From the NCBI GenBank assembly GCA_025060105.1, contig JANXCS010000011.1:1-56163 (forward strand): a DNA stretch of 56,163 nt, read 5' to 3'. The number at the start of each line of letters is the position of its first letter. The stretch's first letter is position 1. Shown here piece by piece: positions 1 through 56,163 of this stretch. Source of the stretch: Pseudothermotoga sp. (GTDB taxonomy: Bacteria > Thermotogota > Thermotogae > Thermotogales > DSM-5069). A model generated the notes under the pieces. The model did not search any database. It was not told the origin of the DNA and saw only the letters and a program-made list of their open reading frames with translations. A program made the position numbers and the translations under genes.

Positions 1-415
1 AGGGATGGAAACTAAGTTTGGTATACCCAATCGTCCCATCGTTTAAGTGTTTCAATCGAACCTTAGAGGGATGGAAACACAACTATGATGGTCTGTGGTC
101 CAAGTGGTGTGAACTCGGTTTCAATCGAACCTTAGAGGGATGGAAACTCAGGCTCGTAATTCTTTTCGATGTAATCGTAGTACGTTTCAATCGAACCTTA
201 GAGGGATGGAAACCAAAGCCGAACTAATCCGGCTCATTGACGCCTATGAAGTTTCAATCGAACCTTAGAGGGATGGAAACATCGGCTGTGGAATCCCTTC
301 GAGTTCTAACTTGAAATCGTTTCAATCGAACCTTAGAGGGATGGAAACGACAAAAAATAGGTTTGACACAAAAAAAGCTTGCAGAGTTTCAATCGAACCT
401 TAGAGGGATGGAAAC
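1..415 (+). CRISPR. CRISPR array, distal end, 6 full repeats plus 1 partial
   Basis: The window opens inside a repeat (last 12 nt at 1-12). Six identical 30-nt repeats follow at 49-78, 118-147, 184-213, 251-280, 319-348 and 386-415. Each begins GTTTCAATCG and ends GGGATGGAAAC. The six spacers are 36, 39, 36, 37, 38 and 37 nt. The repeat resembles the Thermotoga maritima type in its ends and length. Both strands end in GAAAC, so the sequence alone does not fix the orientation. I favour plus-strand transcription: an intrinsic terminator sits 32 nt after the last repeat, and only about 30 nt lie between them, too short for a leader on the minus strand. On that view this is the trailer end with the oldest spacers, yet the last repeat is not degenerate. 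No cas genes are in the window. Confidence 0.97.
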
Positions 416-446
416 ATAGGGACAATTGTAGACTAAGGTGTATTCG

Positions 447-475
447 AAAAGCCCGCTCAATGCGGGCTTTTTATT
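447..475. terminator. Bidirectional intrinsic terminator between CRISPR array and hflC
   Basis: A 6-bp GC stem (GCCCGC 451-456, GCGGGC 462-467) has a 5-nt loop and is flanked by AAAA on the left and TTTTTATTTT on the right. It works on the plus strand for the CRISPR transcript and on the minus strand for hflC, whose stop is about 20 nt away. Confidence 0.85.
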
Positions 476-496
476 TTGGATTGAATTTTAAAAAAG

Positions 497-1342
497 CTAT
501 TTCATCTGTTGTAGTATCGTTAGATCTTTGCCTACTATCACGACACTGTTTGGTATGATGGATCTGTAACTGTCGAGTGTTCTTAAAAGTTTGTAGAATT
601 CGTAGTCTTTCGAAAAGGCTTCTGCATAGATGCGTGTGGCGCTTGCTTCTCCTGAACCTTTTATTTTTTCAGCTTCACTCAACGCCTCCGCTCTCATGAT
701 TGCAGCTTTTTTATCAGCTTCTGAGCGGATCTTTTGAGCCTCTTTTTGTCCTTCTGCCCTTATTAGAGCGGCAATGCTTTGCCTTTCCGATTTCATTCTT
801 TCAAAAACAGCTTGCTGGTTTTCAGCCGGTAGGTCTGTGTGTTTGATCCTCACGTCCCTCACTTCGATACCAAATTCAGCCAGATTCTTCTTTGAAAATT
901 CGGTTATGTCCGTTAAGTACTGCCTTTCACCGGTCACTATATCGTCAAATTCGAGCTTCGCAAGGGTATTTCTCAAACCTGAGTAGACCACATCGTCTAT
1001 CCTCGATAGAGCCAGATTGACAGTCCTGACAGATTCAATGAATTTCTTTGGATCAGAGATTCTCCAAATGGCGTAGGTATCGACAAGCATGGTTTTTTTA
1101 TCGAGTGTGATGATCTTTTCAACGGGTATATCGTATATGTAATATCTCTTGCTCAGACGAACGATGCTATCCACGAAAGGTGTGCGCACGTACAAACCTG
1201 GTTCTGAAATAACTCTTCTTATCTCACCAAACCTTAAGACTATCGCGTATTGGGTTTGATCGACTATGAAGAAAGACAAAAAGATGAAGACAGTTGCTAT
1301 CGCAACTATGAACAGAACGGTCATTAGTACAACCCACTTCAT
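497..1342 (-). CDS. hflC: HflC, SPFH/stomatin-family membrane protein
   Basis: This 281-residue protein has one N-terminal membrane segment (about residues 5-27) followed by an SPFH/band 7 domain. The signature QTQYAIVLRFGEIRRV lies just after the membrane anchor, and a charged Ala/Glu-rich coiled coil (about 165-235, AEGQKEAQKIRSEADKKAA) follows. In known systems HflC forms a large membrane assembly with HflK that encloses the FtsH protease and modulates its turnover of membrane proteins. The start overlaps the hflK stop by 4 nt, so the two are translationally coupled, as expected for equimolar partners. Its end is followed by the shared terminator at 447-475. Confidence 0.93.
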   Translation of the reverse strand: MKWVVLMTVLFIVAIATVFIFLSFFIVDQTQYAIVLRFGEIRRVISEPGLYVRTPFVDSIVRLSKRYYIYDIPVEKIITLDKKTMLVDTYAIWRISDPKKFIESVRTVNLALSRIDDVVYSGLRNTLAKLEFDDIVTGERQYLTDITEFSKKNLAEFGIEVRDVRIKHTDLPAENQQAVFERMKSERQSIAALIRAEGQKEAQKIRSEADKKAAIMRAEALSEAEKIKGSGEASATRIYAEAFSKDYEFYKLLRTLDSYRSIIPNSVVIVGKDLTILQQMK

Positions 1343-2259
1343 TTTGAATCACCATCCATCAAGTTGCTGAGATTGAGAAAGGTGATCTTTTGAGATTCAT
1401 CCAGAATGATGATCCTTTTGGCTTTTGGGAGCACTTCTTCAAGTGTTTCTATCTTTAATCGTGTCTCAGTAATCTTTGGTGCTTTTTTGTATTCATTCAA
1501 TACACTCAAAAAACGCTGAGTCTCGCCGCCGGCTTGAAGTACTTTTTGCTGCGCGTAAGCTTCGGCTTCCAGTATGATCTTTTTGACTTCTCCTTCCACT
1601 GAAGGTATCAAATTGTTGGCGTACCTGAGTGCTTCGTTTATGTATCGTTCTTTGTCTTGTTTTGCGTTGTTCACATCATCGAAGGCAGCTATCACAGGTT
1701 CGGGTGGAACGACTTCTTGAAGTAAAACGTTCACAACGGTAATACCTATATCGTATTCGTCCAAAAGCTGTTGTGTGATTTGGTGAACTTCGTAAGCAAC
1801 TTTGTCACGTTCTGCCGTTAGGATCTCATCGACGGTTCTTTTAGCAATTCTTTCTCTTAAAGCAGATTCGGTGGTGAACTTCACAAGTTCTTCAGGTTTT
1901 TCAACCTTGAAAACGAATTTCACAGGGTCGTTCACACGAAACTGTACCACTGCCTCCACCGAGACTATGTTTCCATCACCTGTGAGCATCAAAGCTTCCT
2001 CTTTTTTGGTGGTGTACTGACCTGGCCTGATCGTTCGAAAACCGATTTCTTGTTTTCTGATCGTCTGTACATCGACTATAACGTGCGTTTGGAACGGGTA
2101 TGGCGCGTGAAAATGGATTCCAGGCCCTGTTGTATAGCTGTATTTCCCGAATGTCTTCACGAGCGCAACTTGCGAAGGATCAACTTGGTAGACACCACTC
2201 ATCAAGTAAACGATGGAGATGATTATTGCGATGATTATCACTATCGTTTTCACTGTCAA
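1339..2259 (-). CDS. hflK: HflK, SPFH/stomatin-family membrane protein
   Basis: This 306-residue partner of HflC has an N-terminal membrane helix (residues 5-22), then an SPFH domain beginning VDPSQVALVKTFGKY, and a helical region around 215-255 (EGEVKKIILEAEAYAQQKV) typical of the family. It lacks the long glycine-rich cytoplasmic N-tail seen in enterobacterial HflK, so the membrane helix is at the very start. Translation begins at a TTG (2257-2259) that has an excellent AGGAGGTGAT ribosome site 5 nt upstream. It is the first gene of a two-gene unit with hflC and is probably a scaffold limiting access of FtsH to membrane substrates. Confidence 0.92.
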   Translation of the reverse strand: MTVKTIVIIIAIIISIVYLMSGVYQVDPSQVALVKTFGKYSYTTGPGIHFHAPYPFQTHVIVDVQTIRKQEIGFRTIRPGQYTTKKEEALMLTGDGNIVSVEAVVQFRVNDPVKFVFKVEKPEELVKFTTESALRERIAKRTVDEILTAERDKVAYEVHQITQQLLDEYDIGITVVNVLLQEVVPPEPVIAAFDDVNNAKQDKERYINEALRYANNLIPSVEGEVKKIILEAEAYAQQKVLQAGGETQRFLSVLNEYKKAPKITETRLKIETLEEVLPKAKRIIILDESQKITFLNLSNLMDGDSK

Positions 2260-2283
2260 CTTTTATCACCTCCTGCTTCGATC

Positions 2284-2292
2284 AGTATAGCA
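2284..2292 (-). promoter_or_regulatory. Putative extended -10 promoter of hflKC
   Basis: On the minus strand the sequence reads TGCTATACT, an extended -10 element (TG-N-TATACT). It lies about 25 nt from the TTG start of hflK and leaves a very short 5' UTR containing the ribosome site. I see no good -35. Confidence 0.5.
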
Positions 2293-2654
2293 AATATGGC
2301 TGGCAAAAACCTTCAGACGTTCTTCGTCCTTCCAACGAGTATCTGCAGAAAAATTGAGAGCCACGTTGTACCAATTTGAATTGAGCGATGATCAAGTCAT
2401 TTTAAAAGCGGAAGCAATGGTGCAAAGAAGATCTAAAAAAGTGCTGATCTTCCCATGGGAAATATTGGTAAATAGTGTCCTTCATCGTTCATGATGATTG
2501 TGCTGTTGTGAGCAGAGAACTGGTTCGCTCAGAATCTGTATCTGCCAAGTTGTGATCTTGCATGTTTTGCCTTTCATCAGCGTCTGCATGGATGTTTTCA
2601 TTGCTTTGACAAATTGTCAAAGCTGTCACATTGTGGGATCGTCCAAGCTTCATC
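2290..2654. other. Intergenic region of about 365 nt with no convincing gene
   Basis: This gap lies between hflK and the secreted-protein gene. Short open frames exist on both strands (about 65 codons each), but they lack ribosome sites and have odd composition, rich in Cys and His or in Asn, Asp and Ser, so I do not call them. The one striking element is the palindrome listed separately. No clear terminator follows the gene that ends at 2655. Confidence 0.6.
2603..2623. repeat. Perfect 21-bp palindrome (10-bp arms, 1-nt centre)
   Basis: The arms are GCTTTGACAA and TTGTCAAAGC around a single A. Each strand contains TTGACA, a consensus -35 hexamer, in the mirror position. No T-run follows on either strand, so it is not an intrinsic terminator. 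It lies about 345 nt upstream of hflK and 32 nt beyond the stop of the secreted-protein gene. The size and symmetry fit a binding site for a dimeric regulator, but no paired -10 is obvious. Confidence 0.8.
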
Positions 2655-3707
2655 TCAACGTGCTGGTACAAAAACGGTTTTTGCAACCCAACGCTTGATG
2701 AAGTTGTGTGGTGAGAAGCGGTCTGCGTCTAATCCTGCCCAGAGTTGAGCTTTTATTTCTAGTTCCACGATTGGAGCGTTCAAAGGTAATTTTATGAACT
2801 CAGGCATGGTATAGCCGATCGAGCCTGGTCGATCCAACACAAAGTTTCTCACATCGTTCGTTTTTGGAGCTGAAGTGACGATGATCGCAAGGTTTGGATT
2901 GAAAGTACCGTAAGAGTGTGGAATGGAAGCCGTCTGGCCGTTTTGATATTTCACCGTTACCCAATAGACAAGATATTCATCCCAAGGTTGAGATACAGGT
3001 TCTGAATTGACAACAACGGTGATCTTCAACTCTTGTCCAGTCTCAAATGGCTCTGGCTCCACAATGATATCGACTATTTCCTTCGCATGGTAGTGTTGTC
3101 GAGTTTGAAGGGATTGGTCTTTCAAGGTAAACTGGCATTTCTGACCAGGCGCCGTGGTTTTCTGTAGGCAGATCCATTCAGCTTGAGCACTTTTGTGAAC
3201 CCCAGCGGTGGGTTGAGCGTAAACAGGTTCCATATCCAGATCGGCGATCACTGTGAAGTTTCTACAGGCCAAGGATGAAGCAGTTCTCCATCCCCAGATC
3301 TCTTTGTAGCCAGCTTCAAGATCGGCTTTAGTGATGTAAAAACCGACGATCTGGAAGCCTCCATATTGATAGCTATTTGGAAAGACTGACGTTGGGCCAT
3401 AGTAGATGAGAGGATTCGTTTCTGTTTCGCTGAGCTTCAATCCGATGAGCCTGATGCTCATGAGCTTTTGTTCACCTTCTTTCAAATCGAACGAATATAC
3501 GTTGGCTTGTGCCATAACCCTGATGAAATTGATTTTCACGCCGACGCTGATCGTGTCTCCTCCTTGAAATGTCTGAGGAACTGTGAGAATTTCGATCGAA
3601 TGAACGGTGAATCCTCCACTCACCACGTGCGTGAACGGTAATTTGATCTGAGCGAAATTCAATACCACTACAAGTGATAAAATAAATACTGCCAATCCTC
3701 TTTTCAC
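2655..3707 (-). CDS. Secreted protein of unknown function
   Basis: I do not recognise a family. I place the start at the GTG at 3705-3707, because a GAGGGGGTGATC ribosome site lies just upstream; this gives 350 residues. The N-terminus then reads MKRGLAVFILSLVVVLNFAQ, a clear signal peptide. The remainder is rich in beta-strand-like segments (IKLPFTHVVSGGFTVHSIEI, VEPEPFETGQELKITVVVNS), suggesting two or more immunoglobulin-like beta-sandwich modules in an exported protein. Four Cys (CRNF, ICLQ, QKCQF and nearby) lie mid-protein. It diverges from a chemoreceptor gene and is transcribed alone. A role at the cell surface or outer toga is only a guess. Confidence 0.8.
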   Translation of the reverse strand: MKRGLAVFILSLVVVLNFAQIKLPFTHVVSGGFTVHSIEILTVPQTFQGGDTISVGVKINFIRVMAQANVYSFDLKEGEQKLMSIRLIGLKLSETETNPLIYYGPTSVFPNSYQYGGFQIVGFYITKADLEAGYKEIWGWRTASSLACRNFTVIADLDMEPVYAQPTAGVHKSAQAEWICLQKTTAPGQKCQFTLKDQSLQTRQHYHAKEIVDIIVEPEPFETGQELKITVVVNSEPVSQPWDEYLVYWVTVKYQNGQTASIPHSYGTFNPNLAIIVTSAPKTNDVRNFVLDRPGSIGYTMPEFIKLPLNAPIVELEIKAQLWAGLDADRFSPHNFIKRWVAKTVFVPAR

Positions 3708-3740
3708 ACCGATCACCCCCTCGGATGGTCCGATGAATGA

Positions 3741-3769
3741 ATTATACGCCAAGAACTGTGATGTAATAT
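3741..3769. promoter_or_regulatory. Divergent promoter region
   Basis: On the minus strand a perfect TATAAT (3741-3746) serves the secreted-protein gene, with the ribosome site about 20 nt beyond. On the plus strand TAATAT (3764-3769) could serve the chemoreceptor. Neither has a strong -35. The two genes are 88 nt apart. Confidence 0.45.
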
Positions 3770-3795
3770 GAACATTTCGATGGGAAGGTGATAAC

Positions 3796-5535
3796 GTGAG
3801 TTCGGTTAATCATGCAGAAATTAGGAAATTCGAAAGATCGGTTTTGAAAAGTTTATTGTTCGTACTCTTCGTGGTTGACCCTCTGGCGTTGTTGTTTTCA
3901 TATTACGTGTTCGCCGGACTAGGAAAGTACCCCGTTTGGATAATCTTACTAGGTTATGCCATCATGTTGGCTGCCCTTGCACCCATCACTATTTACGTTG
4001 CGATTCTTCTTGCGAGAAAAGCTTTCGGAGAAGTTAAGTACAATCTTCCAACGGTACTGGCCCTGCTCATATTTTCTTTGAACTTTTCGTCAGCGACGTT
4101 CATTGGTTTCATAGCGAGGCTCATTCGACCCCTGCCTACCGAAACTTTAATATTGAGATTGGCTGGCGCGCTAGCCATAAACGTGAACATAATCGCCGTA
4201 TTAGTGTTGATTTATTCGCAATCAAAGTTTTTGAGAGAATACGAAGGTCCAAGTTATTCGAACATCATGGTACCGATGTCTCTAAAGTTAACGCTCACTG
4301 TTTTGTCGATTTCGATGTGGATTGCGCCTATCCTTCTGAAATACATGCTTTCGAAAGTGGTGTTGAGTGAGGAGATACAGAGAAATTTTGTAATAATGAG
4401 TGTGATTTTGAATGTGATTTTGGCCGTCTTGGTCATCTTACTTTCAAAGCGCATTCTGTCTGGACTGCCAGGAATAGTGAACTTGTTGAATGAAATGTCG
4501 TCAGGCAATTTGGTAAATCATGTGACGGTCGGTTCGGTTGATGAATTCAGATACATCTGCGGTAAGTTGAACGATGCGAGTCGGGGTATCTCAGAAATTT
4601 TGAGAGAAACTTTGCAGATATCCTCTTCATCGTTGAGAACTCTGAAAGATTTGATGAGCAGTTTCAACGTTTTTGAGAATATCGCGAGAAGTACTATTGA
4701 ATCAGTCCAAAGTCAGCAAAGGGGTGTCGAGCGCATAACCAGTTCTACCGAGCAGATCGCCACAAATATCCAACAATTGGCTTCTCAGGCGCAGTCGCTC
4801 GCAGATCTGGCGATCAAGGTTCAAAGGTTGTCTGAAGCACTCGACGAAAGATCTAAGTCGAGTGCCAGTGAACTTGCGAGAGCAAAGAGCGTAACGTCTA
4901 GCTTCGTTGAGGAATATGAAACTCTCGAAAGGGAAATCCACAAACTGATGAGTGCGACGAAGAACATCGAAGGGATAGTGGAATCTGTCAGGAGCATAGC
5001 TGAACAAACTAATCTGCTCGCATTGAATGCGGCGATCGAAGCGGCGAGGGCTGGGGAAGCAGGAAGAGGTTTTGCCGTGGTGGCAGAGGAGATAAGGAAA
5101 CTGTCAGAAGAAACCAGACGCTCAACCGATACGGTGATATCGACGATCCAATCCGTTGAAGAGTCATCAAAATCTCTGAATCGACAGATAGAAAAATTGA
5201 GACAAGATATCGAATCCACGGAAAAGAGTTATGAAAACTTGTTCGAAACGTTCGATTATTTGAACAAAGCCATCGCGGAATTGAGAGCCACCATAGACAC
5301 TCTCGCTTCGAGCAGTGAAGAGCAGAGTGCCGCGGTTGAGGAAATGAATAGTGGAGTCAACGAGATAGCTAGCAACATCAGCAAAATATCGGCACAAGGT
5401 GGTGAAGTCTCGGTGAACATGCAAAAACTGAGCGAACACATCTCTGAGCTTGTAACGAAGCTGAAGGATGTTGCGATTTCTTTTGAAACACTGATGGGTT
5501 CGCTCCGAAGGTTCAAACTTGAGCGTTCAACGTGA
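3796..5535 (+). CDS. Methyl-accepting chemotaxis protein with polytopic membrane input domain
   Basis: This 579-residue chemoreceptor starts at GTG with a GGGAAGGTGAT ribosome site. Residues about 15-220 contain roughly six hydrophobic helices with short loops and no sizeable extracytoplasmic domain. A HAMP-like linker follows at about 220-275 ([20 protein letters not shown]), then a long coiled coil. The conserved signalling tip is at about 398-436 ([20 protein letters not shown], then [17 protein letters not shown]). The tip contacts CheA and CheW. Most receptors have two membrane helices around a periplasmic sensor, so this one probably senses something in or near the membrane, such as energy state or lipids, or pairs with another protein. 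It stands alone and converges on the MntP-like gene with a 22-nt gap. Confidence 0.92.
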
Positions 5536-5557
5536 GGGGAACGTCCTTTAGCGAAGT

Positions 5558-6151
5558 TTAACGTTTTAAATTCGGAAGAATCAGATCCAAAAACTCGATG
5601 ATTCCGAGCGCGATCAGAATCGAACCAGAAAGAATCGAAGGAATTCTTTTACTTAGACGTTTTATCCAGCCACTCAAAAATACAGCGAGGTATATCAAGA
5701 CGGTGTTGGTCAAAACTACAGCGATTATTATCCACAGAATCGGGGTTCCTAGGAATGGAAAACCTATACCCACGGCTCCTTCATCGAAACTTCCCAGAGT
5801 GCCGAAGACCATCAATGCCCAGAAAGATGAGACGTTCCTCGCCAGTTTGATTTGCTCATCCTCAAATGCCTCTTTGATGATCCACACCCCAACACCACAA
5901 AAAACGATCAAGACCACCCAGGCGCTGAAGGAAGCGATCCATTTGTAAATCACTAGTCCCAATAGCCATCCGAGCAGAGGTAACATTACAGTTGATGCGG
6001 AGAATGCGATCGCCATCTTTCCAGCATGGATCATTCGCTCTCTGAGCTTTTCACTCGGTATCAGTAAGCTCAGAGCGAAAGCAAGACCAAAATCATCGAA
6101 AGATAATCCGAGCGCCAACAAAATTAATGTTAAATAATCTACCTTGCTCAT
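5558..6151 (-). CDS. MntP-like (DUF204) membrane protein, putative divalent-metal exporter
   Basis: This 197-residue protein has about six membrane helices and an internal two-fold repeat. The acidic signature LLALGLSFDDFGLAFALSL near residues 11-29 is echoed by FGTLGSFDEGAVGIGF near 116-131. In MntP manganese exporters the corresponding Asp/Glu residues in helices 1 and 4 line the transport path. The acidic pair is here, but the rest of the family motif is diverged, so substrate is uncertain. The gene starts 3 nt after pyrE stops and is the last of the pyr operon, which links its expression to pyrimidine synthesis for no obvious reason. Confidence 0.65.
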   Translation of the reverse strand: MSKVDYLTLILLALGLSFDDFGLAFALSLLIPSEKLRERMIHAGKMAIAFSASTVMLPLLGWLLGLVIYKWIASFSAWVVLIVFCGVGVWIIKEAFEDEQIKLARNVSSFWALMVFGTLGSFDEGAVGIGFPFLGTPILWIIIAVVLTNTVLIYLAVFLSGWIKRLSKRIPSILSGSILIALGIIEFLDLILPNLKR

Positions 6152-6154
6152 TTA

Positions 6155-6712
6155 TCAGCTTTTCCTACTTCCCGGTTTCACCAAAGGTACGTTTCGCTCG
6201 CAGAGTGGACAGTTGTCTGGCTCGTATATGGGAAGCTGCAATTTCGCAAGTGAATAGAACGATACGTCGAAGGGGAGTTTTTCGATGGATCTGTCAACGA
6301 TGCTGGCGATACAGCAAACTTTTCCACCGTGTTCTTCGACAACCTGGATCACTTCAAGGACAGATTTGCCGGTCGTTGTGACGTCTTCCACGATCGCCAC
6401 CCTTTCACCCGTTTCTATGTGGAATTCCCTTCTGAGCTTCATCGTTCCATTTTCTCTTTCGGTGAACATCGCACGTGTTCCTAATTGCCGTGCCACTTCA
6501 TAGGCCAGAATAACCCCACCCAACGCGGGACCTATGACGACGGTTGGTTTATGATGTGCTATTTTTTCAGCGATCGCCTTACCGATTTTTTCACCGTACT
6601 CGGGATATTCGAATATCTTGGCACACTGAATATACTTTGAAGAGTGTTTACCGGAAGAGAGCAGAAAATGCCCCTCGAGAATGGCTCCAACTTTCAAGAG
6701 CAATTCAAGCAT
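6155..6712 (-). CDS. pyrE: Orotate phosphoribosyltransferase
   Basis: This 185-residue enzyme joins orotate to PRPP to give orotidine 5'-phosphate, the fifth step of UMP synthesis. The PRPP-binding motif VAIVEDVTTTGKSVLEVI is near residues 108-125, and the substrate loop GHFLLSSGKHSSKYIQ near 14-29 is typical. The C-terminus carries a Cys-x2-Cys tail (NCPLCERN, about 167-174), as in the Thermus/Thermotoga-type short PyrE. It overlaps pyrF by 8 nt. Confidence 0.95.
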   Translation of the reverse strand: MLELLLKVGAILEGHFLLSSGKHSSKYIQCAKIFEYPEYGEKIGKAIAEKIAHHKPTVVIGPALGGVILAYEVARQLGTRAMFTERENGTMKLRREFHIETGERVAIVEDVTTTGKSVLEVIQVVEEHGGKVCCIASIVDRSIEKLPFDVSFYSLAKLQLPIYEPDNCPLCERNVPLVKPGSRKS

Positions 6713-7313
6713 GGACGAACCTCCTCATCTTCTCCATCGTGGCCTTTGGATCTTGACTTTTATAAATTTCTCTCCCTATAACAGCGAAGTCTGCCACACC
6801 TTTGATTTGCTCGAGCGTGACTGTGTCCTTTTGATCATCAGCTCCTCTTTCCATTCGCACACCGGGAACGAGTATTTTGCCCGAGATCTTTTTTCTCAAT
6901 TTTATCGCCCAACTTCCAGGAAGGACGAAGGAACAACCCAACAGTCTGAGTGTCTCCACTTGGTGTGCGTATTCTTCCAACGAACCTTCGATGGAAGTGA
7001 GCTTTACCACAACGAAGATGAGTTTGCTTGTGCTTTCCAAAGCGGCTTTGATAGAGTCGATGCCAGCGGCTGCATGCAACGTGAAACCAACAACTGAAGG
7101 ATGGTCCCAAGCTTTGATCGATCTGATGATGGTGGATGGTATATCTGTGAACTTGAGATCGAGGATGACTTTCAGATCTCTCTTCGCCAACTCGTCCAAA
7201 ACGTGTTTACCCAAGACTGCGAGGTTGTGCCCCACTTTGACGTGTTCAAAACTACCGTATTGATCGATGAACTCGATGGGATTTTCCATGTCCAAACTCA
7301 GCACCAGTTTCAT
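6705..7313 (-). CDS. pyrF: Orotidine 5'-phosphate decarboxylase
   Basis: This 202-residue TIM-barrel enzyme makes UMP from OMP. The catalytic Asp-Lys network appears in VILDLKFTDIPST (about residues 49-61). The phosphate-binding segment PGVRMERGADDQKD is near 147-160, and VIGREIYKS closes the barrel. It starts 12 nt after the alcohol dehydrogenase stop and overlaps pyrE, so pyrF-pyrE are translated together as the last two pathway steps. Confidence 0.96.
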   Translation of the reverse strand: MKLVLSLDMENPIEFIDQYGSFEHVKVGHNLAVLGKHVLDELAKRDLKVILDLKFTDIPSTIIRSIKAWDHPSVVGFTLHAAAGIDSIKAALESTSKLIFVVVKLTSIEGSLEEYAHQVETLRLLGCSFVLPGSWAIKLRKKISGKILVPGVRMERGADDQKDTVTLEQIKGVADFAVIGREIYKSQDPKATMEKMRRFVHA

Positions 7314-7325
7314 TCTCTCACCTCC

Positions 7326-8483
7326 TCAGAGTGCCATTTTCATAATTTCAACGAGATCTTTCTCTTCAAGTTTCTTTGGACTTTTCACGACGACACCTTT
7401 CATGATCCTGTATGCAACCTTTGCAATTTCTGGAAGATCTTGTTCTTTAAAACCGAAGTTTGACAGTTTCTGATTCAAGCCGAAAAGATCTTGAAATTCG
7501 AAAAGTTTCTCGATGAAAAGCTTTGCAGCCTTCTCTACTTTGAACTCATCGATGTTGAAAACTTCTTTGGTGAGCACGGCAAGCCTTTCTTTGCATTCAT
7601 CGAACATATACTGAAGTAAATATGGGCCAGTGATGCACAGACCGAGTCCATGCGGTAATTTTTCATTGAAACCGCTCAACCCGTGCTCTATCGCATGGTT
7701 TGCTATGACGCCTGTGAGTGTTTCCGTGATGCCAGCTTCCGTACTGGCCCAAGCGAGATTGGTCCTAGCATCGATGTCCTGGCCGTTTCTGTATGCTCTG
7801 GTGAGATAGTTGATGATCCTTTTCATCGAGTCTAAAGCCAGCAGGTCTGAATACGGATTGGCATCGATGTTCAAAAAAGCTTCCAGGGAGTGATAAAATG
7901 CATCCATCGAAGTGTACGCAGTTTGATCTTTCGGCAAACTCACCATGAGTGAAGGATCGACGATAGAAACTCTGGGAAAGATCACATCGTAACCTATACC
8001 AACTTTTTCCTTCGTTCGTGGATTGGTGATCACGGCGAATGGATCCGCTTCGGTGCCTGTACCATGCGTTGTTGGTATCGCGACGATGGGTAGTGCCGAG
8101 GTTGGTTTTTTCTTACCACCGGCGTGCGTGTAGTTCCAAAAGCTATCTTTCATTGCAGCAGCGATAGCGATGGCTTTTGCCGAATCGATGGCGCTTCCTC
8201 CGCCAAGGCCGATTATGAAATCTACATTTTTCTCAATCGCCATCTTCGCAGCTTCGTCCACATGATCACTGATCGGGTTGGGTTGAACTTTGTCGAAAAC
8301 GACACTATCGATGTCGACATCTTTTAATGATTTGATCACTTTATCTAGAATCCCCGTTTCTTTAGTACTCTTTCTTCCTGTCACGATCATGGCCTTTCTG
8401 CCGAGATTTTTCACAAGTTCTGACAGTTTTTCAATCGCTCCCAGCCCAAAGACGATCTTTGTGGGAAGATAGCTTATGAACAT
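7326..8483 (-). CDS. Iron-containing alcohol dehydrogenase
   Basis: This is a family III (Fe-ADH) dehydrogenase of 385 residues. A nucleotide-binding Rossmann-like part contains GLGGGSAIDSAKA. The metal site is in the helical half: Asp and His in SMDAFYHSLEAF, then HAIEHGLSG and LPHGLGLCI supply the other His ligands. It probably interconverts an alcohol and an aldehyde with NAD(P)H. I chose the ATG at 8481-8483, which follows AAGGAGGGGG by 5 nt; an ATG 18 nt upstream overlaps the pyrD stop but is itself inside the ribosome site. It sits inside the pyr operon between pyrD and pyrF, an odd place for this activity. Confidence 0.92.
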   Translation of the reverse strand: MFISYLPTKIVFGLGAIEKLSELVKNLGRKAMIVTGRKSTKETGILDKVIKSLKDVDIDSVVFDKVQPNPISDHVDEAAKMAIEKNVDFIIGLGGGSAIDSAKAIAIAAAMKDSFWNYTHAGGKKKPTSALPIVAIPTTHGTGTEADPFAVITNPRTKEKVGIGYDVIFPRVSIVDPSLMVSLPKDQTAYTSMDAFYHSLEAFLNIDANPYSDLLALDSMKRIINYLTRAYRNGQDIDARTNLAWASTEAGITETLTGVIANHAIEHGLSGFNEKLPHGLGLCITGPYLLQYMFDECKERLAVLTKEVFNIDEFKVEKAAKLFIEKLFEFQDLFGLNQKLSNFGFKEQDLPEIAKVAYRIMKGVVVKSPKKLEEKDLVEIMKMAL

Positions 8484-8497
8484 GAAAACCCCCTCCT

Positions 8498-9301
8498 TCA
8501 TGAGAAATTCTTTGCGATCCTTTCAACAATCGAAGGATCTTTGTACAAGATCGTTCCAACACTCACAGCGTTGGCACCCACTTTGAAAAAATCTTCAGCA
8601 TCTTTCTCGCTCGCGATACCACCAGAAGCGATGATGTAAAGTTTGGTTTTGCTTCTCACTTCGTGAACCGCCCTGAGCGCGATGGGTTTGAGTATAGGTC
8701 CAGAGACGCCACCTTTGATGATTCTTTCGCCATCTACGTGGAGTGCCCTGATGGTGTTTATCAATGTCACACCGTCCCATCCGCAGAGTTCTACAAGTTT
8801 GGCTATGCTTTCAACGAAAGCTCCTTCGATACCGAGCTTAGCGATGAGAAAGATGTCCAACTTTCTTCTCAAACTGGAGAGTAATCTTTTGAGCGTTGTG
8901 AGATCTGAAAGTGGGTTGAAATGCACGTTTGGACAAGAAAGATTGCACTCAAAAGCGATGAATTTGTTTTGAAAAGGTGCCATTTTTTCTGCAACCTGTT
9001 CATATTCTTCAAAATTGTCTCCTGCGAAGCTGAAAATGATTTTCACCCTTTCGAACAGCTCATCATACTGTCCCGATTTGAGTTGTTCGATGAAATTTTC
9101 CACGCCAGGATTTTCAAGACCTATGCTGTTGATCAGATAATTCTCCGTAGCGATGAGTCTCGGTGGAGGATTACCTTTTTTTGGTTTAAACGTGATCGTT
9201 TTGAGCGTGTAAGCACCTATGAACTTTGGTTCGATGAGTTTGAGATATTCTCCCATGCCTCCGATTCCAGAGGCTATCACGATCGGTGGTTTTAATTCCA
9301 T
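8498..9301 (-). CDS. pyrD: Dihydroorotate dehydrogenase, class 1B catalytic subunit
   Basis: This 267-residue FMN TIM-barrel oxidises dihydroorotate to orotate. The active-site base is Cys in FECNLSCPNV, as in class 1 enzymes, and the FMN phosphate site ASGGIASEKDAEDFFKVGANAV lies near the C-terminus. It is about 30 residues shorter than most PyrD proteins. The adjacent pyrK gene indicates the NAD-linked 1B heterotetramer. It overlaps pyrK by 10 nt. Confidence 0.94.
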   Translation of the reverse strand: MELKPPIVIASGIGGMGEYLKLIEPKFIGAYTLKTITFKPKKGNPPPRLIATENYLINSIGLENPGVENFIEQLKSGQYDELFERVKIIFSFAGDNFEEYEQVAEKMAPFQNKFIAFECNLSCPNVHFNPLSDLTTLKRLLSSLRRKLDIFLIAKLGIEGAFVESIAKLVELCGWDGVTLINTIRALHVDGERIIKGGVSGPILKPIALRAVHEVRSKTKLYIIASGGIASEKDAEDFFKVGANAVSVGTILYKDPSIVERIAKNFS

Positions 9302-9948
9302 ACCTCTTCACCTCTCAGAGCAGGTCCATCGACACATAAATGTTTCAGACCGTGCTTGGTTTCAATGGCACAACCTCTGCACGCTCCAACGCCACAGGCC
9401 ATGTATTCATTGAGCGAGACAAAAACTTGACCTTTGTCTTTGAGTAGATTGTAAGAAACCTTCTCCATTTGGTCAGATCCAACCACGAAGAACCAATCGT
9501 AAGCTTTCAAAGATTTCAACAAAGCCACAAACTCTTCATCACCCAAGACCGTTTTGAAAGAAACTTCGATCTTTAGCTTTTCAAGGGATCCTATGAATAC
9601 GTCGCAAAGAAACCTTCGATGCATATCGAAAACGATGGCAAGACATGCGGGAGTGGCTATCACGGCTCCTTTACCTGAGGGTGGGGTGAAGCCTTTGCCA
9701 CAGGGACCATGCGCCTTCAAATATCTCTGCTCGATTATGTACTTCGTACCAGGTCCGATCACTTGAACACCTATGGCGAGCTTTCCATACCATCTTCCAA
9801 GTCCGAATGGCTTTCTCACGATTGAGGTTGGTGTCTCTATCATGATGAACTGCGTTGGTTCAAAATTTAAATCTTCGTTGAACGTGATCAAAAAGCTGTC
9901 CGAGGTGAGCTGGATCAACTCATCCCTCGTCAGTGAGAAATTCTCCAT
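9292..9948 (-). CDS. pyrK: Dihydroorotate dehydrogenase electron-transfer subunit
   Basis: This 218-residue FAD and 2Fe-2S protein passes electrons from PyrD to NAD+. The iron-sulfur ligands are near the C-terminus in CGVGACRGCAIETKHG...C, spaced C-x4-C-x2-C-x11-C. The usual FAD motif RPFS is replaced here by RKPFGLG, and GTKYIIEQRYL and HGPCGKGF match the NAD-binding half. The pyrC and pyrK genes overlap by 29 nt. Location and cofactors support the PyrDK complex. Confidence 0.9.
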   Translation of the reverse strand: MENFSLTRDELIQLTSDSFLITFNEDLNFEPTQFIMIETPTSIVRKPFGLGRWYGKLAIGVQVIGPGTKYIIEQRYLKAHGPCGKGFTPPSGKGAVIATPACLAIVFDMHRRFLCDVFIGSLEKLKIEVSFKTVLGDEEFVALLKSLKAYDWFFVVGSDQMEKVSYNLLKDKGQVFVSLNEYMACGVGACRGCAIETKHGLKHLCVDGPALRGEEVWN

Positions 9949-11041
9949 CCCAGTACACCCACCTTCCTGAGAGTTTCACACCGATGATCCTTCCTCTGAG
10001 TTTCACACCGTCGAAAACGGAATTTTTTCCTTTGCTGTGAAACTTCTTAACATCCACAATCCACTCTGCGTACGGATCAACGATGAGCAGCTCTTCTGAA
10101 CATTGTGGCATCTTCAGATTCAAGATTTCTCTCGGTTTGAATGCGAGTTTTTCAATGGTTTTCTCCAACTGGTTTGTGATTGTGTAAAAAGCGCTGAAAG
10201 CCACTTCGATGTTGCTCGTTCCAAAAGGTGCTTTCTCAAAATCGTTTTGTTTTTCTGGATGTGGTGCATGATCTGTGGCGAAAACATCGACGATATCTTT
10301 TTCAACAGCTTCGAGCAGAGCTTTTCTGTCTTGCTCTGTGGCGAGTGGGGGATTGATCTTGAAATTGGTGCTTTTAACATCGTCCATACTGAAAAATAGA
10401 TGGTGTGGGGTGACTTCGCAGGTTACTTTTGCGTATTTTTTCGAATGTTGTATGGTTTCTATCGAAAGTTTTGTAGAAACGTGCTGTATGTGGAACTCTT
10501 TAAAACCGTATTCTAAACCGAGCATGACGTTTCTGAAAATGGAGACTGCCTCGCTGTTTATGGGGCGTTTTTCAACTCTCAACGCCACACCTTCATAAAA
10601 AATGCCACCGAGTTCGTGTAACTGACTGTGATCGAGCAAAAGGTGTGGCCTTTTTGTTCTGAAAGCCTTCACGATCTTGGGTGTGTCGTACTCTATGCCG
10701 TCGTTCGAATAGCAGAGAGTTCTTTCACCGTCTGGTTCAAGTTCACCGAACAGAGAGACAGACCAATAGAATCGAACTGGTTTATCTTTCGCAAGTTCGA
10801 CGTGCCTTTTGAGAACCTCTTCATTTTCGATGCAAGGTTTTGTGTTGGGTTGAATCAACACCGCTGAAAAACCACCAACGATGGCTGCTTTGGAGAGCGA
10901 ATCGTAGTCTTCTTGATCGTTGAGTCGTACGTGTGTGTGCATGTCGAAAAAAGTGGGACAGACGATCAGGCCTTTCCTCCGTTCAGGTAAATTTATCTCA
11001 ACGTCCAGCCACTGACGTTTCAACGGATTGTACAGTTTCAA
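9920..11041 (-). CDS. pyrC: Dihydroorotase
   Basis: This 373-residue amidohydrolase cyclises carbamoyl-aspartate to dihydroorotate. Zinc ligands are visible as DMHTHVR (His35, His37) and in VTCEVTPHH and ATDHAPH further on. The start is a TTG at 11039-11041 behind a GGGAGTGATC ribosome site, so the gene overlaps the pyrB end by 44 nt. An overlap that long suggests tight coupling between ATCase and dihydroorotase synthesis. Confidence 0.93.
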   Translation of the reverse strand: MKLYNPLKRQWLDVEINLPERRKGLIVCPTFFDMHTHVRLNDQEDYDSLSKAAIVGGFSAVLIQPNTKPCIENEEVLKRHVELAKDKPVRFYWSVSLFGELEPDGERTLCYSNDGIEYDTPKIVKAFRTKRPHLLLDHSQLHELGGIFYEGVALRVEKRPINSEAVSIFRNVMLGLEYGFKEFHIQHVSTKLSIETIQHSKKYAKVTCEVTPHHLFFSMDDVKSTNFKINPPLATEQDRKALLEAVEKDIVDVFATDHAPHPEKQNDFEKAPFGTSNIEVAFSAFYTITNQLEKTIEKLAFKPREILNLKMPQCSEELLIVDPYAEWIVDVKKFHSKGKNSVFDGVKLRGRIIGVKLSGRWVYWDGEFLTDEG

Positions 11042-11930
11042 GCTCGATCACTCCCAGAACATACTCCAGCACAGCCATCCTGATGAAAACACCGTTTCTC
11101 ACTTGTTCTAAAATTTTCGATCTTTCTGAATAAACAATATCGTCCGAAACTTCGATGTTTCTATTGAAAGGACCTGGATGCATCAAAATCGCGTGCTTTG
11201 GGGCGAGTTTGATTGTTTCTGAGTTTATCTGCATCTTTCTGAAGAAATCGTCGATGTTTGGATAACTTTCTTCAAGTCTTTCTTTTTGAATTCTCAGTGC
11301 ATATACAACGTCTACATCGAGGATGGCCTCTTTCAAATCGTTCGTTATCAAACTCACACCTTCGAAACTTTCTGGAACAAAACCTTTTGGTCCGACCATC
11401 CTCACTTCTGCGTTGAACTTTTTCAAAAGCTCCGTGAGTGATCTCGCCACTCGAGAATGAATTACATCACCCACGATGGCAACTTTGAGCTGAAGTGTTC
11501 CAAAATGTTCCACCATGGTCATGGCGTCCAAGAGCGCTTGTGTGGGATGTTCGTTCGTACCATCACCTGCGTTGACCACAGCGGCGTTGACACATCTTGC
11601 AAAATCAGCTGGGGCACCGTTTCTGCGGATCCGAATCACCATGCAGTCGAAATTCATCATGTTCAGAGTCAGGATCGTATCTAAATCCGTTTCGCCTTTT
11701 TGGAGTGAAGAAGTTTCTGGAACAAAATCGATCACCTGCGCCCCGAGATTCATTGCAGCCTTTTGGAAAGAGACCTTGGTGCGCGTAGAGGGTTCAAAGA
11801 AAGCCGTCAAAACGAACTTACCAGTCAACGTTTTTGGGTAAATTTTTGATGTTCTGTGTTCTCTGGCTCGCTCCAAGATTGTCTCGATTTGCTTCCGCGT
11901 CAAGCTCTTGATGTCTAAAAGATGCCTCAT
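10998..11930 (-). CDS. pyrB: Aspartate carbamoyltransferase catalytic chain
   Basis: This 310-residue enzyme carbamoylates aspartate, the committed step of pyrimidine synthesis. The carbamoyl-phosphate loop FFEPSTRTKVSF lies near residues 45-56, HPTQALLD near 129-136, and the aspartate-domain segment HPGPFNRNIEV near 253-263. No regulatory PyrI chain is fused or adjacent. The ATG follows GGAGGTGGGAGA closely and overlaps the stop of the leader ORF (ATGA), so pyrB translation is probably coupled to leader translation. It is the first structural gene of the operon. Confidence 0.96.
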   Translation of the reverse strand: MRHLLDIKSLTRKQIETILERAREHRTSKIYPKTLTGKFVLTAFFEPSTRTKVSFQKAAMNLGAQVIDFVPETSSLQKGETDLDTILTLNMMNFDCMVIRIRRNGAPADFARCVNAAVVNAGDGTNEHPTQALLDAMTMVEHFGTLQLKVAIVGDVIHSRVARSLTELLKKFNAEVRMVGPKGFVPESFEGVSLITNDLKEAILDVDVVYALRIQKERLEESYPNIDDFFRKMQINSETIKLAPKHAILMHPGPFNRNIEVSDDIVYSERSKILEQVRNGVFIRMAVLEYVLGVIELETVQSVETSVAGR

Positions 11931-12073
11931 TCTCCCACCTCCACCGAGGCAAAATAAAAGGGCCTTTTCGGCCCTTTCTTTAAAATAAAAGGGGCTTTCG
12001 AAAGCCCCTTTGGACTTGTTTCACATCTATTCAAAAGCCTTTCGTGCCTTTCCTTCGAGCGTTTGAACACCAT
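11927..12073 (-). CDS. Putative pyr operon leader peptide (48 codons)
   Basis: An ATG at 12071-12073 with AGAGGTGGT directly before it opens a 48-codon frame. The frame runs without a stop through both terminator hairpins and ends in a TGA that overlaps the pyrB ATG (ATGA). The peptide begins MVFKRSKERHERLL and is strongly basic (many Lys and Arg), with no family resemblance. Its layout is that of E. coli pyrL, the 44-codon pyrBI leader whose translation disrupts the attenuator when RNA polymerase pauses at low UTP. Promoter, leader ORF, terminators and pyrB follow in that order here. A chance ORF cannot be excluded. Confidence 0.6.
   Translation of the reverse strand: MVFKRSKERHERLLNRCETSPKGLSKAPFILKKGPKRPFYFASVEVGE
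11951..11977 (-). terminator. pyr attenuator hairpin 2 (promoter-distal)
   Basis: On the minus strand AAAGGGCC (loop GAAAA) GGCCCTTT is followed by TTATTTT. The stem is 8 bp. It ends about 20 nt before the pyrB start and lies inside the leader ORF. No upstream minus-strand gene needs terminating here, so it must act on the pyr transcript itself. Confidence 0.8.
11979..12011 (-). terminator. pyr attenuator hairpin 1 (promoter-proximal)
   Basis: Positions 11988-12011 form a perfect 24-bp palindrome with arms AAAGGGGCTTTC and GAAAGCCCCTTT. On the minus strand TTTTATTTT follows. It is separated from hairpin 2 by a few bases, giving two intrinsic terminators in tandem before pyrB. Confidence 0.85.
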
Positions 12074-12096
12074 ACCACCTCTGCCTCTGAAAGAGA

Positions 12097-12102
12097 ATTA
12101 TA
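12097..12102 (-). promoter_or_regulatory. pyr operon -10 element
   Basis: The minus strand has a perfect TATAAT. Initiation about 7 nt downstream gives a leader starting in CUCUUUCAGAGGCAGAGG, about 160 nt before pyrB. I see no good -35. The tandem CAGAGG motif faintly resembles part of a PyrR-binding loop, but the rest of that consensus is absent. Confidence 0.55.
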
Positions 12103-12281
12103 GCTGGGCAAGGACCAGATTGTGTTTCTTTTCCATTGCATGGTGGTTGCCAAGAGGAAAAGCTTCAGAATGCGTGACTGAAATATGCGTTGTATACTTT
12201 GAAGGTGAACGTGGTATGTTGGAGTAGATCATCCTTGACAGAGAATCGCCCGTTTGAGTTTGAAGTGGGAGGAGAGGGTTT

Positions 12282-13049
12282 ATGTTGAAAGATTTCAAGT
12301 ATGCCTTGGTCACGGGTGGATCTTCTGGAATCGGCAAAGAGTTCGCACTTGAGCTTTGCCGAAGGGGTTTGAAGGTGATCGTAACAGGTAGGGATACAAA
12401 GAGACTTGAAGAATTGACTGAAATGGCAAAGGATATTTCGGATTCATCGATCTTGACTTATACTGTCGAACTTTCCTCAACGGATAATGTGAAAGCTTTC
12501 ATTCAAGACGTTTCGAAATACGAGATAGACCTTTTGATCAACAACGCTGGCTTTGGTTTGTATGGGGAGTTCATCGAACTCGATTTGGAGGAAATAGAGA
12601 AAATGATAGAAGTCAACATCAAGGCCTTGACGATGCTCAGCCACACCTTCGCCAAGAAGATGGTTGAAAGAAAACGCGGTGGGATAATAAATGTCGCGTC
12701 GGTCGCTGGCCACATACCGCTACCGTACTTCAACGCTTACGCTGCAACGAAAGCTTACGTTTATAATCTCTCTATAGCTCTGTGGGCAGAGTTAAAAAAG
12801 TACAACGTTCATGTGATGTGCGTCTCTCCTGGACCAACGGAGACCAGATTTTTCGAGCGAGCTTTCAAAGGACAAAATTTCAAAACCTTTGGAAATCTGA
12901 TGAGTCCAACACAAGTTGCCTTGGGTGCGATAGAAGCTTTCGAAAAGAGGAAAGTCGTCTACATACCTGGATTCAAAAATAAGTTTGTCAGTTTCATCGG
13001 TAAAAAGCTCTTGCCAGATAGAACCATCGCAAAATTCTTGGCTGGCTGA
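12282..13049 (+). CDS. Short-chain dehydrogenase/reductase
   Basis: This 255-residue classical SDR has the cofactor motif TGGSSGIGKEFA (about 10-21), NNAGFGLYGEF (about 87-97) and the catalytic YAATK (about 153-157), with a Ser about 14 residues earlier in NVASVAG. It probably reduces or oxidises a carbonyl/alcohol with NADP(H); Thr-Gly-Arg-Asp after beta-2 suggests NADPH. The start ATG follows GGGAGGAGAGGG. It diverges from the pyr operon and is followed after 59 nt by the glutamine amidotransferase gene. Confidence 0.9.
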   Translation: MLKDFKYALVTGGSSGIGKEFALELCRRGLKVIVTGRDTKRLEELTEMAKDISDSSILTYTVELSSTDNVKAFIQDVSKYEIDLLINNAGFGLYGEFIELDLEEIEKMIEVNIKALTMLSHTFAKKMVERKRGGIINVASVAGHIPLPYFNAYAATKAYVYNLSIALWAELKKYNVHVMCVSPGPTETRFFERAFKGQNFKTFGNLMSPTQVALGAIEAFEKRKVVYIPGFKNKFVSFIGKKLLPDRTIAKFLAG

Positions 13050-13108
13050 GCGTTAAAAAAGTGCAGGTGAAAATTTTTCGAAATTCTTTTTTGAGAAAGG
13101 TGATGAGC

Positions 13109-13753
13109 GTGTGTAGAATGATTGGATTTTCTTTCGAAACGGCGCGGGACGTAAACCCGTTTTTTAGACATCTTCAGTGGATGGCTCAAAGAGGCAAAAA
13201 TGCCCCACACAATCATGGTTGGGGTATTTACGCGCTAGAAGGTGATGCGTTGATCTATCATCGCTCACCCAAACCTGTTTACGAAGAAAGCTTACCATTC
13301 ATCAAGGCAAAGATAGGAATCATCCATGCTAGGAAGGCATCGGAGCATTTACCTGTGACCTTTTTACAACTTCACCCTTTCATAGATAACAAAGGTAAGG
13401 CATTCTGTCACAATGGAACTATCTACGACATTCCAACGTTGACAATCGAAAGCGACACCTTCGCATATTTCATGAAGATCAAAGACTTTTCAACTCATGA
13501 GGATCTCGCTCGAAAAATCACTGAAGTGGCAAGAAGCTTCAAGCACACAGGCATGAACTTTCTCATGGTGAACAACGACGAATTGATCGTCTATTGTGGT
13601 TACAGTGACAATAAAGATTACTACACTCTCTGGTATTACGATGTAGATGGTTTCATCGTGAGTTCAGAACCCATGCATGAGGGCTTCAAACCTATAGACA
13701 ACAGAACCCTGATCGTGGTGAAGGATGGAAAAATAAGGAAAGTCATGAAGTGA
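13109..13753 (+). CDS. Class II glutamine amidotransferase (YafJ-like)
   Basis: I place the start at the GTG at 13109 so that the product begins MCRMIGFS. Class II amidotransferases need Cys as the first residue after Met removal, because its amino group is the catalytic base. AAGGTGAT lies 4 nt upstream. The 214-residue protein contains the N-terminal Ntn-hydrolase motifs NHGWGIY (about 38-44), IIHARKAS (about 71-78) and FCHNGTIYD (about 98-106). No synthetase domain is attached, so the acceptor for the ammonia is unknown. Upstream in-frame codons extend the frame by 16 residues but would bury the Cys. Confidence 0.85.
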   Translation: MCRMIGFSFETARDVNPFFRHLQWMAQRGKNAPHNHGWGIYALEGDALIYHRSPKPVYEESLPFIKAKIGIIHARKASEHLPVTFLQLHPFIDNKGKAFCHNGTIYDIPTLTIESDTFAYFMKIKDFSTHEDLARKITEVARSFKHTGMNFLMVNNDELIVYCGYSDNKDYYTLWYYDVDGFIVSSEPMHEGFKPIDNRTLIVVKDGKIRKVMK

Positions 13754-13804
13754 TGTGGTATTTTAATCGGGGAGATTGATCACATTTTGAGGTTTCTCAT
13801 TCTG

Positions 13805-13835
13805 AAAAAGGTGGAATAGAACCTACCTTTTGTTG
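13805..13835 (+). terminator. Weak intrinsic terminator after amidotransferase gene
   Basis: AAAAAGGTGG pairs with CCTACCTTTT across a 7-nt loop with one bulged T, and TGTTGATTT follows. The stem is imperfect and the T-run short, so this is a tentative call. Confidence 0.35.
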
Positions 13836-13885
13836 ATTTCCTAGAACCCCATAGAATCACTTCCTCCTCAACCGTGTTAAATCTA

Positions 13886-13914
13886 TTGACACATCGAGTA
13901 ACGTGTGGTAAAAG
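13886..13914 (+). promoter_or_regulatory. Promoter of the ABC transporter/glycosidase operon
   Basis: TTGACA (13886-13891), 17 nt, then TAAAAG (13909-13914) preceded by TGG, which acts as an extended -10. Downstream, GAAAGTTTTC (13922-13931) and GAAAAAAATTTTC (13949-13961) are two near-palindromes that could be operators, perhaps for the RpiR-type regulator in the operon. Confidence 0.6.
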
Positions 13915-13983
13915 TATGGTAGAAAGTTTTCTCTGAAAATGCAAATATGAAAAAAATTTTCACCTATACGAGGGGGTGTTGGT

Positions 13984-15246
13984 ATGAAGAGGTTGTTGGT
14001 TGGCTTGATCTTGGTTGTCTTCACAGTTTTCGCCTTTGCAAAGGTCAATTTCGGTTCTACTCAGATGACACCTGCTGCTGAGCGCGAGTTCATGATCAGA
14101 TTTTTAGCTGATTTTTCCAAAAGATCTGGCATCGAGATCGAGTTTTTGAACTTTGAGTACACCGATTTGCTCAACAGAGTTGAAGCGGAACAAAAAGCAG
14201 GAAGGATTGTTTTGAACCTGATAGCGGATCTTCAAAGTGGACTCAACACGATGGGTTCGAATGGTTTTCTCACAGATCTTTCAAACGTGAAGTTCGAGGG
14301 TAAGACCTTCGTACCAACTTTCGAAAAATACACGTACGTTGGCAAAAGTAAAGTGTTCATCCCGTGGTTGCAAGCAACCTTTGTGATGGCTATCAACAAG
14401 AAAGCTTTCGAGTATCTACCAAGAGGTTTGACTCAGCAAGATGTGATCAACGGGACTGACAAATGGACATACGATACATTACTTGAGTGGGCTAGAAATT
14501 TGCAAGAAAGAACTAGACAACCGCAGCTTGGCTTTCCACTAGGACCAAGGGGATTGTGGCACAGATTTTTGCACGGTCACATATATCCTTCCTACACGGG
14601 TGCACAAGCCGTGAAATTCGATAGTGTGAAAGCTATCGATATGTGGAACTATTTGAGAGAACTGTTCAGATATGTTCATCCGGCTTGCACCACTTGGGAC
14701 AACATGGATCAGCCACTTTTAAGAGGTGAAGTGATGATAGCTTGGGACCACACGGCGAGGATCAAGCAGGCTATCATCGAAAAGCCCAACGATTTCGTGG
14801 TGGTTCCAGTTCCTCGTGGGCCAATGGGTAGAGGATACATCATCGTCTTGGCAGGTTTGTCAATCCCAAAAGGGGCAGACATGACAGAACCACTCAAGGT
14901 CATGGATTTCCTCACAAGCCCAGAGGCTCAAACTGCAGTGCTTGAAAACGTAGGGTTCTTCCCAGTGGTTCAAGAAGCTCTGGGTCGAATACCCGAAGGT
15001 GGTTTGAAGATCCTGGCACAAGGCGTTGTGAATCAATCTTCCGCTGCTGACTCTATAGTTTGCTTCATTCCAGGTCTCGGGGCGAAAGGCGGAGAATTCA
15101 ACGAAACATATCGTCAAGCGTTCGCTAGAATCGTTCTGAACAGAGAAGATCCGGCAAAAGTTATAGTTGAGCTTGGTGAAAAAGTAAGGCAGCTCTTCAA
15201 AGAAGTGAAAGCTCCACTACCAGAGCCAGATGCGAGTCTCTTTTAA
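13984..15246 (+). CDS. Sugar ABC transporter substrate-binding protein
   Basis: This 420-residue exported protein begins MKRLLVGLILVVFTVFAFA, a signal peptide cleaved after AFA. It lacks a lipobox Cys, so it is free or held by other means. It has the family 1 extracellular solute-binding fold features, including AWDHTARIKQAI and the hinge-like PMGRGYIIVLAGLSIPKGA. Two permeases and a MalK-type ATPase follow, so this is a CUT1 importer for an oligosaccharide or glycoside. The downstream GH38 enzyme and glycosyltransferases suggest a mannosyl- or glucosyl-containing solute. Strong GAGGGGGTG ribosome site. Confidence 0.9.
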   Translation: MKRLLVGLILVVFTVFAFAKVNFGSTQMTPAAEREFMIRFLADFSKRSGIEIEFLNFEYTDLLNRVEAEQKAGRIVLNLIADLQSGLNTMGSNGFLTDLSNVKFEGKTFVPTFEKYTYVGKSKVFIPWLQATFVMAINKKAFEYLPRGLTQQDVINGTDKWTYDTLLEWARNLQERTRQPQLGFPLGPRGLWHRFLHGHIYPSYTGAQAVKFDSVKAIDMWNYLRELFRYVHPACTTWDNMDQPLLRGEVMIAWDHTARIKQAIIEKPNDFVVVPVPRGPMGRGYIIVLAGLSIPKGADMTEPLKVMDFLTSPEAQTAVLENVGFFPVVQEALGRIPEGGLKILAQGVVNQSSAADSIVCFIPGLGAKGGEFNETYRQAFARIVLNREDPAKVIVELGEKVRQLFKEVKAPLPEPDASLF

Positions 15247-15252
15247 TTCAAA

Positions 15253-15274
15253 GCGGGTGGTTTTCGCCACCCGC
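15253..15274 (+). other. Stable intercistronic hairpin after the binding-protein gene
   Basis: GCGGGTGG and CCACCCGC form an 8-bp GC-rich stem with a 6-nt loop. CTTCC rather than a T-run follows, so it is probably an mRNA-stabilising or partial-stop element that raises binding protein relative to permeases. Confidence 0.6.
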
Positions 15275-15300
15275 CTTCCATCTGGGAGTGGTTGTTCAGT

Positions 15301-16153
15301 ATGAAAAAAGGATATCTCATACCCATTTTTTTTGATCCTTCCAGCCATTGTTTATTTGTTGTTATTCATAGGTTATCCAATAATTGGTACCTTTCAACTT
15401 GCGTTCAGCAACCCAAAGGGTTGGTTCGAGAATTTCAGATATATATTTTTCTCAAAGGATTTTCAGAACGCTTTTTTGAACACGTTACTCCTGGGTATGG
15501 TGGTCATACCGATTCAGTTTGTCTTTGCAGTTGGTCTAGCTTTGCTGGTGAACAAAAAACGGAAAGGTTACAAAACGCTTTTGTACATAATAGCAGCACC
15601 GCTTGCTCTGAGCGATATCACGGCCGCGTTGATAAGTTATTCCATATTCGCGCCGAATGGTTATCTCAACAAAATACTGCTCAGTTTGAATTGGATAGAG
15701 AGGCCCATTTATTTCTTTGGTTATTGGTTCAAATCTAGAGAATTTTTAGTGATAGTTCTGACCGAAGTTTGGCGAGCAACTCCTTTGATGTTTGTGATTT
15801 TACTTGCAGGATTACAATCGATAAATCAAGAGTACTTAGAAGCCGCAGATGTTTTCGGTTTTTCAACTTGGAAGAAGTTCGTCAAAATTACATTGCCTTT
15901 GCTAAAACCTTCGATCGTTTCAGCGTTGCTCATTAGAACACTTTTTGCATTTCAAATCTTCGGTGTGGTATGGCTCTTGGCTGGAAGGGATATCACAGTC
16001 CTTGCCGGGGAAACGTATTATTGGTATGTTCTGCAAAACAACAGAAACATCGCCAGCACTTACGCGTTGGTGATAGCCTTGTTGACGTTCATCGTCGGAT
16101 GGTTCTACATAGGGACCATTCGTTCAAAACATTTAGAAGAGGGTGTAGAATGA
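15301..16153 (+). CDS. ABC transporter permease 1, with apparent frameshift in a T8 run
   Basis: A good start lies at ATG 15301, behind GGGAGTGG, and encodes MKKGYLIPIF. It then runs into T8 (15326-15333) and leaves the permease frame. From TTG 15332 the other frame encodes ILPAIVYLLLFIGYPIIGTF and the rest of a normal MalF-type permease with about six helices and the EAA loop EYLEAADVFGFSTWKKFVKI. One T fewer would join them as MKKGYLIPIFLILPAIVYLL, a typical N-terminus. Possibilities are a sequence error, a real mutation, or slippage on the homopolymer. Starting at TTG 15332 is possible, but no ribosome site precedes it. It overlaps permease 2 by 4 nt. Confidence 0.85.
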
Positions 16154-16947
16154 TGAAGAAGTTCTTCTACGTACTGGCTTTCACAGCTGTCTCGCTTTGG
16201 TTTTTGGGACCATTGTTCTTCATATTTTTAGCTTCTCTAACGCCTTCTTCGGATTTTTACAGATGGGATGCGATCTTTCCGTCCAAGCTCACTTTGGATC
16301 ACGTGCGCAAACTTCTAGTTAACCTCGGTGGATGGAGGGCCATGTTGACCAGTGTACAGGTAGCTCTCATAGCTATCGCGATCTCTTTCGCTTTGGGTAT
16401 CCCCGCAGGTTATGCGCTCACTCGATACAAGTTTCGTGGAAAGAATTTCATAAAGCTGGTAATGTTGTTCACTCGCTCTATACCACTCGTGGTCATAGCG
16501 GTTTCACTCGTGACGATATATTTGAGATTGAATCTAGCCGATACAGCCTTCGGAGTGGGTTTGGCACATGCGGCAATGGTTCTACCGTTCGTTGTGCTCA
16601 TAACTTCGAGTATCTTTTCTGGTGTTTTTGTCGAATATGAGGAAGCTGGTATGGTTTTTGGACTAACTCGATTTGGTGCTTTCCTCAGAATAACGATGCC
16701 ACTTGCCTTACCAGGACTTGCAGCTTCTGCTATTTTCGCTTTCATCATGTCGTGGAACGAAGTCTTCGCAGCCTCGGTTTTGGCTATAACGAACAGGACT
16801 TTACCGGCACACATTTTGAGCACGGCGATGGCTTCACCAGATTATTTCAAATTCGCTGCTGGAACGATCATGGCTGTACCTGCCATGGTGTTCATATTCA
16901 TCATAAGAAAGTATTTGATCTCGATGTGGGGAATTTCTTTGAAGTAG
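16150..16947 (+). CDS. ABC transporter permease 2 (MalG type)
   Basis: This 265-residue membrane protein begins MMKKFFYVLAF at an ATG that overlaps the previous stop. It has about six helices, and the EAA loop EYEEAGMVFGLTRFGAFLRITMPLALPG contacts the ATPase. The frame is open for another 180 nt upstream, but that part lies inside permease 1 and has no membrane character, so I reject the longer form. It works with permease 1 as the membrane channel of the CUT1 importer. Confidence 0.92.
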   Translation: MMKKFFYVLAFTAVSLWFLGPLFFIFLASLTPSSDFYRWDAIFPSKLTLDHVRKLLVNLGGWRAMLTSVQVALIAIAISFALGIPAGYALTRYKFRGKNFIKLVMLFTRSIPLVVIAVSLVTIYLRLNLADTAFGVGLAHAAMVLPFVVLITSSIFSGVFVEYEEAGMVFGLTRFGAFLRITMPLALPGLAASAIFAFIMSWNEVFAASVLAITNRTLPAHILSTAMASPDYFKFAAGTIMAVPAMVFIFIIRKYLISMWGISLK

Positions 16948-16955
16948 GTGATATG

Positions 16956-18029
16956 ATGGCAAAAGTGGTCATTGAGAACGTGAAAAAATACTTTGGGAAT
17001 GTCAAAGCGCTCGATGGGATAAACCTTTCAATAGAAGAAGGTCTCTTTGTCGTGTTGCTCGGGCCTTCTGGATGTGGAAAGACGACCTTGATGAGGTGCA
17101 TCTCTGGTTTAGAAAATCTCACCGAAGGAAAGATCTTCTTCGACGATGAAGATATGACCAATGTGCCACCGAAAGATCGAAACGTCGCAATGGTTTTTCA
17201 AAGCTATGCCGTTTGGCCACATATGAGGGTGAAAGACAACATAGCTTATCCACTGAAGCTCAAGAAAGTGCCAAAAAAGGAGATAGAAGAAAGAGTTAAG
17301 TGGGTTTCAGAGTTGCTCCACATAAGCGAGCTTTTGGATAGATTCCCTGCACAGCTTTCCGGAGGTCAAAGACAAAGAGTCGCTGTCGCCAGAGCGATTG
17401 TGCACAGGCCAAAGGTTTTGTTGATGGATGAACCACTCTCGAATCTGGATGCTCTATTGCGAGTGAAAATGAGAAGTGAACTTAAAAAGTTGCACGAACA
17501 GGTGAGAGTTACGACCATTTACGTGACACATGATCAGATCGAAGCAATGACCATGGGTGACAAAATAGCCGTTATGAAGGCTGGAAAGATAGTTCAGTAT
17601 GGCACTCCTGAAGAAATATACAAAAGACCAAGAACAATCTTTGTTGCAGGCTTTGTTGGTTCACCGCAGATGAATTTTCTGCAGATGAAGGTGCTCTCAT
17701 CTGGCACAGAAATTTATGCGGAGAACTTCGGGGTGAAGATATCTTTGAAAAAAGATCCAAACTTAGAGTCAATCACAATGGGTGTGAGACCAGAGCACAT
17801 CAAGCTTGAGAAAACTGAGAGATCTGTGCAAATCACAGGGACAGTCTATTTTGTCGAAAAACTCATGTCAGAAACTATCGTGCATCTCTCCATAAGTTCA
17901 GAGAAAAATTTGGTCGTCAAGATACCTTACGATCTGCTCGTTCGAGAGGGAGAGAAGATGAAAGTTTACATCGATTTTGAGCAGGTTCATTTCTTCAACC
18001 CTCTCACGGAGGAGAGGATCGATCTGTGA
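16956..18029 (+). CDS. Sugar ABC transporter ATP-binding protein (MalK/UgpC type)
   Basis: This 357-residue ATPase has Walker A GPSGCGKTT (about 36-44), signature LSGGQRQRVAVARA (about 132-145), Walker B VLLMDEPLSNLDA and the H-loop YVTHDQIEAMTM. A C-terminal TOBE-like regulatory domain (about 235-357) follows, as in MalK. I start at ATG 16956, 3 nt after AGGTGAT; an ATG 3 nt earlier is also possible. The much longer open frame from 16752 lies inside the permease. It overlaps the glycosidase start by 4 nt. Confidence 0.93.
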   Translation: MAKVVIENVKKYFGNVKALDGINLSIEEGLFVVLLGPSGCGKTTLMRCISGLENLTEGKIFFDDEDMTNVPPKDRNVAMVFQSYAVWPHMRVKDNIAYPLKLKKVPKKEIEERVKWVSELLHISELLDRFPAQLSGGQRQRVAVARAIVHRPKVLLMDEPLSNLDALLRVKMRSELKKLHEQVRVTTIYVTHDQIEAMTMGDKIAVMKAGKIVQYGTPEEIYKRPRTIFVAGFVGSPQMNFLQMKVLSSGTEIYAENFGVKISLKKDPNLESITMGVRPEHIKLEKTERSVQITGTVYFVEKLMSETIVHLSISSEKNLVVKIPYDLLVREGEKMKVYIDFEQVHFFNPLTEERIDL

Positions 18030-20548
18030 AAATCATATGTCACACACATTGGGACAGGGAATGGTTTGCTCCATCCTTTGTCACGAACGAGTGGCTAAGG
18101 GAATTGTTTGAAAAACTCTTCAAGCTGATCGAAACGAAGAAAGATTATACCTATGTGCTCGACGGCCAAACGCTGTTGATAGAAGATCTGTTCAACGAGG
18201 CACCAGAGTTAGAAGAAAAGGTGAAAAAACTTGTAAAATCCGGCAATCTCTTGATAGGTCCATTCTACGCACAGATAGACTTCAGACTCTCTCCGGAGAT
18301 CGCCATTATCAAGAATTTCGAAATTGGCAGGAAAGACATGAGCAAACTCGGTGGCAATGCAAAAGTGGCTTGGATGGTTGACAATTTCGGTTTCATATCT
18401 CAGCTTCCACAATTGCTCAGAAAGTACGGCATCGAGGGAGCCTTTTTGTGGCGCGGAGTTGGGATAGAAAAACCTTCTATTGAATTTGTGTGGAACTCAA
18501 AGGAGCACTCTCAAATCAAATGCATTTTTTTGGTCGGTGGATACAGAAACTTATACGGTCTTTCTTTCACAAAAGACCTCGCGAGAAGAAGATTACAACA
18601 CGAAATAGAAAAACTGAAAATTTTTTCTCTCAGTGGAGAGGTACCACTCTTGGATGGGTACGATCTGGATACCAATCCAGAAGATCCGAGGGACCTGTTG
18701 GATGGTGTGACGCTCTCAACGCCCGGGGAATTTTTGAACCAAGCTTTTTCGAAAGTTGCAGATCTTTCCACAGTCAATGGTGAACTGATCAGTGGAAAGT
18801 ACGCCTGCACTTTTCCGGGTACCCTCTCGACACGGGTCTATTTGAAGATGCAGTCTTATGTCATTGGAAAACTACTAAGATACGTAGAACTTCTGAGTTC
18901 CCTGAAGGGTGAAGAAATCGAAGAACTGCACAGGACTTATCTGAAGACGCTGATTCACGATAACATTTGCGGCGTTGGTGTAGATCTGGTTAATAAGAAT
19001 ATGCAAAAAACTTACGCAAGGATGTATACGAAGCTCAAAAAAATGTTCATCGAGAATATAAAAGCACTCACAGCTGAATTCGAAGATGGACGATACGTAG
19101 TCTCTTTTTCGCCTTTCAACTACGACCATTGGCATTGCGATGGCAAAAGGTGTTACAAACTTTCAAGCAAAGGTGTTGGGATATTCAGACTGAAAGAGCT
19201 CGATCGTTCAATCGAGGATGAAACCCTATCTTTCAAAAACGATTATTACGATGCGTCCTTCTGCGAGGATGGCTCGTTGAAACTCAATAACATGCTCACA
19301 GGTATTTTGAAAATTGAGAAAGAACTCGGAGATAGCTATTCAACTTATACCGAAGAGGTTAATTTTTCTTCCAGATTGTTGAATATAAGGACTGAAAGAG
19401 CTGGTGAAAGGCACAAAGTTGTTCTAGTTGAGAGATGTCTAGAAGCAGAGGGCATATTGATAAAGACAAAAGAGAAAGTCATCTTCGATGGTTCCCCACT
19501 CGTTAAATGGCAGATCGAAGCAGAACTCAATGGTAAAAACTACATTTTGAGCTTTGTGACGAGGACTGGCGACAAAGATTCTAAAATCTTTGCCAAGATG
19601 CCTTTCGACGTGGTTGAGCGGGTGAGAGTCGATACAAATCTGCTCGATCGAGATGCGGGGAAACTCAATTCAGTCTTACTCGCTGCGCGCGAGATCGGAT
19701 CGATCAAAAAATTTCCTTTCCAAGGTTTCGTTGCGCTCTTTAAAGAAAAAACGATTGCAGTTATGTCGAAGGGTACATACCAGTACGAAGTCGATTTGAG
19801 CGGAGATGTGAAAATAGATCTTGTCAGAAGTGTCGAATGGATCGCAAAAACCGATGTAAAGGGTCGTACGGGTGATGCGGGACCTTTGATGTACATCCCA
19901 GATGCCAAGTGTGAAGGAACTTTAACGTTCGAGCTGGCTGTGTGTGAACTGGACCAGCACGTTTGTTCGGAAGAATTCTTCAGATGGTTCACTCTATTCG
20001 ACGATCAACCGATTTTGATTTCAGTGAGGGATGGATACGGTAAGAAAGACTCTTTAAAACTTTTTTCCGGCGAACTCCCTTGGGTCTGTGTCGTGGACGG
20101 TAAACTTGTCATGTACAATCCTTATTCGAAAATTACTCGAGGTCTGAAAGAGGGTCAAATATCTGAAATACCACTCAAGACAGTGCAGCATGGTCTTCAC
20201 GGAGAAGCGAAAGTCAGATTCATCCGATTTCCAGCTTTTCCAAAATATTCCTCCAGAAATGATCCCAAGCAAGCTGTTGATCTTATAGAAAAAAATATCG
20301 AAAAGATCAAGGAAGAAATTTCGCTTCTTGAGAACGATTTGAAAAAGGAAAAGAGAAGCTCTGTCAAGTACCATCTTTTGAAGCACTCGTTGTTGGGTAG
20401 AAGGAGGACCCTACTCGAACTGAAGGTTTGTTCGTCTTTGTGTAAAGGGAGGATCCCTAAAAAAATGATGAAGAGATTGAACCGAGCGAGGGCAAAGAGA
20501 AGGATATACGATTACATAGTTGAGTTGGTGAAGGAGGGAAGCACATGA
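18026..20548 (+). CDS. Glycoside hydrolase family 38 (alpha-mannosidase type)
   Basis: This 840-residue cytoplasmic enzyme starts at a GTG overlapping the ATPase stop. The N-terminus has CHTHWDREWF, whose His8 and Asp10 are the usual zinc ligands. WMVDNFGFISQLPQ places the catalytic nucleophile at Asp119. The segment LIHDNICGVGVD near 310-320 matches the conserved HD-x-I-x-G motif. The last 100 residues are a charged helical tail (EKNIEKIKEEISLLENDLKK) not typical of all GH38 members. With an importer upstream and glycosyltransferases downstream, it may hydrolyse an imported or stored mannosyl glycoside. Confidence 0.88.
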   Translation: MKIICHTHWDREWFAPSFVTNEWLRELFEKLFKLIETKKDYTYVLDGQTLLIEDLFNEAPELEEKVKKLVKSGNLLIGPFYAQIDFRLSPEIAIIKNFEIGRKDMSKLGGNAKVAWMVDNFGFISQLPQLLRKYGIEGAFLWRGVGIEKPSIEFVWNSKEHSQIKCIFLVGGYRNLYGLSFTKDLARRRLQHEIEKLKIFSLSGEVPLLDGYDLDTNPEDPRDLLDGVTLSTPGEFLNQAFSKVADLSTVNGELISGKYACTFPGTLSTRVYLKMQSYVIGKLLRYVELLSSLKGEEIEELHRTYLKTLIHDNICGVGVDLVNKNMQKTYARMYTKLKKMFIENIKALTAEFEDGRYVVSFSPFNYDHWHCDGKRCYKLSSKGVGIFRLKELDRSIEDETLSFKNDYYDASFCEDGSLKLNNMLTGILKIEKELGDSYSTYTEEVNFSSRLLNIRTERAGERHKVVLVERCLEAEGILIKTKEKVIFDGSPLVKWQIEAELNGKNYILSFVTRTGDKDSKIFAKMPFDVVERVRVDTNLLDRDAGKLNSVLLAAREIGSIKKFPFQGFVALFKEKTIAVMSKGTYQYEVDLSGDVKIDLVRSVEWIAKTDVKGRTGDAGPLMYIPDAKCEGTLTFELAVCELDQHVCSEEFFRWFTLFDDQPILISVRDGYGKKDSLKLFSGELPWVCVVDGKLVMYNPYSKITRGLKEGQISEIPLKTVQHGLHGEAKVRFIRFPAFPKYSSRNDPKQAVDLIEKNIEKIKEEISLLENDLKKEKRSSVKYHLLKHSLLGRRRTLLELKVCSSLCKGRIPKKMMKRLNRARAKRRIYDYIVELVKEGST

Positions 20549-21741
20549 ACTATTACAACGATGTACCTCAAGATCTCGGAAAATTCGATGTCGTGGTAGG
20601 TATACCGAGTTTCAACAACGCAGCAACCATAGCTTACGTTGCTCAAACTGCTGCGAAAGGGATCAAGGATCTTGGTTTGAAAGGCTTGATCGTCAACTCG
20701 GACGGAGGTTCTGTGGATGGAACTACCGGAGCTTTTTTGAACAGCGATACGCTTGGTTTGCCGAAAGTATCTATCAAATACAAGGGCATCCCTGGCAAAG
20801 GTAGCGCAGTGAGAGCGATGTTCGAAATCGCACACAAAGTCGAGGCGAAGGTTTTCATAATGCTCGATTCAGATTTGAGGAGTGTTGAACCTTGGTGGAT
20901 TGAAAGACTCGCGGTACCAATACTCGAAGCAAAAACTGATTATGTGACACCGCTGTATCTTCGACACAAGTACGATGGTACCATTACGAACAATATTTGT
21001 TATCCACTCACGTCCGCACTCTATGGGTTGAAAATTCGCCAGCCCATCGGCGGAGATTTCGGAGTGGGCGCGAGGCTCATAGATACATATTTGAGCAAAC
21101 CTGCGAGCGTTTGGCAAACTCATGTGGCTCGATTTGGTATCGATATATGGATGAGTACCACTGCCATCGTTGAATCAGACAAACCACCAATTCAAGCAGC
21201 ATTGGGTGCAAAAGTACACGACGTGAAAGATCCTGGGAAACATCTTCAAGGTATGTTCGTACAGGTTGTACAAACGCTCTTCGAGTTGATGGTTGGATAT
21301 CAAGACAGTTGGAAAAACATCACTGATGTGGTTTCTACACAGGTTTACGGTGAACAACCGTCTCAAAAGGTTGAAGAGATAGTCGTGGATCTGATGGGGT
21401 TAAAAGAGAGGGCAAAAACGGCTCTGCAAGAAAGGCTTGATTCACTGAGAGAAATTAAGCCTTTACGTGGAGAAATAATTGAATCTGTTCTTAGGACCGG
21501 AACTGTGGATATGGAGAGTTGGGTCGAAGTGGTTTACGAGTTCGCATTAAGATATAAAAGTGAAAGAGACGAACGAATAATTCTCGATCTTTTGCCGTTC
21601 TATTTTGCACGCGTGGCAGATTTTGTAGAGAAAACAAAGGAAATGAACAGTATAGAAGCTGAAAAGCTCATCGATGAACAGTTGGAGCTATTTCTAAAAA
21701 GGAAAAAACTGTTTGTAAGGAGATGGTTTCTTGATACTTGA
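20545..21741 (+). CDS. GT-A glycosyltransferase, glucosylglycerate/mannosylglycerate synthase-like
   Basis: This 398-residue protein starts at an ATG overlapping the GH38 stop. It has VGIPSFNNAATIAYV at the N-terminus, VNSDGGSVDGTTG for nucleotide binding and the metal site MLDSDLRSVEPWW (Asp-x-Asp). The stretch YLRHKYDGTITNNICYPLTS and IRQPIGGDFG resemble the family that includes glucosyl-3-phosphoglycerate synthase and bacterial glucosylglycerate synthase. These make compatible solutes from NDP-sugar and glycerate or phosphoglycerate. The exact acceptor cannot be told from sequence. Its neighbours (GT4 and GH38) fit a solute such as mannosylglucosylglycerate. Confidence 0.72.
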   Translation: MNYYNDVPQDLGKFDVVVGIPSFNNAATIAYVAQTAAKGIKDLGLKGLIVNSDGGSVDGTTGAFLNSDTLGLPKVSIKYKGIPGKGSAVRAMFEIAHKVEAKVFIMLDSDLRSVEPWWIERLAVPILEAKTDYVTPLYLRHKYDGTITNNICYPLTSALYGLKIRQPIGGDFGVGARLIDTYLSKPASVWQTHVARFGIDIWMSTTAIVESDKPPIQAALGAKVHDVKDPGKHLQGMFVQVVQTLFELMVGYQDSWKNITDVVSTQVYGEQPSQKVEEIVVDLMGLKERAKTALQERLDSLREIKPLRGEIIESVLRTGTVDMESWVEVVYEFALRYKSERDERIILDLLPFYFARVADFVEKTKEMNSIEAEKLIDEQLELFLKRKKLFVRRWFLDT

Positions 21742-22558
21742 CAGTTTGCTTGGTATCTACGATAGACTCAGTGACGCAGAAAAGAAAGTTGCATCTTACA
21801 TCATCGAAAGACCTGACGATGTCATACACTATTCAATAACGGAGTTCGCCAGAATCATCGGCGTGAGTGAGACTACCATATACAGATTGATCAGAAAGTT
21901 AAAGTTTGATGGGTATCAGTCCTTCAAAATAGAACTCACCAGGCAGACGAGTGGTGCCAAAGTGTTTCCGACCACCTCAAAGGATGCTTTTGACGAAGGC
22001 ATTGAGCAGATGAAATCTTTGGTGGATCGTTTGGCCTCTACGCTCAAAAAAGAAGATGTAGAGAAAGCTGCCGAATGGATCGTACAATCGCAGAAGACGA
22101 TATTTTTTGGTGTGGGCCTTTCAGCTGTCGCTGCGGAGTATGGAAGTTTGTTACTGTCACTTCTAGGTTTACCATCTTTCTACTACAACGATCCCCATGC
22201 TCAGGTGATAATCGCAACGAGTTTGTGCGAAAAAGATCTTGTGATATCTGTCAGCCACAGCGGAAACATAAGAGACACAGTGAAGTCGACACAAGTAGCC
22301 AAGGATGTCGGTGCCAAGACGATAGCCATAACTGCTGGCATGAATTCAGCTCTTGCTTCGGTAGCGGATTTGGTTCTCTACAGTCCAGTCGCGAGATTCG
22401 AAAGGCATGAATTTCTGAGAGGGAATTTGGGTGAACTTGCAGTCGTGGAGATACTCTTTCGAACGGTGCTCAGGAAAACTTATGCGGAGAAAGAAGAACA
22501 TCTCAACGGGCTTTCGGAAGTTCTCAAACCGAAAAGATACGAGGAGAAGGAAAAATGA
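21731..22558 (+). CDS. RpiR-family transcriptional regulator (HTH plus SIS)
   Basis: This 275-residue protein begins at a TTG (21731) behind AAGGAGATGG and overlaps the glycosyltransferase by 11 nt. The N-terminal winged HTH (about 1-77) contains HYSITEFARIIGVSETTIYRLI. A SIS sugar-phosphate isomerase-like domain (about 115-245) has SVSHSGNIRDTVKST, which normally binds a phosphosugar effector. As the only regulator in the operon it probably controls it from the promoter near 13886, so the inducer may be a phosphorylated sugar from the pathway. Confidence 0.88.
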   Translation: MILDSLLGIYDRLSDAEKKVASYIIERPDDVIHYSITEFARIIGVSETTIYRLIRKLKFDGYQSFKIELTRQTSGAKVFPTTSKDAFDEGIEQMKSLVDRLASTLKKEDVEKAAEWIVQSQKTIFFGVGLSAVAAEYGSLLLSLLGLPSFYYNDPHAQVIIATSLCEKDLVISVSHSGNIRDTVKSTQVAKDVGAKTIAITAGMNSALASVADLVLYSPVARFERHEFLRGNLGELAVVEILFRTVLRKTYAEKEEHLNGLSEVLKPKRYEEKEK

Positions 22559-23859
22559 AGATAGCACTGTTACACTTCAGAGTGGGTTTTACAGACGGCG
22601 TTTCACTCGAAATGGAAAAATGGAAAACAGTTTTAGAGAGGATGGGACACGAGGTCCTTTACGTCGCGGGAGAGTTCAGCCAAATTAGTGGAGTCGAGAT
22701 TCCCACACTAGCCATGAACGATCCTACAAACATTTGGATACACAGAAACGCTTTCGAAAAATTGTTGGTCAGTGACGAAACGTTCTTGAAAGTTTTCAAA
22801 GATTATGTTCGCCGAATCGAGGAAGAGTTGGAACGAAAAGTTCCGCCACTGGATATTTTGATAGTGAACAACATCCTCTCGCTTGGGTTCAACTTGGCCG
22901 CAGCAGTTGCCATCAGTGAGTACGCGAAAAGTAGGAACATCAAAGTAGTTGGTCATCATCACGATTTTTACTGGGAGAGAGAAAGGTATTCAAGGCCCCA
23001 GAGCGAGTTCGTAGTTAAAATTCTCAACAGATATTTTCCTCCGAAGGGTGAGAACTTTTTCCACATCACCATAAACACTCTGGCGCAGAAAGAGCTTTTT
23101 AGACGCAAGGGTATCGAATCACTCGTAGTGCCCAACATTTTTGACTTTGATCAACCTTTGTGGAAGATAGATGAGTACAACAAAGATCTACGGCCGTCGT
23201 TGGGTATAAGTGATGGAGACATCGTGATTCTGCATGCAACTAGGATCGTTCAAAGAAAGGCAATAGAGTTGGCCTTGGACTTTGTGGAATGTTTTTGCAA
23301 ATTGAGTGAAAGAAAGGTTCATTTTTTATTGGCAGGGTTTCCTGAGCAAGAGTCGCAGGAGTACTACCGAAAGATCGTTGAGAAAGCCAAAAAGATGCCT
23401 TATACTACTCATTTTGTGTTCGACATAGTCCGAGCCGAAAGATTTCTGGGTGAAAAGAAGTATTACTCGTTGTGGGACATGTATGCTGTGGCGGATGCCA
23501 TCACTTATACTTCCGCACTTGAAGGCTGGGGTAATCAGCTGATAGAAGCTGTTTTTTCAAAAAAGCCACTCGTTGTTTTTGAATATCCAGTCTTCAAGAG
23601 TGATATCGCTCCATTAGGATTCGATTTCATCTCACTTGGAGACGAGATTCACTACGATGAAAATGAAAGTCTGTACAAGATCGATCAAGCAAAAATTGAA
23701 AAGGCTGCTGAAAAGCTGAAATGGTTGCTCTCTCATCCAGAAGAATTGTCAAAAGTCGTGGAGAAAAATTTTCAAATAGGAAAGAAACATCTTTCGCTCG
23801 AAAAGCTTCAGCAATACTTGACATTCCTCTTCAATCGGCTTGGTCTTTCAACAGGTTGA
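22555..23859 (+). CDS. GT4-type glycosyltransferase, candidate mannosylglucosylglycerate synthase
   Basis: This 434-residue GT-B enzyme starts at an ATG overlapping the regulator stop. Its acceptor-side N-domain includes HHHDFYWERERYSRP, and the donor-side C-domain has ILHATRIVQRKAIELAL and YTSALEGWGNQLIEAV, in which the Glu binds the donor ribose in GT4 enzymes. The His-rich HHHD motif and the operon partner resemble the MggS-type enzymes of Petrotoga, which add mannose to glucosylglycerate. That is family knowledge recalled, not tested. It is the last gene of the operon. Confidence 0.7.
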   Translation: MKIALLHFRVGFTDGVSLEMEKWKTVLERMGHEVLYVAGEFSQISGVEIPTLAMNDPTNIWIHRNAFEKLLVSDETFLKVFKDYVRRIEEELERKVPPLDILIVNNILSLGFNLAAAVAISEYAKSRNIKVVGHHHDFYWERERYSRPQSEFVVKILNRYFPPKGENFFHITINTLAQKELFRRKGIESLVVPNIFDFDQPLWKIDEYNKDLRPSLGISDGDIVILHATRIVQRKAIELALDFVECFCKLSERKVHFLLAGFPEQESQEYYRKIVEKAKKMPYTTHFVFDIVRAERFLGEKKYYSLWDMYAVADAITYTSALEGWGNQLIEAVFSKKPLVVFEYPVFKSDIAPLGFDFISLGDEIHYDENESLYKIDQAKIEKAAEKLKWLLSHPEELSKVVEKNFQIGKKHLSLEKLQQYLTFLFNRLGLSTG

Positions 23860-23889
23860 TCTTCTTTATTCGAATCGGTGTTTTTGAAG

Positions 23890-23917
23890 TTGCATTCGAC
23901 AGAACTTGTGGTACAAT
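23890..23917 (+). promoter_or_regulatory. Upstream promoter of the HAD/sigma unit
   Basis: TTGCAT (23890-23895), 16 nt, then TACAAT (23912-23917) preceded by TGG, an extended -10. It lies about 30 nt beyond the GT4 stop and upstream of the consensus promoter. Confidence 0.45.
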
Positions 23918-23941
23918 AATAATGAAAGCTGAAAAGGGATA

Positions 23942-23970
23942 TTGACAAAAATTTCTGATTGTGATATAAT
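23942..23970 (+). promoter_or_regulatory. Perfect consensus promoter directly before a terminator
   Basis: TTGACA (23942-23947), exactly 17 nt, TATAAT (23965-23970). This is the only perfect match to both hexamers with ideal spacing that I see in the window. The expected start (about 23977) falls at the foot of the following terminator hairpin. Confidence 0.85.
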
Positions 23971-23978
23971 ATATCCTA

Positions 23979-24002
23979 GCAGGGCAAAAGCCCTGCTTTT
24001 TT
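23979..24002 (+). terminator. Intrinsic terminator at the transcription start site
   Basis: GCAGGGC, loop AAAA, GCCCTGC, then TTTTTT. It ends about 10 nt before the ribosome site of the HAD gene. It would stop the upstream operon and also RNA from the consensus promoter after about 25 nt. Confidence 0.85.
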
Positions 24003-24026
24003 GTTTGGCAATAGGAGGTGGCAGTT

Positions 24027-24815
24027 TTGGAACTTTCTGACATAGAGCTGTTTTTGCTGGATATGGACGGTACGTTCTATCTTGGAGATAAGCTCATTCC
24101 TGGAGCTTTGGAGTTTCTCGAAATTGTGAAATCTTTAAAGAAGAAGTTCATGTTTCTCACCAACAATTCTTCGAAAGGGCCTGCGCAGTACGTTGAAAAG
24201 CTCAAACGGTTGGGTGTGGACGTGAACGAATCTTGTGTGTTCAGTTCCGCCGAAGCGACCGCCATGTTTTTGTTGGAACGATACGGTCAATCAAAGCTTT
24301 TTTTGGTCGGCACTAAAGCGTTGGCAGAAACGATGAAATCCTATGGTCATACGATCGATGAGAAAGAACCACAGATGGTGGTGCTCGGTTACGATACGGA
24401 ACTCACTTACGAAAAGCTCGCGAAAGCTTGTTTACTTCTCAGAAAAGGTTTACCTTACATCGCAACGCATCCTGACATAAACTGTCCTTCTGAAGAAGGT
24501 CCCTTACCTGACGCTGGTTCGATCATCGCGTTGATAGAACGTTCTACAGGAAGAACACCAGATCACATCGTGGGTAAGCCCAACCAGCTGATGATGCAGA
24601 TGATTTCCAAAAGATTTTCCTTACCGCCTCACAAGATAGCCATGGTGGGTGATAGACTCTACACAGACATGGAATTCGCGCTCCGTTCTGGGGCAATGGC
24701 GATCCTCGTGTTGAGTGGCGAAACACAACTGGAACATCTGCAGAACAGTCAAACCAAACCACACTTAGTGGTTGAAAACATCGAAGTTTTAGCTAAAATG
24801 CTCAAGAGAGGTTGA
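24027..24815 (+). CDS. HAD-superfamily phosphatase, NagD-like (class IIA)
   Basis: This 262-residue enzyme has the HAD motif I nucleophile in LLDMDGTFYLGD (Asp-x-Asp), motif II in FLTNNSSKGP, and motif IV in IAMVGDRLYTDMEFAL, with a IIA-type cap between. Relatives hydrolyse small phosphates such as phosphoglycolate, glycerol phosphate, UMP or 4-nitrophenyl phosphate. I place the start at TTG 24027, 6 nt after AGGAGGTG; a GTG at 24018 lies inside that site. It might remove a phosphate from a glycosyl-phosphoglycerate, but the terminator separates it from that operon. Confidence 0.9.
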   Translation: MELSDIELFLLDMDGTFYLGDKLIPGALEFLEIVKSLKKKFMFLTNNSSKGPAQYVEKLKRLGVDVNESCVFSSAEATAMFLLERYGQSKLFLVGTKALAETMKSYGHTIDEKEPQMVVLGYDTELTYEKLAKACLLLRKGLPYIATHPDINCPSEEGPLPDAGSIIALIERSTGRTPDHIVGKPNQLMMQMISKRFSLPPHKIAMVGDRLYTDMEFALRSGAMAILVLSGETQLEHLQNSQTKPHLVVENIEVLAKMLKRG

Positions 24816-24819
24816 TGTT

Positions 24820-25446
24820 CTGTCAATCAAGTACAGGCTCAGGGCGAAGAAGAATGAAGAATTGGTCAGCCTCGCGCAAGCGGGATTGAAAGAAGCGCTC
24901 GAGCTCATAGTGGAGCGCTATTATCCTATGGTCTGCAGGATCTGTTCAAAATACTATGCACCTTGGGCCGAATTCGAAGACATGGTTCAAAGTGCGTTGG
25001 TGGGACTCATCAAGGCAGTTTATTATTATCAACCGGACAAGAGTGGTTTCACTTCGTTCGCGTGGAGGAACGTGGAATCGGAACTGAAATCTTTTCTCAC
25101 TTTTTTGAACAGAAAGAAGAACAAACTCCTCACGGATGCGGTGAGCATGGATTTACTCGCCTCATCGGAAGATTCGGAAGAAACTGGTTATTCTTTTGAA
25201 GACACAGTCAGATCTACCGCTCGAAATGCGCTTGGAGAGATGATCATCGAACGTGTGAAAAATTTCCTGAATGAACTTGAGGCTGACATATTTCAAATGT
25301 GGCTCGACGGATTCAGTTACGAAGAGATCCAAACGACGTTGAACGTGAACTTCAAGAAGGTGGACAACACGATACAGAAAGTCAGAAGGATCGTGAAAGA
25401 GAAGATAGATCCTGCTTTGCTGAACAGCTTTTTCAGCGAAGGATGA
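24820..25446 (+). CDS. Sigma-70 family factor, SigH-like, probable CTG start
   Basis: Region 2 is clear (WAEFEDMVQSALVGLIKAVYYY, then GFTSFAWRNVESELKSFL). A region 4 helix-turn-helix lies near the C-terminus (LDGFSYEEIQTTLNVNFKKVDNTI). A TTG at 24862 gives 194 residues, but the in-frame residues just before it (KYRLRAKKNEELVSLAQAG) look like the normal N-terminus of such factors. The only start-like codon there with a ribosome site (AGAGGTTGAT) is CTG at 24820, 4 nt after the HAD stop, giving 208 residues. ATC at 24826 is an alternative. No anti-sigma gene is next to it. Confidence 0.8.
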   Translation: MSIKYRLRAKKNEELVSLAQAGLKEALELIVERYYPMVCRICSKYYAPWAEFEDMVQSALVGLIKAVYYYQPDKSGFTSFAWRNVESELKSFLTFLNRKKNKLLTDAVSMDLLASSEDSEETGYSFEDTVRSTARNALGEMIIERVKNFLNELEADIFQMWLDGFSYEEIQTTLNVNFKKVDNTIQKVRRIVKEKIDPALLNSFFSEG

Positions 25447-25902
25447 TCAACTCAATTCGAGCAATTTTTCTAACACACCGTACTCCGATAGTTCTTTGTT
25501 CAAAGCTTCTGAAGCGTTTTTCTTGTATAAGCTCACCGCTTCTGCTAAATTGTTCAAAGCCAGATCGCAAACGATCAACATCGCTAAGGTCTGTTCGTTT
25601 GGTTGCTCTTTGTTCAACAAGCTCAGCAGGACTAACCTCGCTTCTGCAAACCTTTCCAAATTGATGAGTAGCGAGGCTAAGTTCGTGTGGGCGATCGTGA
25701 AGGTGGGATCACAGTCTATGGATCTTCTGTAACATTCTATCGCTTCGGCGTACCTCTCCATGCGAGCATAGACATTCCCAAGGTTGTTCCAAACCTCTGG
25801 AGTCTGGTGAATCTTCAGACATTCCTTGTAAAGATTTTCAGCTTCTTCCAATCTGTTTTCCTTACTCGCTCGCAAGGCTTTCTCGAAGATTTCTTCGATC
25901 AT
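25447..25902 (-). CDS. TPR-repeat protein
   Basis: This 151-residue protein is built of about four tetratricopeptide repeats, seen in AENLYKECLKIHQTPEVWNN, LGNVYARMERYAEAIECYRR and ANLASLLINLERFAEARLVL. TPR proteins bind partner proteins. It overlaps the upstream gene by 4 nt and ends the long housekeeping operon. Its stop abuts the sigma-factor stop from the other strand with no gap. Confidence 0.85.
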   Translation of the reverse strand: MIEEIFEKALRASKENRLEEAENLYKECLKIHQTPEVWNNLGNVYARMERYAEAIECYRRSIDCDPTFTIAHTNLASLLINLERFAEARLVLLSLLNKEQPNEQTLAMLIVCDLALNNLAEAVSLYKKNASEALNKELSEYGVLEKLLELS

Positions 25903-27497
25903 TTTTGCAGCATACCTTTCGTGTAGTACACTGTGTCGGAGAAGATCTCTTGTGCCAGCCTCACTTCGAATTTCACGGGCACGATGTCCGATGGGATAGG
26001 CCTGGTTCTGGTGAATCTAACGTTCCACACGGGTTGGAACATTTCAAAGTTCGATTTAAAATAGCCAAAACCTCCGCTCAGAAGAACCTCTTCGTTGGGT
26101 ACATCTGGAATGAAGATGCGCACGTTCTTTCCTCTCAAGCTCACCACGTCAGTCCGCTTCAATTCTTTGGTGTCTTTCAGAACGACGGCGTAACTACCAC
26201 TACGCTTCAACGTCGGTAAAACTTTCTTGAAGGAATCTTTCTCCACGTTCGACCAAGCGACGGCTCTATGACCCAAGCTGAGTTCGAAGAAAACGGGTCC
26301 ACCACCTTCGCGCACTTGCACCATTTCTCCGATTATTGGAATTGGATCTGCAAAGATGTTTTCAACGCGTACCGATAGGACTGCTTTGTCTTGTTCGAAA
26401 CTGAGTGAATCTATCTTCACCACGAGAGGCTCTTTACCTTTGAAGGGAAAGATGTGAACACTGTGGGCTTTAAAGTCCGCCGTGATCAAGAAAGGGTAGT
26501 TGTATTCCATCGTGATGTAGTGTTCTGAAAATTTTCCAACTTCAATGAGATTGTCTTTGCTGATCAAAAAGATCGCGTTGTCTTTGAGAACGAAGGGTTC
26601 ATCGAAGACCGTCAGTTCGAAACACCAAGCACCGTACGCGGGCATTTCCAAGATCTTCTTCAAATTGAAATCTAAAAGCACAATCCTGTTTTTGAAAATG
26701 TCCAAGATCCAGATGCCTTTCAAACCGACTTCTATGTCCTGAATCGAGTAGAACTCGTCGAGATCGAAGAATTTGAGTTTTCCAGATTCGAAACAGAATA
26801 TTCTGTCCACGTCTGCCCCCCAGAGCCTTCCGAGCCGGTCGAAACCTGCCAAGATCGGCCTGATGAATCCTGAATGGATGATCTGGGTTTTTCCATTCGC
26901 TGGGTCGAAAACGGCCAGTTTGTCTTCACCTGCGATGTAGATCTGTTTGAAAGCGTGAGAGACCATACTTTCTGGCTTGAAACCGAGTTTGTAGACGGTG
27001 TATCCTGACGTACCGTACTCGATCAAGCGACCGTTGATCTTATCTGCAATATAAATGTTGCGTCCCAATGCGATAGGAGAGATCGGAGAATAAAAATACT
27101 CTACACCGTTTTTGAATCCGTCTATCCTCAACACTTCTTGCGAAAGGGTCGGTGTCGATTCAGCCAGAGGCATACTGAAGGTTTCTATTTCTTTCACGAG
27201 GGAAACTGCCTCGTCCTTGGTTGGGGCTATGACCAGTATGGTTTTCAGATCTTCCAGGGCCTTCTCTACCGCACCGATGTCTATGTCTAATTTCGAAGTG
27301 AAAAACCAGAATTCAGGGATGTCCGTGATGTAAATGAGGCCAGAGAGTGCTTTGGACATATTTTCTCTGGCGGTCAACACATCACCGCCGTACCAAGCTT
27401 CCAGCGCGCGCGCAAACAGAATCCTGGCTTCTTCTTCGTTCGTGATGGCGAAGCAAATCGATGTGAGTAACAATAAAAAGAGCAGGATCGATTTCAT
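25899..27497 (-). CDS. Exported beta-propeller-like protein with N-terminal helical repeat
   Basis: The frame is open from 27737, but I start at ATG 27495-27497. It overlaps the plsY stop (ATGA) and gives 532 residues beginning MKSILLFLLLLTSICFA, a signal peptide. Residues about 20-110 look like a short TPR-type helical pair (ARILFARALEAWYGGDVLTA). From about 135 to 360 repeated beta motifs such as GRNIYIADKINGRLIEYG and DRLGRLWGADVDRIFCFESG suggest an NHL/propeller domain. A beta-rich tail follows. I know no function. The following TPR gene and coupling suggest they act together at the envelope. Confidence 0.8.
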   Translation of the reverse strand: MKSILLFLLLLTSICFAITNEEEARILFARALEAWYGGDVLTARENMSKALSGLIYITDIPEFWFFTSKLDIDIGAVEKALEDLKTILVIAPTKDEAVSLVKEIETFSMPLAESTPTLSQEVLRIDGFKNGVEYFYSPISPIALGRNIYIADKINGRLIEYGTSGYTVYKLGFKPESMVSHAFKQIYIAGEDKLAVFDPANGKTQIIHSGFIRPILAGFDRLGRLWGADVDRIFCFESGKLKFFDLDEFYSIQDIEVGLKGIWILDIFKNRIVLLDFNLKKILEMPAYGAWCFELTVFDEPFVLKDNAIFLISKDNLIEVGKFSEHYITMEYNYPFLITADFKAHSVHIFPFKGKEPLVVKIDSLSFEQDKAVLSVRVENIFADPIPIIGEMVQVREGGGPVFFELSLGHRAVAWSNVEKDSFKKVLPTLKRSGSYAVVLKDTKELKRTDVVSLRGKNVRIFIPDVPNEEVLLSGGFGYFKSNFEMFQPVWNVRFTRTRPIPSDIVPVKFEVRLAQEIFSDTVYYTKGMLQK

Positions 27498-28093
27498 TTC
27501 TTCTTCACCATGGCGATGAGATCCGTTTTTCTCTCTTTTCCGTGCATCAACCTCTCTATGTTGTCTGAATGCCTGAGCGTTGAGAGTGTGGCCAACAAGA
27601 AGAACAGAACAGCGATGTTGCGGTCGAAGAACAAAGCGACGGCTGAAGCTAAAAACAAACTCACGATCGATGCCACAGAGACGTACTTGGTGAGGATCGT
27701 CAGTGCGAGCCAGCTTGCGAGGAAGACGAAACCGCAAACAGGACAGAGTGCGAAGAATACCCCACAGGTGCTCGCCACGCCCTTACCGCCTTTGAATTTC
27801 AAAAAGACAGGAAAGTCGTGTCCAAGAACGGCACTGATGGCTGCTATCCCGATGAATATCTTGTTGTACTGATAAATCTGGGCGAATATCAAAACGGGTA
27901 TGAACGTTTTCAGCGCGTCCAGCACCATGCAAGAAAAACCTATGACTGGCCCTGCGGCCCTCAACGCGTTGGTACCCCCAACGTTTCCACTACCGATCTT
28001 TCTGACATCCACTTTCTTCAACTTCGGTAGAAGATAGCTGAACGGGACCGCACCGCACAGATAACAAACCACCGCCGTTAGAACGTACTCCAA
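27494..28093 (-). CDS. plsY: Acyl-phosphate glycerol-3-phosphate acyltransferase
   Basis: This 199-residue membrane enzyme acylates glycerol-3-phosphate from acyl-phosphate, the first step in phospholipid synthesis. It has the motifs GSGNVGGTNALRAAG, GHDFPVFLKFKGGKGVAST and a C-terminal membrane region. I start at TTG 28091-28093, which follows GGAGGTGAAACC, rather than an upstream ATG inside the der coding end. It sits 4 nt after der. Confidence 0.94.
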   Translation of the reverse strand: MEYVLTAVVCYLCGAVPFSYLLPKLKKVDVRKIGSGNVGGTNALRAAGPVIGFSCMVLDALKTFIPVLIFAQIYQYNKIFIGIAAISAVLGHDFPVFLKFKGGKGVASTCGVFFALCPVCGFVFLASWLALTILTKYVSVASIVSLFLASAVALFFDRNIAVLFFLLATLSTLRHSDNIERLMHGKERKTDLIAMVKKK

Positions 28094-28097
28094 GGTT

Positions 28098-29405
28098 TCA
28101 CCTCCGTGGTTTGAATTCAAGAAAGATCGGTGAACCTGTGAAAGGATCTATTCTCTCTCTTATGAGCCTTTGAAACATCCTCTTCGCTTCTTCTTTGATA
28201 TCCTCTTCTCTGTTCACTGTGATCACGAACTTCGGTGGTTTGATCTTCACTTGCTTGATGGAATAAACTTTTACACTCCCAAGACTCGGTGCGAGTATGG
28301 GAAGTTGTACCAACAACCTGTTCAGTTTCGTCTGCTCGGCCTTCCTACAGTAGGAGCTGTAAGCTTCGTCTATCGCGTCGAGAAGCTGTTTCAAACCTTG
28401 CCTTTTAATGGCACTAGTGAACACAACTCTGCAAAAACTTGCGAACGGCATTTCCGCTCTGACCATGCGTTCATAATCGGACATCTTCGAATCGACCAGA
28501 TCGAATTTGTTCACGTCGATCACTAACGCTTTACCGCGATCGAGCGCGAGGCCTGCGATCCTTTTATCTTGACGTGACACACCCTCTACAGCGTCTAAGA
28601 GTAATACCACCACGTCTGCAGACTCGATCGTGTCTATGGCGCGTTTGACACTGAAATATTCCAAGCTCTTCTTCTCGATTCTGCTCTTTCGTCTCAAACC
28701 TGCCGTGTCTATGAACATGTACTTTTTTCCGTCTATTTCTACCAGTTCGTCCACTGGATCTCTGGTGGTTCCTGGGATCGGGGTGACATTGACGCGATCT
28801 TCACCGAGAATTGCGTTGAAGATGGAAGATTTCCCCACATTCGGTTTACCAACGATGGCGATGGAAGGATAGGTCGCATCTTTTTGAATTTGGTCTAGAG
28901 GAACATTCATTTGTTTCAAAGTGTCCACGATCTTGTCGAGTAGTTGATCCACATTCAAACCATGTTGAGCGGAGACCATTACGAAATCATCGAAACCTAG
29001 TTTGAAAATGTCTGGCAGATTTTCCTGAACGATTTTCATGTTCTCAGTTTTGTTGACGACCAGTATGACCTTTTTTCCCAACTTTCTCAACACCTGGGCC
29101 ACGTACTCGTCCTCTGAAGTGATGCCACCTCTCGCATCGACGACGAACAACACTAGATCGGCTTCCTCAAAAGCTTTCAACGCTCTTTCCTTCATTGATT
29201 GAAGCATCCCATCGTCGGTTTTTTCGTACACACCGCATGTATCGTACAGCAAGAAAGCAGCGTCACCATAGACCACGGTACCTTTGAGGGTGTCTCTGGT
29301 GACGCCTTCTTCTTTTTCGGTGATCGCTTTCCTTCTACCTATGAGTCTGTTGAAGAGGGTCGATTTACCCACGTTCGTTTTTCCCGCGATGACCACCTTG
29401 GCCAT
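28098..29405 (-). CDS. der: GTPase Der (EngA)
   Basis: This 435-residue ribosome-assembly GTPase has two G domains in tandem. The first has GKTNVGKST (about 7-15) and NKTE; the second has GKPNVGKSS (about 186-194) and NKFD (about 301-304). A KH-like domain fills the C-terminus (IKPPKFVITVNREEDI). Der acts in late 50S subunit maturation. It lies 3 nt after rpsA. Confidence 0.96.
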   Translation of the reverse strand: MAKVVIAGKTNVGKSTLFNRLIGRRKAITEKEEGVTRDTLKGTVVYGDAAFLLYDTCGVYEKTDDGMLQSMKERALKAFEEADLVLFVVDARGGITSEDEYVAQVLRKLGKKVILVVNKTENMKIVQENLPDIFKLGFDDFVMVSAQHGLNVDQLLDKIVDTLKQMNVPLDQIQKDATYPSIAIVGKPNVGKSSIFNAILGEDRVNVTPIPGTTRDPVDELVEIDGKKYMFIDTAGLRRKSRIEKKSLEYFSVKRAIDTIESADVVVLLLDAVEGVSRQDKRIAGLALDRGKALVIDVNKFDLVDSKMSDYERMVRAEMPFASFCRVVFTSAIKRQGLKQLLDAIDEAYSSYCRKAEQTKLNRLLVQLPILAPSLGSVKVYSIKQVKIKPPKFVITVNREEDIKEEAKRMFQRLIRERIDPFTGSPIFLEFKPRR

Positions 29406-29408
29406 GGT

Positions 29409-31016
29409 TCATTTCTTCAAAAGATCTCCCAGAGTCTTTTGAGAACCTCCCATCTTCTTTTTGTATTCTTCATAATCTCTCATTTCTTCCAACTTTTTTT
29501 GACTCACGAGGATCTTTCTGCGTTCTGGTATCAATCTGAGTACGAGCACTTCTATTTCGGCCCCCTCCTTGAGCTCCTCAGATGCGTGGGTGGATGGCAT
29601 GAACGCTTCAACTTGGTACTGTTTCAATTCCAACACGTAGCCTGAGTTCAATTTTGCCCTGACTTTCGCCACCACGGCACCGCCTTCCTTGACGCTCTCG
29701 ACGATCTTTTCCCAAGGATCCGGCATCGTTTGCTTTACGCTGAGTCTCATCTTTCTGTTTTGAGCATCTATCGATAGGATCTTCACTTTTATTCTCTGTT
29801 TTTCTCTGAACAGCTCGGTCGGATCGTTCACTTTATTCCAAGCCAACTCCGATTTTGGTACCAAACCGGTCACACCATCTTCGATTTCGACTATCAATCC
29901 TGTCGGTAGAACTTTGAGCACAACTCCGTTCACAATGTCGCCTTCTCTGTAGCGTTCGGTGATACCATCCCAAGGGTCGCCCTGTGCCCTCTTGTAGCTG
30001 AGAGCGAGTCTGTGTTTTTCTGGATCGATCTCTATCACCTCAGCTTGAATGAGTTGGCCTGGTTTGAAGAATTTCTTCAGATCGACCTTCTTGTTACCCC
30101 AGAAGATCTCGGAGATGTGTATCAAACCGTCCAAGCCAGGCTCGAGGTTCACAAAGACACCGAAAGGTGCGATATTCTTCACAGTCCCTTGAACGATCGT
30201 GCCGACTTTGTACTTTTCGACCGCCATCTGCCAAGGATCCGGTTCGAGCGCTTTGAGGCTGACCTCGATCGAGCGCTGATTGGGATCCAGTTTTGTGATC
30301 TTGACTTTGATGGTCTCTCCTTCTTTGAGCGCATCGTATATGGAAACGGAAGGATCATGGGAAACTTCCTCGCGTGGTAGTGTGGCCGTGAGTGGACCTA
30401 TCTTCACTGTGGCACCGGAAGCCTTCACCCGTTCCACCTTCACTTCGACGATGTCACCCACAGTGTGTGAACTGAAGAACGATTGGATTTGCCGCTCGAC
30501 CAATGCCTTACGAGACACAACGATCCTGCCACGTCTACCAGGTACATAGTCGATCACCAGAAATTCGTGTTCTCCCTGGGGCAGTTCGGCTTCTCGCCTG
30601 AGTAAAGATTCGGAACCCGGCAAGAACGCGTCGAACACGTTGAACAATCGAACTATGTAACCACCAGACACTTGCTGAACGAAATATCCCTTCACTGGTG
30701 TACCAGATTCCTTTGCCTCTCTCAACAGCTTTTCTGCACTCCTTCTGTAAGGCCTCAATTCGGAGAGCATGGCATAGCCTTCCTCGTCGTTTATCTTGAG
30801 TATTTGTACCCTGATCTTTTCACCGACTCTGTAGCTTGAAGGTTCTCTCACAAGCTCCGATGGCTGGATTCTGCCTTCCTGCTTACCTCCAAAATCGACG
30901 GACAGACCCTCGGCCGGATCGACCGCCGTGACCACAGCTTCCACCACTTGCCCTGGACCAAGTTCGGCGAAATCCAGATATCTCTCAAAATCATTCATAC
31001 TCGTGTTCTCCTTCAT
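29409..31016 (-). CDS. rpsA: Ribosomal protein S1 family protein
   Basis: This 535-residue protein has six S1-type RNA-binding repeats, starting near PGQVVEAVVTAVDPAEGLSV and including KNIAPFGVFVNLEPGLDGLI and LKVLPTGLIVEIEDGVTGLV. It binds mRNA on the 30S subunit. The start could be ATG 31016 behind GGGAGGTAGAT or ATG 30998 behind AAGGAG; I list the longer form. Either way it overlaps the ispH end. The ispH-rpsA pairing is shared with many Gram-positive bacteria and Thermotogae. Confidence 0.92.
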   Translation of the reverse strand: MKENTSMNDFERYLDFAELGPGQVVEAVVTAVDPAEGLSVDFGGKQEGRIQPSELVREPSSYRVGEKIRVQILKINDEEGYAMLSELRPYRRSAEKLLREAKESGTPVKGYFVQQVSGGYIVRLFNVFDAFLPGSESLLRREAELPQGEHEFLVIDYVPGRRGRIVVSRKALVERQIQSFFSSHTVGDIVEVKVERVKASGATVKIGPLTATLPREEVSHDPSVSIYDALKEGETIKVKITKLDPNQRSIEVSLKALEPDPWQMAVEKYKVGTIVQGTVKNIAPFGVFVNLEPGLDGLIHISEIFWGNKKVDLKKFFKPGQLIQAEVIEIDPEKHRLALSYKRAQGDPWDGITERYREGDIVNGVVLKVLPTGLIVEIEDGVTGLVPKSELAWNKVNDPTELFREKQRIKVKILSIDAQNRKMRLSVKQTMPDPWEKIVESVKEGGAVVAKVRAKLNSGYVLELKQYQVEAFMPSTHASEELKEGAEIEVLVLRLIPERRKILVSQKKLEEMRDYEEYKKKMGGSQKTLGDLLKK

Positions 31017-31851
31017 ACAATCTACCTCCCAGTTGGATTTTCTCAACGACCGTTTTCACGTCCTCTAAAGGTGTGGACGTACCGGCCGTCACACCGATCT
31101 TTTTGAAATTTTTGAAATCGATGTCGATAATCTCAGAAGCACTCTCGACGTGCAAAACCTTCGTCATTTTGGAGGCGATTTTCGCTAACTTCTTGGTGTT
31201 CGAACTGTTTTTTCCTCCAACGACGACGATCAAATCACATTCCCTCGCCATATTTCTGACCTCGATTTCACGTTTATGGGTGATCTCACAGACAGTGTTC
31301 AAAAGTAAAAACTCCCTTGGTTCAGATGATTTGAGTAATTCTGCACCAAAGTCGAGAAAATCTTCCAACGACATGGTAGTTTGCGAAAGCACGCACACTC
31401 TATCTTTCAAAGGGATAGCGGTTTCAGTAACGATGGCATCTTCTACATATCCTTTCAGTGCCTTCATCTCATCGTGGTTTTCATCGCCGAAGACGACCAC
31501 AACGTAACTTTCTTCCTTCGCCCGCTTGGCTTTATCGAACAGTTTTAGAACGATCGGACAAGTCGCATCTATCACTCTCTTGAAATTTTTTTCAAGTTCG
31601 TTCAGAACTTTCGGAGCCACGCCGTGGGCTCTCACGATGAGAACAGAATCTTTCGCATCCTTTGGGACAGGTTCGTTCTCGCGAAAGATCTTCAGCCCTT
31701 GACGTTTCAATCTTTCAACCACGTTCTTGTTGTGTACGATCTCACCGAGAGTGTACACACTGCGCTCGGTCTTCAAACATTCCTGTACGATCTCGAGTGC
31801 TCGTTCTACACCGAAGCAAAAGCCAATGTTTTCAGCAACGCACAGCTTCAT
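30991..31851 (-). CDS. ispH: 4-hydroxy-3-methylbut-2-enyl diphosphate reductase
   Basis: This 286-residue iron-sulfur enzyme makes IPP and DMAPP in the last step of the MEP pathway. The three cluster Cys are in IGFCFGVERA, DATCPIV and NTVCEITHKRE, and the catalytic Glu is in DENHDEMKALKG. It overlaps cmk by 20 nt and rpsA by 26 nt, so cmk-ispH-rpsA are tightly coupled. Confidence 0.95.
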   Translation of the reverse strand: MKLCVAENIGFCFGVERALEIVQECLKTERSVYTLGEIVHNKNVVERLKRQGLKIFRENEPVPKDAKDSVLIVRAHGVAPKVLNELEKNFKRVIDATCPIVLKLFDKAKRAKEESYVVVVFGDENHDEMKALKGYVEDAIVTETAIPLKDRVCVLSQTTMSLEDFLDFGAELLKSSEPREFLLLNTVCEITHKREIEVRNMARECDLIVVVGGKNSSNTKKLAKIASKMTKVLHVESASEIIDIDFKNFKKIGVTAGTSTPLEDVKTVVEKIQLGGRLYEGEHEYE

Positions 31852-32506
31852 CTGTTTTCCTCCTGTTCACTACCTCCAAAGCTTCCTCGAGCACCTGCGC
31901 TATACTCTTACAAGTCGTGTCGATGATCACAGCATCCTCAGCGGGTCTCAGTGGGGCAAGATCTCTGGAAGAATCCCTCTGATCGCGTTCTTCTATTTGC
32001 TTGGCCACTTCTTCGAAGGAAAGTTCGATTCCTTTTTGTTTGAGTTCTTTGAGCCTCCGTTTGACTCTCTCTTCGAACGAAGCTGTGAGGAATATCTTCA
32101 CTTGCGCGTGCGGCAGAACCACGGTACCTATATCCCTACCCTCAACGACGAAGTTTCCCTTTTCGCAGATTTTCCTCTGAAGCTGGGTCAATTTGTTCCT
32201 GACTTCCGGTAAGGTGGCGAAACTCGAAGCGAGCTGACCAGCCTTCGCGGATCTGATGTCCTCTTCTTGGACCTTCTTTCCGTTGAGGTAGATTTGGCCA
32301 TCGATGTATTCTATTTCTATACTCTCGAGTACATCGTGAAGGTCATCTCCGGGCTTGAAACCTTTCGAATGCAAATAGATCGACACGGCACGATACATAG
32401 CTCCAGTGTCTAGATGGTTGAATCCAAGCTTTTCTGCTAAAAGTCTTGCTATCGTAGACTTTCCAGAACCTGCAGGACCATCTATAGCGATCAGAAAACT
32501 CCCCAA
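31832..32506 (-). CDS. cmk: Cytidylate kinase
   Basis: This 224-residue kinase phosphorylates CMP and dCMP. Walker A is IDGPAGSGKSTIARLLA, followed by the CMP-binding HLDTGAMYRAV and VVEGRDIGTVVLP. The lid region is EQRDQRDSSRDLAPL. I start at TTG 32506, 9 nt after GGAGG, which places it one nucleotide past the STAS stop; an upstream extension runs into the STAS gene. Confidence 0.94.
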   Translation of the reverse strand: MGSFLIAIDGPAGSGKSTIARLLAEKLGFNHLDTGAMYRAVSIYLHSKGFKPGDDLHDVLESIEIEYIDGQIYLNGKKVQEEDIRSAKAGQLASSFATLPEVRNKLTQLQRKICEKGNFVVEGRDIGTVVLPHAQVKIFLTASFEERVKRRLKELKQKGIELSFEEVAKQIEERDQRDSSRDLAPLRPAEDAVIIDTTCKSIAQVLEEALEVVNRRKTDEAVRC

Positions 32507-32507
32507 C

Positions 32508-32840
32508 TCAAGCTTCCTCCAAAACGTCAACGATCTTGAAAACTTTGTCCAAACGAGTCATTTCAAAGATTCTCTTGACGTTCTGTCTGAGTCCCATCAA
32601 GATCAGTTCTTTTCCAAGGTTCCTCGTGTCCTTGAGCACGGCCACCATGGCACCCAAACCAGCACTGTCCACGTATGGAACGTTTGACATGTCTATCACG
32701 ATCTTACTTGCCTTTGAACCGTCCATCTTCTCCTTTATCAGCTTTTTGATCTCTGCAGAGTGGTACGCGTCGAAATCACCGTTGATTCTGCACAACAGCT
32801 TGTCGGAATGCTCTTCAAACTTAACGTTCGCTTCGATCAT
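32508..32840 (-). CDS. STAS-domain anti-sigma factor antagonist
   Basis: This 110-residue single-domain protein has the STAS core [25 protein letters not shown], with the Ser of DSAG as the usual phosphorylation site. Such proteins bind an anti-sigma kinase when unphosphorylated and free a sigma factor. No kinase or phosphatase lies beside it. It overlaps both aspS (4 nt) and, by one base, nearly touches cmk. In Thermotogae this place in the operon seems to be shared, though I recall it only loosely. Confidence 0.88.
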
Positions 32841-34588
32841 GTACCATTCCCTCCAGTTATTTTTATTTTCAACTCCCTGAGTTGCCTCTCACTCACTACG
32901 TCTGGTGCACCCGTCAATGGGCACACACCGCTCGCAGTCTTTGGGAAGGCTATCACGTCTCTAATCGACGGGACATTACAGATTATAGCAACCAAACGGT
33001 CCAAACCGAGCGCGATGCCACCGTGAGGAGGCGCACCGTACTGGAAGGCTTCCAAAAGAAAACCGAACTTGATTCTGATTTCTTCTTCCGTCAACTGCAT
33101 GAGCCTGAAAATCTCTCTCTGTAAACTCCTATCGTGTATCCTTATGCTTCCAGAACCGATCTCATAACCGTTGATGACCAGATCGTAAGATTGTGCCCTT
33201 ATCTTGGAGAGATCTTCATCTTTGTATTTTGATAGATCTTCCAAGTTCGGCATCGTGAAAGGATGATGTTGAGCGACGAATCTGCCTTCTTCCTCACTGT
33301 ATTCGAACATCGGAAAGTCCAAGACCCAGAACACGTCGAAACCAACTTTCAGATGAGAAAGATGACCATCGCCGATGGTCTTTCTCAGCTCGCCCAGTGC
33401 CACGTTCACTTCACTCAACTTTCCAGCGACCATCAAACAGACATCGCCTTGGTTCATTGAGGTTTGTTTTGCGACTTCCCCATAGATGTCTTTCAAATGC
33501 TTCAGGGCGCTACCTTTAATTTCGTCCTCCAAGGCGAACCACAGAATACCACCTGGTCCATTCTTCTTGACGATCGCTTCAAACTCTTCGGCGATTTTTC
33601 TACTCATCTTGGAGGCGAAATTCTTAACCACGAAGCCTTTGACGACACCCCCAGTGTCGATGATGTTTCTCACGATGTTGTAATCGGTTCTTTTGAAAAC
33701 TTCGGTCACATCGAAGAACTGCATACCGATCCTTCTGTCTGGTTTATCTGAACCGTAAGTGTTCATGCAATGATCGTAGCTCAATCTATCGAAATTCTCA
33801 GGTAATTCAACGTTCAAAACCTGTTTGAAGACGTGGCGGACCAAACCCTCAACCGTTTGTAACACGTCTTCTCTGGTCACAAAAGACATCTCTATGTCTA
33901 TCTGGGTGAATTCAGGTTGTCTGTCTGCTCTGAGATCTTCGTCCCTGAAACATCGAACGATCTGAAAGTATCGATCTAATCCTCCCACCATGAGCAACTG
34001 CTTGAACAGCTGTGGAGACTGGGGGAGTGCGTAGAAAGTACCTGGCTTGAGTCTCGAGGGTACCAGAAAATCTCTCGCACCTTCGGGGGTACTCTTGGTC
34101 AAGAAAGGTGTTTCCACTTCGACGAAACCTTGCGAACTTAAATACTGTCTCACCGCTTGAGCCACTTTGTGTCTGGTGATGATCCTGTCCATCATTTCTT
34201 TCCTTCTCAAGTCTATGTAACGGTATTTGAGCCTCACTTCTTCGCTGGGCAAGGTCGTTTCTCCGGGATAGAATGGAAGTTCTTTTTCGGGTGAGGAAAG
34301 AATCTCTATGCGTTCGGCGATCAACTCTATCTCTCCCGTGGGAAGTTCTCTGTTCACGGTATCTTCAGGTCGAGCCTTCACTGTGCCTTCCACACGCACT
34401 ACGGCTTCTCTTTTCAGCTCCACATCGAAATCTTTCGAAAGCACAACTTGTGTCTGACCGTATCTGTCCCTGAGCATGATGAACTTCACCCCACCCAGGT
34501 CTCTAACCCTGTCCACCCACCCAGAGAGCACCACCTTTTTGCCCACATCACTGAGTCTGAGTTCTCCACACGTGTGTGTCCTCAGCAT
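32837..34588 (-). CDS. aspS: Aspartyl-tRNA synthetase, bacterial type
   Basis: This 583-residue class II synthetase has an N-terminal OB-fold anticodon-binding domain ([20 protein letters not shown]). Motif 2 is seen in [18 protein letters not shown], the bacterial GAD insertion lies at about 300-410, and motif 3 is [13 protein letters not shown]. It charges tRNA-Asp. It is first in the nine-gene minus-strand operon that runs to 25447, and its ATG follows GGGAGGTTGATTT. Confidence 0.96.
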
Positions 34589-34636
34589 AAATCAACCTCC
34601 CAGTATTGCCTCTTAGAAAAATAATACAGCAAAGTC

Positions 34637-35140
34637 TTACAAGATGTACGGATCGACGAACACATCTATCCAAGGTTTTGAGAAGGAAAACCGCACGAAG
34701 AAAAGAATCGAAACGATCAAGAGAATCGACACAATCGTTCTGAAATTCTTAGAGGCGTTCAACTGATCCAACTCTTTTTCGATCACTCTTCCAAAAATTC
34801 CAGAAATGATCACCACGGCGAACGCCCAAATCAGTTCGATCGTTAAACTTTCGATCCTTCCGAAGAGTGCTGGAACCAAGTACCAAACTATCAGTATAAA
34901 CCAGGGTACCAATGTGGTTGCGAAGAGTCTAGAAGGCCAAAAATCACTACGTTTTTTGAGGATGAAGAATTCTATCGTACTTGCAAACAGATAAGCCCAA
35001 AAACCCATCTTGAGATGTTCAAAAACAGATTCGTCCGTTCCACAGAAAGGTTTTAAAAGGGGCCAACCAGTAAGTTCATAACCGAAGTGCAGGATCGAGA
35101 ACAACACTGTGTAGATCAGAATTTTCAGAAAAGTTTTCAC
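34637..35140 (-). CDS. Small integral membrane protein of unknown function
   Basis: This 167-residue protein starts at GTG 35138-35140, behind AGGAGGTGCCAGTTT. It has about five hydrophobic helices. Conserved-looking features are ILHFGYELTGW, FCGTDESVFEHLKMGFWAY and EFFILKKRSDFWPSR, reminiscent of a DUF6512-like family of membrane proteins, but I am not sure. It is divergent from kamDE and lies upstream of aspS with a 48-nt gap, so it may share transcription with that operon. Confidence 0.7.
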   Translation of the reverse strand: MKTFLKILIYTVLFSILHFGYELTGWPLLKPFCGTDESVFEHLKMGFWAYLFASTIEFFILKKRSDFWPSRLFATTLVPWFILIVWYLVPALFGRIESLTIELIWAFAVVIISGIFGRVIEKELDQLNASKNFRTIVSILLIVSILFFVRFSFSKPWIDVFVDPYIL

Positions 35141-35160
35141 AAACTGGCACCTCCTGGTGA

Positions 35161-35223
35161 ATTCTATCATTTTTTGCGTTGTTGTTTCACTAATTCACTT
35201 CAATGAAACAGATATGATACAAT
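35161..35223. promoter_or_regulatory. Divergent promoters with an inverted repeat between them
   Basis: On the plus strand TTCACT (35194-35199), 18 nt, TACAAT (35218-35223) can drive kamDE. On the minus strand TAGAAT (35161-35166) with TGA before it can drive the membrane-protein gene. An inverted repeat TGTTTCA (35183-35189) and TGAAACA (35204-35210) sits between the two -10 elements and covers the -35 regions, a sensible operator site. Confidence 0.5.
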
Positions 35224-35241
35224 GATGCTGGAGGTGGTTGA

Positions 35242-36810
35242 GTGAACAGACCCACCATCGTGCTCGATTCGAAACTTGTTGAGTACGCTAGATCTCTTGC
35301 GAAAAAAATCACCGATGATGTTCAAAGAGTCATAGACGAACACTCAACTGTCTCCACGGAGCGTGCCACGTTGAGGCTTTTAGGTGTGGACGGTGTGGTA
35401 GGCGAAGAAAAGATCCCTTTGGTGAACGTCGTTGTGGACAAGCTCAAGGAATGGGACATGTTGGCTGGTGGGGTGTTCAAACCCATCGTGAACGCTGCGA
35501 TCGTTTTGAACAGAGATGTCCAACAGGTTTGTGAAGCCATTGCAGAAGGAATGGATTTGAACACTCTCCCAAGGGCTAGGAGGGAGGTTTTTGAAGAATA
35601 CTCACGGCAACTGGTCGAAAAATCACTCTCTCGTATAAAGAGAAAGAGCGAAGAGAGGGACGCTTTGCTCAGAGAACTCGGCGATCCTCCAAAGCCTTAC
35701 AAATACCTCATTGTGGCCACTGGAAACATCTTCGAAGATGTCATTCAAGCGCGCGCGGCTGTGTTTCAGGGTGCTGACATCATAGCGGTCATACGTTCAA
35801 CCGCTCAGAGTTTGCTCGATTATGTGCCTCACGGCGCCACGACCGAAGGTTATGGTGGAACCTATGCGACACAAGAGAACTTCAGGATAATGAGGGAAGC
35901 ACTCGACGATGCTGCGCGGAAGGTGGGACGCTACATAAGGCAAGTGAACTACGCATCTGGTCTATGTATGCCTGAAATAGCAGTTATGGCGGCTTTCGAA
36001 GGTCTCGACATACTTTTGAACGACGCGATGTACGGTATTCTTTTCAGAGACATCAACATGCTCAGAACTTTCACCGACCAGTACATCTCCAGATTGATCT
36101 GTGCGTACTCTAACATCACGATAAACACGGGTGAAGACAACTATCTTACGACTGCCGATGCCATAGAGAAGGCGCACACCGTCACGGCGTCACAGCTCAT
36201 AAACGAACAGTTCGCACTCAAGGCTGGTTTGAAACCGCATTTGATGGGCTTAGGACACGTGTTCGAAGTCAATCCAGATGTAGAAGACTCCTTGCTCTAC
36301 GAGATAGCTCACGCTATGCTCGCGAGAGAACTTTTTCCGGATTGTCCCATCAAATACATGCCACCAACCAAGTACATGACTGGTAACATATTCAAAGGTT
36401 ATGCGATGCACACGCTGTTCAACCTCGTTTCTGTTTTGACTGGCCAATCGATCCAATTACTCGGCATCTTGACGGAAGCGATCCATACACCTTACATGCA
36501 GGATAGATACCTCGCGCTCATCAATGCCAACTACGTCTTCTCGGCTGCGAGACATCTCGGTGGTGAAATTCTGTTCAAAAACGATGGATTCATCGAAAAG
36601 AGAGCGAATGAAGTGTTGAGGAAAGCGGTGAAGCTTTTAGAGTACATAAGTGATGTGGGACTTTTCAGCGCGATAGAACAAGGTATCTTTGCCGATATAA
36701 GGAGAGATAGAAACGGAGGAAAGGGATTGGAAGGTGTCTTCAAAAAGAGCGACGAGTATGAGAATCCTCTTCGTGATGCGCTCGAAAGGGAGTTGGGGGT
36801 GAAAACATGA
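35242..36810 (+). CDS. kamD: Lysine 5,6-aminomutase, alpha subunit
   Basis: This 522-residue protein is the TIM-barrel subunit of the B12- and PLP-dependent enzyme that moves the terminal amino group of D-lysine or beta-lysine. Length and sequence (for example PHGATTEGYGGTYATQENFR, and GEDNYLTTADAIEKAHTV) match KamD. Start GTG follows GGAGGTGGTTGA. It overlaps kamE by 4 nt. No other lysine-fermentation genes (kamA, kdd, kce) are in the window, so lysine breakdown here needs genes elsewhere. It is not the longer ornithine 4,5-aminomutase type. Confidence 0.9.
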   Translation: MNRPTIVLDSKLVEYARSLAKKITDDVQRVIDEHSTVSTERATLRLLGVDGVVGEEKIPLVNVVVDKLKEWDMLAGGVFKPIVNAAIVLNRDVQQVCEAIAEGMDLNTLPRARREVFEEYSRQLVEKSLSRIKRKSEERDALLRELGDPPKPYKYLIVATGNIFEDVIQARAAVFQGADIIAVIRSTAQSLLDYVPHGATTEGYGGTYATQENFRIMREALDDAARKVGRYIRQVNYASGLCMPEIAVMAAFEGLDILLNDAMYGILFRDINMLRTFTDQYISRLICAYSNITINTGEDNYLTTADAIEKAHTVTASQLINEQFALKAGLKPHLMGLGHVFEVNPDVEDSLLYEIAHAMLARELFPDCPIKYMPPTKYMTGNIFKGYAMHTLFNLVSVLTGQSIQLLGILTEAIHTPYMQDRYLALINANYVFSAARHLGGEILFKNDGFIEKRANEVLRKAVKLLEYISDVGLFSAIEQGIFADIRRDRNGGKGLEGVFKKSDEYENPLRDALERELGVKT

Positions 36811-37550
36811 GCCAACCGAAGTCAGTGAAACCTTACGGCGATCAGATGGACGATGGGGCCGTTCAGCTTTCTTTCACTTTACCCCTTCCTCACGGTCCTC
36901 TGGCGCGAGAGGTAGCGAAGAAATTCTGTGAAAAACTCGGTTTCTACGAAGTCACCGTGGCGGCTATGGAAGATCTGGGAGAGAATTTCACCTTTTTTGT
37001 GGTCTATGGAAAAACGGATGTTTCAGTCGATCTTTCATCTGTAAAAGTGCTCGCTCCCAAGGTTCAAAAATTGCCGCGTGAAAAGATCGACGAGCTGGTT
37101 TTGGAGAAATTCAAACGACCCATTGTTGTGGTCGGAGCGACCATAGGAACGGATGCCCACACGATAGGGCTCGATTCCATCTTGAACATGAAAGGGTTCC
37201 ACGGAGATTACGGCCTTGAAAGGTACAAAGCGTTCAAGGTGTACAACCTCGGCGCTCAGGTACCGCCCATCGAGCTTGTCAAAAAAGTCAGAGAGGTGAA
37301 CGCGGACGTCGTTCTAGTTTCACAGGTGGTGACGCAGAGAAACATCCATATTCAGCATCTAACTGAACTGATCGAATTACTTTACGCAGAGAATTTGAGA
37401 GAAAAGCTCCTCATCATCGTCGGTGGACCAAGAATAACGCACGAATTGGCACTCGAACTCGGTTACGATGCTGGTTTTGGTAGTGGTACCACACCGAGCG
37501 AGGTGGCCAACTTCATTGTGCAGGAACTTTTGAAGCGGCGAGGTCTCTGA
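36807..37550 (+). CDS. kamE: Lysine 5,6-aminomutase, beta (B12-binding) subunit
   Basis: This 247-residue subunit carries the cobalamin Rossmann domain. The base-off ligand motif is TDAHTIGLDS with His118 in D-x-H-x-x-G, and Lys129 in ILNMKGFHGD, 11 residues later, matches the PLP-binding lysine of the A. sticklandii enzyme. LIIVGGPRITHELALELGYD and GFGSGTTPSEVA form the rest of the B12 pocket. Its 3' end overlaps the end of the opposite-strand CCA gene by 38 nt. Confidence 0.92.
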   Translation: MSQPKSVKPYGDQMDDGAVQLSFTLPLPHGPLAREVAKKFCEKLGFYEVTVAAMEDLGENFTFFVVYGKTDVSVDLSSVKVLAPKVQKLPREKIDELVLEKFKRPIVVVGATIGTDAHTIGLDSILNMKGFHGDYGLERYKAFKVYNLGAQVPPIELVKKVREVNADVVLVSQVVTQRNIHIQHLTELIELLYAENLREKLLIIVGGPRITHELALELGYDAGFGSGTTPSEVANFIVQELLKRRGL

Positions 37551-40146
37551 GCCTTCTTTCTACAAACTCCATTTCTTGCTCGTCACTCACCAACCCATCG
37601 AGCTTCGCACAGTAGAGTTCTTCTAACAGCTCTCCCACGAGTTTGGATGGTTTCAATCCAAATCTCTGCATGATGGTTCTTCCATCCACATATTTCAGTT
37701 TTGTGGATTTCTGAGTGTTCAAAAACTGCTTCAAATATTCCTGCGATTCGGGATCCAAATAGGCAGCGATGTAACAGAATCCCTCAGGTAAGATACCTTT
37801 GACCATCTTGTATATATCAGAAAAATTCAATTTGTTGGAAATGACTTTCGAGAGAGGAACTATCATCTTTTTCAAAAGCTTCAATTCCTCAACGAACCTG
37901 TTCGACAGGCCGTATCTTTCTTTTATCTGTTCAACCGCAGTGTCTCCATGGTATTCCAGAAAGACGAACATCACCGCGTAGAATCTGTCCAGCTTGTCGA
38001 AGAACCCCTCAGCCCACGGTAAAAACTCTGCCAAGGATCTGAGTTTTTGTTCCATCGTCACTGTGTAGAAAACACCAGGGAACATACGTTTGATCACTTC
38101 AAAATCAGAAAGTCTTTTCAACGCAGCTAGCCATTTTCGCTCTTCCAGAATCTTTTCGAATTCCTGCCTGAGTCTCTGTCCACTGACTTTTTCAAGATAG
38201 CCCTGCCTGACCGCTTCTAGCATGAGCTGTGAAGTTCTTTCTTCTATGTGAAAATCGAATCGAGTTTCGAACCTGACGGCCCTCAGAATCCTTGTGGGAT
38301 CTTCCACGAAGCTCAGAGTGTGAAGACATCTCACCACACCGTTCTCCAAGTCCCTCTTGGCTCCGAAGAAGTCCAGCAGAAGTCCAAAATCTTTCTGGTT
38401 GAGCTTTATCGCCATCGCGTTTATGGTGAAATCTCTCCTGTAGAGATCTTTCTTTATGGTACTGACTTCAACTTGCGGCAATTCCGTGGGTGCCTCGTAA
38501 TATTCGGTGCGTGCCGTGGCAACGTCTATCCTTGTGCCGTCTTTCAAAAACAGTGAGGCTGTGAGAAATTTTTCGTGCTTTACCAGTGTGGCACTGAATT
38601 TCCTTGCCGTATGCTCAGCGAAGAGCAATCCATCACGCTCAACCACGATGTCCAGATCTAAATTCGGATTTCCCATCAACAGGTCTCTCACGAAACCTCC
38701 AACGATGTAAACAGGTAAATTCAACTCGTCTCCAAAACGCCCCAGCTGCCTCAAAAGATCACAGATTTTCTTTGGAAGACTAGATATCAAAAGATCGCGT
38801 ACGTTGACGAACTGCTCTTTTGGTTCCTCATAGACAGCTTTCCTCGGTGCTTTTCTCACGGCATCTGCGAAACTCGATCTCATGACGTCGGTTCTGGTTA
38901 TGATACCTACCAATATTCCATTCTCGAGCACGGGTATTCGACCTATGTCGTTTTCAACCATGAGTTGTCTCACCTTGCTGAGTGGGGTGTTCGCGTCCAC
39001 AACGATCAGTTTGCTGGACATGATCGCCTTCACTGGATGGTTTTGCATACCGTGGTTCATCGCTTTGTCCACGGCTTTCTTCGTCACGATACCTACAAGC
39101 CTGTTACCTTCTATAACGGGCAAGCCATTGTGACCCGTTCTCTCCATGATTTTGTTGACTTCGCCTATGGTCATTTCTGAATAGACGACTCTGACAGGTG
39201 AAGACATGATGTCTTTTGCAAGTACGCCTCTGTTCACATAGCGTTTCAACGTCTCCAGAACGATTTTCTTGACCGAGGCCGTGTTGGATTCATTCACAGT
39301 GAAACTCGCTGCTTTCCTGTGTCCTCCTCCACCCAGCTCGCTCGCCACACCTCCGAGGTCCACCTCGTTGGAGGACGTGCGCATTACGGTGTGTGTCTTC
39401 TTACCAGTCCGCACGATGCATATCAAGGTTTCAACGTTTTCCAGATCCCAAAGCTTGCTCACGATCGCCCCGAGTCCTCCAATGAATTTTTCTGTCTCGG
39501 CGAGCGCAACGTGCACTGTCAAGCCGTCTATCTGGTGCGATTCGATGTTCGATAAAAACTGTTCCAGAAGCTGTCTCTGTTCAAAGCTCAGATCGTACTT
39601 TATGTACTCGGCAACTTCTGCCAAGTTTGCTCCTTTCTGTAGCAAAAACTTCACGGCTTCTAGATCCCTCAGGGTCGTACTAGTGTAGAGCAAGCTTCCC
39701 GTATCTTCGTATATCGCCGTTGCGAACAGTGTGGCATCTATCGAATCTATATCGATGCGTTTTCTAAAGATCTCTTCGAGCAGTATCGTAACGGTGGCTC
39801 CAACACTTTCTATCCTTTTTTCCCCGCGTATCGTTTGTTCTTTGATCTCGGGGTGATGATCGTAAATGACTATTTTTTGAGCTCTTTCAACGATTTTCTG
39901 CACCTTTTGACCCAGCCTATCCAAAGAGGCTGTATCCACCACTATCAAGGATTCAACGTCTTCTTCCGTCAGATCGCTCTCTGTTATGTAACTGTATTTC
40001 TCTTCATAGATGCCCAAAAACTGGGACAGATTCTGCTGGGGAGCACCGCTGATCAAAACTGTGTGATCTGGATAAATTTTTTGCGCAGCTATTGCGGATG
40101 CGAAGCAATCGAAATCGGGATTTCTGTGTCCGACTATGAGCCTCAA
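37513..40146 (-). CDS. DHH phosphoesterase-CBS-CCA nucleotidyltransferase fusion
   Basis: This 877-residue protein has a DHH/DHHA1 phosphoesterase domain (about 1-310; GHRNPDFDCFAS, VIYDHHPEI, GGGGHRKAASF) and two CBS repeats (about 315-430; IMSSPVRVVYSEMTIGEVNK). A class II poly(A) polymerase/CCA-adding head (about 475-600; VYIVGGFVRDLLMGNPNLDLDIVVERDG) and RNA-binding helices follow. It probably adds A or CCA to tRNA 3' ends, while the DHH part may cleave small oligonucleotides or cyclic dinucleotides. CBS pairs usually sense adenylates. The fusion is typical of Thermotogae and some others. Confidence 0.9.
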   Translation of the reverse strand: MRLIVGHRNPDFDCFASAIAAQKIYPDHTVLISGAPQQNLSQFLGIYEEKYSYITESDLTEEDVESLIVVDTASLDRLGQKVQKIVERAQKIVIYDHHPEIKEQTIRGEKRIESVGATVTILLEEIFRKRIDIDSIDATLFATAIYEDTGSLLYTSTTLRDLEAVKFLLQKGANLAEVAEYIKYDLSFEQRQLLEQFLSNIESHQIDGLTVHVALAETEKFIGGLGAIVSKLWDLENVETLICIVRTGKKTHTVMRTSSNEVDLGGVASELGGGGHRKAASFTVNESNTASVKKIVLETLKRYVNRGVLAKDIMSSPVRVVYSEMTIGEVNKIMERTGHNGLPVIEGNRLVGIVTKKAVDKAMNHGMQNHPVKAIMSSKLIVVDANTPLSKVRQLMVENDIGRIPVLENGILVGIITRTDVMRSSFADAVRKAPRKAVYEEPKEQFVNVRDLLISSLPKKICDLLRQLGRFGDELNLPVYIVGGFVRDLLMGNPNLDLDIVVERDGLLFAEHTARKFSATLVKHEKFLTASLFLKDGTRIDVATARTEYYEAPTELPQVEVSTIKKDLYRRDFTINAMAIKLNQKDFGLLLDFFGAKRDLENGVVRCLHTLSFVEDPTRILRAVRFETRFDFHIEERTSQLMLEAVRQGYLEKVSGQRLRQEFEKILEERKWLAALKRLSDFEVIKRMFPGVFYTVTMEQKLRSLAEFLPWAEGFFDKLDRFYAVMFVFLEYHGDTAVEQIKERYGLSNRFVEELKLLKKMIVPLSKVISNKLNFSDIYKMVKGILPEGFCYIAAYLDPESQEYLKQFLNTQKSTKLKYVDGRTIMQRFGLKPSKLVGELLEELYCAKLDGLVSDEQEMEFVERRLRDLAASKVPAQ

Positions 40147-40928
40147 GGTCTTTTCCTCCTGAGAGTTATCTGCTGACCTTGTTTCAGATTGAGTTTCTCC
40201 GCGGCCGAACCTTGGTTCACCGCGATCTCGAGATAGCCAGAACTGTCCGGATGAACGAGCAAAGATCCCTTCACAACGTCACCGAAGGTCCTAACGTATG
40301 GAATTTCGATTTTATCGTTGAGCAGTAAAACATCGTCCATCTCCCAACCGAGGCGTTGAACCATCTCCACTGGGATGTTCGTTTGAATGTTTCCAAAGCT
40401 ATCGAAGTATGCGATCTCTCCAACGATCGTTTCGTTCACAATTTCAACTTGCTTAACGGGTAAAACTATGAAATTCGGCAGAACATCGCCCAGTTCTTCG
40501 AAAGGAACACCTTTCGAAAGATGAGCAGCCACCGGTGCAAAGATGTCTCTCCCGTGGAACGTGTACGAAGAGGCGTAATGATATTTTTTATTGTTCAGCT
40601 CCCTCACCTGTTTCACACCGTACTCGAGAGCCACATGCGTGAATATACCGTTGTCGGGCCCCACGTAGTACTGTTCGTTCTTGGTTCGCAAACAGATAGC
40701 TTTTCTGCTCGTCCCAACACCGTAATCAACCACAGCAACGAAGATAGAACCTGTGGGAAAATCTTTCGAAGCCCTCAACAAGATGTGAGAAGCCATCCTC
40801 ACGTTGAACGGTTCTATCTCGTGTGTTATGTCTACGATTTCCACAGAGGGATTTATGCGCTTCATCACGGCTTTGGCGACCCCAACGTAATGACTTCGAA
40901 TGGACCAATCTGTCAAAAAACCTATCAT
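40143..40928 (-). CDS. SAM hydrolase/adenosyltransferase family protein (DUF62)
   Basis: This 261-residue protein belongs to the fluorinase-like family that splits S-adenosylmethionine to adenosine and methionine using water or hydroxide. It has MIGFLTDWS, VVDYGVGTSRKAI with the conserved Asp and Arg, VGPDNGIF, and TFHGRDIFAPVAAHLS. I start at the ATG 40926-40928, 9 nt after GGAGGTGG. Its end overlaps the DHH-CCA gene by 4 nt. The physiological role of this family is still unclear. Confidence 0.9.
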   Translation of the reverse strand: MIGFLTDWSIRSHYVGVAKAVMKRINPSVEIVDITHEIEPFNVRMASHILLRASKDFPTGSIFVAVVDYGVGTSRKAICLRTKNEQYYVGPDNGIFTHVALEYGVKQVRELNNKKYHYASSYTFHGRDIFAPVAAHLSKGVPFEELGDVLPNFIVLPVKQVEIVNETIVGEIAYFDSFGNIQTNIPVEMVQRLGWEMDDVLLLNDKIEIPYVRTFGDVVKGSLLVHPDSSGYLEIAVNQGSAAEKLNLKQGQQITLRRKRP

Positions 40929-40956
40929 TCCAGACTGCCACCTCCGTACGCTCAAA

Positions 40957-40969
40957 TGCTATCATAACA
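40957..40969. promoter_or_regulatory. Symmetric bidirectional promoter
   Basis: The plus strand reads TGCTATCATAACA. It holds TG-C-TATCAT on the plus strand (-10 at 40960-40965) and TG-T-TATGAT on the minus strand (-10 at 40961-40966), both extended -10 elements that overlap by 5 bp. The plus-strand start would fall near 40972 and the minus near 40954, serving the two divergent genes. Confidence 0.6.
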
Positions 40970-41001
40970 TTGCAAACGGATTTCTTGGATGGTGAGTCCG
41001 A

Positions 41002-42099
41002 CTGAGCACACTGGTTTTGCTGTTCTTGCCCATCGTCCTGCTCGCAACGTGTATAGAGCTTCCTGGTGAAGAGCGGAGCGTCGGTTTATTTGCAGTTGGA
41101 AAAGAACTGCTCCTCATCGCACAGGAAAATGAAACCAAGCAAATTTTGCTGGTACATTTGGATGATTCGTTCAAACCTTCGAAACTGGAGCGGATCGCAA
41201 ATGTTAAACCAGCCAAGATCAACGATGCCGTGTTCCTAGAAAAGAAAAATCTGATCGCTCTGGTGGGGCACTCTTTAGACGAACTGCGGAGGAGAGCTGT
41301 CTATATCTGCTTGTTCGATATTCAAGGAAGGTTGTTGAAGGAGCAGATCTTGGCTTTTCCGGGTACGGAATCGTGGGCAGAATCGACGACTTTCAATAAC
41401 AACAGTTTCTTTCTCGCGGGAGGATACAACACTCTGAAAAAAGGTTGGTTCGACGCCCTACTGCTCAAACTGAACTCGAACCTCGAGCTGGTATGGCGAA
41501 GAACGATCGGGGGTCTATCGGACGATTGGTTTCACCGTGTGAAACTCGTTGGTGCACACCTTTTGTGTGTGGGCTCAACGGAGAGCAAAGGACGCGGGAA
41601 GGCCGACATGCTGATCGCCCTGTACGATCAAAGAGGAAAAAAGATCTGGGAGAAAGTTTTTGGAAGATCGAATTGGGACAAAGCGATAGATTGTGTTGAG
41701 TTCGAAAACAAGCTTTTCATCTTAGGTTGGACTAACTCCTACACATCTCACAGGAGCGGTCTTTTGATAAAGATGAGCCATGATGGTAAATTCATCGAGG
41801 AGCGTTTGATCGATCTTGGTTCAGACTTTTCCCCGTTTGGTATCTGCGCGTTTGGGAACCATCTGTTGATTTACGGTGCCGTGTGGAACGATCGGACACG
41901 CTTCGATCCAGTGCTCATCCTGTTAGATGGATCTGAAGAGAAAATCCACACCTTTCACTGGCCGAACGATCAAACCGTGAAAGGTGTACTCGTTTGGAAT
42001 GAATACGTTGTTTTCTACGGTGAATCGGAAAACGAAATCACCGGTGAAGATATTTACGTTCACACCTTTTCGATCGGTTCACTTTCATCACCGAAATGA
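41002..42099 (+). CDS. Probable exported propeller-like protein of unknown function
   Basis: The frame with TTG at 41017 gives 360 residues starting LLFLPIVLLATCIEL. The in-frame residues just upstream (MSTLV if CTG 41002 is used) complete a better hydrophobic export signal, and GGTGAG lies 6 nt before that CTG. LLATC is close to a lipobox, but has Thr before Cys. Internal beta-repeat motifs such as FNNNSFFLAGGYNTLKKGWF, LLCVGSTESKGRGKADML and LFILGWTNSYTSHRSGLL suggest a propeller of the kind seen in delta-60 or beta-propeller repeats. It converges on the serine hydrolase with a 1-nt gap. Confidence 0.75.
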   Translation: MSTLVLLFLPIVLLATCIELPGEERSVGLFAVGKELLLIAQENETKQILLVHLDDSFKPSKLERIANVKPAKINDAVFLEKKNLIALVGHSLDELRRRAVYICLFDIQGRLLKEQILAFPGTESWAESTTFNNNSFFLAGGYNTLKKGWFDALLLKLNSNLELVWRRTIGGLSDDWFHRVKLVGAHLLCVGSTESKGRGKADMLIALYDQRGKKIWEKVFGRSNWDKAIDCVEFENKLFILGWTNSYTSHRSGLLIKMSHDGKFIEERLIDLGSDFSPFGICAFGNHLLIYGAVWNDRTRFDPVLILLDGSEEKIHTFHWPNDQTVKGVLVWNEYVVFYGESENEITGEDIYVHTFSIGSLSSPK

Positions 42100-42100
42100 A

Positions 42101-43462
42101 TCAAACTTTGACCAGCTTGTATCTCTCATAGATCATCGTCACTTTTCCATCCTCGATGAAGAATTCGATGCCCATCTTTCTAAAGTTTTGCAACGTGAAG
42201 CATTTGACGTAGTTTTTTTCTATTTTCTCTGGAACGAGCGTAGAAGTCAATTTCAGATTCCTACTGATCATTTCCATAATGAGAAAATCACCGTTTCTCT
42301 TGACGTCGAACATGACGGACTTTTTGTAACCTTCGTACCTGCCCACCACCGTCTGGAGGATCTTGTCGTATTTGATGAAGTTGAACTTTTCTTCAGGATC
42401 TTCTCCTTTCATCAACGCCAATGCGTACATGCCGATGTTGGATAGAGGATAACCTGAGCAGTTCGATAGGATCGCAACACCGATCTTTTTATTCGGCACA
42501 TAGCCAACGAATCCTGTGTAGATCAACACGGAACCACCGTGCTCTACAAGCTTTTCTCCTAAGAAGTTCGGATGGATTATCCATCCATATCCATACTTTT
42601 CATCACCGAAACTCTCCCAAGGTACGGGGATGTAACCTTCCTCCATCGATTCGATGGTTTCTTTCGAAACGATCCGTTCACCGTTGAACTTTCCTCTGTT
42701 CATGTAGAACATCAAATACTTGGCCAGATCCATCACGTTACTGAGGAGTCCACCGTCCGAGCTTATACCGTATGGGAAAGGCTTTCTCACATGTGCGTGC
42801 GTTTGAGGATCGAACATGTAACCGGCTGCGACGTTGGGATCTTTTTCCACTTCATGCCTGTAGAAATGAGATCGTGTCATACCGAGCGGTTCAAGAATAT
42901 GCCTTTTGACATACTCTTCGTACGGCATACCGGTGATCTTTGAAACGATCCTTCCGAGCATGACGTAACCGCAGTTGGAATAGAAAAATCTCTCACCAGG
43001 TTTTGTGAAAGCCCAAGATTCCGCATCCTTTGCGAACATCAAAATATCTTCTGGATCTTTCACTGGAAGCCAGTTTTCCCCCAGATTGAACATACCATCT
43101 ATGAACGCTTCAGCGTATCCCAACGACGGTACTCCGGAAGCGTGATACAGCAGATGACGCACACGCACAGGTTCACCGAACGGTTTGAGTTTGATCGGTA
43201 AATATTTTTCCAGTTGATCGTCCAGATCGATCTTTCCTTCCTCGGCGAGTTTGACAACGGCCAAAGCGGTGAAGCTTTTCGTGATCGATCCCACACCATA
43301 AATGGTGTTTTCATCGGCAGGTGCAAAGGTTTCCAGCTGTCTAAAACCAAACCCCCTAGCATAGATGACCTTCCCGTCCTCGACGAGTGCGATGCTCAAA
43401 GCGGGCATTTTGGTTTGTCTCATCTTTTCGAAGATGAACTCTTCAAGTTTCGCAAAATCCAT
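42101..43462 (-). CDS. Serine hydrolase, beta-lactamase/penicillin-binding (class C) family
   Basis: This 453-residue protein has the catalytic GVGSITKSFTAL (Ser-x-x-Lys), the Tyr of YSNCGY (Tyr-Ser-Asn) and the HGG segment VEHGGSVLIYTG near residue 320, followed by a beta-rich C-terminal extension (about 370-453) like the DUF3471-type tail. Relatives are esterases, D-aminopeptidases or peptidases rather than true beta-lactamases. I start at ATG 43462, after AAGGAGGTG; no signal peptide is visible, so it acts in the cytoplasm. Confidence 0.9.
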   Translation of the reverse strand: MDFAKLEEFIFEKMRQTKMPALSIALVEDGKVIYARGFGFRQLETFAPADENTIYGVGSITKSFTALAVVKLAEEGKIDLDDQLEKYLPIKLKPFGEPVRVRHLLYHASGVPSLGYAEAFIDGMFNLGENWLPVKDPEDILMFAKDAESWAFTKPGERFFYSNCGYVMLGRIVSKITGMPYEEYVKRHILEPLGMTRSHFYRHEVEKDPNVAAGYMFDPQTHAHVRKPFPYGISSDGGLLSNVMDLAKYLMFYMNRGKFNGERIVSKETIESMEEGYIPVPWESFGDEKYGYGWIIHPNFLGEKLVEHGGSVLIYTGFVGYVPNKKIGVAILSNCSGYPLSNIGMYALALMKGEDPEEKFNFIKYDKILQTVVGRYEGYKKSVMFDVKRNGDFLIMEMISRNLKLTSTLVPEKIEKNYVKCFTLQNFRKMGIEFFIEDGKVTMIYERYKLVKV

Positions 43463-43480
43463 TAGACACACCTCCTTGCT

Positions 43481-43497
43481 TGCTATTATATGTGCTG
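43481..43497. promoter_or_regulatory. Overlapping divergent -10 elements, plus-strand leaderless start
   Basis: The plus strand has TGCTATTAT, an extended -10 (43484-43489). Its minus complement has a perfect TATAAT (43485-43490). Plus initiation 7-8 nt downstream falls on the GTG at 43497, which has no ribosome site, so the mRNA is likely leaderless. The minus start is followed within 15 nt by the hydrolase gene's AAGGAGGTG. Confidence 0.55.
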
Positions 43498-44414
43498 TGA
43501 GAGCGCTTTTGATAATCTCAATGCTGAGTGTTCTTTTTCTTTTCTCGTGCGTTCCTGTACAGAGCGAAACGAGTGAAGAAAATCTTCGCTACATCGTGCT
43601 TGCCTATAGATTCGGTTATGGATTGAGCAAAGAAAAGCTCGCTCAAATCGCTGAGCGAACAACTTACGACGATGAAGTGTTGATGTATTATGAATACTTC
43701 AAAGCAGACAAACCGTCAAAAGTTTCGATCGTGAAATCACCCCAAATCTACGATGAGCGAATTTTGAACGTGATTAAGTCCAATCTTTCTGCGAATGGAA
43801 CTTCTTCGATAAAACTCATCGATCTTTTCGATGAACCACTACCAAAAGCTGAATGGAATTTAGATTCCGATCAAACTCCTCCAAAACTCGTTGAGAAAGT
43901 CCAAAGGCTTTTGATCAACGATTGGAACAATAAAGGTTTTTTCTATGAATGGTGCAAAAGATTTTCAATCGAAGTGAGTTTGGAAGATCTCAAAAGTTAT
44001 GCAGAATTTTTAGTGAATGCATGTCATTCGATTTCAAAACTGAAGCTTTCAAGAATCTCTTCGGTTCAATCGAACTTCTTTGTACAAAAAGTTGATCTTT
44101 CCATCGTTCCTAGCGAGCTCATGCTGGCGATCTGTTATGTTGAATCGAAGCTTTTCCCAGCAGCTTTCAGAGCAGAAATAAGAAACGATGTGTTGCAGGC
44201 CGTTTCGGTTGGATTGGGTCAAACTCTCGCCGATGTTGATTCCTTATCTCGAGAGTCGGATATCGGTAACGGTGTGAAAGATCTTTACACGTTTGAACTT
44301 TTGAACTTTCACTATTTCGAAAACTCATTCAGTTGTGCGGAACTATCTCAAGTCAGAGCTGGCTTACTTTTCTGCGGAACACTTTTAGCTTTGATCTGGT
44401 TGAACTTATTCTAA
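43497..44414 (+). CDS. Lipoprotein of unknown function
   Basis: The open frame begins at 43365 inside the opposite gene, but I start at GTG 43497. It yields MRALLIISMLSVLFLFSC, a lipoprotein signal with lipobox LFSC, 305 residues in all. The mature part has no family I recognise. It is rich in Glu, Asp and Leu helices (RYIVLAYRFGYGLSKEKLAQ, and LLINDWNNKGFFYEW), suggesting a helical domain. SELMLAICYVESKLFPAAF resembles the start of a lysozyme-like (SLT) helix with a Glu after YV, which may be chance. A hydrophobic stretch ends it (AGLLFCGTLLALIWLNLF). Confidence 0.7.
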   Translation: MRALLIISMLSVLFLFSCVPVQSETSEENLRYIVLAYRFGYGLSKEKLAQIAERTTYDDEVLMYYEYFKADKPSKVSIVKSPQIYDERILNVIKSNLSANGTSSIKLIDLFDEPLPKAEWNLDSDQTPPKLVEKVQRLLINDWNNKGFFYEWCKRFSIEVSLEDLKSYAEFLVNACHSISKLKLSRISSVQSNFFVQKVDLSIVPSELMLAICYVESKLFPAAFRAEIRNDVLQAVSVGLGQTLADVDSLSRESDIGNGVKDLYTFELLNFHYFENSFSCAELSQVRAGLLFCGTLLALIWLNLF

Positions 44415-44593
44415 AAAAACAAATCCCCCACGTCTGAACCCGTCGTCGTGATTTCATCTTCGAAGAAGACATCGTCCAACTTTGGGGTACGGTCAAAGGT
44501 CGAATAACTTATAAAGCCATCTTCGGGCAGGAAGTAACTTTGCCAGCGGTAGATGCAAAATATATCACCATCGTGCAAAAAAGACCTTCTCAA
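44411..44593 (-). CDS. Small ORF downstream of the MATE gene, hypothetical
   Basis: A 60-codon frame starts at TTG 44593 and reads as plausible protein (DGDIFCIYRWQSYFLPEDGF, then acidic DDVFFEDE). In the same frame the residues before the TTG (VERFKKDCRS) also look coding, back to a TGA near 44630, but no standard start is there. It ends 4 nt into the stop of the lipoprotein gene on the other strand. It follows the MATE stop by about 50 nt on the same strand, so it could be the last cistron. No ribosome site is good. Confidence 0.4.
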   Translation of the reverse strand: MRRSFLHDGDIFCIYRWQSYFLPEDGFISYSTFDRTPKLDDVFFEDEITTTGSDVGDLFF

Positions 44594-44641
44594 TGATCTG
44601 CAATCTTTTTTGAACCGTTCAACAATTCAAACATTATTTTT

Positions 44642-46048
44642 TCATCCCAATACAGATTTTGCCTCATCGAAGCGCAACTGATCGTCGAAAAATTTTTTCA
44701 AACGGTTTGAAACAGCGAGTCCCCACAAAAAGGTGATCGCCTCCGCCACGATGTTGCCCATGAGGATACCTAGCCAAACTCCATTCAAACCCAGCTGGAG
44801 GACAAAGACGAACAGCCAAGAGAAGAACACGTGAAGAACGATCGTTCTCAAGATGGAAACGGCTAAACTCTTCAAACCATGACCTATACCTTGAAACATC
44901 GCGGATGTGAACATGCCAAAAGGAACGGTGGGGATGAAGAAGCTCAAGATTTTGAGAGCTTTCACAAGATCTTCATATATAACGCGGGAGCTTTCAGTGT
45001 AGGTGAATATCAGTGCGATCTGTGGAGCAAAGAAAAAGACCAAAGCATTCACGCACAGGCCCACCAGGAGGCCGAAACGTATCGCATACAAATAAGCCGA
45101 TCTGAGCTTCGGAGCGTTCTTCTCACCGAACGCCGTACCAGTCACCGATGTGACTGCCGCTGCTATGCCCATCATGGGAATCGTTCCAAAATTTATGATC
45201 CTCCATGCGCTGGTGAACACAGCCACACCGTTGTCTCCACCTGCCTTGACGTTAAACACGTTCAACACGAACACAGAAACGGACATGATGATCTGCGCAA
45301 GTGAAGCGGGAATACCTACACGAAGGATCTCGAAGATGGTTTTCTTCGTGTTCTTCAGATTCTTGAAACTGATGGACACGTAAGTGTCTTTCTTGATGAA
45401 CAACCAATTCATCATCATCGTGCTCGACATCGCTATAGAGATGACGGTTGCATAGGCTGCTCCTTTTACACCGAGTTTGAAGGTGTATATGAACAGTGGA
45501 TCGAGCAGTATGTTCAAAAAAGCTCCGAGCGTGATCGCATACATCGCCCTTTTGGTATCACCTTCGCCTCTCAAAATACCGTTCACCACGTTGTTGAACA
45601 TCAACAGTGTGATCGAAGTGAGCAGGATGTTCGCATAATCCGTAGCATGTTTTAAAGTTTCACCAGACGCACCTGTCAAACCCAGAATCGGTCCCATCAC
45701 CAAAAAACCTAAAAAGGTTGCTGAAATTCCAAGCAAGATCACAAGTACAATGGCGCTACTCGCAGCTTTGTCTGCTTCGATCTTGTTCCTCTCACCGACT
45801 TTTCTTGAAATGAGGGAGTTCGCCCCTACTCCAACCCCTCCAGCGAGGGCAAGGATGACCATGAAGATAGGGAAAAACAAACCAATTCCGGCCAGTGCCT
45901 CGGGGCCTATTCCTGCAACCCATATCGTGTCAACGAGATTGTACAGCGCCTGAACTAGCATGGCAGTCATCATGGGTAGTGAAAGTTTTATTATCGCTTT
46001 CTTCGGCTCAGACCTTAAAAGCCGAACTCCTTCGGTTTGTCTTTCCAT
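44642..46048 (-). CDS. MATE-family efflux transporter
   Basis: This 468-residue protein has about twelve hydrophobic helices in two similar halves. PMMTAMLVQALYNLVDTIWVAG and GVGANSLISRKVG in the first half, and GIAAAVTSVTGTAFGEKNAPKL in the second, are typical of NorM/DinF-like transporters. It exports drugs or metabolites with Na+ or H+. The ATG follows GGAGGTTCGCTTGA. A 13-bp inverted repeat lies in the promoter region, suggesting a dedicated regulator. Confidence 0.92.
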   Translation of the reverse strand: MERQTEGVRLLRSEPKKAIIKLSLPMMTAMLVQALYNLVDTIWVAGIGPEALAGIGLFFPIFMVILALAGGVGVGANSLISRKVGERNKIEADKAASSAIVLVILLGISATFLGFLVMGPILGLTGASGETLKHATDYANILLTSITLLMFNNVVNGILRGEGDTKRAMYAITLGAFLNILLDPLFIYTFKLGVKGAAYATVISIAMSSTMMMNWLFIKKDTYVSISFKNLKNTKKTIFEILRVGIPASLAQIIMSVSVFVLNVFNVKAGGDNGVAVFTSAWRIINFGTIPMMGIAAAVTSVTGTAFGEKNAPKLRSAYLYAIRFGLLVGLCVNALVFFFAPQIALIFTYTESSRVIYEDLVKALKILSFFIPTVPFGMFTSAMFQGIGHGLKSLAVSILRTIVLHVFFSWLFVFVLQLGLNGVWLGILMGNIVAEAITFLWGLAVSNRLKKFFDDQLRFDEAKSVLG

Positions 46049-46071
46049 TCAAGCGAACCTCCGACGAAACA

Positions 46072-46091
46072 ATGATAATTCGTTTTACGAA
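46072..46091 (-). promoter_or_regulatory. MATE promoter with candidate operator
   Basis: On the minus strand TATCAT (46072-46077) can be the -10. An inverted repeat TTCGT-N3-ACGAA (46079-46091) sits just upstream of it, between the -10 and -35 positions, a classic repressor location. Confidence 0.45.
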
Positions 46092-46234
46092 CCTTGCTGT
46101 GCAAAAGATTTTAATTCTCTGTGAACTTGGAGGTTTGAAAAAAGAACGGACCCTTTTCTGAGTGAAACTACAGAGCTACTGAATTTTTGAAAAAATTTGG
46201 AGTTCTTAAAAAGATCAGCAGAGTTTTTCGGTGT

Positions 46235-46531
46235 TCACTGTGAAGCTTGATTCTCTTTCTTTTCGAAAGAAAGCTCCATGTAGTTCGCCTTGACTCCGGG
46301 CAATTTGTTCAATTTATCGCAAAGTTCTTTGTGCTGTTCTGGACTTCCTACCAGTTCCAAAACGATGAGGCCTGTGTCAGAGCAATTATCGAGCACTCCA
46401 TCGTGTAGTCCCAACCTGGTTTTGATCAAACATCCCCAAGCCGTGAGGATCTTTTGAACTCTTTCTGCCGTTTCACGCCTGTTTTCAATCAAAATCGCCA
46501 TCACAGTTTTTATAGGTAATTTCTCTGCCAA
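46235..46531 (-). CDS. Small ACT/NikR-C-like protein of the TM1266 type
   Basis: I start at TTG 46529-46531 behind GGGGGTGG, giving 98 residues; the open frame extends 13 codons upstream. The core is MAILIENRRETAERVQKILT, followed by LGLHDGVLDNCSDTGLIVLELVG and DKLNKLPGVKANYMELSF. This beta-alpha-beta ferredoxin-like pattern matches the family of TM1266, described as a putative iron-only hydrogenase regulator. It has no DNA-binding part, so it may sense a metal or metabolite and bind a partner. No hydrogenase gene is in the window. Confidence 0.65.
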   Translation of the reverse strand: MAEKLPIKTVMAILIENRRETAERVQKILTAWGCLIKTRLGLHDGVLDNCSDTGLIVLELVGSPEQHKELCDKLNKLPGVKANYMELSFEKKENQASQ

Positions 46532-46572
46532 AGAAACCACCCCCAAATCGAAAATACCTTGCACTCGCAATT

Positions 46573-46657
46573 ATTATATCTCAAAACACCAAAGTGTAAC
46601 ATGGCCTTCCATATTCATATTATTTCCAACTTTGCAATTTTTTCAAAGCGGTATAAT
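46573..46657. promoter_or_regulatory. Divergent -10 elements between TM1266-like and HD-GYP genes
   Basis: The minus strand has TATAAT at 46573-46578 for the small gene. The plus strand has TATAAT at 46652-46657 for the HD-GYP gene, followed 7 nt later by GGAGG. Neither has a consensus -35 at 16-18 nt. Confidence 0.5.
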
Positions 46658-46684
46658 ACAGTTGGAGGAAAAGGGGAAGATTTG

Positions 46685-49051
46685 ATGAAGATTAAATACA
46701 AAAATTCAAAGTGGTTTTTCTATACGATTTTAATTTATTCTGCGGGGCTGATATTGATTTTGATGCCCCGACAGTTTGTACTGATTGAAGTTTTCTTATT
46801 CTTTCTAACGGTTGTACTGTCTTCGTACGTTTGGAAAACGATCGGTGGGTTGATCTTTTCGATCGCAAGCTCAATAGCGTTCGTGGTTGGTAATCGCACC
46901 GATTTAACGATCGAGTATTTGATTGCAGGTGTTTTGCTGTTTTGCGGCTTTGGTACTCTACTTGGTGTGATCTTCAAGCATTTGGACGATCAGAAAAAGA
47001 TGGTGGAGGAGAGTGAAGCTAAGTATAAAGGATTGTTCGAAAGATTTAGACGTTACTTTGACTTGGTTCAAGTCATGATCGTTGAGCTCGATTCGAATGG
47101 AAATATCGTTTCGGCAAACAAAAAGGCTGCTGAAGTGCTTGGATATCAACAAGATGAGCTCATTGGAATGAACTGGTTCGAACATTTCGTACCTGAAAAC
47201 ATAAAGAGCGATCTATCTCAATACTTCGAGCGTGTGAAGACTCTGCAGAATGGCTCGATAGATTATCACGAGAACGCGATACGGTGCAAAGATGCCACGG
47301 AAAAGATCATCGCATGGCACAACGTTGTCATCAAGGACGAGCTGGGTAACGTCGTGGGCACACTGAGCGCGGGCCTCGACATAACGGAGCTGAGACAAAC
47401 TCAAGAGCGGCTTTCTGAGCAATTGAAATTGTCAAAAGATCTCTATTCGATTGCCGAGCAGCTCGTCGTTGAAAAATTGAACGTTCAAAAACGTTCGAAC
47501 ACCCTATCGCGCATGTGCGTCCAATTGCTTGGAGCTTCTCTAGCGTGGGTTGGTTACGCAGCGCCGGACAAGAGTGTTAGAATAGTAGGCTCATACCCTC
47601 AGAACCATCCTTATCTTGAAGGTTTGATCATTCGGTGGGACGATAGTCCCTACGCGCAGGGCGCCGTGGGAAGGTCTATAAAAACTGGAGAACCTCACGT
47701 CATTGAAGACGTTCTGACCGATGAAAGATTCAGCGCCTGGCGAGACAAAATAGCCCCATATGGTTTTAAAACCGTTCTTTCTTTTCCATTGATCAGTCCG
47801 AAGGGAGTTTTCGGTGTTCTTGTGTTGTACAGTGATAAGTATGGATTTTTCAGTCAGGAAAAGATCCAACAGATCAGGATTCTATCACATTTGGCCGCTG
47901 CGGCACTCGAAAATGCGAGACTTTTCGAAGAGCTTGAGAGAAAGTTCAGAAGAATTCAAGCGCTCCATGAGATAGACAGAGCGATAAGTGCGGGCACCGA
48001 TTTGAACCTTGTGCTCAATGTCTTGTTGGACCAGACGATGCATCAATTGAATGTGGATGCCGTTGATGTGTTTCTGTTCAACGAACATTCCATGAAATTG
48101 GAGTACGTTACCGAAAGAGGTTTCACTTTCCCTCAATCACCCTCCATGTCGTTCGAGTTGGGTGAAGGTTTGATCGGTCGTGTAGGTTTGAACAGAAAAC
48201 CCATTGTAGTGAAGGGAAACTTGTGCGAATTTTGTGAAAAATTCGAAGGTTCTGCTTGCAGAAGGAAAGAAATCTTTCTTCAAGAAGGTTTCAAGTTTTA
48301 CGCCGCGTTTCCCCTGATTGCGAAGGGTAAATTGTTGGGAGTTCTTGAGGTATTCCACAGATCTGAGGTGGAAGAAAGCGAAGATTGGTTTGAATTTCTA
48401 AAAATTCTCAGCAACCAAGCTGCGATAGCGATGGATAATGCAAAGATGTTTGAAACTCTTCAGAAAAAGAGTGTTGAGTTGATGCGCGCCTACGATGAAA
48501 CGATCGAAGGTTGGGCCTATGTGCTCGATCTGAGGGATAAAGAAACGGAAGGTCACAGCGAAAGGGTGACGGAACTCACCTTGGAGATAGCCAGAAGAAT
48601 GAACGTTAGAGAAGAAGATATGAGGTACATAAAATGGGGTGCGTTGTTGCACGATATAGGCAAGATGGCTATACCGGATCGAATATTGCAAAAGCCAGGC
48701 AAACTGACAGATGAAGAATGGCAGATAATGAAGATGCACCCAGTGTATGCCTATCAGATGTTGTCAAGGATAGAATACCTCAGGCCTGCTTTGGATATAC
48801 CTTACTGTCATCATGAAAGATGGGACGGTACGGGTTATCCGAGAGGACTGAAAGGATACGAAATACCGCTTTCTGCGAGGATCTTCGCTGTGGTGGACGT
48901 GTACGATGCTTTGACGAGTGATAGACCTTATCGAAAGGCATGGACGAAAGAAGAGGCGATAGAATACATCAAAAACCAGAGTGGAAAACATTTCGATCCC
49001 GAAGTGGTGGGCGTGTTCTTGAGCTTGGTTGGTCAGATGGGAAGGACATAA
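46685..49051 (+). CDS. Membrane PAS-GAF-GAF-HD-GYP protein, putative c-di-GMP phosphodiesterase
   Basis: This 788-residue protein starts at ATG 46685 behind GGGGAAG. About four membrane helices (residues 10-100) precede a PAS domain (about 120-235; NGNIVSANKKAAEVLGY). Two GAF domains follow (about 258-415 and 425-592). An HD-GYP domain occupies about 598-782, with LLHDIGKMAIPDRIL and CHHERWDGTGYPRGLKGYEI. All HD-GYP metal and GYP residues I can check are present, so it is probably active on c-di-GMP. Its PAS and GAF domains suggest redox, ligand or small-molecule control. Frame extends upstream to 46559 without a better start. Confidence 0.93.
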   Translation: MKIKYKNSKWFFYTILIYSAGLILILMPRQFVLIEVFLFFLTVVLSSYVWKTIGGLIFSIASSIAFVVGNRTDLTIEYLIAGVLLFCGFGTLLGVIFKHLDDQKKMVEESEAKYKGLFERFRRYFDLVQVMIVELDSNGNIVSANKKAAEVLGYQQDELIGMNWFEHFVPENIKSDLSQYFERVKTLQNGSIDYHENAIRCKDATEKIIAWHNVVIKDELGNVVGTLSAGLDITELRQTQERLSEQLKLSKDLYSIAEQLVVEKLNVQKRSNTLSRMCVQLLGASLAWVGYAAPDKSVRIVGSYPQNHPYLEGLIIRWDDSPYAQGAVGRSIKTGEPHVIEDVLTDERFSAWRDKIAPYGFKTVLSFPLISPKGVFGVLVLYSDKYGFFSQEKIQQIRILSHLAAAALENARLFEELERKFRRIQALHEIDRAISAGTDLNLVLNVLLDQTMHQLNVDAVDVFLFNEHSMKLEYVTERGFTFPQSPSMSFELGEGLIGRVGLNRKPIVVKGNLCEFCEKFEGSACRRKEIFLQEGFKFYAAFPLIAKGKLLGVLEVFHRSEVEESEDWFEFLKILSNQAAIAMDNAKMFETLQKKSVELMRAYDETIEGWAYVLDLRDKETEGHSERVTELTLEIARRMNVREEDMRYIKWGALLHDIGKMAIPDRILQKPGKLTDEEWQIMKMHPVYAYQMLSRIEYLRPALDIPYCHHERWDGTGYPRGLKGYEIPLSARIFAVVDVYDALTSDRPYRKAWTKEEAIEYIKNQSGKHFDPEVVGVFLSLVGQMGRT

Positions 49052-49065
49052 GTTTTCTCCATCAT

Positions 49066-50373
49066 TCAGCGTCTTTTTATTTTTCCTAGGCCCATGTAGC
49101 GTACTTTACCGAAAATCTTTCTCTCTCTGAAAGGTCGATCGTGTAGGCCAAAACACCACAGGATTCCAACGTAACCGTTTGGGTCTCTCCCATCCAGAGC
49201 GTACTTGTCGTTCAGATAGACCATGATCTGGTAAGCCTTTTTTGGTGAACTGGTCCATTCAATGATCTTTTTACCCCAATACATCCTCAAATAGTTGTGT
49301 ATTTTTCCGGTTTCGAGTAGTTGTCTTTGAGCTGAGTTCCAAACCTCATCGTGTGTTTGTGCCTTTTCAAACTGCTCAAGCTCGTACAGATATTCTCGTT
49401 CATCTTCGACATGTTGTGCAAGCGTCTTGACCGCCCAGCTTGGTATCAAACTATAAAGGTCTTCCAGATCTTCCACGTGGTAGGCGAAATTGTGAGCTAA
49501 TTCTCGTCGAATGACGAGTTGTTCAAAGAACGCTTCGTAGTTCTCAACATCGTCTGTTTGTTTCAATCTTTTCAGAATTTCTTGCGTACTTATATGACCG
49601 AAGTGAAGATACGCACTCAGTTTTGATTCAACATCTAAGTTTGGATCGTTCCTAAATTTAGCGTAACTGTGGAATTTTTCTTCAATGAACCTTTCGAGTT
49701 TCTTCATCGCCTCGCTGTGTCCGCCCACCATTGAACATGGTGGAACGTACTCAACTTGAAGATCGTTCAGTGCGGTCTCGACGTTTTGCAGATTCATGCG
49801 ATCGTCCACTTCGATCCTTGGTCCTTCGTATTCGAACCATTCGAAATCGTTCAGAAACGCTTCTGACAATCTCAAAATCTTCGGTCTGATCGTTCTGGCT
49901 GCTGGTTCTTTCCGATCGCTCGCGACATCGACGGGCACCAACAAGTTCGTATCGACTTCAAAGATGGTCGATCCCACCCTTTCATAGATGTTTCTCCTGA
50001 TGCGTCGCAGGTTTGGAAGATAGGCCTTGTCCACGATCAAAAAAGAAGCGCTTTCAGCGTACTTCGGCACGATCTTCAGAAAATCTCCCACTTCTATTTG
50101 AAAAGCGATGTTTCTCTGCGAAAGATCGACCATCACGTCTTTCAAACCTTCCAAAAAGAACTTATAACTTCTGAAATTCGCTTTTGGAAAGGACGGATCC
50201 ACCACGGCGAGGACGAGTAAAGGTTTCTTCGTTTGGTTTGCCAACCAAATGGAAAATTCTAAGCTGTGGTTGTGATGGCATCTGAAAGCACCTTGCATCC
50301 AATAAAGTATGTACTTGCCAGATTCATTCCCGCTCTTGATCTTGCTGATCCTCTTTGCGAATGGAAGATCCAT
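49066..50373 (-). CDS. phr: Class II deoxyribodipyrimidine photolyase
   Basis: This 435-residue flavoprotein repairs UV cyclobutane dimers with light. The N-terminal YWMQGAFRCHHNHSLEFSIW and the FAD-site features LVIRRELAHNFAYHV, HDEVWNSAQRQLLETGKIHNY and DGRDPNGYVGILWCFG match class II enzymes. The final HDRPFRERKIFGKVRYM is also class II-like. I start at ATG 50373, 8 nt after AAGGTGA; GTG 50385 is inside that site. An anaerobic thermophile normally lives in the dark, so the gene is unexpected here. Confidence 0.92.
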   Translation of the reverse strand: MDLPFAKRISKIKSGNESGKYILYWMQGAFRCHHNHSLEFSIWLANQTKKPLLVLAVVDPSFPKANFRSYKFFLEGLKDVMVDLSQRNIAFQIEVGDFLKIVPKYAESASFLIVDKAYLPNLRRIRRNIYERVGSTIFEVDTNLLVPVDVASDRKEPAARTIRPKILRLSEAFLNDFEWFEYEGPRIEVDDRMNLQNVETALNDLQVEYVPPCSMVGGHSEAMKKLERFIEEKFHSYAKFRNDPNLDVESKLSAYLHFGHISTQEILKRLKQTDDVENYEAFFEQLVIRRELAHNFAYHVEDLEDLYSLIPSWAVKTLAQHVEDEREYLYELEQFEKAQTHDEVWNSAQRQLLETGKIHNYLRMYWGKKIIEWTSSPKKAYQIMVYLNDKYALDGRDPNGYVGILWCFGLHDRPFRERKIFGKVRYMGLGKIKRR

Positions 50374-50434
50374 ATGGAGTTTCACCTTGAAAGTTGTACA
50401 CAGTATGTGAAGCTACCATCAGAGAAAATAAAGC

Positions 50435-50843
50435 TCAGTGCAAGTTCTGTGCGCGGATCATGTTCGCTTTGAACGATCGGTTGACCGAATAGAAACGCCG
50501 TGATCGACACACCTCCACTTGGACTATCTTAGCCACGCTGTCAAGTAAAGTCAACTTCGACAGATCGAGCTGGTGTATTTCGACCGATCTTTTTGAAGTT
50601 GCTTCGTCACCGTGCATACCCTTTCGAATGTGGATGGCACTCTCTATGACATCTTCGTCTATGAACTCGTAACCTTCCGTGGTGAGCTCATCGACGAAGA
50701 ATTCATACTGCGTATGGCAAACTTTTGAGTACGTCTTTGATCTGTTCAAGGTGCGTGTGTTTGAAATTGTTCATGAGCTTCACGGCTATATTGAAGTTCA
50801 CAGCCTCTGGAGGTTTGTACCAAAATTTCAATACCCTACACAC
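50435..50843 (-). pseudogene. Frameshifted small gene between chemoreceptor and photolyase
   Basis: A minus-strand frame from GTG 50843 reads coding-like to a TGA near 50714 (RVLKFWYKPPEAVNFNIAVK, then NNFKHTHLEQIKDVLKSLPYA). The adjacent frame then continues to 50435 as YEFFVDELTTEGYEFIDEDV and EATSKRSVEIHQLDLSKLTL. Reading one nucleotide further joins the two frames in the CCATACGCAGTATGAA segment, giving one protein of about 135 residues. Either the gene is broken by a 1-nt insertion, or a sequence error is present, or these are two small genes. I do not recognise the family. Confidence 0.5.
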
Positions 50844-50864
50844 GCCCGCTTGAGTTTTGTCGAT

Positions 50865-52829
50865 TCAAACTTTGAAGCTTTCTATGAATTGATTCATTTT
50901 CTCAGAAAGCGACTTCATCTCTGCACTGATCGAACTGAGCGTTTTCGCCATTTGAGACTGTGTGTTGATCTCTGAGCTGAGACTTTCTATGTTTTTGACG
51001 ATCTTGCTCAACGAATCTGCCGCCATTCTCAAAGCACTGCTCATTTCTTCTGCAGAAGCACTGAGTTGCTGTGAACTTGCAGCTAGATTGCTTGCCATGT
51101 TCGTCAGTGAAGCCATTTGGCCAAAGATTTGGTTCAAAGATCTCGCGATGCTCTCTGAATCCTTCGCCACTGCATTGGTCGCTTCGGCTGTCTCGTTCGT
51201 CGCTTTGTTCGCTTGTTCGGTCCCAAGTTGGATCGATCTGAGTATCTCTCCTATCTTTGAGGTGGCGGATTTGCTCTGCTCAGCGAGTTTTCTTATCTCA
51301 TCTGCCACAACCGCGAAGCCCCTGCCCGCTTCTCCCGCTCTGGCTGCTTCTATTGCGGCGTTCAAGGCGAGCAAGTTCGTCTGCTCAGAAATGGTATTGA
51401 TCGTTTCGACGATCTGTTGGATGTTCTTGGCGTTCTCCGCCAAATCGTTCATCGTTCGCTGAGTTTCTTCCGCCTTCGAACGTGTTTGGTGGATCAATCG
51501 TGTGATACTTTCTACAGCTTTAACGCTGTTCTTGACGTTCTCTGAGACACTATCAACATAGTTTGAAAGCTCTTGTGCAGCGTTAGCTATGTTTGTGGCA
51601 CTGGTCGCAACTTCTTGCACGCCGTTAGTGGCTTCTTCGATCGATCCAGAAGCGTTCTTCGAAGCAGATACGATCTGTTCATAGCTGGTCTTGAACTGTT
51701 CCACCAAAGATTGAGCTCTGTCGGAAGCGAGTTTCAGATCTTCAGAACGGTTCATCAAAACCTTTGAAGAATCTACGACACCAACCAAAAGTTGTTTCAA
51801 CCTCTCCACGGCGGTCTTCAAACTGAGGTTCATCTGCGCAAACTCGTCTCGACCAGAGACGTCCACCGATATCGTCAAATCGCCTCTGGAAATCTTGTTC
51901 ATAGAATTTTCAAAACTGGCCACTTTGCTCTTGATCTTGCTCCCGAGGATGAGACTGAAGATCAACACGATGGCTATCACGATACCGGATGACAACAGTT
52001 GTAGACGGAAACTCAACTCTCTGTAGGAAACGACATCTGAAACGTCGACCTTTTCGAAGATGGCTGCGAAGACCTTGCCAGCAAAATCTTTGATTGGCAC
52101 ACCCAAATAAATGTGCTTACCGAGAGAAAAGCTCTGTATCTCGTCTTTCAATATCGATTCTTCGTTGAACAATTTTGTGAAATCTTCAAGGTCTTCTTTT
52201 GATTTGACGGCTTGATCGATCCTGTTACCTTTATCATCGAAATAGACTTTTATGATCACATCACCTTTGAACTTCTTCGCGAAGCCCACCGTGATGTTCA
52301 CGTTGGCCTCCACTATACCAACGAAAGAACCGTCCAAAAAAACTGGTGAGATGTACCTTATCATTGGTCCCATCGCACCGACGCTCACCGAGGATGTAGG
52401 TTGTTTGTTGTTCAAAACATAAACGATGTCTGGTCTGAAGGTCTTAAGATCGTCACCGTATCTTTGCAAGTTGGCTGTCCTCAGAAAAGAAATACCATCT
52501 TGTGTGATGAAGTGTATCTGGAAGAAATCGTATTTCTGTTTGTACATCTCATGGTAAGGCATCACCAGCTTTATGAGCGTGTCTCTATCTTTCTGTGCTA
52601 AGGCCTTCACGATGGCTTCGTTCTTCAAAACTGTATCCACGACCAACGCAGCTTTCTCTTGTTCCGCCTTTGTCTTTGAAAGCACATCTTCGTAGATCTT
52701 GTCGGTGTACATCCTTTGCCAAGAAGAGTTCATGCGTGAAACGAAAAAGATTCCAAGGAGCGTGATCAGCAAGGACGCAACAACTATCATGGTTGGAACG
52801 AAAAACATCAGCCAAGTTCTCAATCTCAT
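50865..52829 (-). CDS. Methyl-accepting chemotaxis protein with extracytoplasmic Cache-like domain
   Basis: This 654-residue receptor has membrane helices at about 8-31 and 281-304, enclosing a sensor of about 250 residues. [20 protein letters not shown] and [20 protein letters not shown] are typical of double Cache-like domains that bind small ligands. HAMP (about 305-355, LISISVDVSG-like [20 protein letters not shown]), coiled coil, and the signalling tip [20 protein letters not shown] (about 482-525) follow. It is the third gene of the HD-GYP/H-NOX unit, 24 nt after it. Confidence 0.93.
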
Positions 52830-52853
52830 CCCCTCACCCCCCGTTGCTCAGAA

Positions 52854-54674
52854 CTACAGTTTCAAATCTTCAAAATTCTCCTTTATGACGGAAAGCAATT
52901 TGACGCTCTCGTTGACGCTTTCTAGAACGATCTTCAACTGTGCGAAGAAATTCTGTATGGAAGAGCTGATCTCTTCGGCCGTGGCTGAACTTTCTTCGGA
53001 TATGGCGAGTAAGTTCTGTATGCTACTGGTTATGCTGTTCAGTTTGCTCGCCTGTTGGTTCAATGTCTCTATGAGCGTGTTGAGCTTCTGACTGATGGAT
53101 GAAATCACGTTGCTGGATTCTTTGTTTCTCTCTGAGCTGTTCAGAAGTCTTTTCGATTGTTCCTTCATTTCTGTGAATTCCGCTTGGATCGCCTTCCCCA
53201 GTCTCTCTATGCCTGCAGTTATCGAAGCGAGAAACTCAGTGATCTTTGCGGCTGAAGATCTGCTTTCTTCGGCCAGCTTTCTTATTTCGTCCGCCACCAC
53301 TGCGAATCCTCTGCCCGCTTCCCCACTCCTTGCCGCCTCTATCGCAGCGTTCAAAGCGAGCAAGTTCGTCTGTTCAGCTATGCTCGAAACGGTGGCTGCG
53401 ACTTGCGTGATGAGGCTGGCTTGATCTTGAAGCTTTTTACCCTCTTCGACCAGCATGGCGAACCTTTCACTCATCTTAACGATACCATCGGCCGAACTCT
53501 CAACGTTGTTGGCGGAGTTGACTATGAGAGAAACAGCTTCGTTTAGCGAGTTGATGATTTGGTTCTGTTCAGAAATGATCGAAGTGATCGTTTCGACGTT
53601 CGAACTCACAGCGTTGGATATTCTTTCCGTATCGTTGCTTATCTGAACGGCGGTGTTGGCGATCTCGTTTGCTAAAGAACCCATCGTATCGAGCTGTTCT
53701 TTCATGACGTTGACCGCGCTTATGACTTTCTCAGAGTAAGAACTTATTTCTTGAACGTCCCCAGATATGGCCAAAAGCACCTCTTTCATACTATCCACAG
53801 CTTTCGTGAGCGACTGGGACAGATCCGAAAATTCCTTCACACCGTCTATCGAGGTTGGATTGTCCAGATTTTTCTTCGCCACATCGTCGATCGCGTCGTT
53901 CACGGTTTTGAAACCCTTCTTGAGACCGAGTGCACCCATGAAAGACAGGACGGAAACTCCGCCGGCCGTCACGATGGATTTGATGAAAACGTTCGCAGGT
54001 AAGAAGTTGAACGTGGCGTACGTGATCGCGAAAGTGTACACCGGAATGAACAGAACATACAATGGGAAGATCGATCTGACCAATCCCAGTCCGAGACCGA
54101 GGATGGTTTTGATCTTTTCGAATCTTCCATAGCTTTTCGTCGCCTCAACTTCTATCTCCATGTAATTTTGTCCATCGACGGTGCCTTCCGAAATCACCTT
54201 GTACTTTATCGGATCGTTGAAGAACTCGGAAGCCGCTTCCATGAGGCCAAGAAAATACTTTTTGAAATTCCTTCTGGATTGATACCTAACGATGGCTTTC
54301 CTGTCGTTCAGCAATTTGAACAGCACCCTCGGAGGTGTGGCACCCCTGATCCTCTTGGTCAACACTTTATGCACTGTGTCCATGGCTGCTATGAACGAAA
54401 GGAAAGTTGGCTTTTTAAAATATTCTGGATAATGTTCAAAGAACGTTTTTAAATTCTCTTTACCCGTTCTGTACCACAATTCGTCGTAGCTCATTCCCCT
54501 AGACGAGGCCAGTTCTTTAGACATCTCCACTGCTAGCTCGTCTGGCACATCTTCGAGTGGACTGTAGATCTTTTCAGGATCTATCTTGTGCTTTTCTTTG
54601 AGTTTCTTCACCGTTTCGGCGCCGAACATCTTACTCCAAGTTTGGAGCCACACGTTCACCACAAAGCCCTTCAC
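52854..54674 (-). CDS. H-NOX (heme NO/O2-binding) chemoreceptor
   Basis: Residues 1-185 are an H-NOX domain. Numbering matches the Thermoanaerobacter (Tt) protein exactly: Trp9 in [11 protein letters not shown], Asn74 in GKENLKTF, His102 in [13 protein letters not shown], Pro115 in GATPPR, the Tyr131-x-Ser133-x-Arg135 heme-propionate motif in YQSRR, and Tyr140 in KKYFLGL. Trp9, Asn74 and Tyr140 are the distal pocket residues that let Tt H-NOX bind O2, so an O2 (or NO) sensor is likely. Two hydrophobic helices (about 195-250), a HAMP-like linker and the signalling tip (about 431-465) follow. The gene follows an HD-GYP gene by 2 nt. Confidence 0.93.
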
Positions 54675-54676
54675 GT

Positions 54677-55987
54677 TTATCCCTCCTCGAACGGTGAGAC
54701 TTTGATTTTTTCCTTGATTTCCTCATAGCTCACATTCAAAATCGATTCAAGAACGTTCTGAAAGATGCCTCTCTCAGGGAAAGATTCGTTCTTCACCAAC
54801 TCTCGGAGTTTTTCATACACCGTTTTATCCAATTTCCCCTCTTCGACCTCTTTGGATACAACTTCGAGTGCTTGTTCAACGTTCATGGCCTCTCTGTACG
54901 GTCTATGCTCGATCAAGGCTGAAAAAACGTCACACACCTGCACGATGCGTTGATAGATGGAGATTTTTTCGGACTTCAGACCCATCGGATAGCCTGAACC
55001 GTCCAACCTTTCATGGTGCGACGCCGAAACCTTCGCAAAGTTGATCAATCCAGCGTTCTCCAACATTCTGTAAGTATCCACAACGTGCATCTTCATGATG
55101 TACAGCTCTTTTTCGTTCAATCGAGCTGGTTTGTGCAGAACACTCAGAGGTGTTTTCAACTTTCCAAGATCGTGGAGCAACATGGCCAAATTGATGAAAT
55201 TACTGTCTTCTTCCGCTAAAAGTTCCTTAGCCACAGCTTTCGCGAACCTCGCTGCAAGGAAAGTGTGGTTTCTCGTGTAAGGACTTCTCATATCCAACAA
55301 AGAGGCTAAGATCCTGGCTAAATGTTCGAACTCCAAACTGTCTATGATCCTTTGGGATGAAAATCTTGGCTCATCGTCGAGCAATTCGCACAGAATTTTG
55401 TAATCTTGAACCATATGGAATGCAGCCTTTTTCACATCATCCAGAACGGTCGTGTTTTTCAAGATCGAATCGATTATTCTCTGAAAAAGTTCCAATGTGA
55501 GTTCTTCATCTTCGTTTCTCAGAACGATCAACGATATCGTGTCCGCCATCTTCAACACGTTGGAGAATATTACGATCGTTTTATCCTCCCTTATTTCTTG
55601 ATATGGTGTATGGTGATAGAGTATGGATTTTGCACAATAAGGACACAAAGGTTTTGCGTATCTAGCTATCATGTAGGAAAGAACAGCGTGTTGATCGTGT
55701 TTGTCGAACGTTAGGACGATCTTTTCAAGATCCGGCACCCTTCTGAACATGTCCACGAAAAGTTCATAGTTTTCTATGGAAGCTTTCAAAGCTAAGCCAA
55801 TATCATGGAGCAAACCTGCAAGATAAGCACATTCCAAATCCGTATCGAGCTTCAGCAACTCAACCATGTGCTTTGTCATCTTGGCGACTTGAAGACTGTG
55901 CTTGACGAAATTCCTGTATTCAAGATGGTTCATCTGAGAGTAGAGTCGAACGAACGATTCCAAAGGTATTTTTAAAGTTAAATCCAA
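54677..55987 (-). CDS. Tandem HD domain/HD-GYP protein, putative c-di-GMP phosphodiesterase
   Basis: This 436-residue cytoplasmic protein has an N-terminal HD domain (about 20-130; [14 protein letters not shown], then [12 protein letters not shown] with two Cys). A C-terminal HD-GYP domain (about 215-385) follows, with [19 protein letters not shown] (near 265-283) and [20 protein letters not shown] (near 320-339). The HD-GYP metal ligands and GYP loop appear intact, so it should hydrolyse c-di-GMP or pGpG. It starts at TTG 55987 behind AAAGGAT and is the first gene of the unit, 2 nt from the H-NOX receptor. O2 or NO signalling and c-di-GMP turnover are therefore made together. Confidence 0.92.
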
Positions 55988-56019
55988 ATCGCATCCATCC
56001 TTTCTGACAAAATGAAACT

Positions 56020-56048
56020 AGAATATTCTTACAATTATCATATCACAA
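56020..56048 (-). promoter_or_regulatory. Promoter of the HD-GYP/H-NOX/MCP unit
   Basis: On the minus strand TTGTGA (56043-56048), 17 nt, then TATTCT (56020-56025). The transcript would start near 56013, about 26 nt before the TTG start. Confidence 0.5.
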
Positions 56049-56085
56049 TGCATATCGACCAACTTAACAGTCTCTAATTCAATAC

Positions 56086-56112
56086 AAAAAAGGGCGCGCT
56101 TGCGCCCTTTTT
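56086..56112. terminator. Bidirectional intrinsic terminator
   Basis: AAAAAAGGGCGC pairs with GCGCCCTTTTT across a 4-nt loop. It serves the minus-strand gene cut by the window end and gives a T6 tail on that strand. Confidence 0.85.
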
Positions 56113-56129
56113 CACATTCGATTCACACA

Positions 56130-56163
56130 TCAAAATTTGAACTTTCTCACCTGTTCCACCAAA
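56130..56163 (-). CDS. C-terminal end of an incomplete gene, possibly a chemoreceptor
   Basis: Only the last ten codons and stop are present (LVEQVRKFKF). Such an ending, a basic aromatic tail after a helix, resembles the C-termini of Thermotogae methyl-accepting proteins. A terminator follows 18 nt later, supporting a real gene end. Assignment is tentative. Confidence 0.45.
   Translation of the reverse strand, partial: LVEQVRKFKF

Follow-up and report, generated by a model that had tools for sequence, protein, structure and literature searches.

Introduction

The closest described counterpart of the locus reported here is the pyrBI attenuator of E. coli, where the 44-codon leader ORF pyrL, which has a ribosome site of its own, passes through an intrinsic terminator located just before pyrB. 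Coupling across pyrL has been described in E. coli (PMC5021804), and in E. coli reporters ribosomes suppress a terminator that is sited close behind a stop codon (PMC4824070). PyrR acts on the same pathway, through attenuation as in Bacillus or through repression of translation. Ribosome-coupled attenuation is also known from the trp and his amino-acid leaders, and the tandem attenuators of Salmonella mgtCBR show that a single leader can hold more than one control element dependent on leader translation, there with two separate ORFs that sense two signals (PMC3641672).

Here we describe the leader of the pyr operon of a Pseudothermotoga species, located in a 56,163-nt stretch of DNA that was analysed as a whole (the window). 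As in E. coli, the leader contains an ORF, preceded by a ribosome site, that runs through intrinsic termination signals just before pyrB, and the hairpin energies are similar. The two systems differ in that E. coli has one terminator and Pseudothermotoga two, in that a U-rich stretch lies well upstream of the E. coli terminator whereas no long U-run precedes the first one here, and in that the E. coli leader ends 3 nt short of pyrB whereas the Pseudothermotoga leader overlaps it by 4 nt. The pyrL and Pseudothermotoga leader peptides, compared by eye, have no visible similarity; we see no sign of homology and treat the leader as an analogue that would work like that of pyrBI. Unlike in mgtCBR, one ORF passes through two terminators. 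We propose that attenuation of transcription, coupled to leader-ORF translation, controls the pyrBCKD..FE operon, and we give this sequence-derived reading a probability of about 0.7.

Results

Architecture of the pyrB leader

The leader lies on the minus strand of the window. It begins with a -10 element, TATAAT (12097..12102), for which a promoter scan found no good -35, followed by the ribosome site AGAGGTGG (12075..12082) and a leader ORF of 48 codons (MVFKRSKERHERLLNRCETSPKGLSKAPFILKKGPKRPFYFASVEVGE; 11927..12073, ATG at 12073). Two intrinsic terminators are located inside this ORF. Hairpin 1 is palindromic, has 10 bp (11988..12011) and carries the U-tract TTTTATTTT at 11990..11982; hairpin 2 has 9 bp (11956..11978) and the same U-tract TTTTATTTT at 11959..11951; each hairpin has a UUUUAUUUU tail. 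The ribosome site of pyrB, GGAGGTG (11936..11942), is contained in the leader ORF, and the leader TGA (11929..11927) overlaps the pyrB ATG at 11930 by 4 nt (ATGA). TATAAT, the leader ORF with its ribosome site, both terminators and the stop-start overlap had been picked out in an earlier sequence-only reading of this DNA, and each was found at its place. On its other side the leader is flanked by a divergent gene (12282..13049, plus strand), and hence the terminators serve no upstream gene.

Under a strict definition, the tandem pair makes up two of the four terminators in the 56 kb window (both strands), and 20 first-order Markov shuffles (one strand) contained none; a looser terminator scan taken alone was not significant, with five found against 3.7 expected. 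Calculated with standard parameters at 37 and 65 °C, the fold energies of hairpins 1 and 2 are -14.3 and -14.6 kcal/mol, and that of the E. coli pyrBI attenuator is -15.3 kcal/mol. An Rfam scan of the window and the leader returned nothing over threshold, and the sub-threshold matches were at chance level only.

Owing to their similarity, the 3' arm of hairpin 1 and the 5' arm of hairpin 2 could pair with each other in place of hairpin 2, which raises the idea of a trp-type switch with a ribosome stalled at particular codons and an alternative hairpin formed by these two arms. In each of the four sequences folded, hairpin 2 is nonetheless clearly favoured over the weaker alternative at both temperatures, and the leader has no conserved run of one amino acid. 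Thus, unlike in the trp and his attenuators, there is no favoured alternative hairpin here and no run of control codons was found in the leader peptide, and we regard such a switch as very improbable.

Downstream of the leader and on the same strand lie pyrB (aspartate carbamoyltransferase, 310 aa; 10998..11930), pyrC (dihydroorotase; 9920..11041), pyrK (dihydroorotate dehydrogenase electron transfer subunit; 9292..9948), pyrD (dihydroorotate dehydrogenase; 8498..9301) and pyrE (phosphoribosyltransferase family; 6155..6712), with pyrK and pyrD scoring under their model cut-offs. The frame at 6705..7313 on this strand is presumably pyrF, a name that we assign from its sequence. Between pyrD and pyrF, the operon also contains a gene that we name from its sequence as iron-containing alcohol dehydrogenase-like (7326-8501, minus strand). 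The closest named PyrB record is from Pseudothermotoga sp. (83%). The PyrI regulatory-chain domain was not detected in the genus, and we therefore read PyrB as probably working without PyrI or with an unrecognised regulatory chain.

Conservation within the genus

We compared the leader of the genome under study (G000) with those of four further species of the genus (G001-G004). The TATAAT element, the leader frame, both hairpins, the pyrB ribosome site and the stop-start overlap (A/GTGA) are kept in all five species, and TATAAT is identical throughout. The leader ORFs measure 147 or 156 nt, each a multiple of three; a 12-nt indel between the hairpins preserves the frame, and close to the ORF's 5' end there is a 2-nt gap that comes with a shifted start codon, again leaving a multiple of three. 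Frame-breaking indels with retained hairpins, which would have spoken against a translated leader, are thus absent from these relatives. The core of hairpin 1 is almost invariant in the genus, and hairpin 2 shows one double change from A-U to G-C between G000 and G004, as read from the alignment.

The sequence-only reading had also expected codons to change synonymously, and this expectation failed. Between G002 and G004 the leader differences fall on codon positions 1, 2 and 3 in the numbers 18, 15 and 20; of the changed codons, 7 are synonymous and 26 nonsynonymous, and the N-terminal third of the peptide is completely different among three subclades. Since substitutions in this pair show no third-position preference, we rejected selection on the leader peptide. 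The kept frame, the absence of third-position bias and the unrelated N-terminal thirds together indicate that what counts is the frame, not the peptide; in the genomes compared, selection appears to maintain a readable frame through the hairpins.

The same comparison bears on the notion that the tandem terminators are constitutive and yield a small protein or short RNA, pyrB having its promoter elsewhere. The hairpins do resemble strong terminators. The peptide, however, is not conserved, the ORF stop overlaps the pyrB start in five of five species, and the promoter scan finds none between hairpin 2 and pyrB, so that this arrangement seems highly unlikely to us.

pyrB leaders across Thermotogota

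We next consider 15 pyrB loci from Thermotogota that were selected for having a terminator, those directly after an upstream gene being excluded. A leader ORF was called when a ribosome site had at least five matching bases and the ORF reached the hairpin, a rule that E. coli pyrL passes. Such an ORF was found at 10 of the 15 terminators against 0.29 expected from shuffles, a comparison whose p-value overstates the case because the loci were chosen for their terminator and related species are not independent.

Among genomes with the same type of pyrB, G005, G013, G055 and G059 have a leader ORF that reaches one single hairpin, and that of G013 ends in ATGA at pyrB as well; G013, G055 and G059 retain the leader ORF and hairpin without a PyrR above cut-off. 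In G006-G009, of the same family with a fused PyrBI, there is a single hairpin and the leader ORF ends in or past it, in G007-G009 without a good ribosome site. In family f5, a PyrR-less genus (G058, G061 and G063) has the leader, and in the f5 genomes in which pyrR adjoins pyrB no terminator was found before pyrB.

Further arrangements were noted. In Thermotoga-like genomes (L052, L054-L057), the frame preceding pyrBI, putatively dihydrofolate reductase-like, ends within the pyrBI terminator and has its stop codon in the loop of the hairpin, so that the leader ORF there may be supplied by a genuine gene. At L058, L063 and L065, all from one genus, a small conserved hairpin of the type GTCGGGYNAGACCGRC is positioned just 5' of the pyrBI ribosome site. 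Upstream of pyrR at L029 and L030, a tRNA gene-like sequence is followed by a short ORF across a terminator and then by pyrR-pyrB.

PyrR and the pyr leader

PyrR is encoded in the genome (G000:C2:292547-293065; 219.8 bits, cut-off 138), and as in Bacillus it could bind the leader RNA at high UMP/UTP and force termination, the ORF being incidental. The leader contains AAGTCCAAAGGGGCTT, two mismatches off the binding-loop consensus. The Rfam PyrR-site model (RF00515), however, yields no match in the pyr leader even when E values up to 10 are admitted, and its single site anywhere in the genome lies before the uracil permease gene uraA (33.7 bits, below the curated cut-off of 54). That site (G000:C2:54085-54188; L080:1501-1604) has a canonical loop that covers the permease ribosome site, and it is shared by the five species of the genus and by G005 and G006; a reversed control pattern gave no matches. 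In four relatives the look-alike does not come within four mismatches of the consensus, and PyrR bound to it would block hairpin 1, which gives the wrong regulatory sign. Relatives without PyrR also retain the leader design. Given this evidence, termination by PyrR in the pyr leader is improbable.

The AAGTCC look-alike was rejected as a PyrR site, as it is not retained as a PyrR consensus in relatives. The sole exact match to the PyrR consensus pattern in the genome lies inside a helicase-like coding frame, and of the other close matches that the AATARATGTRANNNNAGTCC element of the leader has in the genome, the two inspected fall in coding frames as well.

The sequence-only reading had stated that it would be contradicted by a pyrR gene if the pyr leader also held a canonical loop; the gene is present, and its loop is at uraA. 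Thus, unlike in Bacillus attenuation, the pyr leader here has a leader ORF and no loop, and the location of the canonical loop suggests that PyrR probably governs uracil uptake and not the pyr operon.

Candidate pause signals

In many other pyrB leaders a run of at least five U lies upstream of the terminator. The longest run before hairpin 1 is four (p 0.19), no run of at least five was found there in the genus, and over all loci the U-run signal is marginal (combined p 0.02). Hairpin 2 is preceded by the U-tract of hairpin 1 itself, UUUUAUUUU, and this tract may act as the pause for the second terminator.

Before hairpin 1 we found a TGAATA motif (12028..12033, minus strand), located 16 nt upstream of the hairpin in all five species. 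It recurs in 7 of the 13 attenuator groups from pyr and pur genes (family-wise p 0.0015), against 1 of about 69 other terminators (the 94 in the examined DNA minus the attenuators; p 3e-6), figures to be read with the motif and the loci having been picked after inspection of the data. Besides the window, it occurs within the 45 nt before terminators at L049-L051, L016, L024, L067, L081 and L083. TGAATA occupies two of the three reading phases, the phase that would create a stop codon in the ORF being absent throughout, so that what is conserved is likely the nucleic acid. We consider it a candidate pause element.

Leader-coupled attenuation might also sense general translation or another signal in place of UTP, a reading that shares the coupling with our preferred explanation and overlaps it. 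It would suit the missing U-run before hairpin 1 and the occurrence of the same layout with TGAATA before purE elsewhere in Thermotogota, with a PyrR loop over the leader ribosome site. Against it, such leaders stand before pyr (and pur) genes in the loci examined, and the U-tract of hairpin 1 directly precedes hairpin 2. We hold this version to be possible but doubtful.

G014, G016, G018 and G026 have a PyrR loop before purE (61-64 bits, over the Rfam cut-off). A short leader ORF, whose ribosome site is covered by this loop, runs into a terminator just before purE; PyrR possibly controls the purine operon there via the leader peptide. A weaker PyrR loop, under the cut-off, lies upstream of purE in G020 and G043 (purE loci of both sets: L081-L084 around 1501-1630; L085 and L086).

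Discussion

Returning to leader-coupled attenuation of the pyr operon, the elements described above are consistent with the following sequence of events. Transcription would begin just past TATAAT, and a ribosome would load onto the leader ORF. RNA polymerase may then be slowed before or at the hairpins, with TGAATA as the candidate site for hairpin 1 and the U-tract of hairpin 1 as that for hairpin 2. With the polymerase slowed, the ribosome would be close behind, keep both hairpins unfolded and allow read-through, and it would finish at the pyrB start (ATGA), permitting reinitiation. With plenty of UTP, the polymerase would run ahead, either hairpin would fold and transcription would stop, and the same outcome is expected when no ribosome follows. 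The two terminators might also make the shut-off tight, as the sequence-only reading suggested. Leader translation, termination and read-through are what we infer from the leader's layout and conservation. The pyrBI-type interpretation offered by the sequence-only reading stands as regards a conserved in-frame leader ORF over the terminators, the lack of a PyrR site and a layout like that of E. coli pyrL (L068). UTP as the signal is its weakest component, argued by analogy with pyrBI, and is weaker here because no U-run precedes terminator 1.

A wider and more tentative proposal, which we think has a smaller chance of being correct, is that leader-ORF attenuators with a TGAATA pause motif form a Thermotogota-wide class serving nucleotide genes. 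Their input would be swappable, by pausing at pyr genes and by a PyrR loop on the leader ribosome site at purE, and Pseudothermotoga would represent the form with one leader and two serial terminators, the U-tract of the first pausing the polymerase for the second.

The principle is known from E. coli, and the doubled stop signal and the phylum-wide use appear to be undescribed. The literature searched, which took in a minor part of the subscription papers, contained no description of such a pyr leader in Thermotogae, and the main text of the T. maritima transcriptome paper makes no mention of one (PMC3636130).

If our reading is correct, repressor-free, ribosome-coupled control of pyrimidine synthesis would reach beyond enteric bacteria to a deep-branching thermophilic phylum, and the coupling between ribosome and polymerase in these organisms would be tight enough for gene regulation. 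The TGAATA motif offers a candidate pause signal open to direct test. Labour would be divided in Pseudothermotoga, with PyrR for uracil uptake and coupling for synthesis.
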